Part shown: one piece after another, positions 1-64,000 of the stretch | How positions within the stretch are numbered: position 1 is the first letter of the stretch | Layout: every line of letters begins with the position of its first letter | Assembly: GCF_900112415.1 (NCBI RefSeq) | Contig: NZ_FOLV01000006.1 | Span: forward strand, 1-64,000 | Length of the DNA stretch: 64,000 nucleotides | Direction of reading: 5' to 3' | DNA from: Bacillus sp. 491mf | GTDB taxonomy: Bacteria > Bacillota > Bacilli > Bacillales > Bacillaceae_G | Notes under the pieces: generated by a model | Told to the model about the DNA's origin: nothing | The model's database searches: none | What the model saw: the letters and a program-made list of their open reading frames with translations, nothing else | Position numbers and translations under genes: made by a program

Positions 1-592
1 TATGTAGAATGAGACCTTCTGGTGGTTTCTGTGTATAGTAAGCGTTTTCTAACGCTTTTACCACAAGGTCTGTTGTCATATTTCGTGAAAATGAATACCC
101 AACAATTTTTTTAGAATACAAATCCATCACAGATGCAAGGTAACACCAACCATCTTTTTGTGTGTGAATATAGGTAATATCCGCTACCCACTTTCCATTG
201 AGTGTCGTGGTAGAGAAGTCCTGTTCTAATAGATTTGTCCGATCTTCTACAGTTGATTTTGATGAATGTGGTTTGTATTTTTTTAAGATAATAGAACGAA
301 TATTTTCTTTTTTCATGAGCCGTTGCACACGCTTTATGCTTACTTGTACACCTTGTTCCAACAGTATTTGATGAATCTTTGGTACACCGTAACGCTCGTC
401 GCTATATTGATGGATTTGTTTAATTTTTTTGGTTAACTCTTTATTTTCACGACTACGCTTTGACTCTGTTTTGTGCTGAGATTGGTAGTAAGAACTTCTT
501 GCTATTCCAAGAGTTTGGCACATCATGTGAACAGAGTACGATTGTTTTTGACAATCAATAAATTGGTGTAATTCTGTATCTTTTATTTTCTC
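1..592 (-). CDS. IS3-family transposase OrfB (DDE integrase), partial
   Basis: The frame is open from the orfA overlap to the window edge. After an N-terminal HTH_21-like region (YSDERYGVPKIHQIL) comes the rve integrase core with the first catalytic aspartate in KWVADITYI and the following VMDLYSKK block. The rest of the DDE core and the C-terminus lie outside the window. No independent start is evident, so it is probably made by -1 frameshift from orfA. Confidence 0.85.
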
Positions 593-849
593 GCGAATAT
601 GGCCATAGCCTTTTTTAAAATTTCATTCTCTTCTTTTAGACGAAGCATTTCTTTTTTCATCTGTTTTAGATCTTCTAGTGTTATTTCATCTTCATCAACT
701 GATGTAATAGGAGAATATATTTTAATCCATTTATAAACGGTTACTTCTGATACGCCATACTCGCTGCTTAATTGTTTGACAGGTTGTCCCGAACGATATA
801 ATTCAACAACCATTTTTTTAAACTCTTCATTAAATTTCTTGTTTGTCAT
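583..849 (-). CDS. IS3-family transposase OrfA (HTH protein)
   Basis: An 88-residue protein with the helix-turn-helix typical of IS3/IS150 OrfA: the segment around residues 20-45 (QLSSEYGVSEVTVYKWIK) is the DNA-binding helix pair, and a C-terminal coiled coil (leucine-rich, about residues 58-80) would serve dimerisation. It binds the IS ends and, fused to OrfB by frameshifting, forms the transposase. The stop codon is preceded by AGAAAATAA; slipping back one base on the A run continues directly into the orfB frame, the usual programmed -1 arrangement. Confidence 0.88.
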   Translation of the reverse strand: MTNKKFNEEFKKMVVELYRSGQPVKQLSSEYGVSEVTVYKWIKIYSPITSVDEDEITLEDLKQMKKEMLRLKEENEILKKAMAIFARK

Positions 850-986
850 ACGGACACTTCCTCCTTGAAATCCATTGTAAGGACTTAACTAAGTTGTGTC
901 CATATGACTATACTAACTCTATCCCAATTGGAGGGGAATTAGGGAAGTGTTTTATTTACAACCTTGCTAGGAAAGTTAAATTATCT

Positions 987-1439
987 TTATAAAACGTTTA
1001 GTTTAACTAATAAAGCTAGTAAAATTTGAAGAAGGATTTGAATATTTACTGCTATATCAGTATCTGTAGTAGTTACTGAAACATTTCTAGAATTTCTAAT
1101 AATAGTACGTTGTTTATTAATTTGTGAAATAGCTGATTTTTGAAAAAGCTCTTGTGCAATTTTATCAGCTTTTTCGCTATCTGCGATAGATATGCTTAAA
1201 ATAGCAATAATTGCTGCTTGTAATGAGGCTTGAATCGATAGTGCCACTTTTGTATCTGTTGTAGTAACTTGAACATCAGCGGAATCAACAATCGCTATAT
1301 ATTCTTCGGATAATTGATAGATTTTATTTTTTTGCTTAGCTTCTTCTGAAATTGTTGGGTCGTAGAATGATGGATGAGGCTTTGAAGAATCTAGTGCGTT
1401 CCACTTTTTATCTTGGTTTGGATACCAAACTCCAGACAT
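987..1439 (-). CDS. Spore coat protein X/V domain protein (CotX-like)
   Basis: A 150-residue protein built on two copies of a CotX/CotV-type unit, each containing VTTTDT followed by an amphipathic, Ile/Leu/Gln-rich helix (about residues 57-85 and 122-148). CotX-family proteins sit in the insoluble fraction of the spore coat or crust. The start has a good Shine-Dalgarno (AAAGGAGAG) just upstream. It lies 13 bases downstream of another small minus-strand gene, so the two probably form one operon expressed late in the mother cell. The family assignment is firm; the exact paralogue is not. Confidence 0.8.
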   Translation of the reverse strand: MSGVWYPNQDKKWNALDSSKPHPSFYDPTISEEAKQKNKIYQLSEEYIAIVDSADVQVTTTDTKVALSIQASLQAAIIAILSISIADSEKADKIAQELFQKSAISQINKQRTIIRNSRNVSVTTTDTDIAVNIQILLQILLALLVKLNVL

Positions 1440-1452
1440 AAACTCTCTCCTT

Positions 1453-1653
1453 TTAGTCTAAAATATTATTAATTTGATTTTGTAATTCAGAAAAGATTTT
1501 TTTGATTTGTGCTTTTTTCTCTGAGGGTAATTTTTTTAGAGATGAATCTGTTATACCATTTCTATTTAAAATATCTGAAAGTACTATATTGAATGTTTCA
1601 TTTTTTTGTTTTCCATCAAGTGTTGAAGAAATCATTTTTTTCAAATCATCCAT
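1453..1653 (-). CDS. Small coat-operon protein (CotW-like?)
   Basis: A 66-residue charged, helical protein with no signal peptide or cysteine, preceded by a strong GGAGGGATATTGG ribosome site and directly upstream of the CotX-like gene. In B. subtilis the cotVWXYZ cluster also pairs small proteins with CotX, so a coat or crust role is inferred from position only. On the minus strand a CATATGAT motif (1711-1718) resembles a mother-cell sigma factor -10 element, but no convincing -35 was found. Confidence 0.55.
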   Translation of the reverse strand: MDDLKKMISSTLDGKQKNETFNIVLSDILNRNGITDSSLKKLPSEKKAQIKKIFSELQNQINNILD

Positions 1654-1908
1654 TCCAATATCCCTCCAAATTGGGTTTAAATTATTAGTTAGTATTATCT
1701 AACTAGAATCATCATATGAAATATGAATAAATATGGTTTGGACAAATATCATTTAAAAAAAGTTTCTACAATATTTTTTAGTAAATAATGGCTTGTGTTG
1801 GTCTTAATAGCCGGACAAGATTATTTCACTTTTTTTCGGTACTCTGCATCTAGACGGTAAATCCGTTGACCACGGCAAGACTTTATCAATTTCTTCTTTA
1901 TTGTTTAA

Positions 1909-2238
1909 GTTTTTCCGTTTGTATTTATAAGAGCCATTGCCTTTGTAATTAATACCTACTTATTAAAAGGAAAAGAAAATAAGAGAAACGGCACGTTTAA
2001 TACAGGATTACTACGTAGTTTTTGGTTCAATACAATAATGTGGTTTGTGTGGAACCTTTTTGAGTTAGATATAAATCCTGAAGGGTCTTTAGTGGAGTGG
2101 TTAATTGAATTAATAGGATTATATTTTATCAACCCGTTGTGTATATTAGGATATGTGGTTCTTGTCATGATGTGGATATGGAGATTAGGGAAAAAACTAC
2201 AAAAGAGTTGGACAGCTCGAAAGAAAAAAAGAAAATGA
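1909..2238 (+). pseudogene. N-terminally truncated small membrane protein remnant
   Basis: An open frame of about 109 codons follows a stop at 1906-1908 but has no start codon with a ribosome site; the first ATG is at 2038 and lacks a Shine-Dalgarno. The peptide has two hydrophobic stretches and a very basic end (TARKKKRK), as in small membrane proteins. It looks like the tail of a gene whose 5' part was lost. The stretch before it (1800-1905) also seems to hold a coding scrap on the minus strand. Family unknown. Confidence 0.3.
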
Positions 2239-2337
2239 ATTTGGATAAGATATGATAAGTGTATAGGAAAATAATCCAATATGTTACTGAATAATAAAGT
2301 TGTTGAAAAGTAATAAATTCATTTAGGGATAGCACTA

Positions 2338-2447
2338 CATCACTATCAAGCTAAAAAGAATGGGTTACCCCAATACAATAAAAACGAGCAAAATGCACAA
2401 GTTTTTCGTTCTGGGGAGTATTATGGGATGTTAGCTTGATGGGCATG
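2338..2447. mobile_element. 110-bp IS231-end miniature element (MITE-like) or IS231 scar
   Basis: The left end CATCACTATCAAGCTAA and the inverted right end (CATGCCCATCAAGCTAA on the minus strand) match at 14 of 17 positions, and both resemble the IS231 terminal repeat as I recall it (CATGCCCATCAACTTAAGAA). The inside is only about 75 bp and carries no transposase. A plus-strand frame crosses the whole element, so part of it could instead be captured coding sequence. No clear target duplication was found. Confidence 0.45.
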
Positions 2448-2460
2448 CGTCAGGACCCCT

Positions 2461-2491
2461 AAAAAGAGTAGAAAAAATCTACTCTTTTTTT
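2461..2491 (+). terminator. Rho-independent terminator
   Basis: AAAAAGAGTAGA and TCTACTCTTTTTTT form a hairpin with a T-run. It isolates the following hydrolase gene from the remnants upstream. Confidence 0.75.
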
Positions 2492-2557
2492 GTTTCTCAT
2501 ATTAAATTTCGTTATAATAAGTCAAATTAGCGCTAAGTAGTAATGGAGGAGTTTCTA

Positions 2558-3466
2558 TTGAACTTGTCAGAATTAGAACATACATTGAAAAAGAAAAAAG
2601 TAAATGCTTTTCTCGTTTATCAACAAGGTGAAATCGTTACAGAATATTATAAAACAGAGAAATGTGCACAAAGTGTATATAAAATGAATTCCATAACGAA
2701 AAGTATTATCTCTATTCTAATTGGCATTGCAATTGAAAAAGGATATATCCATAGTATTCATACACCCATTGTAGAGTGGATTCCAAATATGCCAAAAGAA
2801 AAGCAATTACTAACAATGTATCATTTATTAACGATGACAACGGGAGAAGAGTGGAACGAGTTCGGTGACGGTGTTATTTTCCCAAATGATTTTGTAGAGT
2901 CAAAAAACTGGATTGACTATATTCTTAATAAACCGATCATTGAACAACCAGGAACAAAAATGAATTATAATTCTGGTTCTTCTCATATATTAAGTTACAT
3001 TTTGCAATTAGCGACAGAGATGACAACAGCAGCGTTTGCCGAGAAATATTTATTTGAACCATTACACATTACGAACTATGAATGGCAACAAGATCCACAA
3101 GGCATTTTTGTGGGTGGTTTTGGCATGAAAATGAAACCTAAAGATATGCTGAAAATCGGTCTATTATGTCTACAAAACGGTTATTGGAATGAACAGCAAC
3201 TCGTGTCTTCAAATTGGATCGAACAATCGCATCAAAAACAATTTACTACCTATAAACATATTGGAGCATACGGATTTCACTGGTGGGTATTAGATAGAGA
3301 TATATTCAACGTGCCATATCATACATATTTTGCGATGGGATATGGAGGACAATATATTTTAATCGTACCTCAATTAGAACTCACCGCAGTTATTACTAGT
3401 CAGATGCCGAAACGAGGTTTAGTACCACTCAAATTGTTTGTGAAACATTTGCAAGAGATGCACTAA
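2558..3466 (+). CDS. Serine hydrolase, class C beta-lactamase/DD-peptidase fold
   Basis: About 302 residues. Active-site signatures of the beta-lactamase-related (PF00144) family are visible: SxxK in NSITKS near residue 45, the Tyr-x-Asn box in MNYNSGSSH near residue 145, and a Gly-rich third box in MGYGGQYI near the C-terminus. No signal peptide is seen, so it is probably a cytoplasmic esterase or peptidase rather than a resistance beta-lactamase. The TTG at 2558 is preferred over the ATG at 2543 because the GGAGGAG ribosome site lies between them. A TATAAT at 2512-2517 is a likely -10. Confidence 0.8.
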   Translation: MNLSELEHTLKKKKVNAFLVYQQGEIVTEYYKTEKCAQSVYKMNSITKSIISILIGIAIEKGYIHSIHTPIVEWIPNMPKEKQLLTMYHLLTMTTGEEWNEFGDGVIFPNDFVESKNWIDYILNKPIIEQPGTKMNYNSGSSHILSYILQLATEMTTAAFAEKYLFEPLHITNYEWQQDPQGIFVGGFGMKMKPKDMLKIGLLCLQNGYWNEQQLVSSNWIEQSHQKQFTTYKHIGAYGFHWWVLDRDIFNVPYHTYFAMGYGGQYILIVPQLELTAVITSQMPKRGLVPLKLFVKHLQEMH

Positions 3467-3649
3467 AAAGATAGGTTTTGTTCTGTAAAAAAACAAAACT
3501 GTTTACTGGAATTTTATTACATATGATATTAAAGCCAGGATTTACGTATTTACACACTATCCAAAGCATCAGTAATGGAATTGAATTCATTTTATTTTTG
3601 TTGATTCACCTTGAAAAATGCTTCTTCTTTATGTGCGGCAAGTTGGTAT

Positions 3650-3973
3650 TTATCTAGGGGTTTCTTTAAAAGAAATATTGATAAATTTCTCTGTTTTCGT
3701 TTCAAACTCTACATCAACAAATACCCCAAATTCTTTTCCGCTCTTGTCACGCAACCATAGCTTAAATTTTTCCACTGATATATTTTCTGTTTTCGGTCTT
3801 CTTCCAATATGAAGATAGTCAATAATATCAACTTGTGGGTATTTTTCTTTCGTCATTTGCACCGCGATCTTTCCCCATTTCGCATATGGAGGCTGCGCAT
3901 GAACAGAAGCAAAAGGGGTATATATAAACAAAACCATTGCGGCAAGGCTGATACATATAAATAAACGTGTCAT
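3650..3973 (-). CDS. Secreted DUF3889 protein (YqzG-like)
   Basis: A 107-residue protein with a clear signal peptide (hydrophobic residues 5-22, cleavage after ASVHA) followed by a compact domain starting PPYAKWGKIAVQM and containing a conserved-looking RRPKTE segment, which I recognise as the DUF3889 family of small exported Bacillus proteins related to B. subtilis YqzG. Function unknown. An AAAGGAGC ribosome site precedes the start. Confidence 0.7.
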   Translation of the reverse strand: MTRLFICISLAAMVLFIYTPFASVHAQPPYAKWGKIAVQMTKEKYPQVDIIDYLHIGRRPKTENISVEKFKLWLRDKSGKEFGVFVDVEFETKTEKFINISFKETPR

Positions 3974-4000
3974 AATAAGCTCCTTTATCGCATTTTTTAT

Positions 4001-4263
4001 CCCGCATTAACGGGCAGTAATACTCCCACCTCAAAATTCGGCGAAAGCATTGTCCAGCTCTAGCGGCTAGAATCTCCGGCCGTTTCGCCCCCTCGGACGA
4101 GGCAAAAAGCGCCTCTCTGTCAGGGGCTCCAACGTCCTGCGATTCTGAACGAGCCGCTTCCGCTTTTCTTAAGAAGTTAGGTGGGAGATAAACTGCCCGT
4201 AAAAGCCCGATTGGTTCAACTAATAATCAGTGGGGAAGCCCCCCTCACTGATTAAAGTTTCAC
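4001..4263 (-). repeat. bcr1-type mobile repeat (copy 1) carrying a nested repeat
   Basis: The element reads CCCGCATTAACGGGCAG at its left and GTTTCAC at its right and is flanked on both sides by TTTAT (3996-4000 and 4264-4268), a 5-bp target duplication. It folds into two stem-loops (ACGGGCAG...CTGCCCGT and the CACTGATTA-type stem). About 130 bp inside the first stem loop, absent from the other copies here, is an insertion. This matches what I recall of B. cereus group bcr1. Other copies: 19032-19132 and 45992-46077. Confidence 0.75.
4038..4168. repeat. Second repeat nested in bcr1 copy 1
   Basis: This GC-rich stretch begins near TGTCCAGCTCTAGCGGCT and ends GAGCCGCTTCCGCTTTTCTT. Its AGCGGCT and AGCCGCT ends can pair. 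It resembles a repeat seen in many Bacillaceae genomes (GTCCAGCTC...GCGCTTTTC type). Its base composition is clearly unlike the surrounding AT-rich DNA, and the bcr1 sequence is interrupted by it. Confidence 0.55.
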
Positions 4264-4281
4264 TTTATAGTGTTTACACTT

Positions 4282-4311
4282 AGGCATATTCATATGAATG
4301 TGCCTTTTTTT
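4282..4311. terminator. Hairpin with T-run upstream of sleB
   Basis: AGGCATATTCATATGAATGTGCCT is followed by seven Ts on the plus strand. It would stop plus-strand transcription coming through the bcr1 copy and so insulates the sleB operon. Confidence 0.65.
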
Positions 4312-4386
4312 GTCTTCATTACATAAAACCGCAAGATTTACAAAAAATAACCTTGAATTCATCGTCATATTCAAGGAGGTTGAACT

Positions 4387-5154
4387 ATGCAGCGTAAAGC
4401 TTTCTTCAAAGTACCACTTCTACTTATTACAGTGGCGGCTACTTTGTTGGTAAGTAGTGTTCATGAGAAAGAGGTAAAGGCTTTTTCAAATCAAGTTATC
4501 CAAAAAGGAGCTTCTGGAGAAGATGTAATCGAACTACAATCAAGACTCAAATACATTGGATTTTACAATGGGAAAGTAGATGGTGTCTTTGGGTGGGGTA
4601 CATATTGGGCGCTTCGGAATTTTCAACAAAAATTCGGATTAAAGGTTGATGGACTTGCTGGTACAGCTACAAAACAGAAGCTCGTTAAAGCTACCAAATA
4701 CGAAAAGCAACAAAGTAACACAGCGAACAACCAAGGTAATAAACCATCACAAAATAATAAACCAGCACAAAATAAAGGCACAAATGTTCCGAATGGATAC
4801 TCGCAAAACGACATTAAAATCTTGGCAAATGCTGTATATGGTGAATCGCGAGGTGAACCATATATCGGACAAGTTGCTGTTGCAGCTGTTATTTTAAATC
4901 GTGTTAGCAGTTCAAATTTTCCGAACACAGTTGCAGGAGTAATTTATGAGCCGCGTGCCTTTACTGCTGTTGCAGACGGCCAGATCAATTTAACACCAAA
5001 TGAAACAGCAAAAAAAGCCGTGCTTGATGCAATTAACGGATGGGATCCATCTGGAGGAGCATTGTATTACTTTAATCCTGATACAGCAACCAGTAAATGG
5101 ATTTGGGGACGCCCGCAAATTAAGAAAATTGGAAGACACATTTTTTGTCACTAG
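4387..5154 (+). CDS. sleB: Spore cortex-lytic enzyme SleB
   Basis: 255 residues, the usual SleB length. Order: signal peptide (residues 1-32), peptidoglycan-binding domain (about 38-95, GASGEDVIELQSRL and DGVFGWGTYWALRNFQ), a low-complexity Asn/Gln/Lys linker with a repeated NNKPAQN-type unit, then the SleB/CwlJ hydrolase domain (about 135-255) with the catalytic glutamate in VYGESRGEP. It is a lytic transglycosylase that degrades muramic-lactam cortex during germination. It is exported into the dormant spore and depends on YpeB, encoded 18 bases downstream. Expression is expected in the forespore (sigma G), though I could not assign a promoter. Confidence 0.95.
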   Translation: MQRKAFFKVPLLLITVAATLLVSSVHEKEVKAFSNQVIQKGASGEDVIELQSRLKYIGFYNGKVDGVFGWGTYWALRNFQQKFGLKVDGLAGTATKQKLVKATKYEKQQSNTANNQGNKPSQNNKPAQNKGTNVPNGYSQNDIKILANAVYGESRGEPYIGQVAVAAVILNRVSSSNFPNTVAGVIYEPRAFTAVADGQINLTPNETAKKAVLDAINGWDPSGGALYYFNPDTATSKWIWGRPQIKKIGRHIFCH

Positions 5155-5172
5155 TTAGGAGGTGGATGAGAT

Positions 5173-6513
5173 ATGTTTAGAGGTTTATTAATTGTTTTAT
5201 TAACAATCGGAGTTGTAGGAACAGGATATTGGGGATATAAAGAGCACCAAGAAAAAAATGCGGTATTAATACATGCTGAAAATAACTACCAGCGAGCTTT
5301 CCATGATTTAGCCTATCAAGTCGATATATTACATGACAAAATCGGAACAACATTAGCAATGAATTCAAGAACATCATTATCACCTGCATTAGCGGATGTG
5401 TGGCGCATCACATCTCAAGCACATTCTGATATTGGGCAATTACCACTAACGTTACTCCCGTTCAATAAAACAGAAGAATTTCTATCAAATATCGGAGAAT
5501 TTAGTTACCGTACAGCTATACGTGATTTAGAAAAAGAACCATTGAATGACGGGGAATATAAAACACTCCAGCAACTATATAGTAATGCTGCGAATATTCA
5601 AGATGAACTGCGTAAAGTGCAGCATCTAGCCTTAAAAAACAATTTACGTTGGATGGATGTTGAACTGGCACTTGCTTCTAATAAAAATCCAGCCGATAAC
5701 ACGATTATTGATGGATTTAAAACAGTAGAAAAAAACAGTAATGCTTATTCACAAAGCCCTTTTGGACCCACGTTTACAAGTTTGCAGACAGAAAAAAAGG
5801 GTGAAATGCACATATCTGGTCCAAATATTTCAAAAGAACAAGCATTAAATATTGCTAAATCTTTCCTTAGCTTAAAGGGGGATGAAACGATTTCTGCAGA
5901 AAAAAGCGGAAAAGGAGCAAAAGAAAAATTTTATAGCATTACAGTAAAAGACCATAAGACAAATAGTGAAACGAATATGGACATTACTGAAAAAGGCGGT
6001 TTTCCAATTTGGGTTATGAACAACCGTGAAGTAAAAGAACAAAAGATTAGCTTAAATGAAGCAGGAGAAAAGGGACTTTCCTTTTTAAAACAAAATAAAT
6101 TCAAAAATATGGAGTTATATGAAAGCTCCCAATACGATTCTATTGGCGTTTTCACATTCGTCACGAATCAAGGCAACGTGCGTATATATCCAGAATCCAT
6201 TCAAATGAAAATTGCGCTTGATGACGGTTCGATTGTTGGCTTCTCTGCCAGAGACTATTTAGCATCTCGTAAAGATATAAAAATTCCAAAACCAACATTA
6301 TCGGTTTCGGATGCACGGAAGAAAATTAATCCTAATTTAAAAGTTATGGAAGAGCGTGAAGCGATCGTTGTAAATGACTTGCATAAAGAGGTACTATGTT
6401 ATGAATTTTTAGGAACACTTGGGAAAGACACTTATCAAATCTTTATTAATGCCAATAGTGGTATCGAAGAAAAAGTGAAAAAACTACAAAGTGTAGAACA
6501 AATTTTTGATTAA
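5173..6513 (+). CDS. ypeB: Germination protein YpeB
   Basis: 446 residues with an N-terminal membrane anchor (residues 3-20), a long helical region and C-terminal PepSY-type domains (from about residue 215, ISKEQALNIAKSFL, and again near residue 370, LSVSDARKKINP). YpeB is needed for SleB to be retained and stable in dormant spores and is processed during germination. It follows sleB with a GGAGGTGG ribosome site, the standard operon order. Confidence 0.95.
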   Translation: MFRGLLIVLLTIGVVGTGYWGYKEHQEKNAVLIHAENNYQRAFHDLAYQVDILHDKIGTTLAMNSRTSLSPALADVWRITSQAHSDIGQLPLTLLPFNKTEEFLSNIGEFSYRTAIRDLEKEPLNDGEYKTLQQLYSNAANIQDELRKVQHLALKNNLRWMDVELALASNKNPADNTIIDGFKTVEKNSNAYSQSPFGPTFTSLQTEKKGEMHISGPNISKEQALNIAKSFLSLKGDETISAEKSGKGAKEKFYSITVKDHKTNSETNMDITEKGGFPIWVMNNREVKEQKISLNEAGEKGLSFLKQNKFKNMELYESSQYDSIGVFTFVTNQGNVRIYPESIQMKIALDDGSIVGFSARDYLASRKDIKIPKPTLSVSDARKKINPNLKVMEEREAIVVNDLHKEVLCYEFLGTLGKDTYQIFINANSGIEEKVKKLQSVEQIFD

Positions 6514-6531
6514 TGAATAGGAGTGACACCT

Positions 6532-7137
6532 TTGAGGAAAACCTTATACTTTTGTATCTGTTTACTTCTATTAGCAAGTTGCAGTACAAAAAAGAATGAT
6601 CATACAGCGAATCCTAAACCAACTTCAAATACAGATCAAAATACAACAAGAAACGTAACATATAAAGAAAATACACGTAAAACAGATGAAACAAAAGCTG
6701 ATCATCTCGCAAATATTGCTTCAAACATACCTGGTGTAAGAGATGCAACGGCTGTTGTTCTAGGTAAGTATTCCATTGTTGGTATCGATGTAGGTGCTAA
6801 GTTAGATCGTACAAGAGTAGAAACAATTAAATACTCCGTTGCCGAGAGCTTAAAGCACGATCCACAAGGTTCTAACGCAGTTGTAGTTGCTGATTTAGAT
6901 ACGTACGAACGTTTAAAACAAATTGGAAAACGGATTAAAGAAGGAAAAGCTGGCGAAGGCATTCTCGATGAACTTGCGGCTATCGTAGGACGAGCGATGC
7001 CGCAAGTGCCAAATGATTTATTAGAAAACAAACAGACCAATCCAGTTAAAGAAAACAATCAACAATTACCAAAAGACGAACAAAATGAATTAAAACAAGA
7101 ACAAGTTGACCAATCTAATCAACATTTAAAACGATAA
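6532..7137 (+). CDS. ylaJ: YhcN/YlaJ-family sporulation lipoprotein (third gene of sleB operon)
   Basis: About 201 residues with a lipoprotein signal peptide (LLLLASC, lipid on Cys). The YhcN/YlaJ domain is recognisable in the middle (ADHLANIASNIPGVRDATAVV... ending in a glycine-containing GEGILDELAAIVGRAMPQ). A Gln/Asn/Lys-rich tail follows. In the B. cereus group this gene is the last of the sleB-ypeB-ylaJ operon and is reported to affect germination. TTG at 6532 is the likely start: the AGGAG at 6519-6523 is spaced 8 bases from it but would overlap the GTG at 6523. Confidence 0.85.
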   Translation: MRKTLYFCICLLLLASCSTKKNDHTANPKPTSNTDQNTTRNVTYKENTRKTDETKADHLANIASNIPGVRDATAVVLGKYSIVGIDVGAKLDRTRVETIKYSVAESLKHDPQGSNAVVVADLDTYERLKQIGKRIKEGKAGEGILDELAAIVGRAMPQVPNDLLENKQTNPVKENNQQLPKDEQNELKQEQVDQSNQHLKR

Positions 7138-7141
7138 AACA

Positions 7142-7183
7142 GAATCCCCCTTTGGATTTGAGTAACCAGAGGGGGATTTTTTT
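7142..7183 (+). terminator. Terminator of sleB-ypeB-ylaJ operon
   Basis: AATCCCCCT and AGGGGGATT arms followed by a run of seven Ts, 4 bases after the last stop codon. Confidence 0.9.
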
Positions 7184-7371
7184 GAGAATAATCAAGATAT
7201 TTGATTTGAAAGTTTGATGAAATGAACTGATGAGTGGAAAATGTTTTGTTAAAAATTAAAAATATGAAGAGGTCATGAATGTAAAAATGAAGTTATAGTA
7301 GATGTTATAGATAGGTAATCTAATGTTTTTTCATTGAGAAAAAATTTTGGGTTTATGGAAAAACAGACAAG

Positions 7372-7476
7372 TTAGGAAAAATAATTAAAAAGATATGGGA
7401 TTAATAATATAAGAATGACACCTACAACAGTCACGGATATAATTTTTATCAAATCCTTTTTTACTTTTTTATCCAA
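7372..7476 (-). CDS. Short single-span membrane peptide
   Basis: A 34-residue gene with a perfect AGGAGGTAC ribosome site 5 bases before a TTG start. The product begins with a very basic segment (DKKVKKDLIK) and continues into one hydrophobic helix (about residues 12-32) with a short polar end. It is probably a small inner-membrane protein; family unknown. The surrounding 7186-7765 region otherwise shows no gene. Confidence 0.55.
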   Translation of the reverse strand: MDKKVKKDLIKIISVTVVGVILILLIPYLFNYFS

Positions 7477-7765
7477 GAAAAGTACCTCCTAAATTATTTA
7501 TTGTTACTTTGGGATAATTAAAAATCTGTTGTAATAAATGCTAACATAATTTTCTGGTAATTCCCATCGGTAATATTCATTTTAGTAGTTGAAAAAACTT
7601 GTTTATATAGATTTGGAAAAGGAAATTCGGTAACGATTATAAAAGTGTTAATTTTATTTTTACTAATACATATATTTAAGACTGAAAATTTCATTTATTC
7701 CTAAAAATAGTGTATGATTTTGTATGAAAGGAAACATACGTTTTATAACTGGGGGAATAAATGTA

Positions 7766-8257
7766 ATGAAAATGAATCAATCTATTCAACTCGTTCCATA
7801 TACAGAGAAATATAAAGAAGCTTTACAAACCTATACGTTACCTGAAGAACAAGTGCAATTTACTGCACATCCAATGGAACTTTTAGATAATGCGAAGCAG
7901 GACTCCACTCGAAATCCTATTGTTATTTTAGCTGATGGCAAGCCAGTAGGTATTTTTTCATTGCAATCTGGAAGTCGTGTGCAAGAATATACAACGAAAG
8001 AAAACTCTTTGTTACTCACTTCATTTTCAATCAATTACACTGAACAAGGAAACGGATATGCAAAACGAGCGTTGCAACTGCTATCCAGTTATGTAGAGTC
8101 ATACTTTCCGAATATAGAAGAAATTGTATTGGCAGTAAACGAAAGAAATATTCCTGCGCAAAAATTATATATAAAAGTTGGATTTGAAGACAGAGGACAA
8201 CGCCGAATAGGAAAAATTGGACCGCAGCTGGTTTTAAATTTACCTTTAAAAAATTAA
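7766..8257 (+). CDS. GNAT-family N-acetyltransferase
   Basis: About 163 residues with the GNAT fold: beta strands around residues 45-60 and the acetyl-CoA pyrophosphate-binding loop in EQGNGYAKRALQLL, followed by the LAVNERNIPAQKLYIKVGF motif typical of RimJ/RimL-like enzymes. The ATG at 7766 is favoured because GGGGGAA lies about 10 bases upstream. The stop is 25 bases before the likely hom start, so the two may be cotranscribed. Substrate unknown. Confidence 0.8.
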   Translation: MKMNQSIQLVPYTEKYKEALQTYTLPEEQVQFTAHPMELLDNAKQDSTRNPIVILADGKPVGIFSLQSGSRVQEYTTKENSLLLTSFSINYTEQGNGYAKRALQLLSSYVESYFPNIEEIVLAVNERNIPAQKLYIKVGFEDRGQRRIGKIGPQLVLNLPLKN

Positions 8258-8282
8258 CATGCAAGAGTTAGCGGAGGATCTT

Positions 8283-9305
8283 ATGCAAATCAAATTAATA
8301 CTTGCCGGTTATGGCACCGTTGGAAAAGAATTTGTAAAACTAATTCATGAAAAATCGTCATTTATTCAAAAAGAATTTGGATTAGAGTTAAACCTTGTTG
8401 GAATTATTGGACGCGATTTGAAGTTATATCATCCAGAGGGGCTTTGTGCCGATACTTTACTGACACTAGGAGAGGGATCAGCAGCTTTACATAAATACAT
8501 CGAACAACATCCAGTTCATAACGAAAACATGATAGGGCATGTTTTTATCGAGTCTACACCAACCAATCTTCAAAATGGAGAGCCTGGAAAAGAATATATA
8601 TTAGAGGCAATAAAAAAAGGAATGGATATTGTCTCTATTTCCAAAGGGGCACTTGTTACATCATTTAAAGAAATAAATGAAGCAGCTCGAGTCGCAAATG
8701 TACGTATCTGCTATAGCGGTGCAACAGCCGCTGCGCTACCTACACTAGATATTGGTCAGTTTAGTCTAGCGGGATGTAAAATTGAGCGCGTTGAAGGAAT
8801 TTTAAATGGGACAACAAACTATATTTTAACGAAAATGCATGAGGATGGCACTTTGTATGAAGAGGCATTACAGCAAGCACAGAAAAAAGGAATCGCTGAA
8901 ACAAATCCATTATTAGATGTGAGTGGAATGGATAGTGCTTGTAAATTGTTGCTACTATCAAACAGTTTACTCCGTACTGAATATACACTTGAAGATGTGA
9001 GTATTAGAGGAATAGAAAACGTATCAAAACAAGATATCCAGAAAGCAAAAGAACAAGGAAAACAAATCAAACTACTAGCAAGAGCATATACAGGCGATGA
9101 CGGAAAAGTGCGGCTTGAAGTACAACCATATGCAGTAGATCAGAACCACTCACTCGCAAGTGTCACAGGAACCAAAAAAGGAATTACTTTTTATACAGAC
9201 ACGATGGGATCAGTCACCTCCATTGGCGGAGCTTCCAATCCAAGAGGAGCGGCAGCCGCAGCTTTAAAAGATGTGATCAATTTGTATCGAAAAGATAGGA
9301 TATAA
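8283..9305 (+). CDS. hom: Homoserine dehydrogenase (short form without ACT domain)
   Basis: About 340 residues. The N-terminal Rossmann NAD(P)-binding motif GYGTVGKEF (residues 10-18) and the catalytic-domain motif EGILNGTTNYILTKM (about residue 175), with the nearby LLDVSGMDSACKL block, identify homoserine dehydrogenase, which reduces aspartate semialdehyde to homoserine. At this length it lacks the C-terminal ACT regulatory domain found in the about 430-residue form, so it should be insensitive to threonine. The start at 8283 has GGAGGATC just upstream. Terminator follows. Confidence 0.88.
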   Translation: MQIKLILAGYGTVGKEFVKLIHEKSSFIQKEFGLELNLVGIIGRDLKLYHPEGLCADTLLTLGEGSAALHKYIEQHPVHNENMIGHVFIESTPTNLQNGEPGKEYILEAIKKGMDIVSISKGALVTSFKEINEAARVANVRICYSGATAAALPTLDIGQFSLAGCKIERVEGILNGTTNYILTKMHEDGTLYEEALQQAQKKGIAETNPLLDVSGMDSACKLLLLSNSLLRTEYTLEDVSIRGIENVSKQDIQKAKEQGKQIKLLARAYTGDDGKVRLEVQPYAVDQNHSLASVTGTKKGITFYTDTMGSVTSIGGASNPRGAAAAALKDVINLYRKDRI

Positions 9306-9325
9306 CCTTACATACAACTATGAAA

Positions 9326-9358
9326 CAAATCCCGCTTATTTATAAAAAGCGGGATTTG
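9326..9358 (+). terminator. Terminator after hom
   Basis: AAATCCCGCTT and AAGCGGGATTT arms, 20 bases after the hom stop. Confidence 0.8.
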
Positions 9359-9520
9359 TCATACTCTCATATAAAAGTAGTAATCTATTGTCAATTATCG
9401 TTATGTTTTTTTATTTACTTTTTGGTATAAGTAGGATTAAGATATTTTTTAAGTATGTATACAAAACAAAAAAATACTATTATGCTATAGAAGTTAGAAA
9501 GCAGAAAGGAATTGAGAATT

Positions 9521-10279
9521 GTGAAAAAACTTGATGTACTGTTAATGGTGCTCAGCATCCTGTTCCCAGTTACAGGTATAATGAAACAAATGCCGCTACA
9601 ATTATCATTATATATAGGCGGGTTATTGTTTTTAACTAGTTTTGGGAGTTATCATGCAAAACGAATGCATTCACGAATATGTAGCTGGATAGCTTATGCA
9701 GCATTTATCACACTCTTGCTGGCAATTTGGAATCAATACATAACAGTCGATTCTTTAATAGCAAACGCAAAAATTGCTGCATGTATTGCTGTAATCCCGT
9801 TTTTATTCCGATTCCGTACATATGCCATTACGCTAGGATTACTCGCATTATGGGGCGCAATGCTTTGGGATATAAAACAAATTCAATCACTAGCAGTTCT
9901 TCAGCGATTGATGAACCTACTCACGTCAGAACGTTTGTATTTAGTTATTTTAGTGGCAGGTTTCTTACTCGGCGGATTGCTTGCAATCGCACTGCATCGT
10001 GATAATAGTAAGCAAGAAAAAACAAGCACATTTAAACAAAAAAAGAATCGAATGAGACCTACATTTAAAATTCGCATTCCAAGTTTACCAAGATTAAAAT
10101 TTAAAATGCTTAAGTTCGGTAAAAAATCTTCTAAACAGCGAGACACTCGCACGTATGAACGAAATCATCAAGAAACAGCACCAACTTACAGTGCAACGCC
10201 AACAGAGCAACATAATGATGTTGGAACAGCGCAAGGACAAACGAGAATGGAACGAAGAAGAAATCGTTATAATGCATAG
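9521..10279 (+). CDS. Polytopic membrane protein with basic cytoplasmic tail
   Basis: About 252 residues with five or six hydrophobic segments in the first 165 residues and then a long, strongly basic, proline-containing tail (KIRIPSLPRLKFK, many Lys/Arg) that probably lies in the cytoplasm and could contact nucleic acid or phospholipid headgroups. No family recognised. The GTG at 9521 fits the AAAGGA ribosome site better than the TTG at 9512, which is only 3 bases away from it. Monocistronic with its own terminator. Confidence 0.6.
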   Translation: MKKLDVLLMVLSILFPVTGIMKQMPLQLSLYIGGLLFLTSFGSYHAKRMHSRICSWIAYAAFITLLLAIWNQYITVDSLIANAKIAACIAVIPFLFRFRTYAITLGLLALWGAMLWDIKQIQSLAVLQRLMNLLTSERLYLVILVAGFLLGGLLAIALHRDNSKQEKTSTFKQKKNRMRPTFKIRIPSLPRLKFKMLKFGKKSSKQRDTRTYERNHQETAPTYSATPTEQHNDVGTAQGQTRMERRRNRYNA

Positions 10280-10302
10280 CGAATGTTCTTGTATAACTAT
10301 AA

Positions 10303-10342
10303 AAACCCGTAATGTCTGGATTTTAGAGCATTGCGGGTTTTT
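10303..10342 (+). terminator. Rho-independent terminator
   Basis: AACCCGTAATG and CATTGCGGGTT arms followed by TTTTTT, just after the membrane protein gene. Confidence 0.8.
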
Positions 10343-10488
10343 TCGCTGTATAATAAACCTATTAAATATCAAAAATTTGAATAAAAAATAATTTAAAAGT
10401 ACGTTTTTTGTTTAAAATTAGCCGTTGTTCAATCGGAGGGAATATTTTATAGTTATATATATAGAAAAAATTAACAACGGGAGGCGTC

Positions 10489-11625
10489 ATGAAAGATAAT
10501 TATGTACTCTCCTTTTTACAACCGCAGTATCCAGATCTAGCCGAGATTGCATATACCATAGAAAAGAGCGTATACGATGATCCACATGGAGCACTTGTTA
10601 AAGCTCATCAATTTGGAGAAGCTGTTGCAAAAGAGATTTGGGATCAAGAAAATTTACAAAGTGTATATGAGATAAAGCATGTAGAACGCATACATAAGTT
10701 ATTTCGTGAAGGAATTATCGATGAAACATTCCTTGGTTATTTTGATTTAATCCGTTCCATCGGCAATAAGGCTGCTCATGATGCCCAATACGGAAGTATG
10801 GTAGATTCAATCCGAGTGTATCGAATTGTTTTTAAAATCGCAGTTTGGTTTATAGAGTCATATGGCGATGTAAACTTTCAAGCTCCGGACTATCAAGCTC
10901 CAGAGATGCCGCAACAGACATCAGAGATTTATAACGATGAATTAACAGAATTATTAAGTAAAACAGTGGAAAAAGCTATTGAAACATCCATTCAAACAAC
11001 GATACAAGAAGTATTTGGAATGATGCAGCAGCAAGAAATGCTTAATGTCGTTCTCAAAAATGAAGAAGAAACAAAAGTTGTTACTTCAAATGAAGAGAAA
11101 ACAGAGCCGGTACTTGATACAACTTTTGATTTAATTCCATACCTTCAAAAGCACAATTTAGATGTAATTGACAAACGTGAATTTGGAGGTACAGTATGGG
11201 TGCTTGGCGGCTGGGAATTAAATGCAATTTTATTCCCATTAAAAGAGAAGGAAATATTCTTTCGTTATACGGCAAAAGGAAACCAGGTAACGGAAGGAAA
11301 AGCAGCTTGGTTTTTATTTGGTTCATACGTAATAAATGGAAAATCAAAAACGAAAACAAACAAGAAAAATGAAATAACATCCAAACAAGATGTACAGCAA
11401 GAGCAGGCAGGAACAACGCAATTTGATCTTATGACATATCTGAAAAAACAAAATATTGAAGTGATAGATAAGCGCGATCGCGGCGGAGCATTATGGATCA
11501 TCGGCGATTGGGAGCTTAACGAAATTTTATTCCCTCTAAAAGAATATAAAATTTATTTTCGCTATGTGGCGAAAGGAAATCGGACGACAAAGCATAAACC
11601 GGCTTGGTTTTTGATGGGGAAATAA
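10489..11625 (+). CDS. DUF4145-like domain protein with duplicated C-terminal domain
   Basis: 378 residues. Residues 10-125 resemble the helical DUF4145 domain that caps many type I restriction R subunits and helicases (GALVKAHQFGEAVAKEIW, IRSIGNKAAHDAQYGS). A Gln/Glu-rich linker leads to two copies of an about 65-residue domain (about 205-275 and 310-377) sharing FDL, VIDKR-x-x-GG, W-x-x-GxWELN-x-ILFPLKE and FRY-x-AKGN...KxAWFL. The first has VWVLGGWELN, the second LWIIGDWELN. No nuclease or helicase motif is present. The repeated domain could be a nucleic-acid or ligand sensor; that is inference. Monocistronic, with its own terminator. Confidence 0.6.
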   Translation: MKDNYVLSFLQPQYPDLAEIAYTIEKSVYDDPHGALVKAHQFGEAVAKEIWDQENLQSVYEIKHVERIHKLFREGIIDETFLGYFDLIRSIGNKAAHDAQYGSMVDSIRVYRIVFKIAVWFIESYGDVNFQAPDYQAPEMPQQTSEIYNDELTELLSKTVEKAIETSIQTTIQEVFGMMQQQEMLNVVLKNEEETKVVTSNEEKTEPVLDTTFDLIPYLQKHNLDVIDKREFGGTVWVLGGWELNAILFPLKEKEIFFRYTAKGNQVTEGKAAWFLFGSYVINGKSKTKTNKKNEITSKQDVQQEQAGTTQFDLMTYLKKQNIEVIDKRDRGGALWIIGDWELNEILFPLKEYKIYFRYVAKGNRTTKHKPAWFLMGK

Positions 11626-11628
11626 TGT

Positions 11629-11668
11629 AAAAAAGCGTACGTCTTTACGATTAGATGTACGCTTTTTT
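11629..11668 (+). terminator. Rho-independent terminator
   Basis: AAAAAGCGTAC and GTACGCTTTTTT arms directly after the stop of the DUF4145-like gene. Confidence 0.85.
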
Positions 11669-11846
11669 ATGTAAACGATAGTATACCTATTTTGTATATT
11701 TTTAAGCAGTAATAAATTCTTTTTAGTTAGATCTTTAATTTCATTGATTTCAAATAGTTTTTTTTACAATCCAAGGTGCTTTCTTTTTAATATAAGAAGA
11801 GGATTTTTTTGCTTACTAGATAATATAAACAAAGGAGTGGTCACTT

Positions 11847-12388
11847 TTGCAAAAAATAAAAATCCCGACGCTAAAAAAAGAATTAAAAGAATATAACCAG
11901 ACAGAATTAATTACGCTAATTGTTGATTTATTTAAGATGAATAAAGAAGTACAACAATATTTATCCAGCAGATTTTTAGGTGATGAAGTGAACGAAGAGT
12001 TACATAAACAATTGCGAAAGAAAATTGAAAATGAATTTTTCCCAGAGCGTAGTTTACCAAAATTAAGACTAGCTGATTTAGAAAAAATGATTCTCAGCTT
12101 TCAAAAAACAACAGAAGATCCAATTAGAACGATTGATTTAATGCTGTATTATGTAGAAATGGGTGTAGATTTTACAAGATCTTATGGAGACATAGGTGAA
12201 AAATTTTATAATAAAATTTTATCTATGTTTGCAAAATTAGTAGATTTATGTGAAGAAGATGAGGCTATAGACCCTATGCTGAGAGATTATCAGACCTTTT
12301 AAGTAATAGTGTGGAAATCGCTTGGGGATTTCCTGAAGAATTAAGTGAGTTATATTATTGTATCCCTTGGTTAGAAGAGGAAGAATAA
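11847..12388 (+). pseudogene. DUF6155-like gene, frameshifted near 12280
   Basis: The first frame (TTG start, AAAGGAGTGG ribosome site) gives 151 residues beginning KIPTLKKELKEYNQTELI, a DUF6155-type helical protein, and stops at 12300-12302. The neighbouring frame carries on without a gap from about 12283 to the stop at 12388 with a plausible family C-terminus (RLSDLLSNSVEIAWGF, then PEELSELYYCIPWLEEEE). One extra or missing base near 12280 explains both. It is either a recent inactivating mutation or a sequence error. Function unknown. Confidence 0.65.
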
Positions 12389-12441
12389 TGTAAAGGTGCT
12401 ACCAAGCATGCCAAATAAAAAACATTCATAGAGGAGAAACG

Positions 12442-13338
12442 ATGCAAAAAAAACTAATCGATCCATACATACAAAAAACTGATATCACGAAAAGCAACCA
12501 TGTTCATATCATTTTTGGTCAGTCTGCAGCAGGATCGCTAAAACACGCTTTAAAAAAAGAAAAAATTCAAGAAGAACATGTATTGTGCTTTTCAGATACG
12601 CTTTCTGTTGGACCTCTATTTCATTTAGATGAAGAAGCAGGGCAAGTAGCGCGTCAACAATGGCTTCAGGAGAACATGCCAATAGAAGGTTACAATTACG
12701 AGGAATATTTGCCAGAAATGAAAGCCACTTTAGAAAAATTACAAGCAATCCCATCTCGCGTTCCGATTACAATTTGGACAGGAAATAATGCGCACGAACA
12801 TGTGGGGCTTACTTTTGTTTTATATTTGTTAAAAGATACGACTCATAATGTATATGTTATAAATACAGCTGACGGATTTGATAAGTTGTTCCGCGAACCA
12901 AACATAGATTACACTGTGCGCCATACTGGAGAAATTGCACCTGAGAAGTTACTAGCAATACGCGGGGCATACAAAGAGACATCTCTTCTAACAAAAGAAG
13001 AGCGACAAGCACTTGAAAATGAATGGAAAACATTAAGAGAAGAGCACACCGTTTTACGTATTTGGGAGAATAATCGTGTTGTTTCTGTTTCAGAAGATTA
13101 TATCGATAATTTTATTATACAATGTGCTAGAAATTTAGAAACTGATGGATTTACAGATCAATTCTATAAATCTGCTCGATTGGTCGGAGAAGTTTTAGGA
13201 CATTTTGAACAATATGTAGGAGATTCTTTTATCGAATATCGCTTGAAAATATTGATACAAACAGGGATTTTTCATATGACAGGATCTTTACGTGCTATGA
13301 GATTTTATAGCGTACGATTAGCACAGCCAGAAAGATGA
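12442..13338 (+). CDS. DUF1835/DUF3658 domain protein
   Basis: 298 residues. The N-terminal half is a DUF1835 domain (VHIIFGQSAAGSLKHAL near residue 24, then VLCFSDTLSVGPL near residue 50) and the C-terminal half (about 170-298) fits DUF3658. These proteins are common in bacilli and their biochemical role is unknown. There is no signal peptide or membrane segment. GAGGAGAAACG is the ribosome site; a strong terminator follows. Confidence 0.82.
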   Translation: MQKKLIDPYIQKTDITKSNHVHIIFGQSAAGSLKHALKKEKIQEEHVLCFSDTLSVGPLFHLDEEAGQVARQQWLQENMPIEGYNYEEYLPEMKATLEKLQAIPSRVPITIWTGNNAHEHVGLTFVLYLLKDTTHNVYVINTADGFDKLFREPNIDYTVRHTGEIAPEKLLAIRGAYKETSLLTKEERQALENEWKTLREEHTVLRIWENNRVVSVSEDYIDNFIIQCARNLETDGFTDQFYKSARLVGEVLGHFEQYVGDSFIEYRLKILIQTGIFHMTGSLRAMRFYSVRLAQPER

Positions 13339-13340
13339 TA

Positions 13341-13387
13341 GAGAACAAAAGGGGATGCATATAACAACATCTCCTTTTGTTCTTTTT
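13341..13387 (+). terminator. Rho-independent terminator
   Basis: AGAACAAAAGGGGATG and CATCTCCTTTTGTTCT arms followed by Ts, right after the DUF1835 gene. Confidence 0.85.
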
Positions 13388-13521
13388 ATATAAATACGCG
13401 TCAAATATTCCCCATCTACAATTTGTAAATAACCCATGAGATAATCTCCTTACATACTACATGGGAAGGTTTTTTATGAAAAACCACCTATTAAAGAAAG
13501 AAATCGCTTTTTCATAACCGT

Positions 13522-14364
13522 CTATGAGAAAATATTGAGATCTTTTTTGATTCTGACTGATCTAAGAATCAGACCTATTCCCAAAAATAAAACTGTCGCA
13601 ACTACTCCGCTTGCAGGGTTCAACCAAATATCGCCATTCTTAGTAAGTGTGATAGCTCCACTAATTGTCATCAAAAGGGTTGGAACCGCATCTTCAGCTG
13701 CATGCATTAATACACATGGCCACACTGAATTTGTGAGTCTGTAAATCTCAACATACATAACAGCCCATGCAACCATAAGCACGCACCCTGATAATATCGT
13801 ACCCGTTCTAGAAAGGGATGTAAAGTATTCCTCTGGCAAAAACACTAAATAATATGCGGTATGCCATAAAGCCCAAATAATACCGGAAACAAGGTATATC
13901 AGCCAATCATTTAACTTAAGTTCTATAAGTTTAGGAGTTAAATAACCTCGCCATGAAAACTCTTCAAAAATATTTTTAATAAAATTACCTAAAAAAGAAA
14001 CAAGTATCACAGAAATAGGCAACGAGGATTCAAAGTTAGAAACTTGAATAACTCCAAATAACCAAGCGATTAAAAGGGTTATGATGGTAACTATTGGATA
14101 GATAAGCAAGCCAACAGCATACCATTTTATATTACCTATTAGATTTAGTCTAATCCTAGAATTCTTCCAATCACGACCCGTTATCCGAAGCAAGAATGCC
14201 GTTAAAAACGGAAGAACTAACCATAATCCCATTCCTAAAGAACTACCTTTGGGTTGATCTTTAAGAAGCGAATCAAGTAATACGCCAAGCCAACCACTTA
14301 TCAATGTTATTATAATGAAACAAATCAATCGCGGTCTTAATCGATTCTTGCTCGTTTCAGTCAT
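13522..14364 (-). CDS. CPBP-family intramembrane metalloprotease
   Basis: 280 residues with about eight membrane helices and the CPBP (Abi/CAAX protease) motifs in order: EEFSWRGYL (EExxxR) near residue 127, WALWHTAYYLVF (FxxxH type) near residue 165, and MHAAED near residue 220. The glutamates and histidines would bind zinc within the membrane. In Firmicutes such proteins process prenylated peptides or act as bacteriocin self-immunity factors. It stands alone, convergent with the gene upstream on the plus strand, and no bacteriocin gene is next to it. Confidence 0.85.
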   Translation of the reverse strand: MTETSKNRLRPRLICFIIITLISGWLGVLLDSLLKDQPKGSSLGMGLWLVLPFLTAFLLRITGRDWKNSRIRLNLIGNIKWYAVGLLIYPIVTIITLLIAWLFGVIQVSNFESSLPISVILVSFLGNFIKNIFEEFSWRGYLTPKLIELKLNDWLIYLVSGIIWALWHTAYYLVFLPEEYFTSLSRTGTILSGCVLMVAWAVMYVEIYRLTNSVWPCVLMHAAEDAVPTLLMTISGAITLTKNGDIWLNPASGVVATVLFLGIGLILRSVRIKKDLNIFS

Positions 14365-14542
14365 CCATAACGTCTCCTTATAAGTCTTTTATATTTGGCA
14401 ACTATTAAACATAAGATTACTTATATAAAAAGTAATATAAAGCTTTAATTTTCTAAACCTTCATAAAAACAAATAGGTTATAATGAATAAACGCTACGAT
14501 TACCAAATCAAACGATTGATGCACATTTTAAGGAGAATAACA

Positions 14543-15337
14543 ATGGTATATTTACGACAATTAATTTATTTTGGCTATCAACAAGCTCTTTCCTGCATTT
14601 TTCCTGTATTCATCTTTTTGACACTTGCTCTTTCGAAGGTGATCCATATTCCAGGTCTATACCGCTATGATTTCATCTTGCTTGTCTGCCTTTTTATTCA
14701 ATATGGCATGTATAAAGCTGGACTTGAAACAAAAGATGAGCTCAAAGTGATTACGGTTTTCCACCTTATTGGACTGGCATTAGAAATATATAAAGTACAT
14801 CAAGGTTCTTGGGCTTATCCTGAGCAGGCGTGGACAAAAGTGATGGGTGTCCCGCTTTATAGCGGCTTCATGTACGCGAGTGTTGCGAGTTATATATGTC
14901 AGGCATGGCGCAGGTTTCACCTGCAAGTTCAAGGGTGGCCAAATGCGATATGGACAATTCCACTAGGAGTAATGATTTATTTTAATTTTTTCACACATCA
15001 CTTTATGTATGATTTTCGCTGGGTTTTAACGGCCTTATTATTTGCAGTGTTTTTTCGTACTTATGTACATTTCTCTTTACAAGAGATTACATATAAAATG
15101 CCGCTTGTTCTTTCATTTTTCTTGATTGGTTTTTTCATTTGGATTGCAGAAAATATCGCCACGTTCTTTGGAGCGTGGCAATATCCTAATCAACATGGAA
15201 CGTGGAAACTCGTTCACATTGGAAAAATTAGTTCATGGTTTTTACTCGTTGTCATTAGCATAATGATTGTGGCACAACTAAAACAAATTAAAATTAAAAA
15301 AAGCAAAAATTCCTCTAAAAGTATGTCTTCATCCTAA
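14543..15337 (+). CDS. DUF817 family membrane protein
   Basis: About 264 residues with eight predicted membrane helices. The central part (LALEIYKVHQGSWAYPE and the repeated GAWQYPNQHGTWKLVHIGK block near the C-terminus) is typical of DUF817. The function is not established. ATG at 14543 is chosen because AAGGAG sits 8 bases upstream, whereas the ATG at 14483 has none. The small lipid-anchored-type gene 20 bases downstream is probably in the same operon. Confidence 0.75.
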   Translation: MVYLRQLIYFGYQQALSCIFPVFIFLTLALSKVIHIPGLYRYDFILLVCLFIQYGMYKAGLETKDELKVITVFHLIGLALEIYKVHQGSWAYPEQAWTKVMGVPLYSGFMYASVASYICQAWRRFHLQVQGWPNAIWTIPLGVMIYFNFFTHHFMYDFRWVLTALLFAVFFRTYVHFSLQEITYKMPLVLSFFLIGFFIWIAENIATFFGAWQYPNQHGTWKLVHIGKISSWFLLVVISIMIVAQLKQIKIKKSKNSSKSMSSS

Positions 15338-15357
15338 ATAAAAGCGGGTGATTAGTC

Positions 15358-15711
15358 TTGAAAAGAAGAAGAGTAATAGCCTTTTTTACATGTATTGTAA
15401 TAGTTACTTTTGTAATAGGGATTTCTGCATATAATAAAATAAGTCATGAAAATGATTTAGATTGTAGAGCGAGTGCTATTCAAATCAAAGCTGTTGCGGT
15501 AGATCATACAGATCAGCCGCTATCTGGTGTAAAAGTGTATGAAGGTTCAATTGCTAATAACGAACGCGCTGTCACAAATTCACAAGGAGAGTTTCAATTT
15601 TACTCGGGTGTTTGCGGCAAGATTACTTTACTATTTATTACTCCCGATGGAGATACATACACAAAAACATACAACAGGGAAGCCGTTCCTAACATCATAA
15701 AGTTAGAGTAG
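15358..15711 (+). CDS. Membrane-anchored small Ig/carboxypeptidase-regulatory-like protein
   Basis: 117 residues. A hydrophobic helix (about 8-25) anchors or exports the protein; the rest looks like a beta-sandwich of the CarboxypepD_reg type (AVDHTDQPLSGVKVYEG, then TNSQGEFQFYSGVCG). Two cysteines (DCRA and GVCG) may form a disulphide outside the cell. TTG start with AAAGCGGGTGA upstream. Probably cotranscribed with the DUF817 gene. Confidence 0.55.
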   Translation: MKRRRVIAFFTCIVIVTFVIGISAYNKISHENDLDCRASAIQIKAVAVDHTDQPLSGVKVYEGSIANNERAVTNSQGEFQFYSGVCGKITLLFITPDGDTYTKTYNREAVPNIIKLE

Positions 15712-15729
15712 TAAGTCATATAGTTCAAC

Positions 15730-15765
15730 AAAAAAGAGATGTACATTTATACATTTCTTTTTTTG
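15730..15765 (+). terminator. Rho-independent terminator
   Basis: AAAAAGAGATGTA and TACATTTCTTTTTTT arms with a small loop. Confidence 0.75.
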
Positions 15766-15884
15766 TTTCAATATAAAAGGCAATATTCAGGCGGAATTTT
15801 CTCAACTTTTATAAAAGTCAATACGTTATAATGGTCATTAGGTGCAATGGTCACCAAATATTTCTAAAGGTGGAGGTTATCGGT

Positions 15885-17108
15885 ATGTCTTCAAATAACG
15901 AAATGAATCGTAACACATTACCTGAGATCCAATTAACTTCGGCTGCGTTTAAACATGAAGCATATGATATTTACAAAGAGTTACGTGCATCTCATCCTGT
16001 TTATCAGGTATATCCTAACGCATGGCTTATTACAAGATATGAAGATGCAGTAAGTTTATTAAAAGATACACGTTTACTGAAGGATGCTAAAAATGTATTT
16101 AGTAAAGAAGAGTTTGAGGCCTATTTTACACTAGAAAATGGAGAATATTTGAGAAAACATATGTTGAGATCTGATCCACCTGACCATAGTCGCCTACGAT
16201 CCCTTGTTCAAAAAGCGTTTACCCCGCAGATGATTTTACAGCTGAAAGATAACATTCAATCCATTGCTAATACTTTATTAGACAAAATAGAACATCAGCA
16301 CACTATAAACCTCGTAAATGATTATGCTTTTCCACTTCCAATTATTGTGATTAGCGAGATGCTTGGTATCCCTCAAGAAGACCGAGATAAATTTAGAATT
16401 TGGTCACATACGGTTATTGATTCTCCAGATACACTAGAAGCTATTCGAGAAACTGATAAAAAGTTAGGTGAATTCATTGATTATTTACGAGATTTAGTAG
16501 ATAAAAAACGAGAAAATCCTTCAAATGATTTAGTGAGTGCATTAATACAAGCAGAAAGTGAAGGAACAAAATTAAGTGCCCCGGAATTAAATTCAATGAT
16601 TATGCTGCTCATCGTCGCTGGACACGAAACAACTGTCAATTTAATCACCAATATGACTCTAGCATTGCTTGAACATCCTGATCAATTGCTACTTCTACGT
16701 CAAAATCCAGATTTGATTGACTCAGCAATTGAGGAGTCATTACGATTTTACAGTCCAGTTGAAATAACGACTATGCGCTGGGCAGCAGAATCATTTACGT
16801 TGCATGGTCAAAATATTCATCCGAAAAATGAGGTTATTATTTCCTTAGCCTCTGCGAACCGCGATGAAAAGATATTTCCCAACGCTCATATTTTTGATAT
16901 TACAAGAAAAAATAACCGTCATATCGCTTTTGGTCATGGTATTCATTTCTGCCTTGGTGCACCGCTTGCTCGTTTAGAAGCGAAAATTGCAATTCCTACT
17001 TTATTACATCGTATGCCCGATCTTAAATTAAAAGGAAAACGAGAAGATTTAAAATGGAGTGGTAATTACTTAATGCGATCATTAGAAGAATTACCATTAT
17101 CTTTCTAG
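15885..17108 (+). CDS. Cytochrome P450 (CYP107-like, soluble)
   Basis: About 407 residues. P450 signatures in order: RSDPPDHSRLR (residues 105-115), I-helix AGHETT (about 245), K-helix ESLRFYSP (about 288), and the haem-thiolate motif FGHGIHFCLGAPLARLE near 345, whose cysteine is the fifth haem ligand. Class I soluble bacterial P450 of the CYP107 type, which hydroxylates macrolides, fatty acids or similar molecules with ferredoxin or flavodoxin partners. Substrate unknown; no redox partner is adjacent. ATG at 15885 has GGTGGAGG upstream. Base composition matches its neighbours. Confidence 0.92.
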   Translation: MSSNNEMNRNTLPEIQLTSAAFKHEAYDIYKELRASHPVYQVYPNAWLITRYEDAVSLLKDTRLLKDAKNVFSKEEFEAYFTLENGEYLRKHMLRSDPPDHSRLRSLVQKAFTPQMILQLKDNIQSIANTLLDKIEHQHTINLVNDYAFPLPIIVISEMLGIPQEDRDKFRIWSHTVIDSPDTLEAIRETDKKLGEFIDYLRDLVDKKRENPSNDLVSALIQAESEGTKLSAPELNSMIMLLIVAGHETTVNLITNMTLALLEHPDQLLLLRQNPDLIDSAIEESLRFYSPVEITTMRWAAESFTLHGQNIHPKNEVIISLASANRDEKIFPNAHIFDITRKNNRHIAFGHGIHFCLGAPLARLEAKIAIPTLLHRMPDLKLKGKREDLKWSGNYLMRSLEELPLSF

Positions 17109-17178
17109 GCGAATGGCTACGAAACAGTATGACACCTCTCGATGCTGTTCATACTAAACAAAAAGGAGGTGTCATACT

Positions 17179-17334
17179 ATGGCTCAAGATGTCCTTTGTG
17201 AAGTAAACAATTGCAAATATTGGGGAAATGGAAATAAGTGCAATGCTGAATCTATTTATGTAATAAGTCATACAGGGAAAGAAGCATCTGATAGTAAAGA
17301 AACAGATTGCAAAACATTTATACCAGAAGTTTAA
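17179..17334 (+). CDS. DUF1540 small Cys-rich protein
   Basis: 51 residues with a perfect AAAAGGAGGTG ribosome site. Cysteines in the pattern C-x5-C-x8-C-x22-C (LCEVNNCKYW, NKCNAES, TDCKTF) are typical of DUF1540, a small metal-binding-type domain found in sporulating Firmicutes. It follows the P450 gene by 70 bases and has its own terminator. Function unknown. Confidence 0.8.
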   Translation: MAQDVLCEVNNCKYWGNGNKCNAESIYVISHTGKEASDSKETDCKTFIPEV

Positions 17335-17340
17335 GTCTCT

Positions 17341-17373
17341 AAGGGTAGCCCAATGTTGGTTACCCTTGTTTTA
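17341..17373 (+). terminator. Terminator after DUF1540 gene
   Basis: AAGGGTAGCC and GGTTACCCTT arms and a T-rich tail. Confidence 0.75.
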
Positions 17374-17464
17374 TGTGTATTATTGATAATAACAATCATG
17401 TTCATACTTATTTTACATACAAAGAAAACAAAAATTTTTGTTGAACCCCCATATAACAAATAAA

Positions 17465-17512
17465 AGAACTCATTTTAATCCATATTTGTTCAAAATGAGT
17501 TCTGTTCCTTTT
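17465..17512. terminator. Bidirectional terminator between convergent genes
   Basis: AGAACTCATTTT and AAAATGAGTTCT arms (12 bp, perfect) with T-rich sequence on both sides. It separates the plus-strand small gene from the minus-strand P450 region. Confidence 0.75.
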
Positions 17513-17590
17513 AGTTGAAATCAACATGTATATGATGCTTTTGATCCATCTTTATTCCAATCCAATAGCTAATTCGACCATCATGGGTAC
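17513..17590 (-). pseudogene. 3' scrap of an effector-binding-type gene
   Basis: Downstream of the P450 stop, the minus strand has about 25 sense codons (CDISTHDGRISYWIGIKMD, ending HVDFN and a stop) with no start. The wording resembles the C-terminal strand of GyrI-like or AraC effector-binding domains. It suggests an older gene whose 5' part was replaced when the P450 gene arrived. Low certainty. Confidence 0.3.
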
Positions 17591-17607
17591 TAATGTCGCA
17601 TCACAGG

Positions 17608-18840
17608 TTAGAAAACCACTGGTAGATTTGCAAGAGAACGGAATTTGCTATAGTTATAAATCAGTTGATCCGGTTCGATTGCTAGGCGAAGCTTAGGAAA
17701 CCGCTGTAACAATGTCCCAAATGCAATTTGTCCTTCTAGACGCGCTAGCGGAGCTCCCAAACAGTAGTGTATACCAGTGCCAAATGCTAAATGATTATTT
17801 TCCTTCCGTGTAATATTCAATGTTTCTGGAGAAGGGAATTTCTGTGGATCAATATTTGCGGCAGCTAGAGAGAACAGAACTAATTCGCCTTTGCGAATCT
17901 TTTTTCCATGTATTATTATATCTTCACCAGCAAAACGGTTAGCAATCATAATTGGACCAGCATAGCGCAATAGTTCGTCGACGGCGGAAGGGAGTAGGGA
18001 AGGATTATGCCGCAGTAAATTCATTTGTTCAGGATGTTGAAGCAACGCCAGTACGCCATTACCGATTAGATTGACTGTCGTTTCATGTCCGGCAATAATG
18101 AGCAGCCAGATTGTCGAAAGAAGCTCGTTCTTACTCAATTTGTCTTCTTGCTCTTGCGCTTGAACTAGTGCGCTCATCAAATCATCATCAGGATTTAGGC
18201 GCTTTTCGTTCAGCAAAACTTCGATGTAATGAATAAACTTTTCGAGTGTTGCAGTAACTGCAGTCATCTGACGAGGATCTAGAGCAGCGTTCATGAGTTC
18301 TTGTGTCCATTCGCGAAACTGGTTTCGATCAGCTGCGGGAATCCCGAGCATCTCTGAAATGACAATAAGAGGGAGAGGATAAGCAAAATCCACAATAATA
18401 TCCATCTTTCCTTGTTCCTGTACAGCAGCCAACAATTCGTCGGCAATTTGCTGAGTACGGGGACGAAGGTTCTCGATTATACACGGTGTAAAGGCTTTAG
18501 AGACTAGCCGACGTAGGCGCGTATGATCAGGAGGATCTACCGTAAGCATATTTGGCATATTCATTATCCATTCAAACAATTTACTCACAGATGTATTCTC
18601 CTCAATGGATGTCTGCTTATCATGGGGCGGTGTGAATTTTCGCAAATCTTTGAGGAAACGGGGATCTTTTAGTATAGTAACAACATCATCATAGTGCAAT
18701 GCGACCCATGCCCCTCCCATGCCATAAAAGTCATCAAGGTAAAAAAGACGCTCTTGTTGCTCGATGAGGTTTTTATAGAACATCATCGGATTACGCATAG
18801 TTTCCGGCGAGTTAAAATCGCCAATAGTGATTTTTTTCAT
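17608..18840 (-). CDS. Second cytochrome P450 (CYP107-like)
   Basis: 410 residues with the full P450 signature set: VDPPDHTRLRRLV (about 120), I-helix AGHETT (about 250), ELLRYAGP (about 290) and haem motif FGTGIHYCLGAPLARLE (about 353). Soluble class I enzyme; substrate unknown. It faces the first P450 convergently. Its DNA is visibly richer in G+C and in codons such as CTG, GCG and CGC than the neighbours, which suggests acquisition from another bacillus. GGAGGAAACGA precedes the ATG. Confidence 0.92.
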   Translation of the reverse strand: MKKITIGDFNSPETMRNPMMFYKNLIEQQERLFYLDDFYGMGGAWVALHYDDVVTILKDPRFLKDLRKFTPPHDKQTSIEENTSVSKLFEWIMNMPNMLTVDPPDHTRLRRLVSKAFTPCIIENLRPRTQQIADELLAAVQEQGKMDIIVDFAYPLPLIVISEMLGIPAADRNQFREWTQELMNAALDPRQMTAVTATLEKFIHYIEVLLNEKRLNPDDDLMSALVQAQEQEDKLSKNELLSTIWLLIIAGHETTVNLIGNGVLALLQHPEQMNLLRHNPSLLPSAVDELLRYAGPIMIANRFAGEDIIIHGKKIRKGELVLFSLAAANIDPQKFPSPETLNITRKENNHLAFGTGIHYCLGAPLARLEGQIAFGTLLQRFPKLRLAIEPDQLIYNYSKFRSLANLPVVF

Positions 18841-19031
18841 TCGTTTCCTCCTTGTCAGTATAACTAGTGAATAATATGGCGTTCATACTCCTCTTTAACG
18901 TACAGCTCTATGACCGTAAAACGATTCATCTGATTCTTAGACGTAATCAAATGACTATATTTCTCTTCAAGAGCAAAGAAAACAATTCCTTCTTTTTCAA
19001 CCTAAGTAGAAGAAAAAGCAAACACGTATCT

Positions 19032-19132
19032 TGGTTGAACCAATCGGGCTTTTACGGGCAGTTATCCCCCACCTATCTTCTTCGTTTCTCTCTTAACCTT
19101 GAGGTGGGGGTCTTACTGCCCGTTAATGCGGG
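19032..19132 (+). repeat. bcr1-type repeat (copy 2), 5' half missing
   Basis: Starts TGGTTGAACCAATCGGGC and ends CGTTAATGCGGG followed by ATAAA. It keeps the stem ACGGGCAG...CTGCCCGT and the inner CCCCCACCT...AGGTGGGGG stem, but the first hairpin of the full element is absent. This copy shows the uninterrupted loop (about 27 bp) that is filled by the nested repeat in copy 1. Confidence 0.75.
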
Positions 19133-19242
19133 ATAAATGTTTTCTCTTGACCTGAAATGCGTTTCATACATTATAACTAAGATGTTGCACATGAGAACGA
19201 TATCATTTATCGCATATATAGAAACGAAAGTAGGAGACAGTG

Positions 19243-20097
19243 ATGAAACTTATCGCAATTGATTTAGATGGAACGCTTCTTACATCAAAGAAAGTAATTA
19301 GTGAAGAAAATATAGCAGCTATTAAGGAGTGTCAAGAAAAAGGGCATGTTGTAGCTATTTGTACAGGGCGCTCTATGACAGATGTTCAAAAGCTTTTGGA
19401 AGAAACAAATTTACAATGTCCAATTATTGCAGAAAATGGTGCGATTTTGTATTTGGATAATGAAATGTTGCAACGATATCCAATTACAAATGGACATGCA
19501 GAAGAAATCGTTGATTATTTAGAAGAAAAAAATATATCTTACCAATTGTATACAGATCAAGGTGTATATATTCCAGAATACGGAGAAAAAATCATTCAAC
19601 TTGAGATGGATTTTATCATTAACTCGGATATGCATGTTGATGAAGAAGAATTGAAACAAATCGCAGCATTATATTTACAGCATACTGAAACGAAAACAAT
19701 CGAAAGTTGCAAACCGCTATTTTCAGAGCCAGTTCATATTCATAAAATTCTCCCATTCTCGTATCAAAGGGAAAAATTAAAATTATTAAAGAAGCAATTC
19801 ATAGATAACGAGGAGCTATCGATTACGGCATCTTACTGGCACAATCTAGAGATAAATCATATTCATGCTCAAAAAGGGAACGGCTTATATACACTAGCAA
19901 ATCATTTAGGAATATTAAAAGAACACACCGTTGCAATCGGTGATGGTTTAAATGATATGTCTATGATGGAAAAGGCAAATATATCAATTGCAATGGGGAA
20001 TGCAGTGGAAGAGATTCAAGTACTTTGTCGTTACAAAACACTTTCAAATGATGATCACGGTGTTGCTCATGCACTTCGCCATTATGTTATTGGATGA
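19243..20097 (+). CDS. Cof-type HAD-IIB phosphatase
   Basis: 284 residues with HAD motifs: I, AIDLDGTLL (nucleophile and acid aspartates, residues 4-12); II, ICTGR (about 42); III, the lysine near QKGNGLY (about 208); IV, IGDGLNDMSMM (about 232). The inserted cap between motifs II and III is type C2B, so it is a Cof/YidA-like sugar-phosphate or flavin-phosphate phosphatase. The ATG at 19243 is preferred to the preceding GTG because of the AGGAGACAGTG spacing. Confidence 0.9.
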   Translation: MKLIAIDLDGTLLTSKKVISEENIAAIKECQEKGHVVAICTGRSMTDVQKLLEETNLQCPIIAENGAILYLDNEMLQRYPITNGHAEEIVDYLEEKNISYQLYTDQGVYIPEYGEKIIQLEMDFIINSDMHVDEEELKQIAALYLQHTETKTIESCKPLFSEPVHIHKILPFSYQREKLKLLKKQFIDNEELSITASYWHNLEINHIHAQKGNGLYTLANHLGILKEHTVAIGDGLNDMSMMEKANISIAMGNAVEEIQVLCRYKTLSNDDHGVAHALRHYVIG

Positions 20098-20197
20098 ACT
20101 TAATTTGCTATTTAGACCACGGCCTAAAAGTGTTAAAAAAGCAAAGAGGATATGAGCAGAAAATTGTTCTTATAAGTTCAATTATTTAAATTTCATA

Positions 20198-20344
20198 CTA
20201 TATAAATGCAAATAAAAAAACGACATAAAAACCCTCTTTCTGTGTAGGCGGGCAAGAGCATCTGGCCATGCATAGAAGCGGTCAAGGCCTTTTTCTACCA
20301 CATGCAAGGTTTAAAACAAAAGGAGAAAGCAGGGAGTGCAGGTC
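20198..20344. repeat. About 150-bp direct repeat, copy A (left of kinase gene)
   Basis: Begins near TATATAAATGCAAATAAAAA and ACGACATAAAAA, then GGGCAAGAGCATCTGGCC, GGTCAAGGCC and GTTTAAAACAAAAGGAG. The same blocks recur in the same order at 22398-22550. An internal GGCC...GGCC hairpin followed by TTTTT is present, so an RNA role is possible. No protein is encoded. Confidence 0.6.
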
Positions 20345-20455
20345 ATGTCGTATTCTGCATAGCAGCGACTTATAAAGAAAAGTGGAGCCGACTGTTTAGG
20401 AGGCAGAGCTAGACAAAGATGTCGAAAAGTTAAAATGAATATATAGTGAAATATG

Positions 20456-20494
20456 CAAAAAAGAACAAAGTATGTCGAAATTTGTTCTTTTTTG
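20456..20494 (+). terminator. Hairpin terminator in 20098-20679 gap
   Basis: AAAAGAACAAA and TTTGTTCTTTTTT arms. The rest of this 580-bp gap holds the repeat copy A and no gene that I can see. Confidence 0.65.
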
Positions 20495-20679
20495 TGTGTT
20501 TTTATCCACTTTTCTTCTCTATCGTATTGAAAAATAAAAAAATTCCTAAATCACACTATTTTTCTATGTACCTTGATGAATTTAATTCGTATAATGGAAA
20601 AGTTGAGTAAATTTACAAATTAAACACAATTGAAAAATCAATATATACATGTGAATTACAGATATAGGAGTTGGCGGAT

Positions 20680-22416
20680 ATGTATCGGCTTACAGAACTT
20701 ATTGATATACAAGAAATACAAACAATGGCAGAACAATTTTATTTTTTAACACATATTTCACATCAGCTTCTTGATTGCGATCAAGAGACAATATTTCATT
20801 ACGGCACACAATCCAATGACACAAATTTACATACAAAAATTCATATCCCGATTATAATCAATGAACACGCTATTGGTGATTTTATCATTTTTTCTCCACA
20901 AGATCATATTGATTCTTGTACAATATATTTCAAATCTCTTGTAGCACTTATGACTAATATAGGAATGAATAAATTGCAACAACTTCAAAAGAAGCGATCA
21001 ATACCTACTGAAAATTTATATACTATTTTACAAAACATGCCTGTGATGGTTGATGCATTTGCTGAAGAAGGTACGTTTTCGATATGGAATCGAGAATGTG
21101 AACTCGTAACAGGGTATAGTGCAGCTGAAATTGTTAACAATCCTCACGCATTAGAACTGCTTTATCCTGATGAAGGATATCGAAATCAAGCGCTAAATGA
21201 ATTTTTCGTTCGTGGTAAAAACTTTCGTGATTGGGAAATGACGCTTACTTGTAAAAATGGTGATAAGAAAACGATTATGTGGTCAAATCTATCAGAAGAA
21301 TTCCCTGTTCCTGGGTATAGCCACTGGGCAATTGGTGTCGATATTACACATCGAAAAAAGATTGAAGAAGAGCTCATCCAAAAATCCTCAGAGTTAGAAC
21401 TAATCTTTAAAGCACTTCCAGATTTATGCTTTTTAATAGATCTAGATGGAATAATTTTTGATTATAAGGCTGGTTGTTCAGAGAAATTTTATATGCCTAC
21501 TGAACAATTTATGGGCAAAAGTTTTCAAGATGTTTTACCTTCTGATGCTGCCGAGCAATTACATGAAGCAATTATAAAGGTACAAGAAAATAATTCTATA
21601 GAAGTTGTAGACTACTCCTTACCGATGCATGATAGTGTGTATTATTTTGAAGCACGATGTTTACCGCTTTTAACAGATACAATTATGATTCTTGTTCGTG
21701 ATATTACAGAACGAAAAAAGACAACTGAACTATTGAATAAATCAGATACATTAGCCGCAGTTAGTCAACTTGCTGCAGGAGTTGCACACGAAGTACGAAA
21801 TCCGTTAACTGTCATTAAAGGATTTATACAATTACTACAAATTCAAATGAGTAATGATACAGATTATTTTCCACTTATGATTTCTGAAATTGAACGCATT
21901 GAATCTATTATTCATGAGTTTTTATCGATTGCAAAACCGGAAATTATTTCTTTTGAAAAAAAGAACCTTTGTTTTATATTAGAAAATGTTGTCTCATTAA
22001 TTAACACAAAGGCAATTATGACAAATATTCATATCACATTCCAAACGGATCCTCAATTCTTATATATAGATTGTTGCGAAAAACAGTTAAAACAAGTATT
22101 TATAAACGTTCTACAAAATTCTATTGAAGCAATGCCAAACGGAGGAAAGATCATAATTACTGCCAAGAAGACAAGCGATACTGAGGTAATGATTTGTATT
22201 TCCGATGAGGGAGTAGGTATTCCGGAAGAAAGAATTATAAAACTTGGAGAACCTTTTTATAGCACAAAAGAAAAAGGGACAGGAATTGGCTTAATGATTA
22301 GTTATAAAATTATTGAACGTCATCAAGGCAGAATTTTTATAACGAGTAAGGTTGGAGTAGGGACTTCAGTGAAAATCTACTTACCAATTTCTCAAACTTA
22401 TATAAATGCAAATTAA
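20680..22416 (+). CDS. Soluble PAS-PAS sporulation-type sensor histidine kinase
   Basis: About 578 residues, no membrane segment. An N-terminal sensor region (1-100) is followed by two PAS domains (about 105-225 and 240-350), then HisKA with the phospho-acceptor His in AAGVAHEVRNPLTVIKGF (about 370), and an HATPase domain with N-box (QNSIEAMPNGG), G1 (ISDEGVGIP) and G2 (GTGIGLMISYKI). This layout fits the orphan Kin-type kinases that feed the Spo0A phosphorelay. ATG at 20680 has AGGAG 9 bases upstream. The last residues YINAN and the stop are encoded by a direct repeat also found upstream, so the C-terminus may have been replaced. Confidence 0.88.
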   Translation: MYRLTELIDIQEIQTMAEQFYFLTHISHQLLDCDQETIFHYGTQSNDTNLHTKIHIPIIINEHAIGDFIIFSPQDHIDSCTIYFKSLVALMTNIGMNKLQQLQKKRSIPTENLYTILQNMPVMVDAFAEEGTFSIWNRECELVTGYSAAEIVNNPHALELLYPDEGYRNQALNEFFVRGKNFRDWEMTLTCKNGDKKTIMWSNLSEEFPVPGYSHWAIGVDITHRKKIEEELIQKSSELELIFKALPDLCFLIDLDGIIFDYKAGCSEKFYMPTEQFMGKSFQDVLPSDAAEQLHEAIIKVQENNSIEVVDYSLPMHDSVYYFEARCLPLLTDTIMILVRDITERKKTTELLNKSDTLAAVSQLAAGVAHEVRNPLTVIKGFIQLLQIQMSNDTDYFPLMISEIERIESIIHEFLSIAKPEIISFEKKNLCFILENVVSLINTKAIMTNIHITFQTDPQFLYIDCCEKQLKQVFINVLQNSIEAMPNGGKIIITAKKTSDTEVMICISDEGVGIPEERIIKLGEPFYSTKEKGTGIGLMISYKIIERHQGRIFITSKVGVGTSVKIYLPISQTYINAN

Positions 22417-22550
22417 AAAAACGACATAAAAATCACTTTTTTAAGGGAGGACGAGAGCGTATGGCCGTGTATTGAAGTGGTCAGCGCCTTTTCCTGCCAC
22501 CTGCCACATTCGGGATTTAAAACAAAGGGAGCCGGCAAGAGTAACGGTCA
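22398..22550. repeat. Direct repeat, copy B (overlaps kinase 3' end)
   Basis: Shares TATAAATGCAAAT, AAAAACGACATAAAAA, GAGAGCGTATGGCC, GTGGTCAGCGCC and GATTTAAAACAAAGGGAG with copy A at 20198-20344. It starts inside the last five codons of the kinase gene. The two copies lie in the same orientation about 2.2 kb apart. Confidence 0.6.
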
Positions 22551-22704
22551 GATGTTCTTTTTTATTTAAGTGCAACGGTAAAAACAAAGAGAAAAAACAT
22601 GTGCAAGTGATGTAAAACAATACTTATAATTAACTCCTCTAATTTTTGTCCATGCCAGGATACTTACATATTTTCGAACTCTATTTCTTCCTGGGGTACA
22701 GACC

Positions 22705-22756
22705 CATGTCCATCAAGCTAAGAAATCAAGTTGCCCCATCACCATCAAGTTAAGAA
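22705..22756 (+). repeat. Two tandem IS231-like left ends
   Basis: CATGTCCATCAAGCTAAGAA (22705-22724) and CATCACCATCAAGTTAAGAA (22737-22756) are each close to the IS231 terminal repeat and lie 32 bases apart in the same orientation. No transposase follows. They are probably scars of repeated insertion or imprecise loss. Apart from these and repeat copy B the gap 22417-22980 holds nothing I can assign. Confidence 0.5.
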
Positions 22757-22980
22757 ATCACGTCACCAAAAAAATAAAAAAGCTAGCCTACGATAAAATT
22801 TAATTTATCAGAAGTGAATAACTAGGCTTTATTTCTCCCTCTAGATGGCCATTAAAGTGCTATTAGCCAAAATAAAAATGGATGTTGTGCTAAAATTAAT
22901 GTGAGATTGTGAAAATTTGTACTTAAACCAAAGGTCAATTTTAGTCAAGAAATAAAGTGGAATAGGAAGTGGGATAAGCT

Positions 22981-24051
22981 GTGAAAAGTTCAAGACACAG
23001 GCTTGAAAGTATTCGTGTACTTGTTAATGAAATACTTGATTTGGACAGCGGAGTTAACAGGCAAAAAGCTTATGCTCAACTTAATGGAGTATCATCTTTC
23101 GCTTCGATGCTTGCAATGAAGAGAGGATTAGAAACAGAAATTGCGGCTATCACAGGTTTGCTTCACAACTATTATTTCTATAAAACTGGTATCAGTTATT
23201 TTCCGGGTATTAATAGTGCTGAAACCGTTAGACCGATCATAAGAGATTTAAATATTTTTTCTAAGGATGAACAACTTACCATTCTTCGGGCAATATTCTA
23301 CCAGAATCAGCGTGGGAAAGTCCACGGTCCATACGATGAGTTAATCAAAGATGCTATTATGCTCAATAATTTCTTTCAGAACTTGGATCACACCGTATCT
23401 CATATGGATGTTCAAAGATTTCATAATGTATTTGGTGAATTATCCATTCCAAAGGACCAATTTGAAGAAGTAGTTCCAACTAATCATAATGAAAAGATTA
23501 CAAAAAACGAAAAAGATAAACGAAGCTTGTTGGCCGATATTTCAGAAGAACTAGCAAGTCAAAACATTATTGGTATTCCGGAAAATAAACTGTATACGGA
23601 AATTTGCCATTATTGGCCTGATCCAGATATATATAAAGTACTCCAAGGGAATTGGTGTGCAGCATTCGTATACCATTGCTGTATGCAGGCAGGAATTTTG
23701 CTGCCGATACGTTATCCAAACGGTAATTATCGACTAGCTGGTGTAGGTGCTATATTTGAGTGGGCTCTACTGCCCGAAACTGGATTTTTTTATTATGATG
23801 ACCAGAACTCTAGACCACAACGCGGCGATATAGTTATTTATGAAAAACTTTTATCAAATAATTCTCACGACCATATTGGAATTGTCCTTGATCGCGAAGA
23901 CCAGGAAATTCTTGTCGCAGAAGGGAACAGAGATAATGAGAACTATTCAAGCGTATTTCGTAGGTGTAGGGATCGCAACATTCTAGGCTATATTCGAATC
24001 GACAATGAATACGAATTTCATTTTGATGGTGACTATAATCCTATCATTTAA
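22981..24051 (+). CDS. HD-like domain fused to CHAP/NlpC-type cysteine peptidase domain
   Basis: 356 residues, GTG start, no signal peptide. Residues 1-150 are helical and look like a worn HD domain (ETEIAAITGLLHNYYFYKTG; the usual HD is HN). A polar linker (about 150-190) leads to a C-terminal domain (about 195-345) with papain-like CHAP features: catalytic Cys in GNWCAAFVYHCC (about 222), RPQRGDIVIYE (about 279), His in SHDHIGIVLDRE (about 297) and AEGNRDNENYSSV. CHAP domains normally cleave peptidoglycan or peptide amides outside the cell, so a cytoplasmic location would be unusual. Flanked by IS scars. Confidence 0.6.
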   Translation: MKSSRHRLESIRVLVNEILDLDSGVNRQKAYAQLNGVSSFASMLAMKRGLETEIAAITGLLHNYYFYKTGISYFPGINSAETVRPIIRDLNIFSKDEQLTILRAIFYQNQRGKVHGPYDELIKDAIMLNNFFQNLDHTVSHMDVQRFHNVFGELSIPKDQFEEVVPTNHNEKITKNEKDKRSLLADISEELASQNIIGIPENKLYTEICHYWPDPDIYKVLQGNWCAAFVYHCCMQAGILLPIRYPNGNYRLAGVGAIFEWALLPETGFFYYDDQNSRPQRGDIVIYEKLLSNNSHDHIGIVLDREDQEILVAEGNRDNENYSSVFRRCRDRNILGYIRIDNEYEFHFDGDYNPII

Positions 24052-24451
24052 ATTCTGTGCACCAATAGTTTATTAATATGTAAGTTTGATATTTCTCCCT
24101 TCTTATCAAACTAACGAGAGTTAGAAAAACATTTCATTATTTAAAAATAAAAAATATTCGAAGTGAAGAGGGGGGATATAAAACTCTGATTTTTCTATTT
24201 ACTGTAGAAAAATCAAGGTTTTTAACCTCTAAAAAATAGCTTAGCGTGGGTCTTATGTCAAAAAGATGGGTTTCTATATCGAAATTTACTTAACGTGTTT
24301 TTTTCGATTGCGCTGTCTGTACCCCTTCTTTAAGAACTGATTATGCATTTTCTCATCTAATTTTAATCTTCCTTTCATCGTCTTTTCCATTTTTATGGTT
24401 AGAATATAAACGAACAATCACTTTCCATAATTACAGAAGGAGGAGGGGGAA
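24052..24451. other. 400-bp gap without a gene
   Basis: A hairpin GATTTTTCTA...TAGAAAAATC lies at about 24190-24221 and may end the upstream transcript. I see no coding region or recognisable RNA in the remainder. GAAGGAGGAGGGGG at its end is the ribosome site of the next gene. Confidence 0.5.
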
Positions 24452-24982
24452 TTGTCAAAAATTTTATTAAATCAAATTTTTCATCTGTCCATAAAAATTA
24501 TAGGGGCTTGTATTATTGCATTTGGTGTTGCAATGTTAGTTTTGGATTTTATGTTAGGGAATCAAATAGCATTAAAAGGTCTGAATAAAAATCTTGGATC
24601 CCTCGCAGAATATGGAGCAATTGCAGCAGGTTCCTTATGGTTATTTCGTAATATTTGGTTGTTTTTGCATAAGAGGAAAGTAATAGTGGCCAAATACACA
24701 AAAGAACTTTATATGTTATTAAAGCGGTATCATACGTTTATCGGGTATGCGGTTTTTGCGGTTTCTGTTAGTCATGGGATATATTTTTTAATAGTAGGTA
24801 GCCGTCATATGACTCTTATTTATAGTGGCATTTTCACTTTAATAGGATTAATTCTTCTTGTCATAGCTGGTATACTTTTAGACAGACTGAAAGATAAGAA
24901 AAAATATGTAACGTATCGTAAAGCTCATCAAATTGTGGCTATTATATTTGGAATTGGATTACTTGTTCACCTTGTTGTATAG
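24452..24982 (+). CDS. Four- to six-helix membrane protein with paired histidines (b-type cytochrome-like)
   Basis: 176 residues, TTG start after a very strong GGAGGAGGGGG site. Hydrophobic segments at about 12-30, 48-66, 93-110, 122-142 and 158-176. Histidines sit near helix ends in KRYHTFIGY, SVSHGIYFL, KAHQIVAII and LLVHLVV, a spacing like the bis-His haem ligands of cytochrome b561 or ferric reductase-like proteins. The stop is 11 bases before the likely start of a response regulator, so it is the first gene of a four-gene stretch with a two-component system and a BcrC-like phosphatase. Confidence 0.55.
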   Translation: MSKILLNQIFHLSIKIIGACIIAFGVAMLVLDFMLGNQIALKGLNKNLGSLAEYGAIAAGSLWLFRNIWLFLHKRKVIVAKYTKELYMLLKRYHTFIGYAVFAVSVSHGIYFLIVGSRHMTLIYSGIFTLIGLILLVIAGILLDRLKDKKKYVTYRKAHQIVAIIFGIGLLVHLVV

Positions 24983-24993
24983 GAGTGAAAATA

Positions 24994-25668
24994 TTGCAAC
25001 GTATTTTAATTATTGAAGATGAAGAAAGTTTAGCGGAATTTTTAGAGTTAGAACTAAAGTACGAAGGATATGCAGTAGACGTTGTGTATGATGGAAGAAA
25101 AGGGTTAGAAACGGCTCTTGAACATAATTATGACATCATTCTTCTTGATTTAATGCTTCCAAGTCTTAATGGAATAGAAGTATGTCGCCGATTACGTGCA
25201 ACAAAGGAAACACCGATTATTATGTTAACAGCTCGTGATAGTATTATGGATCGTGTAACCGGATTAGATAGCGGTGCAGATGATTATTTACCAAAGCCTT
25301 TTGCCATTGAAGAACTATTAGCAAGAATGCGTGTGATTTTGAGACGAAATCAAAAAGAAGAGCATAAAACTAAACTTCTTTTAAGATTTAAAGATTTAGA
25401 ACTTGATGTAGAGTCTCGAACTTTACACAAAACAGCAGAGATAATTGAGTTAACAAATAAAGAATTTGAGTTACTTATGATGTTTATGAAAAATGTTAAT
25501 CGTGTTTTGACAAGAGACATGCTTTTAGAGCAAGTCTGGGGATACAATGCAGTCGTAGAGACGAATATAGTAGACGTATATGTTCGTTATTTACGTAATA
25601 AATTGAATAGCCATGACAAAGAAAACTATATTCAAACTGTCAGAGGCGTAGGATATGTGATGCGATGA
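24994..25668 (+). CDS. OmpR/PhoB-family response regulator
   Basis: About 224 residues. Receiver domain (1-115) with acidic pocket IIEDEE, phospho-acceptor Asp in IILLDLMLP (about 50), Thr in IIMLTARD and Lys in YLPKPF; winged-helix domain (about 128-222) ending NIVDVYVRYLRNKL and TVRGVGYVMR. TTG at 24994 is 8 bases after AGGAG; the GTG at 24985 would overlap that site. Stop overlaps the kinase start (ATGA-type coupling). Confidence 0.93.
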   Translation: MQRILIIEDEESLAEFLELELKYEGYAVDVVYDGRKGLETALEHNYDIILLDLMLPSLNGIEVCRRLRATKETPIIMLTARDSIMDRVTGLDSGADDYLPKPFAIEELLARMRVILRRNQKEEHKTKLLLRFKDLELDVESRTLHKTAEIIELTNKEFELLMMFMKNVNRVLTRDMLLEQVWGYNAVVETNIVDVYVRYLRNKLNSHDKENYIQTVRGVGYVMR

Positions 25669-27086
25669 TGAACCAAATTAAAAATCGCATCCGAAACTTA
25701 CCTGTAAAGTGGAAATTAACACTATGGTCCAGCACATTATTATTTGTCTTATTTTCTTTATATAGTATTTTTCAATATGTCATTATTGACCACTGGACGC
25801 TTGATTATGAAAAAAAACAAATAAACAGGCAAGTAACAGAAATTGAAGCTTATTTTAAGAATGGTAATGCAAGTTTTTCCGCAGATGCGATTGAAAACAG
25901 CAAGGATTTTCTTGCAACTATAAATGATAAACATCAAATGATTCGAATTTTGGATGCAAAAGGAAAGATACTGGTTACTGTTTCACGTGACTTTAATCCG
26001 AATTTAGTTGTGCCCAAATACATCAATGAATCTGAAACTTCTATGACAAGGCATTATGAAGATAGAATATTTGTACAGCGCACACCGATTACAACCCATA
26101 CTTTTACTGGTACAATTGAAGTTGGACAAAACTTTGAAGCTTTTGATCATTTAATGAAGCTTATTTTTCTCGTTATGATAGCTGCTGGTATCGGCGGATT
26201 GATACTTAGCTTTTTAGGCGGTACCATTCTTGCAAAGCAACTTCTACTAAGTGTGCAAGCTATTACAGATACGATGAATAAAATTAAGACAAACGGATTA
26301 AAAGAAAGGGTACCAATTCACGAAAACAATGATGAATTTGCCAAGCTCGGATTGCTTTTTAATGAGCTAATGGACAACTTAGAAACATCCTTTGTACAAC
26401 AAAAACAATTTGTTGAAGATGCATCGCATGAATTACGTACACCACTTGCGATTATTCAAGGACATCTCTCTATGTTAAAGCGTTGGGGAAAAAATGACCC
26501 TGCAATCTTACAAAAATCGTTAGATTCTAGTTTAAAAGAAGTAGATCGTCTGAATAAGCTTGTATCAGAGTTGTTAGAATTATCCCGAGCAGAATCAGAA
26601 CAAATGTATTCTATCGCAGCCGAGCCTGTACATGCAGATTCAGTAATAGAACAAGTTATACAAAATTTCGAATTGCTGCATGCGGACTTTCACTTTGATA
26701 GACAATTACACGCGAATCATGCATGTGTTTCTATTCCTGCTTCTTACCTTGAACAAATTTTAGTCATTATAGTTGATAATGCGATCAAATATACAAAAGA
26801 ACATGAAAAATACATTTGCTTGCAAAGCGCGGTAGAAGAAGAAAAAATTAAGATCACCATTACAGATCGAGGAGTCGGAATACCAGAGTCTGATTTACCA
26901 TATGTACTAAATCGTTTTTACCGAGTCGATAAAGCAAGAAGTCGAAAACAAGGCGGAAATGGATTAGGACTTTCCATCGCAAAGCGCCTTGTAGAAAAGT
27001 ACAATGGACATATTATAATAAACAGCAAAGAACAAGAAGGGTCGACTGTTACCTTATTGTTTAATTGTCTTAAAAGCGAGAAGTAG
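25665..27086 (+). CDS. Membrane sensor histidine kinase
   Basis: 473 residues: helix at about 18-38, extracellular region to about 165, second helix 167-192, HAMP (about 193-245), HisKA with the phosphorylated His in DASHELRTPLAIIQGH (about 258), HATPase (about 355-470) with DNAIKYT, DRGVGIP and GNGLGLSIAK. Partner of the overlapping response regulator gene. The signal is unknown; the neighbouring undecaprenyl-pyrophosphate phosphatase suggests cell-envelope sensing. A terminator follows. Confidence 0.93.
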   Translation: MMNQIKNRIRNLPVKWKLTLWSSTLLFVLFSLYSIFQYVIIDHWTLDYEKKQINRQVTEIEAYFKNGNASFSADAIENSKDFLATINDKHQMIRILDAKGKILVTVSRDFNPNLVVPKYINESETSMTRHYEDRIFVQRTPITTHTFTGTIEVGQNFEAFDHLMKLIFLVMIAAGIGGLILSFLGGTILAKQLLLSVQAITDTMNKIKTNGLKERVPIHENNDEFAKLGLLFNELMDNLETSFVQQKQFVEDASHELRTPLAIIQGHLSMLKRWGKNDPAILQKSLDSSLKEVDRLNKLVSELLELSRAESEQMYSIAAEPVHADSVIEQVIQNFELLHADFHFDRQLHANHACVSIPASYLEQILVIIVDNAIKYTKEHEKYICLQSAVEEEKIKITITDRGVGIPESDLPYVLNRFYRVDKARSRKQGGNGLGLSIAKRLVEKYNGHIIINSKEQEGSTVTLLFNCLKSEK

Positions 27087-27110
27087 ATTATATACTTCTC
27101 GCTTTTATTT
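27072..27110 (+). terminator. Terminator of two-component operon
   Basis: AAAAGCGAGAAGTA and TACTTCTCGCTTTT arms overlapping the kinase stop codon. Confidence 0.85.
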
Positions 27111-27268
27111 GTGGACTTAGCATAACGAAGAAAAATGAGAAAAAGATGAGAAAAAATTAAAGAGCATTTCATATTGCTAGTGTATACTGGGGAAATCAAC
27201 GAAATAGGTAATCACTAATGATATAAACTTGGTGATTATGTACTGAATGTAAACAAGGAGAGACTTAT

Positions 27269-27868
27269 ATGAATTACACAATATTCCACTGGATTAATAA
27301 TTTTGCAGGATCCTCTGCTTTGTTGGATAAGGTGATGATATTTATTACAAATAGCGCACCTTATGTTACAATGATCTTGATGTTTTCTTTATGGTTTAGC
27401 AACAGTCAAAAGGAAGAAGCTATTCGGAAGCAATATACAGTACTGTATACAGCACTTTCTGTTTGTATTGCTCTACTTTTAAATGTTTTGATTCATGCAC
27501 TTTATAATCATCCACGACCATTCGTCACATATCATGTACACAAACTAGTACCACATGCGGCGGATTCTTCATTTGTAAGTGATCATGCTGTACTTGTATT
27601 TTCTATAGCATTTACAATGATTTTACGTGGAGAAGCTTGGAAAAATATCGCATTGCTTTGGGCTATACTAGTTGGTATTTCACGTATATACGTTGGTGTC
27701 CATTACCCAGCAGATATTATAGGTGGAGCTGTTTTATCTTTCGTAACAAGTGCATTAGTTGTCAAATATACAAATAAAGTAGAACCTTTAGCACGTATCG
27801 TGTTTCAGATTTACGCTAAAATAACAAAACGAATTCCATTGCTATTTAAGTACAATCACACAACTTGA
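27269..27868 (+). CDS. bcrC: Undecaprenyl-diphosphate phosphatase, PAP2 type (BcrC-like)
   Basis: 199 residues, five to six helices. The PAP2 motifs are present: NHPRPFV (end of motif I, about 85), SFVSDHAVLV (motif II, about 106) and SRIYVGVHYPADIIGG (motif III, about 148). BcrC recycles undecaprenyl pyrophosphate at the membrane and gives bacitracin tolerance. It has its own leader: upstream (27127-27160) lie repeated GAAAAATGAG/AAAAGATGAG blocks, candidate sites for the neighbouring response regulator, and TATACT as a possible -10. Confidence 0.8.
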   Translation: MNYTIFHWINNFAGSSALLDKVMIFITNSAPYVTMILMFSLWFSNSQKEEAIRKQYTVLYTALSVCIALLLNVLIHALYNHPRPFVTYHVHKLVPHAADSSFVSDHAVLVFSIAFTMILRGEAWKNIALLWAILVGISRIYVGVHYPADIIGGAVLSFVTSALVVKYTNKVEPLARIVFQIYAKITKRIPLLFKYNHTT

Positions 27869-27958
27869 ATTGTCCACGTCTTATAAATTCGTTTTAGATT
27901 AGAATGCAAATAATTGGTCATAATAGTAGTCATGTACATTAATTTAAAGGATGATAGG

Positions 27959-28465
27959 ATGATTTATATTTATACCGATTATGGCGGGACACATACAACT
28001 TCATTAGCAGCGGCGTATCATTTGAAAAAACTACCAACTGATCGGAAACTTACAAAAGATGAAATATTAAACGTAGATTATTTTAATAAACTAAAAACTT
28101 CCGATATGGGAAAAATTATTTTTCACGGAAGAGATGAAAACGGCGATCCTGTTTATACAGTCGGTCATGGTGCATCTAAAGTTGTAGTTCCAGCTTTAAA
28201 AAATTTAAGTATATTATTACAAGATAAATTTCAAAACCATGAAAAAATTGTGTTTTCTAACACATCACCAACTGTACCAATTGCTATGACATTTGGTGGT
28301 TTATTTTCGAGAAGGTTAAAAATTGATTTTATTGGTGTACCGCTGTTAGTTATCGGTGCAAAACAAGCTTGTGATAATATAATCAGGCTCGTAAATTATA
28401 CAAAACAGGCTGGAAGATTAACAAACGAAGATGTTGTAGTATTAGAAAATGAAAACTTTAAATAA
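27959..28465 (+). CDS. DUF3189 family protein
   Basis: About 168 residues, soluble. The start MIYIYTDYGGTHTTSLAAAYHL has the P-loop-like GGTHTT segment of DUF3189; further conserved-looking blocks are MGKIIFHGRDENG and VGHGASK. Function unknown; a nucleotide-binding role is only a guess. ATG at 27959 is used because AAAGGATGATAGG precedes it. Confidence 0.75.
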   Translation: MIYIYTDYGGTHTTSLAAAYHLKKLPTDRKLTKDEILNVDYFNKLKTSDMGKIIFHGRDENGDPVYTVGHGASKVVVPALKNLSILLQDKFQNHEKIVFSNTSPTVPIAMTFGGLFSRRLKIDFIGVPLLVIGAKQACDNIIRLVNYTKQAGRLTNEDVVVLENENFK

Positions 28466-28471
28466 TGTATC

Positions 28472-28509
28472 AAAAAAGGATGGCTAATCATAAATTAACC
28501 ATCCTTTTT
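28472..28509. terminator. Bidirectional terminator
   Basis: AAAAAAGGATGG and CCATCCTTTTT arms between convergent genes. Confidence 0.85.
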
Positions 28510-28510
28510 G

Positions 28511-29215
28511 TTATACAATCTCAACTTTTTTTCGAATGACAATCTTATCAATGTCATCTTCTTCATCACCGATATATAAACCACGTTCTCTTAAATACAT
28601 TTCAAAATATAAATCCGCTTCAGCACGTTCATCGTATGGCTTTACGGATAAAACAAAACCTAACTTATGTTGATCTTCTAATTCCACAGTTGAAATGTAT
28701 GCTGGAATTTTATTACGTAAAAATAACTCTTTAACCGGAATAATCATGTCTTTCATTAACTTTGATAAAAGAGACATTTCAAATTCAAAATTAAAACGAT
28801 CAATACTTGAAAGGTCTGCGAAAACGACGCCAATGAAACCAGTATTAAAAACTTCTTGATAATGTTCTTCTTCAATATTTCCGTTATAAAAGTTCTTTTC
28901 AATTAAAAAATTTTTAAAATAAGCAACGCCTTCAGTTTCTTTAAAAGGTTTCGTCGAAAGAATAAATCCAATTTTCTTTTGCTTATGCAAATATGCACAT
29001 GATAAGTAAGCAGTGACACCATGTTCAGCAAAAAGAGAACTTGTTGCTTGCGCGAGACCATCTAATACATGATGCGTAATATGTAATCGTTTACGAGAAA
29101 AGTAATATGATTTTTTTTGAAGTTCTAATGTATCGATAAACACAGAGCCAATAAAGCCTGTATTTGAAATAGTAGGAGTATGCTTTTTTCTTCCTCTGCG
29201 TTTAATTTGAGCCAA
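28511..29215 (-). CDS. Protein with two tandem copies of an about 100-residue domain
   Basis: 234 residues. A basic N-terminus (KRRGRKKHTP) precedes two related units: about 17-118 and 125-225. Both begin NTGFIG-x-VF-x-D, contain a helix with A/V-x-x-L-F-x-x, then AYLS/AYIS, a KIGFILS/KLGFVLS strand, KPF/KPYDE and end FYNG/LYIGD. The duplication suggests an internal pseudo-dimer. No catalytic motif or membrane helix is seen. No known family could be assigned. Confidence 0.6.
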   Translation of the reverse strand: MAQIKRRGRKKHTPTISNTGFIGSVFIDTLELQKKSYYFSRKRLHITHHVLDGLAQATSSLFAEHGVTAYLSCAYLHKQKKIGFILSTKPFKETEGVAYFKNFLIEKNFYNGNIEEEHYQEVFNTGFIGVVFADLSSIDRFNFEFEMSLLSKLMKDMIIPVKELFLRNKIPAYISTVELEDQHKLGFVLSVKPYDERAEADLYFEMYLRERGLYIGDEEDDIDKIVIRKKVEIV

Positions 29216-29335
29216 TGAAATCCATCCTTCCTAGTACCCTCCCAATAGCGGAGGAGACAAAACGAACGTTTGTTCTTATAATTATATTCTACTATTTATT
29301 CGTTGAAAAGTAAATGTTTTTATCCTCAAAATAAA

Positions 29336-29366
29336 CAAAAAGATGCCTCAAAAAGGCATCTTAATT
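29336..29366 (-). terminator. Terminator of the 34-residue minus-strand gene
   Basis: On the minus strand, AAGATGCC and GGCATCTTTTTG form a hairpin followed by Ts downstream of the small gene at 29413-29517. Confidence 0.8.
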
Positions 29367-29412
29367 TAGAATAGGGAAGAGTACTTATCCCATAATATTA
29401 TGTATATTTTTA

Positions 29413-29517
29413 TTAAGAAACAGATACAAATTCTTCTGCATCTTCAACGTCTAAATGGCAATCCATTGTACGCACTTCTTGATCTTCGTGGCTTCCGAAA
29501 TAAATAGTAATGTTCAT
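29413..29517 (-). CDS. Small acidic protein, 34 residues
   Basis: A short gene with an AAAGGAGCG ribosome site, ATG start and its own terminator. The product is acidic (MNITIYFGSHEDQEV; DVEDAEEF), with one cysteine and no hydrophobic segment. The good signals on both sides support it as a real gene. Function unknown. Confidence 0.6.
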   Translation of the reverse strand: MNITIYFGSHEDQEVRTMDCHLDVEDAEEFVSVS

Positions 29518-29682
29518 ATGTATCGCTCCTTTATTTTAGGAATACCTAAAATAATCGTTTATTGTATTTTATTATATACTACTTTCCACATTCATACAAA
29601 CTTATCATGATTCTAAAAAACGTTTCTTTAATATTAAGAAAATTGTTATAATAACTCTATCTATATTGAAGGAGGAAAAACA

Positions 29683-29739
29683 ATGCAAAAAACACTAAAA
29701 ACATTCTCAAAAGTAGGAAGAGGAGTGAATATCAACTAA
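29683..29739 (+). CDS. 18-residue leader peptide upstream of MFS exporter
   Basis: A perfect GAAGGAGG ribosome site precedes an ATG; the peptide MQKTLKTFSKVGRGVNIN is basic and ends within a hairpin. Downstream 66 bases starts an exporter gene. Leader peptides with hairpins over the next ribosome site are the hallmark of translation attenuation in drug-resistance genes. A TATAAT at 29647-29652 is a likely -10. Inferred role; the coding signals themselves are seen. Confidence 0.6.
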   Translation: MQKTLKTFSKVGRGVNIN

Positions 29740-29800
29740 CGTAATATTGCACTCCTGCGTCCTAAATCCATTATGAAAAATGAATAACGGAAAGTAGGAG
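29721..29800 (+). promoter_or_regulatory. Possible attenuator: competing hairpins before MFS gene
   Basis: AGGAGTG plus AATAT (29721-29732) can pair with ATATT plus CACTCCT (29744-29756), with the leader stop in the loop. The same CTCCT (29752-29756) can instead pair with AGGAG at 29796-29800, the exporter's ribosome site. So ribosome position on the leader could decide whether the exporter is translated. Confidence 0.45.
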
Positions 29801-29805
29801 AACAA

Positions 29806-31029
29806 TTGAAGAAACAAACGATCGCAACGCATAACATTTCGATTTTATTTTGGGTACAATTTTTTGGAACGATTAGTTTTTTACAGCCCGTGATGACACT
29901 GTTTTATATGGAAAGGGGTTTAACGGCAGCTAATATATTTATAGTCATGATGTGCTGGAGCGTGGCAGTACTTGTTGGGGAAATTCCAGCTGGCGTTTTT
30001 GCTGATCGCTTCGGTGCAAAATTATCATTTTTGACTGGCTCTATTATAAAAACTGGTAGTATTTCTATCTTATTATTCGCAGATAACCTATGGTTGTTTT
30101 GTCTATATAGTTTATTGAACGGTTTGTCAGTTACATTTTTCTCCGGTGCGGACGAAGCGTTAATTTATGAGTCACTAAAAGAAAACAATGAGCAACATGC
30201 AATGGATCAAGCAATGGGAAAAATCCAATCAGCTGGTTTCATTTCCATGCTAATCGCCGTAATCTTCGGGGCGTATTTCGCTAAAGATTTACGAGAAGAA
30301 CAATTTACACTTTTAATTGTTCTTGGAATAGTATTTCATATAGTAGAACTTGCTTTACTATTTTTCATCAAAAGTCCAAAGAAGTTATCATCCTACCGAG
30401 AAGAATCTTTTTCACAAGTAATTGAAGGGATAAAGGTTATTCGTAAAGCACCGCAATTGCTTATTATGTTTTTAAACGTCTCGCTTGTGTTCATTCCAGC
30501 TAGCGCAGTATACGACACATTTAACCAACCGTTGTTTACGAAAGCAGGCCTTCCTGTATTTGCAATTGGTATTATGTATGCTTTAGCTGCTATCCTAGGA
30601 TATTTTTCTTCCATTTCAATTGGATGGCTGACTAGCAGATTTTCACGATCAATTTTAATGAATGTAACAGGTGGTTTAGCTGTTAGCGGTTTACTGTTAT
30701 CAACGTTTTTCGGAGAAACATTGTGGGTTATATTAGGAGCATTCTTTATGTTACGGTTCGTACGTGCAATTCGATATCCAATTTACTCACAGCTTAGTAA
30801 TGACATAATCCCGTCTCATGTCCGGGCAACAACAATTTCATTGCTATCAGTTTTAGATTCAATATTAGATCTTATTATTTTCGGGGCACTATCATTCGTA
30901 GCTGTTAAGTCATTACCATTTGTATTTGCGGGCTGCGCATGTATTGCATGTATTGGAATGTTTTTGCCAATAAAAAAAGTTGATGCGAACGATGCGGCGC
31001 AACATAGAATGAAACGAAGTATAGAATGA
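29806..31029 (+). CDS. MFS transporter, probable drug exporter
   Basis: 407 residues with 12 predicted helices. The loop between helices 2 and 3 carries GVFADRFGAK, the MFS motif A (G-x-x-x-D-R-x-G), and the start of helix 5 has QAMGKIQSAGF. It looks like the exporters of the macrolide/tetracycline-like MFS branch. TTG start 5 bases after AGGAG. A leader peptide precedes it, which points to induction by a ribosome-targeting compound. Substrate unknown. Confidence 0.8.
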   Translation: MKKQTIATHNISILFWVQFFGTISFLQPVMTLFYMERGLTAANIFIVMMCWSVAVLVGEIPAGVFADRFGAKLSFLTGSIIKTGSISILLFADNLWLFCLYSLLNGLSVTFFSGADEALIYESLKENNEQHAMDQAMGKIQSAGFISMLIAVIFGAYFAKDLREEQFTLLIVLGIVFHIVELALLFFIKSPKKLSSYREESFSQVIEGIKVIRKAPQLLIMFLNVSLVFIPASAVYDTFNQPLFTKAGLPVFAIGIMYALAAILGYFSSISIGWLTSRFSRSILMNVTGGLAVSGLLLSTFFGETLWVILGAFFMLRFVRAIRYPIYSQLSNDIIPSHVRATTISLLSVLDSILDLIIFGALSFVAVKSLPFVFAGCACIACIGMFLPIKKVDANDAAQHRMKRSIE

Positions 31030-31036
31030 AATATTC

Positions 31037-31070
31037 CTCCAAAGTGTTCTATAAACTTTGGGGGATTTTA
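31037..31070 (+). terminator. Terminator after MFS gene
   Basis: CCTCCAAAGT and ACTTTGGGGG arms followed by ATTTTA. Confidence 0.7.
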
Positions 31071-31113
31071 TGTTACACCATAAGACATTTTGAAATAGAT
31101 GGAGGTCAATCCT

Positions 31114-31545
31114 ATGTTACATATAGAAAAAGCAAAACCTAATGATTTACAATGGATTCATTCTCAATATGAAAAGGCTAATTTTGTACCATCACATTTA
31201 GAAAATGAAGAGATTGCAATAGCATATGTTTATGGTCAAAAAGCTGGCTTAGGAAGATTAGTAAAAATTGATGAAAACAACTTTGAAATGGGTGGGATAT
31301 ATACGTTAGAAGACTATAGAGGAAAGAAAATTGCTGATAGTATCGTTGCATTTCTTATTAAAGAATCTCGTAAACTTCAAATTCAAAATGTATATTGCAT
31401 TCCATTTGAGCACTTAAAGCCTTTTTATAGTAAACATGGATTTCAAGAAGTAGTAGATTTAGCTTCGGTTCCTAAACAGATTACAAATAAATATAATTGG
31501 TGCTTAGAACAATATGATATAAAAACACTGTTAATGAAAATATGA
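31114..31545 (+). CDS. GNAT-family N-acetyltransferase
   Basis: About 143 residues with the GNAT core: strand MGGIYTLEDYRGKKIADSIVAFLI (acetyl-CoA loop RGKKIA near residue 75) and a C-terminal HLKPFYSKHGFQEV block. Substrate unknown. The ATG at 31114 has GGAGGTC upstream. It ends just before a strong bidirectional terminator and so is separate from the bacteriocin genes. Confidence 0.8.
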   Translation: MLHIEKAKPNDLQWIHSQYEKANFVPSHLENEEIAIAYVYGQKAGLGRLVKIDENNFEMGGIYTLEDYRGKKIADSIVAFLIKESRKLQIQNVYCIPFEHLKPFYSKHGFQEVVDLASVPKQITNKYNWCLEQYDIKTLLMKI

Positions 31546-31584
31546 GGAGCAGACTAAAAAGGCCACTTTTTAGTCTGCTCCTTT
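31546..31584. terminator. Strong bidirectional terminator
   Basis: A perfect 16-bp inverted repeat, GGAGCAGACTAAAAAG with loop gcca, followed by TTT. The following 275 bases up to the precursor gene hold no other gene; CAAGTC/GACTTG (31811-31834) could form a small leader hairpin. Confidence 0.85.
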
Positions 31585-31860
31585 CACTTTTTGGTATGAT
31601 TCAGCTCAGCGAATTGACTACTTATACGTCGAATCGCCGATGTATTTCAAAAAACGGCCGATAACGGAAAAAAGCGCTGACTTCAAATAGAAGAGCTTAT
31701 GCTAAGTTACATAATTCTAAATTAGGCATTTGAACAAGTCACAATACCTAGATATAGGTCATACTTTGTTGGAGAGTGCAATTCAAAATGGTCTATCGTC
31801 CATTTGTTACAAGTCGTTTTTTCGTAATGACTTGCAAATTATATACTTGGAGGTAATAAA

Positions 31861-32154
31861 ATGAATAATTTTCAACAAGAACTTCAAACGTTAAATTTAA
31901 ATGACTATAATGCTGGAAATGTTGTGTATTGGGATAGTCAAATTCCTTCTCCATACTATATTGATAGCGACTATACTCGTCGTTGCGGTGGCTGTGGCCG
32001 TTGTGGCGGTGGTGGCCGTTGTGGAGGATTCGGTCGTTGTGGATTCCGTTGTGTTGGATGCTTTGGATGCTTTGGCTGTGGCGGTTGCGGTGGATGCGGT
32101 GGATGCGGCGGTTGTGGCGGTGGATTCTGCGTGGACGGATTCTGCTTTATTTAA
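31861..32154 (+). CDS. Heterocycloanthracin-type TOMM precursor peptide (Cys-Xaa-Xaa repeats)
   Basis: 97 residues. The leader (about 1-38, FQQELQTLNLNDYNAGNVVYW) is hydrophilic and is the expected docking site for the maturation enzymes. The core (about 40-97) has 15 cysteines, mostly spaced three apart in CGG, CGR, CFG and CVG units separated by Gly, Arg and Phe, with no Ser or Thr. Azole formation would therefore give thiazoles only. It corresponds to the strain-variable bacteriocin family of B. anthracis/B. cereus. Very good ribosome site (TTGGAGGTAATAAA). Maturation genes start 186 bases downstream in the same direction. Confidence 0.9.
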   Translation: MNNFQQELQTLNLNDYNAGNVVYWDSQIPSPYYIDSDYTRRCGGCGRCGGGGRCGGFGRCGFRCVGCFGCFGCGGCGGCGGCGGCGGGFCVDGFCFI

Positions 32155-32184
32155 TTCCTATTTTTTAATTGAAACTTTACTTAA

Positions 32185-32227
32185 AGAAAAGCGTTTCTAC
32201 ATGATCTTCATTGTGGTGACGCTTTTC
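32185..32227 (+). terminator. Weak terminator between precursor and maturation genes
   Basis: GAAAAGCGT and ACGCTTTTC arms with a 25-base loop, ending in TTTTC. It may let only part of the transcripts continue, giving more precursor than enzyme. Confidence 0.5.
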
Positions 32228-32261
32228 TATAAGTATGATAAACCACACTTCTTTTTTTCGT

Positions 32262-32301
32262 TTGACATAAGAAAAAATAGGATACATAAAATTGTTATGA
32301 T
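32262..32301 (+). promoter_or_regulatory. Candidate promoter of the maturation genes
   Basis: TTGACA (32262-32267), 17 bases, then CATAAA (32285-32290). A second AT-rich hexamer TATGAT at 32296-32301 lacks a -35 at the right distance. The maturation genes could thus be read separately from the precursor. Confidence 0.4.
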
Positions 32302-32340
32302 GAAGGTTTTTGATGCAATAAACAGTGAAGGAGGAGTACA

Positions 32341-34266
32341 ATGACAAAATTAAACTCTTCTACGCGTTTGAAAATGAAACGAGATACCTTTTTTCTCTCT
32401 AATCCAAAAGGAGAAGTGTATTTTAGAAATAATACAAGTTCATTCCGTATGGAAGGGAAGTCAATTAATCAATGGATTGAAAAACTGGTGCCAATGTTCA
32501 ACGGAGAATACACATTAGGAAGCTTAACAGATGGTTTATCTGAGCCATATCGAAAGCGAGTATTTGAAATAGCAGAAACACTATATAAAAATGAATTTGC
32601 AACAGACATAAGTCAAGATCATTTACACCAATTGCCAGAATGTATTCTCGAAAAATACGCATCTCAAATTGAATTTTTAGATAACCTCGGCGGTTCGGGT
32701 GCGTATCGCTTTCAATCTTACCGCCAAACGAAAGTATTAGCCATTGGTTCGGATTCATTTTATGTTTCCCTTATTTCTGCATTACTTGAATCGGGGTTAC
32801 CGAAATTTTATATGATGAATACTGATTCAGTATCAACCAATAAAAGACGAATAATTGAACTAATAGAGCATGCACAAGAAACAGATCCTGAAGTAGCGAC
32901 TGAAGAAATTTTTTTGCAAAATGAAAAAAGAAATGCTTTGAAAGATGCGTTGCAGCCATTTCAGGCGATTTTGTATGTATCACAAGAAGAAGACATAGAG
33001 GAATTAAAAATTCTTCATGCTATTTGTAAAGAAGAAAAAAAGATTTTTATCCCTGCCATTTTTAAGCAAGGAGTCGGGTTAGCCGGGCCACTCGTACACC
33101 CGGAAAATGATGCTTGCTGGGAATCAGCTTGGCGCCGTATACACAAGTCTGCATTTCCTAAAACTTCAGGAGAACACACTGTTTCTTCTACAACTGAAGC
33201 GATGTTAGCAAATGTAATTGTATTTGAATTGTTCAAAAAAGTTACAGATGTAACAAATGATACGAAAACGAATCAAATTTTTTTACTAAATTCCGAAACA
33301 TTAGAAGGAAACTGGCACTCCTTTTTTCCTCATCCATTAGTAAATGAGAGAATGGAAATTGAATGGGTCCAAGATATTAATACGAGAATGAAACAAAACT
33401 CAAATATAAATGAATCGAATGAATATACTCTTAACTTGAATTCCCTAGTATCTAAAGAAGCAGGGATTTTTCACGTTTGGGAAGCAGGTGACTTAAAACA
33501 ACTGCCATTGGCTCAATGTCGTATTCAAACAGTTGATCCGTTGTCAGAAGGACCCGCTGAATTATTACCAGATATGATTAGTACAGGTTTAACACATATG
33601 GAAGCTAGGTACGAATCTGGATTAGCTGGAGTTGAGACCTATATATCACGAATCGTTCGTTCCAAGTTTTCTGAAGATGAAGATTTTCTAGGAATCGGAG
33701 CTGGGGAAACGATTGCAGAATGTGTAATTAGAGGATTAGAAAAATGCTTGGATGAAGAATTTCGTAAGAGACAACTACAACAAAAAATTGCTGTTTTTCC
33801 CCTGCAATTAGATGGAGTAGAAGATGAACGCTGCCGATATTATTTGCAAGCACTTACCACAATGCAAGGAACACCTACAATTGCGTTAGGAGAGGCTATT
33901 TTTAACTTTCCGGTTATTTGGATTGGTACGAATAATCGCTGGTACGGAAGTGTAGGCGTTAATAGAACAATAGCATTACGGAAAGCATTACAACAGGCAC
34001 TAATAGAAGTACAAAATTGTGACGATTGCCTCGCATCACAAACAATAGAGAATTCATCCGTTTTATTACAAGATAAAACGCCATTACAATTCGCCATTTC
34101 TTCTTGTGAAAACTTGACAGATGAAGAGATATTACAATCTGCTGAACAGACACTAAAACAAAATGGAAAACGGCTTTACGTATTTGAAATATCGCTAGAA
34201 GAGGTCTGGAAAGAGGAATTGGCAGGAATTTATGGAGTATTATTGGGAGAGGAGGAATCCTATTGA
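32341..34266 (+). CDS. Thiazole bacteriocin maturation protein (cyclodehydratase partner, E1/ThiF-like)
   Basis: 641 residues, soluble. It matches the family named putative thiazole-containing bacteriocin maturation protein. The first 100 residues are a leader-binding-like region (VYFRNNTSSFRMEGKSIN, then WIEKLVPMFNGEYTLGSLTDGL); a Rossmann-like part follows (TKVLAIGSDSFYVSLISALLESGL, about 124-147), then GPLVHPENDACWESAWRR (about 244), and a C-terminal region (about 420-640) distantly like YcaO. It should present the precursor to the YcaO enzyme. GAAGGAGGAG ribosome site; the stop overlaps the next start by four bases (TTGA). Confidence 0.82.
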   Translation: MTKLNSSTRLKMKRDTFFLSNPKGEVYFRNNTSSFRMEGKSINQWIEKLVPMFNGEYTLGSLTDGLSEPYRKRVFEIAETLYKNEFATDISQDHLHQLPECILEKYASQIEFLDNLGGSGAYRFQSYRQTKVLAIGSDSFYVSLISALLESGLPKFYMMNTDSVSTNKRRIIELIEHAQETDPEVATEEIFLQNEKRNALKDALQPFQAILYVSQEEDIEELKILHAICKEEKKIFIPAIFKQGVGLAGPLVHPENDACWESAWRRIHKSAFPKTSGEHTVSSTTEAMLANVIVFELFKKVTDVTNDTKTNQIFLLNSETLEGNWHSFFPHPLVNERMEIEWVQDINTRMKQNSNINESNEYTLNLNSLVSKEAGIFHVWEAGDLKQLPLAQCRIQTVDPLSEGPAELLPDMISTGLTHMEARYESGLAGVETYISRIVRSKFSEDEDFLGIGAGETIAECVIRGLEKCLDEEFRKRQLQQKIAVFPLQLDGVEDERCRYYLQALTTMQGTPTIALGEAIFNFPVIWIGTNNRWYGSVGVNRTIALRKALQQALIEVQNCDDCLASQTIENSSVLLQDKTPLQFAISSCENLTDEEILQSAEQTLKQNGKRLYVFEISLEEVWKEELAGIYGVLLGEEESY

Positions 34267-36206
34267 GCTCTTCCATTTTAATAATTGGAGAAGGACTATT
34301 GGCAAAACGTGTATATAAAGAATTAGCTGAACAGTATGAAATCAATCAACAAACAGATTTTGATCGGAAAATTCCAGAAACAACCGATTTAGTTCTTGTG
34401 TTACATGATAATTGGAATCCTTCATTTCATACAGAGGCAGAAAGTGTACTTCAATCAACGAATATTCCTTGGCTGCGAGCCTTCGTTTCATTTGGAAAAG
34501 GAATAATCGGTCCGCTCGTTCGCCCTGGCACATCGGGCTGTTCTCAATGTGCAGATATACGCCGTACTTTTGCAGGGAAAGATTCGAAAGAGATGTGGCG
34601 AATATTACAAAACCTAACAACAAATAAGGAAAGCCCCCGAGACATATGGGCATCAAATAATGGAATATTACAGATGACACATCTTCTGTTAAATGAGGTG
34701 CAGTGCATTTTACAGGATGATTATGCACGATTAGAAGGTCACGTATGTTTCGTGAATTTACAAACTTTGAAAAGCTCCTATCATTTTTTTCTTCCTCATG
34801 CCTTATGCCTAAATTGTAGCCAATTGCCTAATGATTCATCACATTCAGCTAATATTACATTGCAATCAAGCCCGAAGATTAATATAAATAATTATCGTTG
34901 TCGTTCAATCTCTGAACTAAGTAAAGTATTGGCCAATGATTATCTAGATTATGAGACTGGTTTTTTAAATGATAAAATGTATAACCTTACACCTCCATTT
35001 GCCGAGGTAAGTGTAAATCTTCCGCTTCTTTTTGGAGACGAAGGAACAGCTGGTCGTACCCATTCATATGCAACTAGTGAATTAACTGCCATTTTAGAAG
35101 GATTAGAACGATATTGCGGGCTAGAACCGCGTGGGAAACGTACTGTCATCAAGGACACATTTCGTAATATAGCTCATCAAGCACTTAATCCTCTTGAAGT
35201 GGGTGTACATGCAAACGAACAATATATACAACCTAATTTTCCGTTTAAACCGTTTCATCCAGATCGTCCAATGAATTGGGTATGGGGTTATTCTTTTTTG
35301 CAAGAACGTCCCATTTTAGTTCCAGAACTACTTGCTTATTATAGTTTAGGTGGTAAAGATGGTTTTGTTTATGAGACTTCTAATGGTTGCGCATTAGGTG
35401 GCAGTTTAGAAGAAGCCGTTTTTTATGGCATTTTAGAAGTCATTGAGCGCGATTCATTTTTGCTAACTTGGTATGCTGAGCTTCCTCTTCCGCGTCTTGA
35501 TCTTTCTTCTGTCGATGATCAAGAGTTGCAGTTGATGGCAGAACGTGTGCGTGCAGTAGGGGGATATGATATACATTTGTTTAACTCGACAATGGAGCAA
35601 GGAATTCCAAGCATTTGGGCACTGGCAAAAAACAGAAAGAGGGAGGGATTAAATATTATCTGTGCAGCTGGGGCACATTTAGATCCAGTGCGAGCGGCGA
35701 AAAGTGCAATATATGAATTAGCTGGCATGATGTTAACGCTTGATAAAGAATTTGAGGAGAATCGCAAGAAATATGTACAAATGTTCCATAATCCTTCCCT
35801 TGTGAAGCAAATGCCTGACCATCCGATGGTATGTGGTTTACCAGAATCAGAAGAACGGTTTCAGTTTTTACTAGATAAAAATCGCCCGGTACAAACATTT
35901 ACTGAGGCATTCAAGCAGAAAACAAGACATGAGGATTTAACAGATGATTTAAAAGAAATACTTCAGATGTTACACCAGTTGAACTTTGATGTGATTGTAG
36001 TAGATCAGACTGCACCAGAAATAAAGCGAAATGGATTACATTGTGTGAAAGTAATCATTCCAGGAATGTTGCCAATGACATTTGGGCACCATCTTACGCG
36101 CTTAACTGGTTTAGATAGGGTATTACACGTGCCAATGAAACTTGGATATGCGCAGCAATCGCTAACGCATGAACAACTCAATCCACATCCACATCCGTTC
36201 GCGTAA
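34263..36206 (+). CDS. YcaO-domain azoline synthase with N-terminal ThiF-like region
   Basis: 647 residues, TTG start. Residues 1-215 are ocin-ThiF-like: IIGEGLLAKRVYKEL, then GTSGCSQC (about 91) and HALCLNCSQL (about 178), two CxxC pairs likely to hold zinc. From about 260 comes the YcaO domain with ATP/Mg-binding glutamates in ELTAILEGLERYCG and EEAVFYGILEVIERD, and GHHLTRLTGLDR near the end. The chain finishes NPHPHPFA, matching the PxPxP tail of YcaO cyclodehydratases. It activates the amide oxygen with ATP to convert cysteines to thiazolines. Translationally coupled to the preceding gene. Confidence 0.9.
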   Translation: MSSSILIIGEGLLAKRVYKELAEQYEINQQTDFDRKIPETTDLVLVLHDNWNPSFHTEAESVLQSTNIPWLRAFVSFGKGIIGPLVRPGTSGCSQCADIRRTFAGKDSKEMWRILQNLTTNKESPRDIWASNNGILQMTHLLLNEVQCILQDDYARLEGHVCFVNLQTLKSSYHFFLPHALCLNCSQLPNDSSHSANITLQSSPKININNYRCRSISELSKVLANDYLDYETGFLNDKMYNLTPPFAEVSVNLPLLFGDEGTAGRTHSYATSELTAILEGLERYCGLEPRGKRTVIKDTFRNIAHQALNPLEVGVHANEQYIQPNFPFKPFHPDRPMNWVWGYSFLQERPILVPELLAYYSLGGKDGFVYETSNGCALGGSLEEAVFYGILEVIERDSFLLTWYAELPLPRLDLSSVDDQELQLMAERVRAVGGYDIHLFNSTMEQGIPSIWALAKNRKREGLNIICAAGAHLDPVRAAKSAIYELAGMMLTLDKEFEENRKKYVQMFHNPSLVKQMPDHPMVCGLPESEERFQFLLDKNRPVQTFTEAFKQKTRHEDLTDDLKEILQMLHQLNFDVIVVDQTAPEIKRNGLHCVKVIIPGMLPMTFGHHLTRLTGLDRVLHVPMKLGYAQQSLTHEQLNPHPHPFA

Positions 36207-36228
36207 GTGATGATTAGGAGGGAGAAGG

Positions 36229-37800
36229 GTGAGTTTAGAGACATTTTTGAACAATTTGCATTTTAATACTGATGAAGCAACCTCTTCAACTTGGGAGGTA
36301 GATTGGGAAGACGGGCCACTTCCATATAAACTTTATCAGAACCTACCGGGAATTCCGTTATCTTCAGAAGTAACATTAACACTTGAAAATCTCGAAATTT
36401 CAACAGAACCAAGCCTTCGTGAAATTGGTCATTTTCTCTGGTACGTATTTGGGATTACTCAATTTTATCAGTCAACCGGACCAACACCAGAAGTAAATGT
36501 TATGCAGTCGTATCGGAGATTTGTTCCGTCGGGCGGAGCTTTATATCCAAATGAATTATATATATATTTAAAGATGGAAAATGTCCCTGTTGGTATTTAT
36601 CACTATGATGTAGCGCACCACCGCTTAGTGTTATTAAGAGAAGGGAACTTTGATTCATATGTAGACCGGACTCTTGGTAATAGTTGTGACACATCCGCTT
36701 GTTTCGGTGTTGTTTTTGTATCGACAATGTTTTGGAAAAATTTCTTTAAGTACCATAACTTTTCTTATCGTTTGCAAGGATTGGATGCAGGCGTGTTAAT
36801 CGGACAATTGTTTGAAGTAGCAAAACAATTTCAGTTCAACTCAAGCGTGCATTTTCAATTTCTAGACCGGGCCATCAATCATTTACTCGGCTTATCGGAA
36901 CAAGAGGAGAGTGTATATGCAGTTATCCCTCTATCGATAAATTCTGAACACCAAAAGTTCAATCATGAAAATGATGATACGAATATAGAAGTCTCCGCCA
37001 CTCAATTATGTGAAGAATTACCAACTATTCATCATAATCACTATGTCCGATCACGAAAGATTGCAGAGTATCCGATGTTGATTCAAATGAATGAAGCATC
37101 TATGCTTGAATCAACACAATCATTTCAAACAATCAAGAGTGAAATAAATAGAATGCATGGTGGGCAAGCGTTAGTTCTTCCTCGTATAAAGCGAATGTCG
37201 TATGACTTAACAGCAGCGTGCCAAAATCGATTTTCACCGGAAATGGATTTTACTTTTAAGAAAATGAGTCAAGAACAATTGAATACGTTATTGCATGAAG
37301 CGACTGATTCTTTTGCCTATCAAAATGATTTAGATTCAAATTATGAAGAAATCGCATCCCGTGTTTCCATATACGTATGTTTATTTGGTGTTGAAGGTAT
37401 CCCAAACGGCGCTTATCATTATGACAGTAATACTCATACATTACGACAAGTACATCTTGGAGATCATAGATTCTTACTACAAAGCGGGATGACACTTCAC
37501 AATGTGAATCTTTTTCAAGTGCCGCTATGTCTACATGTAGTGGGGGATAAAAATCATCTTAAAACTGAACTAGGATATAGAGGATACCGTATTCAACAGA
37601 TGGAAGCAGGAATCCTTGTACAAAAATTATTGTTAGTAGCTTCTAGCCTTGGTCTAGGGGGACACCCGCTTCTTGGGTTCGATGTAAATTTGTGTGACGA
37701 ACTTTATAGGTTGGATGCAGAAGAAGAAACGAGTCTTATCCAAATTCCGATTGGTTTCCATCGTCAGCGTCCTTGGTTGAGAGGGAATTTGCGTAGTTAA
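36229..37800 (+). CDS. SagB-type FMN dehydrogenase, two nitroreductase-like domains
   Basis: 523 residues, GTG start after GGAGGGAGAAG. Two SagB/ThcOx-like halves are visible: about 60-225 (SYRRFVPSGGALYPNELYIY, then PVGIYHYDVAHHRL, GLDAGVLIGQLFEVAKQF) and about 320-515 (CQNRFSPEMDFTFKKM, IPNGAYHYDSNTHTL, MEAGILVQKLLLVASSLGLGG). The first half keeps the PSGGALYP FMN loop; the second shows the R-F-S motif. It oxidises thiazolines to thiazoles with FMN. Last gene of the maturation operon; a terminator follows at 37831. Confidence 0.9.
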   Translation: MSLETFLNNLHFNTDEATSSTWEVDWEDGPLPYKLYQNLPGIPLSSEVTLTLENLEISTEPSLREIGHFLWYVFGITQFYQSTGPTPEVNVMQSYRRFVPSGGALYPNELYIYLKMENVPVGIYHYDVAHHRLVLLREGNFDSYVDRTLGNSCDTSACFGVVFVSTMFWKNFFKYHNFSYRLQGLDAGVLIGQLFEVAKQFQFNSSVHFQFLDRAINHLLGLSEQEESVYAVIPLSINSEHQKFNHENDDTNIEVSATQLCEELPTIHHNHYVRSRKIAEYPMLIQMNEASMLESTQSFQTIKSEINRMHGGQALVLPRIKRMSYDLTAACQNRFSPEMDFTFKKMSQEQLNTLLHEATDSFAYQNDLDSNYEEIASRVSIYVCLFGVEGIPNGAYHYDSNTHTLRQVHLGDHRFLLQSGMTLHNVNLFQVPLCLHVVGDKNHLKTELGYRGYRIQQMEAGILVQKLLLVASSLGLGGHPLLGFDVNLCDELYRLDAEEETSLIQIPIGFHRQRPWLRGNLRS

Positions 37801-37830
37801 AAACCATGTAATTTATAAGGAATATGAGAC

Positions 37831-37862
37831 AGCTTGGATTCGCATGAATTCAAGTTTTTTTT
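37831..37862 (+). terminator. Terminator of bacteriocin maturation operon
   Basis: CTTGGATTC and GAATTCAAG arms with eight Ts. Confidence 0.8.
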
Positions 37863-38025
37863 ATGTAATTTGATTGAAAATGTTTTGTTGTCAAAGATCA
37901 AAGTAATTTCATTTACCGTATTTTTACATTTAATGATATTAATTCATGTTTCATGGCTCCAATAGAGTAAAAAGAATAATATAGGGCATGACTACATTTA
38001 AAAAGATGTGAAGGAGATAACGAAA

Positions 38026-38169
38026 ATGAACAAACATCCTAATGAAAATAAAAAACAAAACATAAAAAAATTAAATACAGAAGAAAATGCTATTTATAGT
38101 GATCCAAAAGATTCAAGTAATATGCAACCACTACCACAACCAAAAGATTATGATGAAATAGAGTATTAA
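38026..38169 (+). CDS. Small hydrophilic protein, 47 residues
   Basis: Good AAGGAGATAACG ribosome site and its own terminator. The product is highly polar (MNKHPNENKKQNIKK, then QPLPQPKDYDEIEY) with no hydrophobic core or cysteine, like many small spore-associated or disordered Bacillus proteins. It resembles in style the 41-residue protein at 39792. Not an obvious immunity protein for the bacteriocin upstream. Confidence 0.55.
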   Translation: MNKHPNENKKQNIKKLNTEENAIYSDPKDSSNMQPLPQPKDYDEIEY

Positions 38170-38177
38170 TACAGTAG

Positions 38178-38217
38178 AAAAAAGGGACAAAAACAATTTC
38201 GTTTTTGTTCCTTTTTT
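38178..38217 (+). terminator. Rho-independent terminator
   Basis: AAAAAAGGGACAAAAAC and GTTTTTGTTCCTTTTTT arms. Confidence 0.85.
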
Positions 38218-38264
38218 CGTTACTGAGTAGCTAGTGATTATTCACTATATACACTTTTCTCGTA

Positions 38265-38552
38265 CTATTTCCAATTAGGAGGCGGAAAAGAAAGAAAGGC
38301 TAATGAATCAATTAGTTCAATCGTGATGGTGTTATCATCAGTAATCGTAATTTCTACACATGCAACAAACGGTAACGAAATAATAATTACGTCATCATCA
38401 ATTATAACCCCTGATGGACATGTATCGAAGTCACTTATAGACAGCTCTATATTTGCACCTGGAGCAATTATAATTTCCAAACATATATTTATGCATCGTT
38501 CGAATACGTAAGCGATTGTACATCTCCCCTTTTTATATGTAGATAGGCACAT
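38265..38552 (-). CDS. Unknown beta-rich protein, start uncertain
   Basis: Up to 95 residues. The body is rich in Ile/Val/Asp with alternating patterns (SGVIIDDDVIIISLPF, ITITDDNTITIELIDS), suggesting beta strands, and ends FPPPNW. Four or five cysteines are present. The ATG at 38552 has no ribosome site; an AAGGGGAG inside the frame (about 38524) has no in-frame ATG after it, so the N-terminus may be damaged or the true start may be unusual. A spore-surface role is possible but unproven. Confidence 0.45.
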   Translation of the reverse strand: MCLSTYKKGRCTIAYVFERCINICLEIIIAPGANIELSISDFDTCPSGVIIDDDVIIISLPFVACVEITITDDNTITIELIDSLAFLSFPPPNWK

Positions 38553-38859
38553 AATGTAGCGTTTGTAAGAACAATATTGAATAGAAAACTACAAAATATG
38601 TTGGCTATCTTTTTTATTACATCTTTAAAGGTAGTTCTTATACCATTCTATTTACAGATATACCTTCTTGATTGGACAGGTTATCTATTTATAAAAAATA
38701 ACGTATGTAGTAATTATTTGGTTGAAGAAATTACCTAGCGTAAAAAAGTAATATATAGGCTCGTTCTCCTTGGTATACATTGAAATAACAATTTCTCCTA
38801 GATCGTTTGCTAATCTGGAGCTACTTAGTTAGCGGTAAAAAACATATTCATATAGGTAA
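38553..38859. other. 300-bp gap without a clear gene
   Basis: AT-rich, no open frame with a ribosome site and no hairpin of note. It separates the beta-rich protein from a protease pseudogene. Confidence 0.5.
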
Positions 38860-39026
38860 TTTATTGGAGGGGTAGGAAAAGGAGTAACAGTCGGTGTAAT
38901 CGGCAGAGGTGTCGATGCGAATCATCCTGATCTAATAAAAAACTATAGCTTAATTTTGTACCAGTTGACGTGGACGAAACTGAAAGAGGTAATTCTGCTG
39001 ATGTAAAGAATCAATGGGGAACTTGA
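38860..39026 (+). pseudogene. Subtilisin-like (S8) protease fragment
   Basis: GKGVTVGVIGRGVDANHPDL is the Asp-box region of a subtilase, but the catalytic aspartate position reads Gly (usual form VIDTGVDANHPDL). After ILYQ the reading must shift frame to continue VPVDVDETERGNSADVKNQWGT and then meets a stop. No start or remaining domains are present. It is a decayed remnant of a secreted protease gene. Confidence 0.65.
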
Positions 39027-39097
39027 CGCTTTATTTGGAGCTAGTGAGCTGAATTTTTATAATGCGTTATTATTGCTTCCAAAATTATGTTTATTGT

Positions 39098-39139
39098 AAG
39101 TCCGATATAACCTTAATACGGTTACAATCGGACTTTTTT
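39098..39139. terminator. Bidirectional terminator
   Basis: AAGTCCGAT...AACC and GGTT...ATCGGACTT arms, followed by TTTTT; serves the minus-strand pair that starts at 39636. Confidence 0.75.
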
Positions 39140-39154
39140 ACTTCAAATGAAACT

Positions 39155-39487
39155 TTATAAATTTGTATAACTCATCCATCCACTTTCAGATCGTTTAGCA
39201 TTATATTTACCGTAAGACAGAAGCTTCATCGTCGAACGAATAGCTGCGTGAAAAACTAACATCAACTTCCATTCCTCTTCCATTTCGCTTGGGTAGGCAG
39301 TTGATTCGTACACATAATAAGCTGCCATAATACAGGGAGCTACTTGTTCTGGTTCAAATTCATAAGCAATCGCATCATCTGCTATGAAATCAATAAGACA
39401 TCGATTTCCATTTAGCATTTCTTGTTGAAGGAGCTTTATTACCGATACCGGTAATAACTCTAATATTTTAGCCTTCAGAACAGTCAT
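39155..39487 (-). CDS. Unknown soluble protein, 110 residues
   Basis: Helical, acidic protein (LLPVSVIKLLQQEML, then EFEPEQVAPCIMAAYYVYE) with no signal peptide or known motif. Its ATG overlaps the stop of the 50-residue gene upstream (ATGA), so the two are translationally coupled. A terminator lies after the stop. Function unknown. Confidence 0.6.
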   Translation of the reverse strand: MTVLKAKILELLPVSVIKLLQQEMLNGNRCLIDFIADDAIAYEFEPEQVAPCIMAAYYVYESTAYPSEMEEEWKLMLVFHAAIRSTMKLLSYGKYNAKRSESGWMSYTNL

Positions 39488-39636
39488 TTTTTTGCTCTTT
39501 CAGCACGAAGAATTGCAGCATTCGTTGGTGTATTTGGTACATAGTTCCCATGACTGTCAATGGTATGTGCTTCCTTATCATATTGTCCGTTAGCATTACG
39601 TTTCTTTATTGTGAACGGGTTTTGATTGTTTCCCAT
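39484..39636 (-). CDS. Small polar protein, 50 residues
   Basis: ATG at 39636 follows a perfect GGAGGTGATAAAT site. The product (GNNQNPFTIKKRNANGQYD, then DSHGNYVPNTPTNAAILRAERAKK) is hydrophilic. An upstream in-frame ATG at 39672 has no ribosome site. First gene of a two-gene operon; function unknown. Confidence 0.6.
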   Translation of the reverse strand: MGNNQNPFTIKKRNANGQYDKEAHTIDSHGNYVPNTPTNAAILRAERAKK

Positions 39637-39791
39637 ATTTATCACCTCCAATGAATAGTATGTGCGAATCAAAAAGTATTCTTTCTAAAAGAGATCTCGC
39701 AAAAAATGGAATAGAAATAACAATTTCTCCTGTATGAAATGGTTCCTTTCGTAAAAAATAGGTACAAACCTTAACAAAAGGAGGATCATTT

Positions 39792-39917
39792 ATGACAAAT
39801 AGAAATGATAATCGAGAACGTAAAAACAAATATCCTAACAGTTTAAAAAACGATACAGAGTTTTCAAAAGATGTAAATATTAGAAGCGAAGTAACGAAAA
39901 AAGATCTTAAAAAATAA
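39792..39917 (+). CDS. Small charged protein, 41 residues
   Basis: GGAGGATCATTT ribosome site, ATG start, terminator 6 bases after the stop. The product is nearly all charged or polar (TNRNDNRERKNKYPNSL, then SEVTKKDLKK) and likely disordered. Small proteins of this type are often forespore products; that is inference. Confidence 0.55.
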   Translation: MTNRNDNRERKNKYPNSLKNDTEFSKDVNIRSEVTKKDLKK

Positions 39918-39922
39918 TGTAT

Positions 39923-39960
39923 GAAAAAAGCTTGGATTAAATTGACTCCAAGCTTTTTTC
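39923..39960 (+). terminator. Rho-independent terminator
   Basis: GAAAAAAGCTTGGA and TCCAAGCTTTTTTC arms. Confidence 0.85.
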
Positions 39961-40174
39961 AAATGATAGAAATCTAACCACATTTATCATGAAAATGAAT
40001 GAATTTCACTTACCGTATTTTGGTAAAAATAAAATAACACCAAGCCATTACATTAAAAATGATTTATAAAAACCTAAGTAAACAACATATGCATGAAAAA
40101 ATTATAGGATGGAACTCTATATCATAAAAGGTGCATAAATCCTAATTGGATATAAAATAGAGGGGGGATTCACC

Positions 40175-41011
40175 ATGAAATTAACACCAGAGCAAAGAAT
40201 TCAATTACATGGATTTAATAATCTTACAAAATCATTAAGTTTTAATATGTATGATATTTGCTACACAAAAACAAGAGAAGAACGAGAAGCTTATATAGAA
40301 TACATAGATGAACAATATAATGCAGAGAGATTAACAAATATTTTGAAAAATGTATCTGATATTATAGGAGCACACGTATTAAACGTTGCCAAACAAGATT
40401 ACGTCCCACAAGGAGCGAGCGTAACAATATTAGTTTCTGAAGGCCCGGTTGTAGAAGTTCCAACTGAATCATTTAACGAATCACCAGGTCCTCTTCCAGG
40501 TTCAGTCGTTATACAGTTAGATAAAAGCCATATAACAGTTCATACATATCCTGAATATCACCCAGATGAAGGAATCAGCACTTTTAGAGCAGATATTGAT
40601 GTGTCTACATGCGGAGAAATTTCTCCGCTTAAAGCACTCAATTATTTAATTCATTCATTCGATACAGATATAATGACGATTGATTACCGAGTTCGTGGCT
40701 TTACAAGAGATATAACGGGTAACAAATTATTTATTGACCACGAAATAAATTCCATCCAAAATTACATCCCAGAGAATGTAAAAAAATTGTATGACATGAT
40801 TGATGTTAATGTATATCAAGAACATATTTTTCACACAAAATGCAAACTAAAAGAATTTGACTTAAATAACTATTTGTTTGGATATACACAAGAAACATTG
40901 TCTGTTGACGAACAACAAGAAATTACAAAGAAATTAAAATTGGAAATGGACGAAATATTTTATGGGAAGAATATGAACAATGGCCCAATAGAAGAGAATT
41001 CAACTGAATAA
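40175..41011 (+). CDS. speD: S-adenosylmethionine decarboxylase, E. coli-type proenzyme
   Basis: 278 residues, the length of the Gram-negative type SpeD (about 264), not the about 125-residue Bacillus SpeH form. The self-cleavage site is in [12 protein letters not shown]: Ser118 would become the pyruvoyl group. Other family blocks are [11 protein letters not shown] at the start, [30 protein letters not shown] and [15 protein letters not shown]. It makes decarboxylated SAM for spermidine synthesis. AGAGGGGGG ribosome site; monocistronic with its own terminator. Confidence 0.92.
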
Positions 41012-41030
41012 TACATCCAAAGTATCGCTG

Positions 41031-41062
41031 AAAAAGCAGGAAAACCTTCTCCTGCTTTTTTA
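41031..41062 (+). terminator. Terminator after speD
   Basis: AAAAAGCAGG and CCTGCTTTTTT arms. Confidence 0.85.
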
Positions 41063-41185
41063 TTTTTTTAATGTGAAAATCATTCAGTATATAAGATCCG
41101 AACTCATAGTACTGAAGAAAGGTGTTTTTCATTTTTTGTCGAATTTGAAATTTGGTATAGATTCAATAAAGAAAGGAATAAAAAA

Positions 41186-42187
41186 ATGAAAAAATACGAG
41201 CAAATAATTTCATGGGTAGAAAATATAAAAGAACGAAACCATAGCTCCGCAGCAGCACTTTATATTATGAAAGATAATAAAGTTGTATTAGAGCATTATA
41301 GCGGAACTCATTCTAATACCAAAAATAGTTTTCCTATTACAGCAACTTCACAGTTTAACGTTGCTTCTGCAAGAAAAAGTTATTTAGGACTTGCGATCGC
41401 CTATGCGCTTTATGAAGGGAAAATAAAAAGTTTAGACGATTATGCTGTAGATTACTTTAAAGAGTATGACAAAACTTTACTTGGTAAAACAAGCATCAGG
41501 CACTTAGTAACTCATTCGCACGGTCTTAATGTGAGTGACAGAAAAATCATGTACCGAGAATTTGAATCTGGAGAAGGATGGGCTTACAGAGGTATCAATG
41601 TCGAAATGATGACGCAGCTAATTTATAAGCTATATAATAAAAGTTTTCCAGAATTACTGAAAGAACGAGTCTTTATACCCGCAGGTTTTACAGAAACGGC
41701 TTGGCAAATAACAGATCATGACAACTTAGTAAAAGTAGTCATAAATCCCGAAGAAGAAGCTGGAAGTAAGTTAGGTAAATCAGATGACGGGACAGAATCG
41801 AATCTTTTTGTCTCTGCTAGAGAATTTGCTTATTGGGGAGATCTTCATCTAAATAAGGGCTATTTGAATGGAAAACAAATTGTACCAGAAGAAGTTATTG
41901 AAATTGCAACACAATTGCATTCTCCTCATTTTAAAAATACAAATTTACCACAAAATGGATTATTTTGGTTTGTTCAAAATACACCAGCACTCCAAAATGA
42001 AATAGGTGAAAGAGTTCCAAAAGGATCTTATCAAATATTAGGCGTGACAGGGCCAACAATTTTGGTTATTCCTAAATATAATGTCGTTGTCGCAAAGATG
42101 TATAACAAGAGGTATAACTATGGAGGAACCAATTATCTTCAATATTTAAGAGACTTTAGCAATTTAGTGGCTGATACATTTGCTTAA
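41186..42187 (+). CDS. Serine hydrolase, beta-lactamase/DD-peptidase fold
   Basis: 333 residues with SxxK in NVASARKSYLG (about 57-60), a HLVTHSHGLN block (about 110), a Tyr-x-x-x-Asn region WAYRGIN (about 132) and the C-terminal LGVTGPTILV box. No signal peptide. PF00144-type esterase/peptidase, only distantly like the other serine hydrolase in this window (2558-3466). GAAAGGAA ribosome site. Natural substrate unknown. Confidence 0.8.
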   Translation: MKKYEQIISWVENIKERNHSSAAALYIMKDNKVVLEHYSGTHSNTKNSFPITATSQFNVASARKSYLGLAIAYALYEGKIKSLDDYAVDYFKEYDKTLLGKTSIRHLVTHSHGLNVSDRKIMYREFESGEGWAYRGINVEMMTQLIYKLYNKSFPELLKERVFIPAGFTETAWQITDHDNLVKVVINPEEEAGSKLGKSDDGTESNLFVSAREFAYWGDLHLNKGYLNGKQIVPEEVIEIATQLHSPHFKNTNLPQNGLFWFVQNTPALQNEIGERVPKGSYQILGVTGPTILVIPKYNVVVAKMYNKRYNYGGTNYLQYLRDFSNLVADTFA

Positions 42188-42362
42188 TCAGCAGCCTATC
42201 ATTTAAAGGAATACGCATAATTAAGTGGGGACCTGAAAAAACGCTGGTTGATTTGCAACCATTTATCTGAAGTCTTAAAAAATCAGATTGTTTCATACGG
42301 TATGTACATAAAGTATTGAAGATACAGTTTTACCACCAAAAAATAAAATATATTGAAACAAT

Positions 42363-42393
42363 AAAAAGACACTTCATCGATAAGTGTTTTTTT
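42363..42393 (+). terminator. Terminator in the 42188-42529 gap
   Basis: AAAAAGACACTT and AAGTGTTTTTTT arms. The rest of this 340-bp gap has no gene that I can support. Confidence 0.7.
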
Positions 42394-42529
42394 ATTGTTT
42401 CAAATGATAGCTTTGATGGTAATACTCTGCATTTATTTTCATTTCAATATTCGCATCTCACAAAGCATTGTGGACATAATAAGCATTGTAAGACAATTAT
42501 TGAAATAGGAAAAGAAAGGGAAGGGCGTA

Positions 42530-43732
42530 ATGAAACATTCATCTGGTAATCCATGGCTCGTAATTCTCGGTACAATCATTGTCCAAATGGGCCTTGGAAC
42601 AATTTATACATGGAGCTTATTCAATCAGCCTTTAGTGAGTAAATACGCCTGGAATCTTAACGCTGTCGCGATAACCTTCTCAATCACTAGCTTTTTTTTA
42701 GCGTTTTCAACTTTATTTGCGAGTAAATTACAAGAGAAATGGGGACTTCGTAAACTCATTATTATATCTGGTTTATCCCTAGGGATTGGCTTAATGCTTA
42801 GCTCGCAAGTGTCCTCATTACCAATGCTTTATGTGCTAGCAGGTGTTGTTGTAGGTTACGCAGATGGTACAGCATATATCACTACACTCTCCAATTTAAT
42901 AAAGTGGTTTCCAAAGCGAAAAGGTTTGATTTCTGGTATTTCTGTCTCAGCATACGGAACGGGCAGTTTAATTTTTAAATTCATTAATGGAAAGCTAATC
43001 GATTCAGTTGGTGTATCACAAGCGTTTTTGTACTGGGGCTTAATTGTAGCAATTATGATAGTTATAGGCGCGTATTTTATCCATCAAGCCGCTGAACAAG
43101 ATATAGTTCAGGAAACAAAGAGTCATGACTATACAACAAGAGAAATGCTTCGCACAAAAGAAGTGTATCTATTATTTATCATGTTATTCACATCATGTAT
43201 GAGTGGACTATACTTAATTAGCATGGTAAAGGATATTGGTGTTCAACTCGTAGGACTTAGTGCAGCAACAGCAGCCAATGCAGTCTCTATGATTGCTATC
43301 TTTAATACTGTTGGTCGAATTATATTAGGGTCGTTGTCAGATAAAATCAGCCGTTTGAAAATTGTGTCGGCAACTTTTGTCGTTATAGCTATATCTGTTT
43401 TTACTCTTAGTTTTGTGGACTTAAATTATGGGATTTATTTCGCCTGTGTAGCAAGCGTTGCTTTTTGCTTTGGCGGAAATATCACTATTTTCCCAGCCAT
43501 TGTTGGTGATTTCTTCGGTCTAAAAAATCATAGTAAAAACTACGGTATCGTCTACCAAGGCTTTGGTTTAGGAGCACTCACAGGTGCCTTTATCGGTGCA
43601 ATATTAGGTGGATTTAAACCAACCTTTATTGTAATTGGTGCACTGTGTGTTGTTTCATTTTTTATCGCTATTTTTATTGATCCACCTAATCAGCAAAGAG
43701 AAAAACAAAATAATTATCGCAGAGCAGCCTGA
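42530..43732 (+). CDS. MFS transporter, oxalate/formate antiporter (OFA) type
   Basis: 400 residues, 12 helices. The opening NPWLVILGTIIVQMGLGTIYTWSLFNQPL and the AGVVVGYADGTAYITTLSNLIKWFP region are typical of the OFA/YhjX group of monocarboxylate transporters. The inner-loop motif SDKISR is present near residue 265. AAGGGAAGGGC ribosome site and a terminator at 43759. Substrate unknown. Confidence 0.78.
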   Translation: MKHSSGNPWLVILGTIIVQMGLGTIYTWSLFNQPLVSKYAWNLNAVAITFSITSFFLAFSTLFASKLQEKWGLRKLIIISGLSLGIGLMLSSQVSSLPMLYVLAGVVVGYADGTAYITTLSNLIKWFPKRKGLISGISVSAYGTGSLIFKFINGKLIDSVGVSQAFLYWGLIVAIMIVIGAYFIHQAAEQDIVQETKSHDYTTREMLRTKEVYLLFIMLFTSCMSGLYLISMVKDIGVQLVGLSAATAANAVSMIAIFNTVGRIILGSLSDKISRLKIVSATFVVIAISVFTLSFVDLNYGIYFACVASVAFCFGGNITIFPAIVGDFFGLKNHSKNYGIVYQGFGLGALTGAFIGAILGGFKPTFIVIGALCVVSFFIAIFIDPPNQQREKQNNYRRAA

Positions 43733-43758
43733 TTGTGTAAGGGACTTATTTCAAGTTT

Positions 43759-43808
43759 TAAAACGAAGAGAATCCTCTAGCATATAGAGTCGATTCTTTT
43801 CGTTTTTT
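43759..43808 (+). terminator. Terminator after OFA transporter
   Basis: AAAACGAA..GAATC and GATTC..TTCGTTTTTT arms. Confidence 0.75.
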
Positions 43809-44027
43809 ATGAAGGACTCGTTTATTTCTGAAAAAAAATATAATTTGCAATATCTAGAAAAATTACAAAATGATCAAATTTAATTTTAGAGGTACAGTTA
43901 TATGCAAATAGTTGATACAATTCGTATATAATAAGGGGTAAATATAAAAAGAGGATGGTATATCAAGATAAATATAAGGTAGTATATAAGCGAGATAGAA
44001 AAATTTAAAAAGGGGATAGAAAGTGCA

Positions 44028-44846
44028 ATGATGGATGAACAAGAATTGAAAGAAGAACTGAAACAAATCAAAAATAACAATTTCGCTGTACCAGAAGATG
44101 TGGACGCATATCCATATGCACAATGGATGATGGATTATATCGGTTCAACTGATGCAGAGTTTCGTGATGAATTGATTTACAGTACGCTTGAGCGATGGAT
44201 TACTGATGAAGTATTTAGAGAAAAAGAATTACGCGGCCTACTCTTGCAGGCGCTAAGTCCTGATTATTTGTTTTATAAAATCGGTGAAAAAGGAACAGAC
44301 TCCGTTTTTAAACGGGCTTTCTCAGTTCTAATCCCACCGCTTATTTTATCTGTTCATGAAAAAGAACCGTTCTTATCTGAAGAACAACTCTACAGCGTAG
44401 CAGAACAAGTTCTTGAATATGTATATCTTGAACAAGATGTAAGGGGCTTTGTAGATGGAAAAGGCTGGGCTCATTCTACTGCACATGCCGCAGATGCGCT
44501 AGACGCTTTAGCTCGTACGATACGAAATCGCGAATTTTCACATGGAATCCTAACTGTTATTTTTCATAAGGTTCGTCTGCATGATTACGTATACATAAAC
44601 TTTGAAGATGAGAGATTAGTGACAGCAGTAACGTCTATATGGAACCAAAATCTCCTAACTCAAGAAGAATGGAACAATTGGCTTCATAGCCTTACAAAAA
44701 TTGAAGAAGCGTCAACTTCTCGAAATGATATTTTAGTACAAAACATTAGAAACTTCTTAAGAAGCTTGTATTTCCGAGCTTTAGAACAAGAAGAAAACTC
44801 TGCGTTTACGGTTGCTATACTAGAGACTTTAAAAAAAATGTCATAG
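44028..44846 (+). CDS. DUF2785 family protein
   Basis: 272 residues, soluble, mostly helical. Family blocks: PYAQWMMDYIGSTDAEFRDELIY near residue 30, FSVLIPPLIL and DGKGWAHSTAHAADALDALAR near residue 150, which contains two histidines that could bind metal. DUF2785 proteins are widespread in bacilli and their function is unknown. AAAGGGGATAG ribosome site. Confidence 0.8.
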   Translation: MMDEQELKEELKQIKNNNFAVPEDVDAYPYAQWMMDYIGSTDAEFRDELIYSTLERWITDEVFREKELRGLLLQALSPDYLFYKIGEKGTDSVFKRAFSVLIPPLILSVHEKEPFLSEEQLYSVAEQVLEYVYLEQDVRGFVDGKGWAHSTAHAADALDALARTIRNREFSHGILTVIFHKVRLHDYVYINFEDERLVTAVTSIWNQNLLTQEEWNNWLHSLTKIEEASTSRNDILVQNIRNFLRSLYFRALEQEENSAFTVAILETLKKMS

Positions 44847-44923
44847 GTTTTGTTTTGAAGTCACTTTATAATTAAATTCATAATGTTATTTTTTACAAAA
44901 TTAATAAACTCGAGGTAAAAGAA

Positions 44924-45724
44924 ATGAAAAAACTTTCAGCATTCATGTGTGTTTCCCTACTCTTACTAGGAGCATGTGACAAAAAAGAATCTATTGTATC
45001 TAAGGATCAAACAGAAAAACAACACGATAAGAAACAAGAGTCTCATGCACCGAAACAAAAAGATGTATTTGCAGCGACTCAAACGGCTTTAAAAGCAAAA
45101 ACAAAAATAAATATTTTCTTACCAACAGAAATCCCTTTGTCTAATGAAAAAAAGGCTTTATCTGCACACACAGAAGGGCAAGATAAAAATTACACTGTTA
45201 CATTTTTTGAAAGCAACAGTCCAATCCCTGTCGACTCCGCTGCACTTTCGGATTCTAATCAAGCTAAGCAAATTGCAAAACTATCTGTCAAACAGTATGA
45301 GACAAAGGAAGAAGCCGGTAAAAGTTTATGTTCAACATTTGTATTAAATCCTGATTACGAAAAAGATGTTCCAAGCAAAGATGATCCTACTGCAATAGAT
45401 GTAGGAAATGGGATTAAAGGTTTTACTGAAGGAGCAGCAGGAACAATGTATTTGAATTTTGTTAAGGATCATTGGGCAATTTTTGTGAAAAGTCCATCGA
45501 CAAATAAAGATGAAAATATACCTATAGCAAAATCTATTGTGAAACAAATGGAAAAAACAAAATTACCAACTCCAAACTCTTACGCAGTTGTTGAGGTGGA
45601 TAACAGACACAAACAAAACCGTGTATATTGGCAAAATGGAAATACTTTATATGGAATAGAGACAAGCGGTTCTATCGAAGATGCGATAACTATTGCCGCT
45701 CATTTTGAGTCTACGTCAAAGTGA
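44924..45724 (+). CDS. Lipoprotein of unknown function
   Basis: 266 residues with a clear lipobox (LLLLGACDKK, acylated Cys about 19) and a lysine/glutamine-rich linker to about 50. The globular part contains NIFLPTEIPLSNEKK, ALSAHTEGQDKNYTVTFFE and a C-terminal NRVYWQNGNTLYGIETSG strand, suggesting a beta-rich outer-face protein. Probably attached to the outer side of the membrane. Family not recognised. Confidence 0.7.
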   Translation: MKKLSAFMCVSLLLLGACDKKESIVSKDQTEKQHDKKQESHAPKQKDVFAATQTALKAKTKINIFLPTEIPLSNEKKALSAHTEGQDKNYTVTFFESNSPIPVDSAALSDSNQAKQIAKLSVKQYETKEEAGKSLCSTFVLNPDYEKDVPSKDDPTAIDVGNGIKGFTEGAAGTMYLNFVKDHWAIFVKSPSTNKDENIPIAKSIVKQMEKTKLPTPNSYAVVEVDNRHKQNRVYWQNGNTLYGIETSGSIEDAITIAAHFESTSK

Positions 45725-45852
45725 TTAAAAAAAGTATTTGCTTAATGAAGTAGATAAAAGAAACTAAAGAACTTATTGTCCACTTATCAATTTAGTAAAT
45801 ATTTTCCCGTGATGAAAAATAACCGATAAAAAGAAATACAAATTGTTACTCG

Positions 45853-45884
45853 AAAAGGAGTCTTGATTATCAAGACTCTTTTTT
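45853..45884 (+). terminator. Rho-independent terminator
   Basis: AAGGAGTCTTG and CAAGACTCTTTTTT arms. Confidence 0.75.
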
Positions 45885-45923
45885 GAGTATTTAGCATAGC
45901 AGTGTAAATAAAATAATCTCCAT
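45871..45923. repeat. Dispersed repeat copy (partner at 55287-55340)
   Basis: AAGACTCTTTTTT, TTAGCATAGCA, TAAATAAAATA and CCATG recur in the same order and spacing at 55288-55340, which has TTGGCATAGCA and ATAAAATAAAT. Both copies lie in gene-free DNA. Confidence 0.4.
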
Positions 45924-45991
45924 GTAGGCTTAGTTCCAGATTTGAGTAGAAATGAAGGTTTATGTTACATGTAGTATTTAAAAATAATAAA

Positions 45992-46077
45992 GTGAAACTT
46001 CCATCAGTGGGGGTTTTCTTCATCCCCCACTGATGGTTAGTTGAACCAATCGGGGTCTTACTGCCCGTTAGTGCGGG
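45992..46077 (+). repeat. bcr1-type repeat (copy 3) with internal deletion
   Basis: Starts GTGAAACTTCCATCAGTGGGGG, keeps the first long hairpin (CCATCAGTGGGGG...CCCCCACTGATGG) and ends CTGCCCGTTAGTGCGGG, but the second hairpin is lost: it jumps from AATCGGG to GTCTTACTGCCCG. Flanked by ATAAA on both sides (45987-45991 and 46078-46082). Confidence 0.78.
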
Positions 46078-46160
46078 ATAAATGTGTTTATTGTAAATAA
46101 ACTAAAGCTTTTGACCCGAAATTACATGTATCTCAGTCGAACCCCAGTTCATGCATTCAT

Positions 46161-46688
46161 CTATGATTTTTGTTTATATGATAAAAAAAATTTACCACTA
46201 AAATCTTCACCAGTTACTTTTACTTGATACACATCATCTTGAGGGATTTGAATGTCTTTTTCTTTCTGTTCATGATTTAACTGTAAAACAATATTCTCAT
46301 GAGAATCGATAATGTATGCTGTTATAATGCCTCTCTGGGTTTCTTCATTTAGGGAGAACGACCAATTTGCATCTTTCTTTACTTTCATAAATTGGCCTAT
46401 TTCACCTATGAAGCCTTCGCATCGTCTAATTCCTAAGCTATTCTCTTCCGTTTTAATTTTACCTCTTTCTATTGTTCCTGTTCTATAAAATCCCCTCTTT
46501 TCTTGTTCCAGTGCCATTTCGTCTGCTCTTTTACCTAATTCCATTAATTTTTTACCTTCAGGCGAATTTAAAGATGGATCATCGATTGCAGCACCAGTAC
46601 TCTCTATTTCTTTAGAACTCTCTGTGTTATGGCTACAAGACACACAAAAAAGGGTGAAAGTAATAAATGTAATTACACTTTTTTTCAT
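46161..46688 (-). CDS. Lipoprotein of unknown function
   Basis: About 175 residues with lipobox FCVSC near residue 18. A helical stretch (GKKLMELGKRADEMALEQEKRG) precedes a beta-rich domain (RGIITAYIIDSHENIVLQL, IQIPQDDVYQVKVTGEDFSG). ATG at 46688 has GGGGG 5 bases upstream. Family unknown; it is next to another secreted protein gene in the same direction. Confidence 0.65.
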   Translation of the reverse strand: MKKSVITFITFTLFCVSCSHNTESSKEIESTGAAIDDPSLNSPEGKKLMELGKRADEMALEQEKRGFYRTGTIERGKIKTEENSLGIRRCEGFIGEIGQFMKVKKDANWSFSLNEETQRGIITAYIIDSHENIVLQLNHEQKEKDIQIPQDDVYQVKVTGEDFSGKFFLSYKQKS

Positions 46689-46789
46689 TTGAACCCCCAT
46701 TTCTTTGTTGTTTTCTCTATAGACTTGCTATTTGAAGTAGGGCGCTATATACCTTGCTATTAAAACGGCTTTCATTTCCAAACCGTACT

Positions 46790-47227
46790 TTATTCTTCCA
46801 TCCAACTGCTTTTCTTTAATTCAATTGGTTCAGTATAAAAAACGCCTGTTTTTCCATCAGAATGTTTTGTTTCCACTTTTAGACGATACATACCAGGGGA
46901 TACAATTTGTCCACCCCAACCGGTCCAAATATCAAAATCTTCATCTGTGTTGGCAGGTAATTCTGAATGGAATCCATCTGCATCATAATATTCCCATTTA
47001 TCTTTGACTAATTTTTCAATGCTCACTTGATACCATACGCTATATGGATTATCATTTGTAGCTTTGAATAAAAAACTTTGCCCTTGATAATATGAATTTG
47101 CTGTAGAAACAACAGTGAAATTATCTTGTGTAGCTGCTGAAGCTTGTTTTGTTAGCATAGTCATTTCTATAGCTGTAAAACTTCCGAATGTTAATGCTCC
47201 AATAAATACTAATTTACCTAATTTCAT
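46790..47227 (-). CDS. Secreted DUF5065-type protein
   Basis: 145 residues with a signal peptide (cleavage after KQASA, about residue 32). The mature part is a small beta-sandwich-like domain: SYYQGQSFLFKATNDNPYSVW, DEDFDIWTGWGGQIVSPG, MYRLKVETKHSDGKTGVFYT. I recognise this as the DUF5065 group of exported B. cereus proteins. GGAGGGCAATACA precedes the start. Function unknown. Confidence 0.65.
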   Translation of the reverse strand: MKLGKLVFIGALTFGSFTAIEMTMLTKQASAATQDNFTVVSTANSYYQGQSFLFKATNDNPYSVWYQVSIEKLVKDKWEYYDADGFHSELPANTDEDFDIWTGWGGQIVSPGMYRLKVETKHSDGKTGVFYTEPIELKKSSWMEE

Positions 47228-47517
47228 TTTGTATTGCCCTCCACTATAAAATGATTTTTCGAATACTTGTTAAGTATAAAATAATTAAACGGTAAATAGT
47301 TCCAATTATTGTGTTGTTTTGTTTTTTTGTCCAGAAAAAGTAAGATTTATTTTTATTACAGTAATACAAAAAAACCATAATGGATTTCTTTTTACATTTT
47401 CATTGGGTTTATTGGGGTGAATTTTATCACGTATCTGATGGTGTATAGTGTCGTATGAAATGGTAGAATATGTTGTAGATGCACTTATTTAGATGAGAGA
47501 ATAGGGAGAGGATTAGC

Positions 47518-48405
47518 GTGCAATTACAGGAGCAGAGTCGAATTAAGCTGAAGCAGCAATTGAAGGATAATGGTTTTGAACATGCGATAAACTATTTGAT
47601 GGAGACATCGCGGCACGGGGTGCGTTGTGCAAAAGTGGGCGAGACAGATTACACAAAGACGGGGTGTTCGCGTGTTGGTGGCGATCCAGATCTGCCTCCA
47701 CAATTTGCATGGCCGCTTACAACAGATGGGACACCAATGACCTTCTTAGTTCAATTGAATATGTGTGATGTGGCGAAGAACGATGCTAACGCATTATTGC
47801 CAAAGACAGGGATGTTGTCTTTTTTTCTTGGAATCGATGAGCCAGCTTACAATATTGAACATCGAGTTATATGGTTTGATGAAACAGAGGTACTATCTGT
47901 TGTCCGTCGTGAACTGCCAAGTGAGACTGCGTTGGAAACTACTTATGTTGGCTATGAATTGAAAGCGCGTCCATCACTGGAGCCGCCAGGTTTCGCCTAC
48001 ATTGATAATGAGCAGATAGAGAGTGATAAAGTTACCTTAGATGATTATGATGATTTGCTTTATGAAATTCGAGACGAAGAAGATGACGATATTATTCAAC
48101 TGTTTGGTTATCCGATAGGACAGCATGATGACTCGGAATACGAAGCAGCTTTGATGTTGCTGACTGGTGAAGAATACGAGTATAATACGGATAAAACATT
48201 GGAGAAGCTCGCGACACATTTCGGTGGTGATAAGGAAAAGGCGAAGCAGGAAGTCGCGGATATGCAGATGTTGTTGGAGCTGGAAACTGATGATGACGTT
48301 GGCTTCTGCTGGTGGGACGCAGGGGTACTGCACTTCTTTATTCGTAAGGAAGATTTGGTTGCTAGACGATTTGACCGTACCTATTGTTCTCTTTATTCCA
48401 GTTAA
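47518..48405 (+). CDS. DUF1963 (YwqG-like) protein
   Basis: 295 residues, GTG start after GGGAGAGG. DUF1963 signatures: SRVGGDPDLPPQFAWPLTTDGTPMTFLVQLNM (about 58-90), LSFFLGIDE, FGYPIGQHDDSEYEAALML and the C-terminal DVGFCWWDAGVLHFFIRKEDL. Members are cytosolic and often sit near toxin-immunity or secretion genes; function not known. Codon use is less AT-rich than its neighbours, which suggests it came from outside. Confidence 0.85.
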   Translation: MQLQEQSRIKLKQQLKDNGFEHAINYLMETSRHGVRCAKVGETDYTKTGCSRVGGDPDLPPQFAWPLTTDGTPMTFLVQLNMCDVAKNDANALLPKTGMLSFFLGIDEPAYNIEHRVIWFDETEVLSVVRRELPSETALETTYVGYELKARPSLEPPGFAYIDNEQIESDKVTLDDYDDLLYEIRDEEDDDIIQLFGYPIGQHDDSEYEAALMLLTGEEYEYNTDKTLEKLATHFGGDKEKAKQEVADMQMLLELETDDDVGFCWWDAGVLHFFIRKEDLVARRFDRTYCSLYSS

Positions 48406-48409
48406 ATCA

Positions 48410-48571
48410 AATAATAGGAATACCCATAATTTCCTACGGAAACTTCCAAATGACTGGGCGTATTTAAGACGAGTTACTAGGGGACATTCTATAATTCTAG
48501 GAAAAAAGAATTATGGGTCGATAGGAAAACCTTTAGATGGATGTAAAAGGCTAATTGAAACGTGGGTTTGA
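48410..48571 (+). pseudogene. Dihydrofolate reductase fragment
   Basis: Right after the DUF1963 stop, one frame encodes LPNDWAYLRRVT and GHSIILGKKNYGSIGKPLDG, which match the folate-binding helix and the NADPH-binding GRKxxESIGxPLPGR strand-turn of DHFR. There is no start and no continuation beyond about 55 codons. Probably a scrap of a dfrA-like gene. Confidence 0.5.
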
Positions 48572-48598
48572 GGCGATAGCAGCAGAATGGAGGATATT

Positions 48599-49243
48599 AT
48601 GATAAAAAGCGATAGAGATGGTGAAGCCTACTGGAGTGAAACCGTTGATTTAGGCGTTTTAGGTAAATTCAATAGCATTTTTATAAATTTAGATGGATGC
48701 GATATAACAGGGGCGACGGATGATATGTCCCCAGAAGAGAAGATAGAAAAGGCTACAAAATATTATGGTAATAGATTCAAGGAGTTAGAAGCAAATGTGG
48801 GTTTTATAAATGAGCAATTTCTAATGTGGATTATATCGCACTTATGTGATATAGAATATCCATTTTGGGAATTCGGTGATGAAGATGAGGGTAGTGAAGA
48901 TTATCCAGATTATATAGTTAAAGAAGAAATAAAAAAATTCGAAGATGAAAATGGACAATTGCAACATGATCCATATAGTCCAAGTCCGATTTATAAAGAA
49001 ATTCAGGAATATAATGCATATAATAATGAAGATCATTTATCAAGCTATGAAATTATAACGAAATATCTACCGGTTCTTGATTTCAAAAAACTTGTAGATA
49101 CAATTAAAGCTAATAGCATAGATACATATGAAGATAACATAAACTTTCAAGTGAGTAGCGAGGTTTGTGGTGGAATGTTACTTTGTGCTACTTACGGAAC
49201 AATCTATGCTAATAATGAGCTAGAAGTTACGCATAATTGTTAA
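48599..49243 (+). CDS. Unknown acidic cytosolic protein
   Basis: About 214 residues, strongly acidic (FGDEDEGSEDYPDYI) with no signal peptide. The beginning (DGEAYWSETVDLGVLGKFNSIFINLDG) and overall make-up resemble the immunity-protein-like families of Firmicutes, but I cannot name one. The ATG at 48599 has GGAGGATATT upstream. It lies in a patch of decayed accessory genes. The C-terminal part has VCGGMLLCATYGTIYANNELEV. Confidence 0.5.
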   Translation: MIKSDRDGEAYWSETVDLGVLGKFNSIFINLDGCDITGATDDMSPEEKIEKATKYYGNRFKELEANVGFINEQFLMWIISHLCDIEYPFWEFGDEDEGSEDYPDYIVKEEIKKFEDENGQLQHDPYSPSPIYKEIQEYNAYNNEDHLSSYEIITKYLPVLDFKKLVDTIKANSIDTYEDNINFQVSSEVCGGMLLCATYGTIYANNELEVTHNC

Positions 49244-49272
49244 TACAAAAGTGACTGGTGGGGGGATCGCTA

Positions 49273-49292
49273 CACATCCATCAACTTAAAGT
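49273..49292 (+). repeat. IS231-like left end
   Basis: CACATCCATCAACTTAAAG shares CCATCAACTTAA with the IS231 terminal repeat. Its outer side faces left. The matching inward-facing right end is at 53581-53600, about 4.3 kb away. No clear target duplication was found. Confidence 0.4.
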
Positions 49293-49349
49293 ATACCTTT
49301 ACAGATACATAGAAAACTATAAAAAACCACGTCTGTAAATATCGATTTC

Positions 49350-49568
49350 TCACTTTACAGAAATCTGTTTGAAGGAATTGCTTTTGCCAGAAAATAAGGT
49401 AAACATTTAGGACGTCCTCCTGTCGAAATAACAGAAAAATTTATTGAGGCTTATAAGAAATGGAAATCTGGTTCAATTACAGCAGTAGGAGCTATGAAAA
49501 AGTATGACATCAAACGATCTTCATTTTATAAACTTGCCAAACAGTATGAGGAAAGAATGAAAGAATAG
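49350..49568 (+). pseudogene. Serine resolvase C-terminal fragment
   Basis: The frame reads RNLFEGIAFARK, a stop, then GKHLGRPPVEITEKFIEAYKKW and ITAVGAMKKYDIKRSSFYKL to the natural end. This is the hinge and helix-turn-helix DNA-binding end of a Tn3-type resolvase/invertase. The catalytic N-terminal domain is missing and a stop interrupts the hinge. Confidence 0.7.
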
Positions 49569-49664
49569 AGAGACAAAATTTTAATTTGTTAAGATAGTAA
49601 TTGAGGTAGCACCAACATTCGTTAAAATGTGGGTGGGACCCCTTTTAGAAAAACCGGAGTGGAA

Positions 49665-50327
49665 ATGATGAGTATAAATAGTTTTGTGGGATTGATAAAG
49701 GACGAATTATTAAAAGAGGTAAGCATAAGAAGTGAGGATGAATTCGAGCCTGTAGTAGTTAAAAATATTCCTAGACTTTGGAAGTGTTTAGGGACAGGTA
49801 ATTATGCCGCAGTATTTATGAACAAAGAATACAATGATTGGGTAGTGAAAGTTTACGCGCGAGAAGGAGAAGGAATTGAAAAAGAGTCAGAAGTATACCG
49901 AAGAATCGGAAATCATCCTTCTTATTCGAAGCTTATATATAAAGGGAAAAATTTCATAGTATTGAAACGTTTAAAAGAAATTACCTTATACGATGCTATT
50001 CATAAGGGGATTAAAATTCCTAAGCAGGTAATCCTTGATATCAATGAAGCTTTAGAGTATGCAAGGGAACAAGGATTAACTCCTTGTGATGTTCACGGGA
50101 AAAATGTGATGATGGAAAACGGAAGAGGATATGTAGTCGATGTATCTGATTTCTTAAAAACAAAAGAAGATAGTAAGTGGAGAGACCTAGAAAAGGCATA
50201 TTTTACATTTTACTTGCCTTTCATTTATAAATTGCCTTTCCCTGTTAAAATACCGTATTTCATGTTAAACATTGTTAGACGTTCATATAGAAAATATAAG
50301 AAGCTTAAAAAGAAATTCAAATTGTAA
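49665..50327 (+). CDS. Short protein kinase-like protein
   Basis: About 220 residues. Kinase-fold motifs: glycine loop LGTGNYAAVFMN (about 35), lysine in WVVKVYARE (about 51), glutamate in EKESEVYRR, catalytic-loop-like CDVHGKNVMME (about 138; normal HxDxxxxN with Asp before His) and VVDVSDF as the magnesium site. The C-lobe is cut short and replaced by a basic tail (VRRSYRKYKKLKKKFKL). This may be a small-molecule or protein kinase of the RIO/APH superfamily. CCGGAGTGGAA ribosome site. Neighbouring genes are decayed. Confidence 0.6.
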   Translation: MMSINSFVGLIKDELLKEVSIRSEDEFEPVVVKNIPRLWKCLGTGNYAAVFMNKEYNDWVVKVYAREGEGIEKESEVYRRIGNHPSYSKLIYKGKNFIVLKRLKEITLYDAIHKGIKIPKQVILDINEALEYAREQGLTPCDVHGKNVMMENGRGYVVDVSDFLKTKEDSKWRDLEKAYFTFYLPFIYKLPFPVKIPYFMLNIVRRSYRKYKKLKKKFKL

Positions 50328-50413
50328 AAGGACTACATACTTATCTTTAGGTTAGATAAGTGAACCACTAGTAAACAAACTACGAAAAAGTCTATAATAC
50401 AGGTTTTGTTATA

Positions 50414-50746
50414 TTGAGGATTTCAGACCTTTTGCTTATTAACGGATGCAGGATTAACCCTATGATGGCTCTTATTGTCAGTGTAAAATTGTTTGAGTTT
50501 AAAACAATTAGGAAGCAGAACATAAACAAGCTTAAATCTCTTATTGACTCTTATGATGAAGGTTTAGATTCACAAGGTTGGATACTTGAACATGCTGAAG
50601 ATGAATACTATTATGTGAAAAATGAACAATTCTCCGATTATGTGTTAGATGTTTCCGAAAGCTCATATGATAATAGAACGAATGTAACTGCATACCCGAA
50701 AACCGGTAATGATAATCAAAAATGGCCGCTAATAGTGAGATCATAA
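50414..50746 (+). pseudogene. Ricin-type lectin domain fragment
   Basis: The last about 60 codons give WILEHAEDEYYYVKNEQFSDYVLDV, then TAYPKTGNDNQKWPLIV, with the QxW motif of a ricin B beta-trefoil repeat. The first part does not look like a folded protein and the TTG start at 50414 is weak. Such lectin repeats occur at the C-terminus of Bacillus toxins and glycosidases. Most likely a remnant. Confidence 0.5.
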
Positions 50747-50861
50747 TGCCAAATGCTATGTAAATTTCAAACTTATTCTATAGGTTAGAGAAAACATGAT
50801 GAAGATAAAATAGGTATTATAAAATAGCAAGAAGGAATCTATTTCAGGTCCCTTTTTGCTA

Positions 50862-51145
50862 TTTATGACGTAGTAGAAAAATCCCTTCAAAAAGGTGTAA
50901 ATGAATTTTTACATATTCATTTAGAACCCGATACACAAAATGACCGAACCTATAGTTCCACTTGTTTGCAAACGGTACAAAGAGATGATTTATGTATACG
51001 TGATTTAGGTTACTTCGACCTGAAAGATCTACATCAAATGGATGTGAGAGGATCCTTTTACATCTCTCGCTTAAAATTAAACACTCGGATTTATCGGAAG
51101 AATCCTGAAGCCGAATATTTTAAAAATAGGAAAAAAATATCCTAG
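50862..51145 (+). pseudogene. IS231 (IS4-family) transposase fragment
   Basis: The frame encodes YDVVEKSLQKGVNEFLHIHL, then CIRDLGYFDLKDLHQMDV and RGSFYISRLKLNTRIYRKNPE, the middle of an IS231-type DDE transposase with the second catalytic Asp in RDLGYF. A stop follows at 51143-51145 and the YREK region and start are missing. Accordingly it cannot make transposase. Confidence 0.75.
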
Positions 51146-51331
51146 AATTACCCTTGGGATGAAAAACTACTTTTCTCCGCTAACCAATTACTATTTTAGA
51201 AAGAAAAAGTATCGTTTCTTATATTAAATGTGTCGTTATTGTACAGGTGATACGTTTAATATAAGAGGATATCTAACATGAATTTAAACTTAAATTATTA
51301 ATGCCCGTAATAATGATTCAACAACATAAAA

Positions 51332-52102
51332 TTACAGAGTAGAGCGTTTATTGTTATTTTTCACTATATCTAATATATCCCTTATTACCTCAACAACAAC
51401 TTGAGGTTTATCAATATGTATTGCGTGTCCAGCATCTTCAACAATAATATGTTTTTTATTAGTTGACAAGTTAGCAAGCTCTCTCTGGAATTTCATCCAA
51501 GTAGCCATAGATTCTGCCGTATGAAAAGGTTGCAGACCTCCTGTTACAACAATGAGTGGAATATTTCCAAGTGATTTAGAAGTACGAACTTGTTCTAAAC
51601 TTTCTTCCACCTCATTAAGAGAACCTTCCAAAGTAAATTGATTATAATAAGCCTCCTGAACCCCTTTTGTAAATAAAGAGGGCAATATTCTGTTTTGATC
51701 CTCATGAGTTGAGTCTAAGAGAACTACTCCTACTACTTCCTCTGGATAAGTGCTTGCAAATAATCTTGTATTTAATCCTCCAAATGAGTGCCCAACTAAT
51801 ACATATGGAGGTTTTATACCTGCTTTATTAAGTAAGATACGTAGATTTTCGACACTTTGTTGACTATGGCGAGGGGTTTCATTCATTCCACTTTTGCCAA
51901 TACCGGCTCTATCATAAATAAACATTTTTGAGAACTTTGAAATGTCATCTTTAATAGGATTCCAGCTTTCTAAAGTGGCTCCATATCCAGTATCAAAAAC
52001 TAGGGTTGGACCTTCATTATTTCCCCCTAACAATTCATAGTATAATTCAATACCACCTATATCTAATTTTTGTCCTGTTTCATTCGCAATAAATTCGCTC
52101 AT
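51332..52102 (-). CDS. Alpha/beta hydrolase
   Basis: About 256 residues. Oxyanion region DTGYGATLESWNPI (about 35), nucleophile elbow VGHSFGGLNTRLFA (Ser about 103), acid in the VVTGGLQPFH region (about 190) and catalytic His in DAGHAIHIDKP (about 232). Typical of bacilli esterase/peptidase-like hydrolases. ATG at 52102 is chosen because GGGAGAATTGG lies just upstream. Divergent from an HTH-TPR regulator with a perfect palindrome between them, so likely its target. Confidence 0.85.
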   Translation of the reverse strand: MSEFIANETGQKLDIGGIELYYELLGGNNEGPTLVFDTGYGATLESWNPIKDDISKFSKMFIYDRAGIGKSGMNETPRHSQQSVENLRILLNKAGIKPPYVLVGHSFGGLNTRLFASTYPEEVVGVVLLDSTHEDQNRILPSLFTKGVQEAYYNQFTLEGSLNEVEESLEQVRTSKSLGNIPLIVVTGGLQPFHTAESMATWMKFQRELANLSTNKKHIIVEDAGHAIHIDKPQVVVEVIRDILDIVKNNNKRSTL

Positions 52103-52150
52103 ATCCAATTCTCCCTTTTTCTTTTTATCCATTGAAAATTCCGATTTAAC

Positions 52151-52171
52151 AAGTTCAATTTAATTGAACTT
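52151..52171. promoter_or_regulatory. Perfect 21-bp palindrome operator
   Basis: Arms AAGTTCAATT and AATTGAACTT around a single central T. A second half-site (AATTGAACT) lies at 52216-52224, next to TATAAT (52213-52218), the likely -10 of the regulator gene. The site sits between the divergent hydrolase and HTH-TPR genes. Confidence 0.7.
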
Positions 52172-52253
52172 ATCGTAACATGTACTGATTTTCTTTTCAA
52201 GCTAAGGTTTAATATAATTGAACTAGTAAATTGAATTACAAAGGATGTTGAAT

Positions 52254-53465
52254 ATGAATGAGTTAGGAAAACGAATAAATAAATTAAGAATAGAAAGAGG
52301 TATGACACTTGTAGAGTTAGCTGGTAATAAAATGTCAAAAGGGATGTTAAGCATGATTGAAAATGGGCACTCGAACCCTTCGATGGATAGTTTAAAATTT
52401 ATCGCGCACCAGTTGGGCTGCGATCCCCAATATTTGTTAGGAAGCCCTACATCCGATGGGCTAAAGGACTTATTTAATAAGGTAGAAGAAGCGTTTGAAA
52501 AAAATAATGATGAACAGATAATTAATTTGACACAAGACATGTTGGACCAACAGTTTCCCATTTCATTTGAATCTGCTAGGATATTAGAAATTTCTGGAAG
52601 GGTAATTGTGAAATCCGAGAAAAAACGTGGAGAAATGTTGATAGAACAAGCAATAGCGATCTATGAACGGTTATCTCTCTATAGTCACTGTGTAGCTGCT
52701 AAAGTGCATATAGTGGAATACCATGCAAAAGAGGAGAATTATTATAATGCCCTAATAATGTTGCGAAATATAAGAAAAGAGTATCATGAAAAAGCAACAG
52801 TGATCGATATGGTCGTTGAAATAGAAGCAAATTACGTTGAAATGGTTTTACTCTTTGGGATAGGTGACTATAAAGCAGGAAAGAGTAAGCTTAATCAATT
52901 AATTGAACTATCCAAGAGGAAAATGATCTTTTATAAGATGGATAATATTTTTCGAATTGCAGCGTTCCAAGCCCTTATTCATAACAATGAAAATGATTAT
53001 GCTTATTTTATCAAGAAGTCAGAACAGTTTGCTATTTTTAGTGAAAATGATGAGTCTCTAGGTTTTACACTGTTACTTCAAGCACATTACCATAATCAAA
53101 CATCAAAGAATTATGAACAGGCCCTTTATTACTTAGATAGGTTTGCTACCCTAGTAAAGGGGAATATCGGAAGTGACTATTATTATCTTGAAAAAGGGAA
53201 AGCATTATTAGGAAAAGGGTATGTAAAAGAAGCTCTTGAAGCATTTGAGCAATTCAAGCTGCCAAATACGATTATTTACCCACTTGAATTATGTATTCTC
53301 TACACTGCAGATGCATATAGGGCAAATTGTCTTTTGCAACTTGGAAGAGTAGAGGAAGCACTTATCTATGCTCAGAGAGCAGCTAGTAAAATAGATTCGC
53401 TACCCAAAACGCCTTATCAAGCTTTTATAAGTAGCACCTTAGAGTTAGTGAATAAAAACTTATAA
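52254..53465 (+). CDS. XRE-HTH regulator with TPR repeats (RNPP/PlcR-like layout)
   Basis: About 403 residues. HTH_3 domain at 1-62 (NKMSKGMLSMIENGHSNPS as the recognition region), then about 330 residues of TPR-like helical pairs (e.g. SHCVAAKVHIVEYHAKEENYY, EQALYYLDRFATL, KGYVKEALEAFEQF, RVEEALIYAQRAASK). This layout is shared with peptide-sensing regulators such as PlcR, NprR and Rgg, but no small propeptide gene is seen beside it. ATG at 52254 has AAAGG at good spacing. It probably controls itself and the divergent hydrolase. Confidence 0.82.
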   Translation: MNELGKRINKLRIERGMTLVELAGNKMSKGMLSMIENGHSNPSMDSLKFIAHQLGCDPQYLLGSPTSDGLKDLFNKVEEAFEKNNDEQIINLTQDMLDQQFPISFESARILEISGRVIVKSEKKRGEMLIEQAIAIYERLSLYSHCVAAKVHIVEYHAKEENYYNALIMLRNIRKEYHEKATVIDMVVEIEANYVEMVLLFGIGDYKAGKSKLNQLIELSKRKMIFYKMDNIFRIAAFQALIHNNENDYAYFIKKSEQFAIFSENDESLGFTLLLQAHYHNQTSKNYEQALYYLDRFATLVKGNIGSDYYYLEKGKALLGKGYVKEALEAFEQFKLPNTIIYPLELCILYTADAYRANCLLQLGRVEEALIYAQRAASKIDSLPKTPYQAFISSTLELVNKNL

Positions 53466-53580
53466 TAGTATTTCCGAAAAAATGAACAATTTATAGGAAA
53501 TAAAGAAGAGAATTCCAATTTAAGAAAAGCGACTACCGCAAAAAGAAAAAAATGAGCTGAACTCTCATAAGTGTCTCAAA

Positions 53581-53600
53581 ATTTTAGCTTGATGGGCATG
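53581..53600 (-). repeat. IS231-like right end
   Basis: ATTTTAGCTTGATGGGCATG is the inverse of the IS231-type end CATGCCCATCAAGCTAA. The outer side faces right. It may pair with the end at 49273. Confidence 0.5.
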
Positions 53601-53625
53601 TGGTGGGACCTAACATAGCAAGAAT

Positions 53626-53661
53626 AAAAAAGTATCCTTACACTATAAAGGATACTTTTTC
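53626..53661. terminator. Terminator in 53466-53960 gap
   Basis: AAAAGTATCCTT and AAGGATACTTTT arms. Apart from this and the IS231-like end, this 490-bp gap shows no gene. Confidence 0.75.
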
Positions 53662-53960
53662 TATATTTATACATTTGAACGAAAAATCGTACAGATGTAT
53701 AAAAAATCGACACTTCAGATTAGCTTGTAATGAATTTTAACGTCCATAATAATACAGTTGGTATCAGAATGTTCAAATCATCTTATAGAGCCGATATAAG
53801 CAGTCAAATGAAATAAATGTATTGTTATGACCTAGTTTTACACGTATCTCGATTGAATCACAAAATAGTAATTATTCTAGGATTAGTTATAATCTAAACT
53901 TATTCTTTGGTATTATCTATATTAACGCTCCATGGAGTCTTGGTAGAAAAACGATGAGTA

Positions 53961-55016
53961 CTAAAGTTTACCACAATGCTTACATCGACCGCGTCTTCTT
54001 AAATAATAGGCCAGAATTGCGATCCCTAGTGATATTCCCCAAGGCAGCCAGGATAAAAAGGGAACAAGTTTTCCCCAATTTTCGATAGTGATTGTACCAT
54101 TAACCATCATATATATGATTGAGGGACTAAGCTTCAGACCTGTTATTGTGATTATAGCCGAAACCAACGTGGCAGGAGCTACTACAATCCAGATTGGAAT
54201 TTGTTTACCTGCTAGAAATAAACACCAACGTGGAAAAATTTCTCCCCATCTCTGAATAAGCCCTAGGGTTAGGATTCCACCGCCAATACATAACCCTCCT
54301 AAGATGGCTTCAGTTATTACAATGTCTTCATTCCCAACTATTGCTATGTTATTTGTCCCCAATGGAATACCTAGGGCCCATGCCCAGCGGACGATACCAT
54401 ATGGAAACGCCAAAATGACCGCTAGGTAGGTAAACCACTTTCCCCACTGAGGAGCAGCAGATTTTGCTGATGATCCTTCAGAAACGTCCTTCCTGCCGCA
54501 GTTGACACAAGCATTCCGTGTGAGACGAAAGTACGCTAAAGCAGAAGCACCCCATATGAAGCCGCCCACTATACAAAAGACTTGATTAGCAACTCTCCAG
54601 TCAATCAGATCGAAATGAAGCAAAAATAAATAAGCAAAGTTCTGCACAATTCGAGCATCGGGAACTATCAATACAAGCGTAACACTCTTTATCCATGCAA
54701 AAGAGAGCAATATCACACTAGGAATTCGGCGTCCCCATGTACTTATCATCGCAAAAGCTACCACTGTTCCCACTAATCCAGCAGTGGCAATGACTGTTCC
54801 TCCGACCTCTACATTAAGATCTGATAAAAACGAGCCCATCATTTTTCCACGTAAATCGCTTTTACCAAAAGGAAATCTAGTTCCTCCAAATAACCAATAC
54901 AGCCCGAGTAACCCGTATAGTAGAGACCATATAGCTGCAGCATACCCGGTCCATTGCGGCCAGCGTGACAGCCAAGAAAAATGTGCTGAATGATTGATAT
55001 TTATTTTCGGTTCCAT
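53961..55016 (-). CDS. Polytopic membrane protein with CxxC pairs
   Basis: 351 residues with about eight hydrophobic segments. Two CxxC pairs face the loops: ACVNCGRKD about residue 170 and the C-terminal RCKHCGKL, resembling half zinc ribbons that could share one metal. The N-terminal WLSRWPQWTGYAAAIWSLLYGLLGL segment is aromatic-rich. No family recognised. GGAGGGTGAAATGG precedes the start; G+C is above that of its neighbours. Confidence 0.6.
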   Translation of the reverse strand: MEPKININHSAHFSWLSRWPQWTGYAAAIWSLLYGLLGLYWLFGGTRFPFGKSDLRGKMMGSFLSDLNVEVGGTVIATAGLVGTVVAFAMISTWGRRIPSVILLSFAWIKSVTLVLIVPDARIVQNFAYLFLLHFDLIDWRVANQVFCIVGGFIWGASALAYFRLTRNACVNCGRKDVSEGSSAKSAAPQWGKWFTYLAVILAFPYGIVRWAWALGIPLGTNNIAIVGNEDIVITEAILGGLCIGGGILTLGLIQRWGEIFPRWCLFLAGKQIPIWIVVAPATLVSAIITITGLKLSPSIIYMMVNGTITIENWGKLVPFLSWLPWGISLGIAILAYYLRRRGRCKHCGKL

Positions 55017-55286
55017 TTCACCCTCCTTAAAGCTACTTTCTTATTAAAATACGAATACTCCAAGATGGAATAATCCTTTTAATTGGTTCACCTCCCATAA
55101 AGTTCTTTGTCGATTTTACCATTTTTTTCTTGTCCAAGTAATCTCTCGTTAAATTAAAAAATTATTTTTCGGTTCCGGCATAGCAGGGACTCATATCCCA
55201 TTTTCCTTTATTACATCAAGGTGCTTCATTAGTACACCGGATCTAATAACATCAAGATTATTTACAATTTGCGAGAAATAACAATT

Positions 55287-55340
55287 TAAGACTCTTTTTT
55301 AAGCGTTTGGCATAGCAATATAAAATAAATAGTATTCATG
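55287..55340. repeat. Dispersed repeat copy (partner at 45871-45923)
   Basis: Shares AAGACTCTTTTTT, GGCATAGCA and an ATAAAATAAAT-type block with the copy near 45.9 kb. It abuts the hairpin upstream of murQ. The preceding gap from 55017 holds no gene. Confidence 0.4.
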
Positions 55341-55378
55341 GAGAAGATGAAACATCATCGAGTGCATGAATACTATTT
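55327..55378 (+). promoter_or_regulatory. Long perfect inverted repeat upstream of murQ
   Basis: Arms AAATAGTATTCATG (55327-55340) and CATGAATACTATTT (55365-55378) match at all 14 positions, with an inner GATG...CATC. There is no T-run after it, so it is not a normal terminator. It sits 33 bases before the murQ start. It could be a leader hairpin or the binding site of a sugar-responsive repressor such as a MurR-type protein. Confidence 0.6.
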
Positions 55379-55410
55379 GATATATTTCAAAATAAATGAG
55401 GGTGATGAAT

Positions 55411-56298
55411 ATGCTAGAACATTTAATAACTGAAACACGCAATAAAAAAACAATGAATTTAGACGAAATGTCAACAATTGAACTTTTAACAATCATGAAT
55501 GAAGAAGATGCAAAAGTCGCAGAAGCAGTGAAACAAGAACTTCCACAAATCACTAAGGCAGTGAAAGCGATTGTTACAGCAAAAAGAAAAGGCGGCCGCT
55601 TCATATATATAGGAGCTGGAACGAGCGGACGTATTGGTTTGTTAGATGCGGTTGAATGTCCTCCAACATTCGGAACAGATTCAGAAGAAGTAATCGGATT
55701 AATCGCTGGCGGTGAAAAAGCCTTCATGAAAGCAGTAGAAGGTGCAGAAGACAGTAGAGAATTAGGTATTCAAGACTTAAAAAATATTAATTTAACAAAC
55801 AAAGATATTGTAGTAGGAATTGCAGCGAGTGGTCGAACTCCATACGTTATTGGTGGATTAGAATATGCCAATTCAATTGGGACACAAACAGTCGCAATAT
55901 GTTGTAACAAAGGCTCGGCAGTAGGAAAAGTTGCAACCATTGCCATTGAAGTAGTAAACGGACCAGAAATATTAACTGGTTCCACCCGTTTAAAAGCAGG
56001 CACATCACAAAAATTAATTTGTAATATGCTTTCAACAGCTTCTATGGTAGGAATCGGGAAAGTGTATGGGAATTTAATGGTTGATGTTCAATTAACAAAT
56101 GAAAAGTTAGTTGAGCGCGCAAAGCTTATCGTGATGGAAGCAACATCTTGCGATTATGAAACAGCTGAAACCTACTTAGTAAAAGCAGATCATAAGCCTA
56201 AAATTGCAATTGTAATGATTTTAACAGGAATTTCGAAAGAAGAAACAATACAGAAATTAGCAGAAACGCAAGGATTTGTTAGACAAGCAATAAAATAA
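55411..56298 (+). CDS. murQ: N-acetylmuramic acid 6-phosphate etherase
   Basis: 295 residues, typical length. The SIS domain motif FIYIGAGTSGRIGLLDAVECPPTFGTD and the second conserved block GIAASGRTPYVIGGLEYA, with the LTGSTRLKAGTSQKL signature of MurQ, are all present. It cleaves the D-lactyl ether of MurNAc-6-P to GlcNAc-6-P in the cytoplasm. ATG at 55411 has GAGGGTG at good distance. Operon with the PTS gene 16 bases downstream: uptake and phosphorylation of MurNAc, then ether cleavage. Confidence 0.95.
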   Translation: MLEHLITETRNKKTMNLDEMSTIELLTIMNEEDAKVAEAVKQELPQITKAVKAIVTAKRKGGRFIYIGAGTSGRIGLLDAVECPPTFGTDSEEVIGLIAGGEKAFMKAVEGAEDSRELGIQDLKNINLTNKDIVVGIAASGRTPYVIGGLEYANSIGTQTVAICCNKGSAVGKVATIAIEVVNGPEILTGSTRLKAGTSQKLICNMLSTASMVGIGKVYGNLMVDVQLTNEKLVERAKLIVMEATSCDYETAETYLVKADHKPKIAIVMILTGISKEETIQKLAETQGFVRQAIK

Positions 56299-56314
56299 CC
56301 GAAAAGAGGGAGAC

Positions 56315-57736
56315 ATGATGAATAAATATCATAGCATGGCATCTCAAATTTTGGATGCGGTTGGCGGTAATGACAATGTTTCAGCATATACAAACTGTAT
56401 GACACGTCTTCGTGTTACACCTGTAGATCGTAATTTAATTAATGGCGAAGTATTAAAAAAGATTGATGGGGTTCTTGGTACTGTTGATGATGAAACATAC
56501 CAAATTATTCTTGGACCAGGTGTTGTAACAAAAGTAGCAGAACAATTCGGTATTTTATTAGCAGAGAGAAAAGGTGGTTCTTCAAAAGCTTCTTCTGCAG
56601 AAGAACTACAAGCAAAAGGTGCAGAAATTAAGGCAGAATTAAAGAAAAAGAATCATACACCTTTTAAAAAATTTTTAAGAAAAGTTGGAAGCATTTTCAT
56701 TCCTCTTATACCAGCATTCGTTGGAGTGGGGTTAATTGCTGGTATTGCTTCTATCCTATTAAATAATATTACTGCTGGAAATTTAGACAAAGAAACTTGG
56801 GGACAATACGTAACAGTTTTAAATGTGATTAAAAATGCACTATTTAGTTATTTAGTAATTTATGTCGGCATTAATGCGGCAAAAGAATTCGATGCAACGC
56901 CAGCACTTGGTGGAGTAATCGGTGGTATTACCCTTTTAACTGGCATGACGTCAGAACATCCAATTCTTAATATCTTTACTGGTCAGCCGTTATCACCAGG
57001 ACAAGGTGGAGTTATTGGTGTATTATTAGCTGTTTGGATCTTAGCATTTGTAGAAAAGAAATTACGTAAAGTGATTCCCGATGCAATTGATATGATTGTG
57101 ACACCTACAATTTCATTATTAATAGTAGGGCTTGTAACAATTTTCTTACTCATGCCATTAGCAGGTTTCGTTTCAGATAACTTAATTGGTGCTATCAATT
57201 GGGTATTATTACGCGGTGGTGCATTTGCTGGATTTGTACTTGGCGCAATATTCTTACCACTTGTTATGTTAGGATTACATCAAATATTAATACCAATTCA
57301 TATTGAAATGATTAATTCAACAGGTATGACACAATTACTTCCTATTCTTTCGATGGCAGGGGCTGGGCAAGTTGGAGCAGCAATCGCATTATGGATTCGC
57401 TGTCGTAAAAATAAATCTTTAACAAATGTAATCAAAGGTGCACTCCCAGTAGGAATTCTTGGCATTGGGGAACCATTAATTTACGGTGTCACATTACCAT
57501 TAGGCCATCCTTTTATCACCGCATGTATCGGTGGAGGTATTGGAGGAGCAGTCATCGGATTACTTAGTAACGTTGGTACAATTACGATCGGACCATCTGG
57601 TCTAGCATTAATTCCTTTGATTGCTGGTGGAGTATGGTGGAAATACGTCATTGGATTATTTGCAGGATACGTCGGTGGGTTTATCGTAACCTATTTCTTC
57701 GGTGTACCAAAGGAAGCGATGATGGAACAAGAATAA
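56315..57736 (+). CDS. murP: PTS EIIBC permease for N-acetylmuramic acid (MurP-like)
   Basis: 473 residues. EIIB domain at 1-85 with phosphorylated Cys in YTNCMTRLRV (about 28), linker, then EIIC (about 110-470) with ten or so helices and the substrate-binding motif GILGIGEPLIYGVTLPL. Sucrose-family EIIBC lacking an EIIA, which must be borrowed from another PTS. Its position behind murQ assigns it to MurNAc. AAAGAGGGAG ribosome site. Confidence 0.9.
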   Translation: MMNKYHSMASQILDAVGGNDNVSAYTNCMTRLRVTPVDRNLINGEVLKKIDGVLGTVDDETYQIILGPGVVTKVAEQFGILLAERKGGSSKASSAEELQAKGAEIKAELKKKNHTPFKKFLRKVGSIFIPLIPAFVGVGLIAGIASILLNNITAGNLDKETWGQYVTVLNVIKNALFSYLVIYVGINAAKEFDATPALGGVIGGITLLTGMTSEHPILNIFTGQPLSPGQGGVIGVLLAVWILAFVEKKLRKVIPDAIDMIVTPTISLLIVGLVTIFLLMPLAGFVSDNLIGAINWVLLRGGAFAGFVLGAIFLPLVMLGLHQILIPIHIEMINSTGMTQLLPILSMAGAGQVGAAIALWIRCRKNKSLTNVIKGALPVGILGIGEPLIYGVTLPLGHPFITACIGGGIGGAVIGLLSNVGTITIGPSGLALIPLIAGGVWWKYVIGLFAGYVGGFIVTYFFGVPKEAMMEQE

Positions 57737-57880
57737 TATATCTTAAAAAGAAGACAAAACAAGCGGTTCAGAGTCTTCATGATTAATAAAATTTGAGAAA
57801 TATTTAAAAGCTAACATACATGACCTAATACATCCTGATATCTTATAATAGTAGGTAATTAATGTTAAAGGAGGGGGAAC

Positions 57881-58723
57881 ATGGTTGAACGAATACTGAA
57901 AATAAATAAAGTAGAGATTTGTACAGAAAGTTTTGGAAATCCTAAGGACCCTGTTGTACTTTTAATCATGGGAGCTATGTCTTCATTAGATTGGTGGGAT
58001 AAGGACTTCTGTCTCCGCCTCGCTGATCAAGGAAGATTTGTCATTCGATACGATCATCGTGATCTCGGGAGATCGACTACTTATGAACCTGGTACTTCCA
58101 ACTACACAATATTAGACATGGCTACTGATGCAGTTGGAGTTCTGGATGCTTATTCCATAAAGCGAGCTCATGTCGTTGGAATGTCTTTAGGTGGTTTGAT
58201 TGGTCAAATTCTTGCCTTGAGATATCCGAATCGTATATTTACGCTTACTTTAATTGCATCAAGTGTGTTCGGGACTGAGATGGAAAAACTTCCTCCGATG
58301 GATGAGAATATCCTAAATTACCATGCAAAGAGTACTTCAGTAGATTGGTCAAATCAAGAAGCGGCTGTTTCCTATATTGCGGGTGTATGGAAAACTTTAG
58401 CCGGTTCCAAACCTTATGAGAGGGAAAGAATATATAAACTGGCGAAAAGAGAAGTGATCCGCGCTAAACAACTTCCAAGTAGATTTAATCATGCCATGCT
58501 GCAAGGTGGAGGTGATTATTACGATAGGATGAGAGAAATCAGCATACCGGTACTCATTATTCACGGAACAGAAGATCCAGCTCTGCCATACGAGCATGGA
58601 CTTGCTCTTGCGAAAGCCATTCCCCATGCTGAATTAGTGACTCTTGAAGGATCAGGGCATGAGATTCATAGTGAAGATTGGGAACAAATGATAGAATCAA
58701 TTGTAAAATTTGGTTCCCAATGA
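57881..58723 (+). CDS. Alpha/beta hydrolase
   Basis: 280 residues. Oxyanion loop LLIMGAMSSLDWWD (about 28), nucleophile elbow VVGMSLGGLIGQIL (Ser about 100), acid in IIHGTEDPALPYEHG (Asp about 228) and catalytic His in EGSGHEIHSEDW (about 258). Related to haloperoxidase/esterase-type hydrolases. A perfect GGAGGGGGAAC site precedes the ATG. Substrate unknown. Terminator at 58786. Confidence 0.88.
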   Translation: MVERILKINKVEICTESFGNPKDPVVLLIMGAMSSLDWWDKDFCLRLADQGRFVIRYDHRDLGRSTTYEPGTSNYTILDMATDAVGVLDAYSIKRAHVVGMSLGGLIGQILALRYPNRIFTLTLIASSVFGTEMEKLPPMDENILNYHAKSTSVDWSNQEAAVSYIAGVWKTLAGSKPYERERIYKLAKREVIRAKQLPSRFNHAMLQGGGDYYDRMREISIPVLIIHGTEDPALPYEHGLALAKAIPHAELVTLEGSGHEIHSEDWEQMIESIVKFGSQ

Positions 58724-58785
58724 AAAGATGTAGTTAATAATTTTAATGGCTCTCAATGAATCTTGAGGAAATGGTTTAAATATAT

Positions 58786-58819
58786 AAGCCGACCATCACA
58801 ATATTAAGGAGGTCGGCTT
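58786..58819. terminator. Bidirectional terminator
   Basis: AAGCCGACC and GGTCGGCTT arms between convergent genes. Confidence 0.8.
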
Positions 58820-58825
58820 TACTCG

Positions 58826-59395
58826 TTATCTACTTATTCCTATCAGTTTATAACATTTCTTAAAGAATACCCGGCTCAATTCTACCCATATCCAGCTGTA
58901 CACAAAAGAAAAAATATAAATATATCCTATGATTTTTAATGAAATTGATGTACTGACGACTGGACCTAAAACAGGGAAATGGAGAATATAGAGAAGGAAA
59001 CAGATTCCACCTAGCAATAAGAATGATGTAAAAACGATAATGTTGATTCGTCTTTTTAAACTAAAAAGAGATAATCCAATTCCTAAACCTACTATTCCTG
59101 TTGTGAACGGAAAAACAAAAGATTCACCGGGTTGGATCAGAACCAGTAAAAGAAAGGTTAAAACATAACTTTGAATTCCAAAGGGAATCGATACAATAGT
59201 ACAAATTAAAATAGGAGCAGTAGCAAAAGGACTAATGAGATATCCGATCCCTGGAAGAAGGTTTCCGGTTGACTGCAGGATCGCTGCAAGTGCGGAAAAA
59301 ATGGCAGTGAGCACGAGTTTTTTAGAATAAGAAAATGTTTTAAAATAATCGTGAAGTTTATATGACTCTTGTGACAAAACGCTAAGCCAATACAT
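58826..59395 (-). CDS. Integral membrane protein, possibly ECF S-component-like
   Basis: 189 residues with five or six helices. The stretch KKLVLTAIFSALAAILQSTG and NLLPGIGYLISPFATAPI looks like the first helices of ECF-transporter substrate-binding (S) proteins, and the basic C-terminal RVFFKKCYKL ends in the cytoplasm. No EcfA/EcfT genes are near. AAAGGAGAATGC ribosome site. Assignment tentative. Confidence 0.5.
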   Translation of the reverse strand: MYWLSVLSQESYKLHDYFKTFSYSKKLVLTAIFSALAAILQSTGNLLPGIGYLISPFATAPILICTIVSIPFGIQSYVLTFLLLVLIQPGESFVFPFTTGIVGLGIGLSLFSLKRRINIIVFTSFLLLGGICFLLYILHFPVLGPVVSTSISLKIIGYIYIFSFVYSWIWVELSRVFFKKCYKLIGISR

Positions 59396-59580
59396 AGCAT
59401 TCTCCTTTTTCGTTTGTACTTAGATAAGAAGTTACAGATTATCTTAAAATAGGGATACCGTCTGAATAAGAATCTGGCGATGTATTATATTTCTTTCTCA
59501 ATATGCCATAAAGTCATTTTTTTAGAGATTGGCTTTTTCCCTGTAACCGGACTCCCTAAAATCCAAAAATCAACAATCTA

Positions 59581-60960
59581 TTACTTAAAAATCTTTCGCA
59601 AAATTTTAATTTTATTCCTGTACGGTGGAAATACCAATCCAAAGTCTACCCTTGAGCTTTTCTTTAAAATGCTTTTATGATGTGTAAAAGTATCAAAACT
59701 ATGTTTGCCATGATAGGCACCGAACCCTGCACTTCCTACTCCACCAAAAGGCAAATGGAGATTAGCCATGTGTGACATTGTATCATTGACGCATCCTCCT
59801 CCAAAAGAAACTCGTCCTAATACTTGTCTTTCAACATTTTTACTTTCAGTAAACACATATAAAGCTAACGGTTTGGGATAGTTGTTAATCATGTGAATGA
59901 CCCCATCTAAATTACTGTACTCCATAATTGGTAAAATTGGTCCGAAAATTTCTTCTTTCATAGCTGCATCATCCCATGATTCTACTTCAAGAAGTGTTGG
60001 TTCAATATATAAATGACCTCTAGATGAATTCCCACCAAATAGTATATGATTTTGGTCTTGTTCTAATATAGAAAGAAGTCTATCAAACTGTCTCTCATTG
60101 ACAATTCGACCATAATCATTGCTTTTTGATACATCTGATCCATAAAAACTTGTGATAACTTCTTTCATTTTTGAAACCAGTTTTCCCTTGATAGATTTGT
60201 GTGCAATAACGTAATCAGGCGCTATACAAGATTGCCCGGCATTTATGAATTTTCCCCAGATAATACGTTTGGCTGCTATATCAAGGTTAGCTGTTTCATC
60301 GACAATAGCTGGCCCTTTTCCACCAAGCTCTAATGTTACTGGTACAAGGTTTTTCGCCGCAGCTTCCATGACAATTTTTCCAACTGGAACGCTACCAGTA
60401 AAAAAGATATGGTCAAATGGTGCATGAATCAATAAAGAAGTTATTTCTCTATCTCCTTCAATTACACGAATATATTGCTTATCAAACGTTTCACTTATTA
60501 TTTTGTTCATTACAGCTGAAACATTGGGTGCATTTTCTGAAGGCTTAAGAACTACACAATTTCCTGCCGCAATTGCCCCAATTAGAGGTTCAATTAATGA
60601 TTGAAATGGATAATTAAAAGGTCCAACAATGAGCACTGTACCATATGGTTCTTTTATTATGTAGCTTTTGGAAGGTGCAAAATGAATAGGTGTTTTTACT
60701 TTTTGAGGCTTCATCCATTTTTTTAGATATTTCATTATAAAGTTAATACTGTTATATGCGAAACCAATTTCTGCAGCATATGATTCAAACTCACTTTTGT
60801 GTAAATCTTGATATAATGCGCTCAGCACTTGATTTTCATATTTTTGAATAGAGTTTTTTAGTTTTTTTAGTTGTTCAAGACGGAAGTGAAGACTTCTTGT
60901 ATGATCATTATGGAAAAATTGTCTATGTTCTTGAATTATTTGTTGTATATTATCAACCAT
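59581..60960 (-). CDS. NAD(P)-dependent aldehyde dehydrogenase (YwdH-like)
   Basis: 459 residues. ALDH motifs: VLIVGPFNYPF (about 108), FFTGSVPVGKIVMEAAAKNLVPVTLELGGKGP with the catalytic glutamate (about 210), FINAGQSCIAPDYV with the nucleophilic Cys (about 243) and EEIFGPILPIM (about 338). The C-terminal hydrophobic/basic end (FPPYRNKIKILRKIFK) resembles the membrane-anchored fatty-aldehyde group, as in B. subtilis YwdH. TTGGAGGGATT ribosome site. Confidence 0.92.
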   Translation of the reverse strand: MVDNIQQIIQEHRQFFHNDHTRSLHFRLEQLKKLKNSIQKYENQVLSALYQDLHKSEFESYAAEIGFAYNSINFIMKYLKKWMKPQKVKTPIHFAPSKSYIIKEPYGTVLIVGPFNYPFQSLIEPLIGAIAAGNCVVLKPSENAPNVSAVMNKIISETFDKQYIRVIEGDREITSLLIHAPFDHIFFTGSVPVGKIVMEAAAKNLVPVTLELGGKGPAIVDETANLDIAAKRIIWGKFINAGQSCIAPDYVIAHKSIKGKLVSKMKEVITSFYGSDVSKSNDYGRIVNERQFDRLLSILEQDQNHILFGGNSSRGHLYIEPTLLEVESWDDAAMKEEIFGPILPIMEYSNLDGVIHMINNYPKPLALYVFTESKNVERQVLGRVSFGGGCVNDTMSHMANLHLPFGGVGSAGFGAYHGKHSFDTFTHHKSILKKSSRVDFGLVFPPYRNKIKILRKIFK

Positions 60961-61122
60961 TATGGAATCCCTCCAATAAAAAGAAAATATTTACATACTA
61001 TGTACATCAATTGAGATAGTACTCATTAATTCATCTTAGACCATGCGATCTACCAAAGTTATGTATTCCCTATAAAAAAGAAGCTTTAAAACATGCAATA
61101 AATTTCTAATAATACGTATTGA

Positions 61123-61311
61123 AATTATATTCTTAAAAAGCAGTTAATATACAAGGAGTGTGATGCTTATAAAACGAAATTTAAATTTACTGGTGTCAGT
61201 TATGTAAGTGGGAAATTGATAATGATTGCTGAAAAGGAGCGTTTACAATTACATGGAATATTTATCCCTTTAAGTATTAATTTCCTTGCTATAATAAAGA
61301 TAACAAAATAA
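61123..61311 (+). pseudogene. Short reading-frame remnant
   Basis: A frame open from 61123 to the stop at 61309-61311 gives CDAYKTKFKFTGVSYVSGK and LIMIAEKERLQLHGIFIP, which looks protein-like, but it has no start codon with a ribosome site. Probably a gene scrap; the rest of the 60961-61326 gap holds nothing I can assign. Confidence 0.25.
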
Positions 61312-61326
61312 AGGGAGAACGATTAA

Positions 61327-62208
61327 ATGAGTCAACTATATTTTATAAAAGATTATAAGCATAATGAAGCTCTTAGAAAAAGTTATTGTGAACTTACTAA
61401 TAATATATTCGGTATAAGCTTTGAGGAGTATTATCTAAAAGGATTCTGGAATAATCGATATATTCCTTTTTCTTATGTTCATGAAGACACAGTAATAGCT
61501 AATGTTTCAGTTAACGTTCTTGACTTAGTGATAGATGGTAAAAACAAGAAGGCCATACAAATTGGCACCGTTATGACACATCCAAATTATCGAAATCAAG
61601 GGCTTTCGGCTGCTTTAATGAATAAAGTTTTAGAAGAATACGATGGAACCTATGATTTTATATATCTATTCGCAAATAAAAATGTCTTAGATTTTTATCC
61701 GAAATTTGGTTTCAAAGCAGTTAATGAATATGAATTTTCAATGGATTTCTCTTTAAAAGAGAGTTTAAATACAAATATTCATAAATTAGATATAACTAAC
61801 ATAAAAGATAGACATTTCATATATGAATTTGCAACCAAAAGAGTTCCTGTTTCTCAAATATTTAGCACAAAAAATGCACAACACATATTTATGTTTTACT
61901 GTCTACATGTTTTTCCTCATGATATTTACTATCTTGAACCTGAAGATGTGATTGTTATATTTAAAAGAGAACTAGAACAAATTCATATTTTTGATATTGT
62001 TAGTAAAAGAGGACTTGAAATTCAGCACATTTTAACAAAAATTGCTGATCATTCTACGAAAAAAATAGTATTTCATTACACCCCAGACTATGAAAATATT
62101 CAAATAGAAAGTAGTATCTTTAATGGAAGTGAAGTATTATTTGTAAAATCCGCTAGTAATGAGGACTTTCCTATACATATAAAGCATCCAATCACGTCTC
62201 AAGCATAG
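61327..62208 (+). CDS. GNAT acetyltransferase with extended C-terminal domain
   Basis: 293 residues. The GNAT core lies at about 40-145: IQIGTVMTHPNYRNQGLSAALMNKVL holds the acetyl-CoA loop (Q/RNQGLS) and the block FANKNVLDFYPKFGFKAV follows. The C-terminal half (about 150-290) is a second, SCP2/Eis-like or degenerate GNAT region. AAAGGGAG ribosome site. Substrate unknown. Confidence 0.78.
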   Translation: MSQLYFIKDYKHNEALRKSYCELTNNIFGISFEEYYLKGFWNNRYIPFSYVHEDTVIANVSVNVLDLVIDGKNKKAIQIGTVMTHPNYRNQGLSAALMNKVLEEYDGTYDFIYLFANKNVLDFYPKFGFKAVNEYEFSMDFSLKESLNTNIHKLDITNIKDRHFIYEFATKRVPVSQIFSTKNAQHIFMFYCLHVFPHDIYYLEPEDVIVIFKRELEQIHIFDIVSKRGLEIQHILTKIADHSTKKIVFHYTPDYENIQIESSIFNGSEVLFVKSASNEDFPIHIKHPITSQA

Positions 62209-62243
62209 AGTTGTAACTGAACAGAATTTTTTTAAAGTTTTTA

Positions 62244-62272
62244 TGGACAATTAAAAATAATTCGTGCATAAT
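62244..62272 (+). promoter_or_regulatory. Promoter of Nudix regulator gene
   Basis: TGGACA (62244-62249), 17-base spacer, CATAAT (62267-62272). The operator palindrome begins 6 bases after the -10, over the expected transcription start. Confidence 0.65.
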
Positions 62273-62277
62273 TGTAA

Positions 62278-62306
62278 TTAATAATTAACGTATTGTTAAT
62301 TATTAA
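62278..62306. promoter_or_regulatory. NrtR-type operator 1
   Basis: Perfect inverted repeat TTAATAATTAAC / GTTAATTATTAA around GTATT. Its core TTAAC-N5-GTTAA is repeated exactly before the pncB gene (63152-63166). The position over the transcription start fits repression. Confidence 0.75.
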
Positions 62307-62356
62307 GAAGAAAGAAATACGTAAAGAGAAATACTAACCGTTTAGGAGGGGGACAA

Positions 62357-63133
62357 ATGTCAAACCAAGAAGCTCTAAAACAATATGATGTAAAAAAATA
62401 TCACACACCTGATGGATATACATCAGATATTGCAGTATTTACTATTGTTACTGAAGAAAAAGAAGAACATAAACCTCCTGTTATGGCTCTGAAATTAATG
62501 CTGATAAAACGGGCATTAACAAATGCAGAAGGAAAACCTAATATTGAAGCAGGGAAATGGGCGTTACCTGGCGGCTTTGTACAGGAGGATGAAACAGCGT
62601 TTGAAGCAGCAAAGCGAGAGTTAGAGGAAGAAACAGGTGTAGAAGGTATACATATTAAGCATTATGGTGTATATGATAAACCTGGCCGTGATCCACGTGG
62701 TTGGATTATTTCTAACGCCCATTATGCGATTGTACCAGAGTATTATTTAGAAAAACGTCAAGCAAATGACGATGCTGCAGAAGTTACATTATTTTCAATT
62801 GATGAAGTCTTGAAATTAGATTTAGCTTTTGATCATTATCAGATCATAAGTGAAGCAATCAAAGTCATTACAATTGATTTACTTCAAACAACTGTCGCAA
62901 AAAACTTCTTACCAAAGAGTTTCACATATTCTGAGTTACAAGCCGTATTGTTAACTGTTACTGAGGATCCAGCAATTAAGAGTGGACAGGCATTCGCGAG
63001 AAAAATAAAAACGTTGCCGTTTATTCAAGAAATTACGGGTCAAACGACTCAACGAACATCGAAAAAGTCCGCACAATTATATCGTTTTGTAGAGATGGAC
63101 ATAGTACAACCAATATACACGGCTAGATATTAA
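62357..63133 (+). CDS. NrtR-type Nudix transcription regulator of NAD metabolism
   Basis: 258 residues. The N-terminal Nudix domain (about 15-155) has a complete Nudix box, GGFVQEDETAFEAAKRELEE then ETGV (G-x5-E-x7-REL-x-EE-x-G), so ADP-ribose or related hydrolysis may persist. The C-terminal about 85 residues (FLPKSFTYSELQAVLLTV, then SGQAFARKIKTLPFI) form the winged helix of NrtR proteins. NrtR represses NAD biosynthesis/salvage genes and releases DNA on binding ADP-ribose. It precedes pncB, and both genes carry the same palindrome. GGAGGGGGACAA ribosome site. Confidence 0.88.
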   Translation: MSNQEALKQYDVKKYHTPDGYTSDIAVFTIVTEEKEEHKPPVMALKLMLIKRALTNAEGKPNIEAGKWALPGGFVQEDETAFEAAKRELEEETGVEGIHIKHYGVYDKPGRDPRGWIISNAHYAIVPEYYLEKRQANDDAAEVTLFSIDEVLKLDLAFDHYQIISEAIKVITIDLLQTTVAKNFLPKSFTYSELQAVLLTVTEDPAIKSGQAFARKIKTLPFIQEITGQTTQRTSKKSAQLYRFVEMDIVQPIYTARY

Positions 63134-63146
63134 TTTTTTTAAAATA

Positions 63147-63178
63147 AATATTTAACAATTTGTTAATTGTTAAATATT
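63147..63178. promoter_or_regulatory. NrtR-type operator 2 overlapping the pncB promoter
   Basis: Perfect inverted repeat AATATTTAACAAT / ATTGTTAAATATT with a 6-base centre; inner core TTAAC-N5-GTTAA (63152-63166) identical to operator 1. The promoter TTAACA (63152-63157), 17 bases, TATTAT (63175-63180) is covered by it. Confidence 0.75.
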
Positions 63179-63221
63179 ATCGAGAATAAAATATATGTTT
63201 ACATACCGGGAGGAATTTATA

Positions 63222-64000
63222 ATGAATCATACATATACAGATGATAGCTTAGCACTACATACTGATCTTTATCAAATAAATATGGCGGAAACGTACTGGG
63301 AAGATAAAATGCATAATTGTAAAGCTGTATTTGAGGTATTCTTTCGAAAACTTCCATTCGGAAATGGGTACGCTGTCTTCGCTGGTTTAGAAAGAATCAT
63401 ACATTACTTAAAAAATTTCCGATTTACTGAAAGTGATATTGCATATCTTCGCGATGAATTAGGGTATCAAGAGGATTTTTTGAAGTTTTTAAAAGGGATA
63501 AAGTTTACCGGAACTGTCCGCTCAATGAAAGAAGGAGAATTAGTTTTTGGGAATGAACCAATACTTCGAATAGAGGCACCTTTAGTAGAAGCCCAACTCA
63601 TTGAAACAGCTATTCTAAACATTGTAAATTACCAAACATTGATTGCAACGAAAGCTTCGCGGATGAAACAAGTAGTAGGAGAACAAACTGCAATGGAATT
63701 TGGAACTCGCCGGGCTCATGAAATGGATGCAGCGATTTGGGGTACAAGAGCTGCATATATCGGTGGTTTTGAAGCTACATCTAATGTACGTGCTGGGAAA
63801 TTGTTTGGAATTCCCGTAGTTGGTACACATGCACATGCAATGGTTCAAGCATACCGCGATGAATACACAGCTTTTCATAAATACGCTCGTAGACATAAGG
63901 ATTGCGTATTTTTAGTAGACACTTATGATACATTAAAATCAGGGGTACCAAATGCTATTAAAGTTGCCAAAGAACTCGGCGATCAAATTAACTTTAAGGG
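63222..64000 (+). CDS. pncB: Nicotinate phosphoribosyltransferase, partial at window end
   Basis: The first 259 codons. The start YTDDSLALHTDLYQINMAETYW and the blocks FFRKLPFGNGYAVFAGLERI, MEFGTRRAHEMDAAIWGTRAAYIGG and GIPVVGTHAHAMVQAY are PncB signatures; the last contains the phosphorylatable His and PRPP/nicotinate-binding residues. It converts nicotinate and PRPP to nicotinate mononucleotide in NAD salvage. CGGGAGGAATT ribosome site. About half of the expected about 490 residues lie beyond the window. Confidence 0.95.
   Translation, partial: MNHTYTDDSLALHTDLYQINMAETYWEDKMHNCKAVFEVFFRKLPFGNGYAVFAGLERIIHYLKNFRFTESDIAYLRDELGYQEDFLKFLKGIKFTGTVRSMKEGELVFGNEPILRIEAPLVEAQLIETAILNIVNYQTLIATKASRMKQVVGEQTAMEFGTRRAHEMDAAIWGTRAAYIGGFEATSNVRAGKLFGIPVVGTHAHAMVQAYRDEYTAFHKYARRHKDCVFLVDTYDTLKSGVPNAIKVAKELGDQINFK

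What the first reader, a model, noticed from the sequence alone, without database searches (positions are those of the whole stretch)
31861..37800. Heterocycloanthracin-type precursor lies next to its own maturation operon
A Cys-Xaa-Xaa repeat precursor is followed within 190 bases, same strand, by a cyclodehydratase partner, a YcaO enzyme with a PxPxP-type C-terminus and a double SagB-type dehydrogenase. From memory, the description of this B. anthracis/B. cereus family stressed that the precursor gene is always far from the maturation operon. If so, this locus is an exception or a distinct subfamily and makes the enzyme-substrate pairing explicit.
Basis: partly seen in the sequence, partly recalled or inferred. 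Interest (0 to 1): 0.8.

Follow-up and report, generated by a model that had tools for sequence, protein, structure and literature searches.

The report
Ordinary linked heterocycloanthracin bacteriocin gene cluster
A spore-forming bacterium carries a small cysteine-rich peptide gene right next to the enzymes predicted to turn its cysteines into thiazole rings; this side-by-side order is the usual one in the relatives that could be examined, and the far-apart order described for the anthrax and cereus bacilli looks like the odd one out.

Summary
Window 31861-32154 encodes a TIGR03601 heterocycloanthracin/sonorensin precursor (92.8 bits, cut-off 35), followed 186 nt later on the same strand by F (TIGR03693, leader-binding ThiF-like), D (YcaO, TIGR03604, C-terminus PHPHPFA) and B (double SagB). 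Haft 2009 did say 'always encoded far' for B. anthracis/B. cereus, but the same paper shows B. licheniformis linked, and a 2015 survey found 14 precursors within 10 kb in a 254-member group. In a draw of 397 genomes, 110 carry F; 101 of these have a Cys-repeat precursor 120-441 nt upstream and the other 9 have it 4-10 kb upstream. Linkage is the norm in that sample, not a new subfamily. One twist: the window looks close to B. cereus sensu lato (sleB-ypeB-ylaJ operon; SleB 186/220 identical to PDB 4fet, against at most 77% in 358 sampled genomes), so it may keep the ancestral linked state beside the group known for the split. No B. cereus-group genome could be searched and the window's own genome is not held, so a second precursor cannot be excluded.

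The parts
31544..31583 (+). terminator-like hairpin closing the upstream GNAT gene; left boundary of the unit
   Evidence: 18 pairs, 7 GC. The region as a whole has no more such sites than shuffles: 5 found, mean 4.5
31861..32154 (+). precursor peptide, 97 aa, leader to Arg-Arg then a 56-residue core with 15 Cys and no Ser/Thr
   Evidence: TIGR03601, 92.8 bits, E 1.5e-26; Cys positions
32155..32340 (+). 186-nt spacer with a strong stem-loop (about 32178-32235), candidate attenuator/mRNA stabiliser between precursor and enzymes
   Evidence: MFE -42.9 kcal/mol, z -3.56, 0 of 200 shuffles as stable; 32 of 52 relatives' spacers z <= -2
32341..34266 (+). F protein, 641 aa, ocin-ThiF-like leader-peptide-binding protein with a probable N-terminal RRE
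   Evidence: TIGR03693, 766.1 bits; residues 12-69 match PbtF chain 8t19, E 1.9e-4
34263..36206 (+). D protein, 647 aa, fused truncated E1-like/YcaO cyclodehydratase ending PHPHPFA
   Evidence: TIGR03604 433 bits, TIGR03882 134 bits; LynD, TruD; C-terminus
36229..37800 (+). B protein, 523 aa, double SagB/nitroreductase-type FMN dehydrogenase, N-half with KY, C-half without
   Evidence: TIGR03605, 2 stretches, 222.7 bits; Nitroreductase; 3eo7, CyaGox, McbC
37831..37862 (+). terminator-like hairpin plus T-run; right boundary of the unit
   Evidence: stem 37831-37856, 11 pairs; T-run read
4387..7137 (+). sleB-ypeB-ylaJ-type operon, context marker of B. cereus sensu lato (not part of the cluster)
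   Evidence: TIGR02869, TIGR02889, PF09580 Spore_YhcN_YlaJ; PMC12331253 passages

Best explanation
This is a complete, ordinary heterocycloanthracin-type (HCA) linear azol(in)e peptide locus in the usual linked order precursor-F-D-B. The precursor's roughly 40-residue leader is bound by the RiPP recognition element (RRE) at the N-terminus of F. F docks on the truncated fused cyclodehydratase D, which uses ATP to cyclise core cysteines to thiazolines. B oxidises them to thiazoles, up to 15 rings and about -300 Da. A stem-loop after the precursor probably keeps precursor mRNA more abundant than enzyme mRNA. The product is probably a secreted antibacterial peptide. Shown here: genes, families, order, conservation, RRE sequence match, predicted hairpin. 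Inferred from characterised homologues: leader binding, cyclodehydration and oxidation. Inferred only: attenuation, export, leader removal and activity; no exporter, protease or immunity gene was recognised inside the unit.
For: Curated models for all four proteins pass their cut-offs. The gene order is conserved: of 110 genomes with F in a 397-genome draw, 101 have a Cys-repeat ORF 120-441 nt upstream on the same strand and 9 have it 4.0-10.1 kb upstream. D and B follow F in 17 of 17 genomes and in 19 of the 19 F-bearing stretches as checked (B cut by the stretch end in L119). F residues 12-69 match PbtF. D is offset by about 110-145 residues to LynD, fitting the ~100-residue N-terminal truncation stated for HCA enzymes in PMC4603692 (passages). 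The HCA cyclodehydratase was reconstituted and needs F (passages), and HcaF binds its leader in a cell-free assay (passages of PMC12325987). Leader and RRE distances covary beyond the next part of F: partial r 0.27, 0 of 2000 permutations, n = 53; the converse partial r is 0.12.
Against: No azole has been shown for this peptide. The core ends CVDGFCFI, not the WNWWII or [FY]EY ends that Haft reports for the B. cereus group. In 4 of the 9 loci (L004, L005, L008, L009, all Paenibacillus) F has no intact D and B behind it. The partial Mantel test controls relatedness only through another part of F. Promoter and terminator scans as a whole do not exceed shuffles (21 vs 25.8 and 5 vs 4.5), and 20 of 52 relatives' spacers do not reach z -2. 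A second, distant precursor in this genome cannot be excluded.
Confidence: 0.93

Rival explanations
1. The linked locus is an exception inside the B. cereus group: the window's organism belongs to B. cereus sensu lato or is its nearest sister and keeps the ancestral linked arrangement, whereas B. anthracis/B. cereus split precursor and operon. This is compatible with the best explanation and concerns evolution, not mechanism.
For: A sleB-ypeB-ylaJ-type operon, described as general in B. cereus s.l. but not other Bacillus (PMC12331253 passages). SleB identical to PDB chain 4fet in 186 of 220 aligned residues, to 6tci in 66 of 74 and to 4f55 in 109 of 123, against at most 77% in 358 genomes (109 of them had a match at E <= 1e-75). 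Highest TIGR03601 score seen (92.8 bits; at most 78.8). In B. anthracis the precursor is BA_2677 and sleB is BA2748, 71 locus numbers apart, while the operon BA_1266-1268 is 1.27 Mb away; in the window sleB lies 27 kb from the precursor. GC3 of F, D, B (0.26-0.29) is like that of sleB/ypeB (0.26-0.27), so no sign of recent transfer.
Against: No B. cereus-group genome could be searched. The margin over other genomes is moderate: 85% over the length of 4fet against 77%. Nearness to sleB is weak: 71 of some 5,500 loci (total recalled) is not rare by chance, and of 17 genomes that I picked out with F and SleB on one contig only G337 has them within 14 kb. The window's species is not identified.
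Confidence: 0.37
2. The locus is a recent horizontal arrival in this lineage.
For: The nearest F found is only 61-62% identical, and flanking genes of the window are, with one exception (a 67% MFS match in L116), not near the cluster in the relatives checked at over 45% identity.
Against: Operon GC3 matches chromosomal genes; no mobile-element family was recognised among the neighbouring proteins scanned; low identity is expected if the nearest relatives are not in the collection.
Confidence: 0.15
3. The adjacent enzymes serve mainly another, distant precursor and the adjacent gene is a relic or one of several substrates.
For: Haft reports strains with two precursors and one cassette. Here genome G584 has one F match with one adjacent and five remote TIGR03601 matches on the same contig.
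Against: The window's precursor is intact, with a strong ribosome-binding site, full leader and 15 Cys. Several substrates would not stop this one being a substrate.
Confidence: 0.12

Closest known systems
Heterocycloanthracin (HCA) of B. anthracis/B. cereus/B. thuringiensis (TIGR03601 + F, D, B; Haft 2009 PMC2674419; HCA of B. thuringiensis Al Hakam per PMC7136475 and PMC12325987 passages)
   Same: Leader type, Arg-Arg boundary, Cys-Gly-Gly repeats, ThiF-like F, truncated fused D, B
   Different: Precursor adjacent to the operon instead of about 1.27 Mb away (B. anthracis); C-terminus CVDGFCFI instead of WNWWII or [FY]EY
B. licheniformis / sonorensin-type HCA (Haft 2009 text and Fig. 1 legend; PMC4544038 passages)
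   Same: Precursor beside its maturation genes (B. licheniformis)
   Different: B. licheniformis core is Cys-Trp-Ser-like according to Haft; the window's is Cys-Gly-Gly-like
Gottfriedia endophytica locus L007/L010
   Same: Linked order, RR boundary, FGRC/CGGCGG core; ends WPWWFI, close to Haft's WNWWII type
   Different: F only 52-54% identical
Thiopeptide azole cassette (TclI/TclJ/TclN, micrococcin; PMC10634744 passages)
   Same: Same three-protein logic of RRE scaffold, fused E1-YcaO, dehydrogenase
   Different: Window core has no Ser/Thr, and no dehydratase or pyridine-forming gene was recognised among the neighbours scanned

Membership tests
Heterocycloanthracin/sonorensin (TIGR03601) | Precursor scores over the curated cut-off of TIGR03601 | tested here: met
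   92.8 bits vs 35
Heterocycloanthracin/sonorensin (TIGR03601) | Arg-Arg boundary, then Cys at about every third residue | tested here: met
   TRR|CGG...; 9 of 14 Cys spacings are 3
Heterocycloanthracin/sonorensin (TIGR03601) | F protein (TIGR03693) with RRE | tested here: met
   766.1 bits; PbtF match at residues 12-69, E 1.9e-4; fold prediction did not finish
Heterocycloanthracin/sonorensin (TIGR03601) | Fused C-D cyclodehydratase lacking about 100 N-terminal residues | tested here: met
   TIGR03882 + TIGR03604 in one protein; offset of about 110-145 residues to LynD
Heterocycloanthracin/sonorensin (TIGR03601) | B protein (SagB-type dehydrogenase) | tested here: met
   TIGR03605 222.7 bits, two stretches
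Heterocycloanthracin/sonorensin (TIGR03601) | Thiazol(in)e formation on the core | not testable with these tools
   needs mass spectrometry
Heterocycloanthracin/sonorensin (TIGR03601) | Antibacterial activity | not testable with these tools
   reported for sonorensin (PMC4544038, passages)
B. cereus-group type of HCA | Precursor far from the maturation operon | tested here: not met
   186 nt; a further distant precursor could not be looked for
B. cereus-group type of HCA | C-terminus WNWWII or [FY]EY | tested here: not met
   ends FCVDGFCFI
Thiopeptide | Ser/Thr in the core and dehydratase/cycloaddition genes | tested here: not met
   no Ser/Thr in the core; neighbours scanned are MFS, GNAT, two small ORFs without match, speD, beta-lactamase-like
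Streptolysin-S-type cytolysin | Unfused SagC and SagD, SagE protease, ABC exporter (gene set recalled) | tested here: not met
   fused D plus F; no such gene among the ten proteins scanned

The most novel reading that the evidence does not exclude
The window's organism is a member or immediate sister of B. cereus sensu lato that retains the complete ancestral cluster near sleB-ypeB-ylaJ, the broad chromosomal neighbourhood in which B. anthracis keeps only the precursor. The split would then have arisen inside the group by loss or relocation of the enzyme operon while the precursor stayed in place.
Probability: 0.28. Interest if true: 0.45.

Novelty: new member of a known kind. Interest (0 to 1): 0.27.

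Why it matters
It corrects an impression that can be drawn from the 2009 description. In the genomes examined the precursor is normally beside its enzymes (101 of 110, the rest within about 10 kb), so the split described for the B. cereus group is the anomaly to explain. A linked locus in a B. cereus-like genome gives a compact precursor/enzyme set for biochemistry and a possible outgroup for working out how and why the split arose.

Tried and rejected
Rejected: thiopeptide (no Ser/Thr in the core, no partner enzymes recognised); SLS-type cytolysin (fused, F-dependent type of enzyme); distinct subfamily (passes TIGR03601 with the highest score seen, same gene order). Led nowhere: viral-contig scan with D (none confirmed); plasmid searches with DNA, F, D and precursor (only distant or partial matches; best organism hint a Bacillus arachidis plasmid histidine-kinase gene at 80.6%); Rfam at gathering thresholds (no match); tRNA scan (none); class-level genome draw to find a close relative (F at most 62% in 348 genomes); promoter scan (no excess). 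A literature search for six B. anthracis gene numbers in the range BA2677-BA2718 gave only Haft 2009 and two other papers in the listing, not read. The JACS 2015 paper on the HCA F protein is not held; what is said of it comes from passages of other papers.

Rows dropped or imperfect: one search handled 63 precursor loci; some extractions were wrong (L015, L155, L163 are not precursors; L031, L032 carry upstream extension) and identical peptides were merged; searches used the 52 loci in which precursor end and F start were both located, and a few leaders there (L029, L032, L087, L092) start a few residues off. G297 (25.5 bits, no F) is outside the 110. The 12 extra adjacent precursors, that of G107 and the five remote ones were recognised by an ORF scan for Cys repeats, not by TIGR03601.

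Full report
What is there. The window holds one co-directional unit, 31861-37800 on the + strand. The precursor (31861-32154, 97 aa) matches TIGR03601, the heterocycloanthracin/sonorensin family, at 92.8 bits against a curated cut-off of 35, E 1.5e-26. All its 15 cysteines lie in a 56-residue core after an Arg-Arg pair; 9 of the 14 spacings are exactly 3; the core has no Ser or Thr. After 186 nt comes F (TIGR03693, 766 bits), overlapping by 4 nt with D (TIGR03604 433 bits plus TIGR03882 134 bits, ending PHPHPFA), followed after 22 nt by B (TIGR03605 in two stretches, 222.7 bits). Each gene has a Shine-Dalgarno-like sequence. Terminator-like hairpins lie before the unit (31544-31583) and after it (37831-37856 plus a T-run), although the region as a whole has no more such sites than shuffled sequence.

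How it most likely works. F probably carries a RiPP recognition element (RRE) at its N-terminus: residues 12-69 match PbtF, 8t19, at E 1.9e-4. D aligns with LynD from residue 264 to the C-terminus, offset by about 110-145 residues, in line with the truncation that PMC4603692 gives for HCA enzymes (passages). In B only the N-half has a Lys-Tyr pair (residues 174-175), aligned with a KY of the SagB-type dehydrogenase 8pz5; its catalytic role is recalled. In characterised relatives the F protein binds the leader, D makes azolines with F, and B oxidises them (passages of PMC4603692 and PMC10634744; HcaF-leader binding in a cell-free assay, PMC12325987 passages). Across 53 loci, leader distances track RRE distances beyond what the next part of F explains (partial r 0.27, 0 of 2000 permutations; converse partial r 0.12); this supports pairing but controls relatedness imperfectly. 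The spacer behind the precursor folds strongly (-42.9 kcal/mol, z -3.56), and 32 of 52 relatives' spacers have z <= -2 while 20 do not, so differential expression of precursor and enzymes through a hairpin is plausible. Export, leader removal and immunity are unexplained: the upstream MFS gene is separated by a terminator-like hairpin and gave no reported hit beside the cluster in the loci.

Is adjacency exceptional? Haft 2009 (whole text read) says the B. [quoted passage not shown] anthracis, but supports the family with the linked B. licheniformis gene. PMC4603692 (passages) found 14 HCA precursors within 10 kb of D in a group of 254. In the draw of 397 genomes (same draw), 110 have F at E <= 1e-20. 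Of these, 88 have a TIGR03601 precursor 120-441 nt upstream, median 192; 12 more have a Cys-repeat ORF 124-414 nt upstream that the model search did not list; G107 has one at 371 nt. That is 101 of 110. The remaining 9 (G188, G200, G248, G270, G291, G311, G330, G350, G387) have it 4.0-10.1 kb upstream on the same strand. In the family of Gottfriedia endophytica, 18 of 19 genomes have both and all 18 are linked. Among named species, Paenibacillus planticolens, P. ferrarius, P. aceris, Cytobacillus horneckiae and Gottfriedia endophytica are linked. The window's 186 nt is typical.

Against this reading. The sample contains no recognisable B. cereus-group genome: the best SleB among 358 genomes is 77% and the best TIGR03601 score among 397 is 72.9 bits. 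Yet the window itself looks B. cereus-like: it has sleB, ypeB and a YhcN/YlaJ lipoprotein gene in a row, an order described as general in B. cereus sensu lato and not in other Bacillus (PMC12331253 passages), and its SleB is identical in 186 of 220 residues to 4fet, 66 of 74 to 6tci and 109 of 123 to 4f55 (6tci is stated to be B. cereus SleB; that 4fet is from B. anthracis and 4f55 from B. cereus is recalled). So the family-wide claim of an exception falls, but a narrower one, linkage in a lineage at or beside the group known for the split, is neither shown nor excluded. B. anthracis sleB is BA2748 (PMC2265799 passages) and its precursor BA_2677, so in both genomes the precursor sits in the broad neighbourhood of sleB; this is suggestive only, since 71 of some 5,500 loci (total recalled) is not rare, and of 17 genomes with F and SleB on one contig only G337 has them within 14 kb. 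GC3 of the operon is like that of sleB and ypeB, so recent transfer is not indicated.

Is the adjacent gene the true substrate? The condition 'true substrate elsewhere' cannot be tested, as the genome is not held. Relatives show that adjacency and remote precursors can coexist: G584 has one F match, one adjacent and five dispersed TIGR03601 matches on one contig (three of the six peptides were read); G469 has three on other contigs than its F; G009 has one adjacent and one on another contig; G010 and G337 have two in tandem.

Verdict. A genuine, intact and ordinary member of the HCA family in the usual arrangement. The useful lesson is inverted: linkage is the rule in the genomes examined and the split of B. 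cereus/B. anthracis is probably the derived state. Searches for print on adjacency or multiple precursors were made; beyond Haft 2009 and PMC4603692 I saw no survey of linkage in their listings, but most subscription papers are not held.

Noticed in passing
G584 (L172-L177), G574 (L178-L181), G469 (L182-L184): Several HCA precursors per genome: G584 has six TIGR03601 matches spread over one contig and a single F match with one of them adjacent; G574 has six and no F found; G469 has three. A one-enzyme-set, many-substrates arrangement (only some of the peptides were read).
   Followed up: partly
G200, G248, G270, G291, G311, G330, G350, G387 (L117-L119, L205-L209); G149 (L189): A group sharing one precursor type (MNQFQNDLQHLDVGEY...) in which the precursor lies 5-10 kb upstream of F, while G149 with the same type has it 188 nt from F: separation seems to have happened independently of B. 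cereus.
   Followed up: partly
L004, L005, L008, L009 (Paenibacillus): F without an intact D and B behind it, with a D gene on the opposite strand upstream and, in L004, L005 and L008, no Cys-repeat precursor found: apparently decayed clusters, described only.
   Followed up: partly
Paenibacillus larvae plasmid NZ_CP019653.1, 8333-9616: A plasmid stretch matching the first 289 residues of F (59.9%) with a leader-like match (27 residues, E 0.07) just upstream: perhaps a linked but incomplete plasmid copy.
   Followed up: no
window 3996-4276, 19031-19143, 45979-46088: Short interspersed repeat copies (77-95% alike) with matches of 76-93% in Gottfriedia endophytica L007 and in L125; no Rfam match in the window.
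   Followed up: partly
window 20199-20325 and 22399-22531: A direct repeat of about 130 bp (76%) flanking the PAS histidine-kinase gene 20671-22416, which is 80.6% identical to a gene on a Bacillus arachidis plasmid.
   Followed up: no
L010/L007 Gottfriedia endophytica precursor: C-terminus WPWWFI resembles the WNWWII end reported for B. cereus-group precursors, although here the gene is linked to its operon.
   Followed up: no
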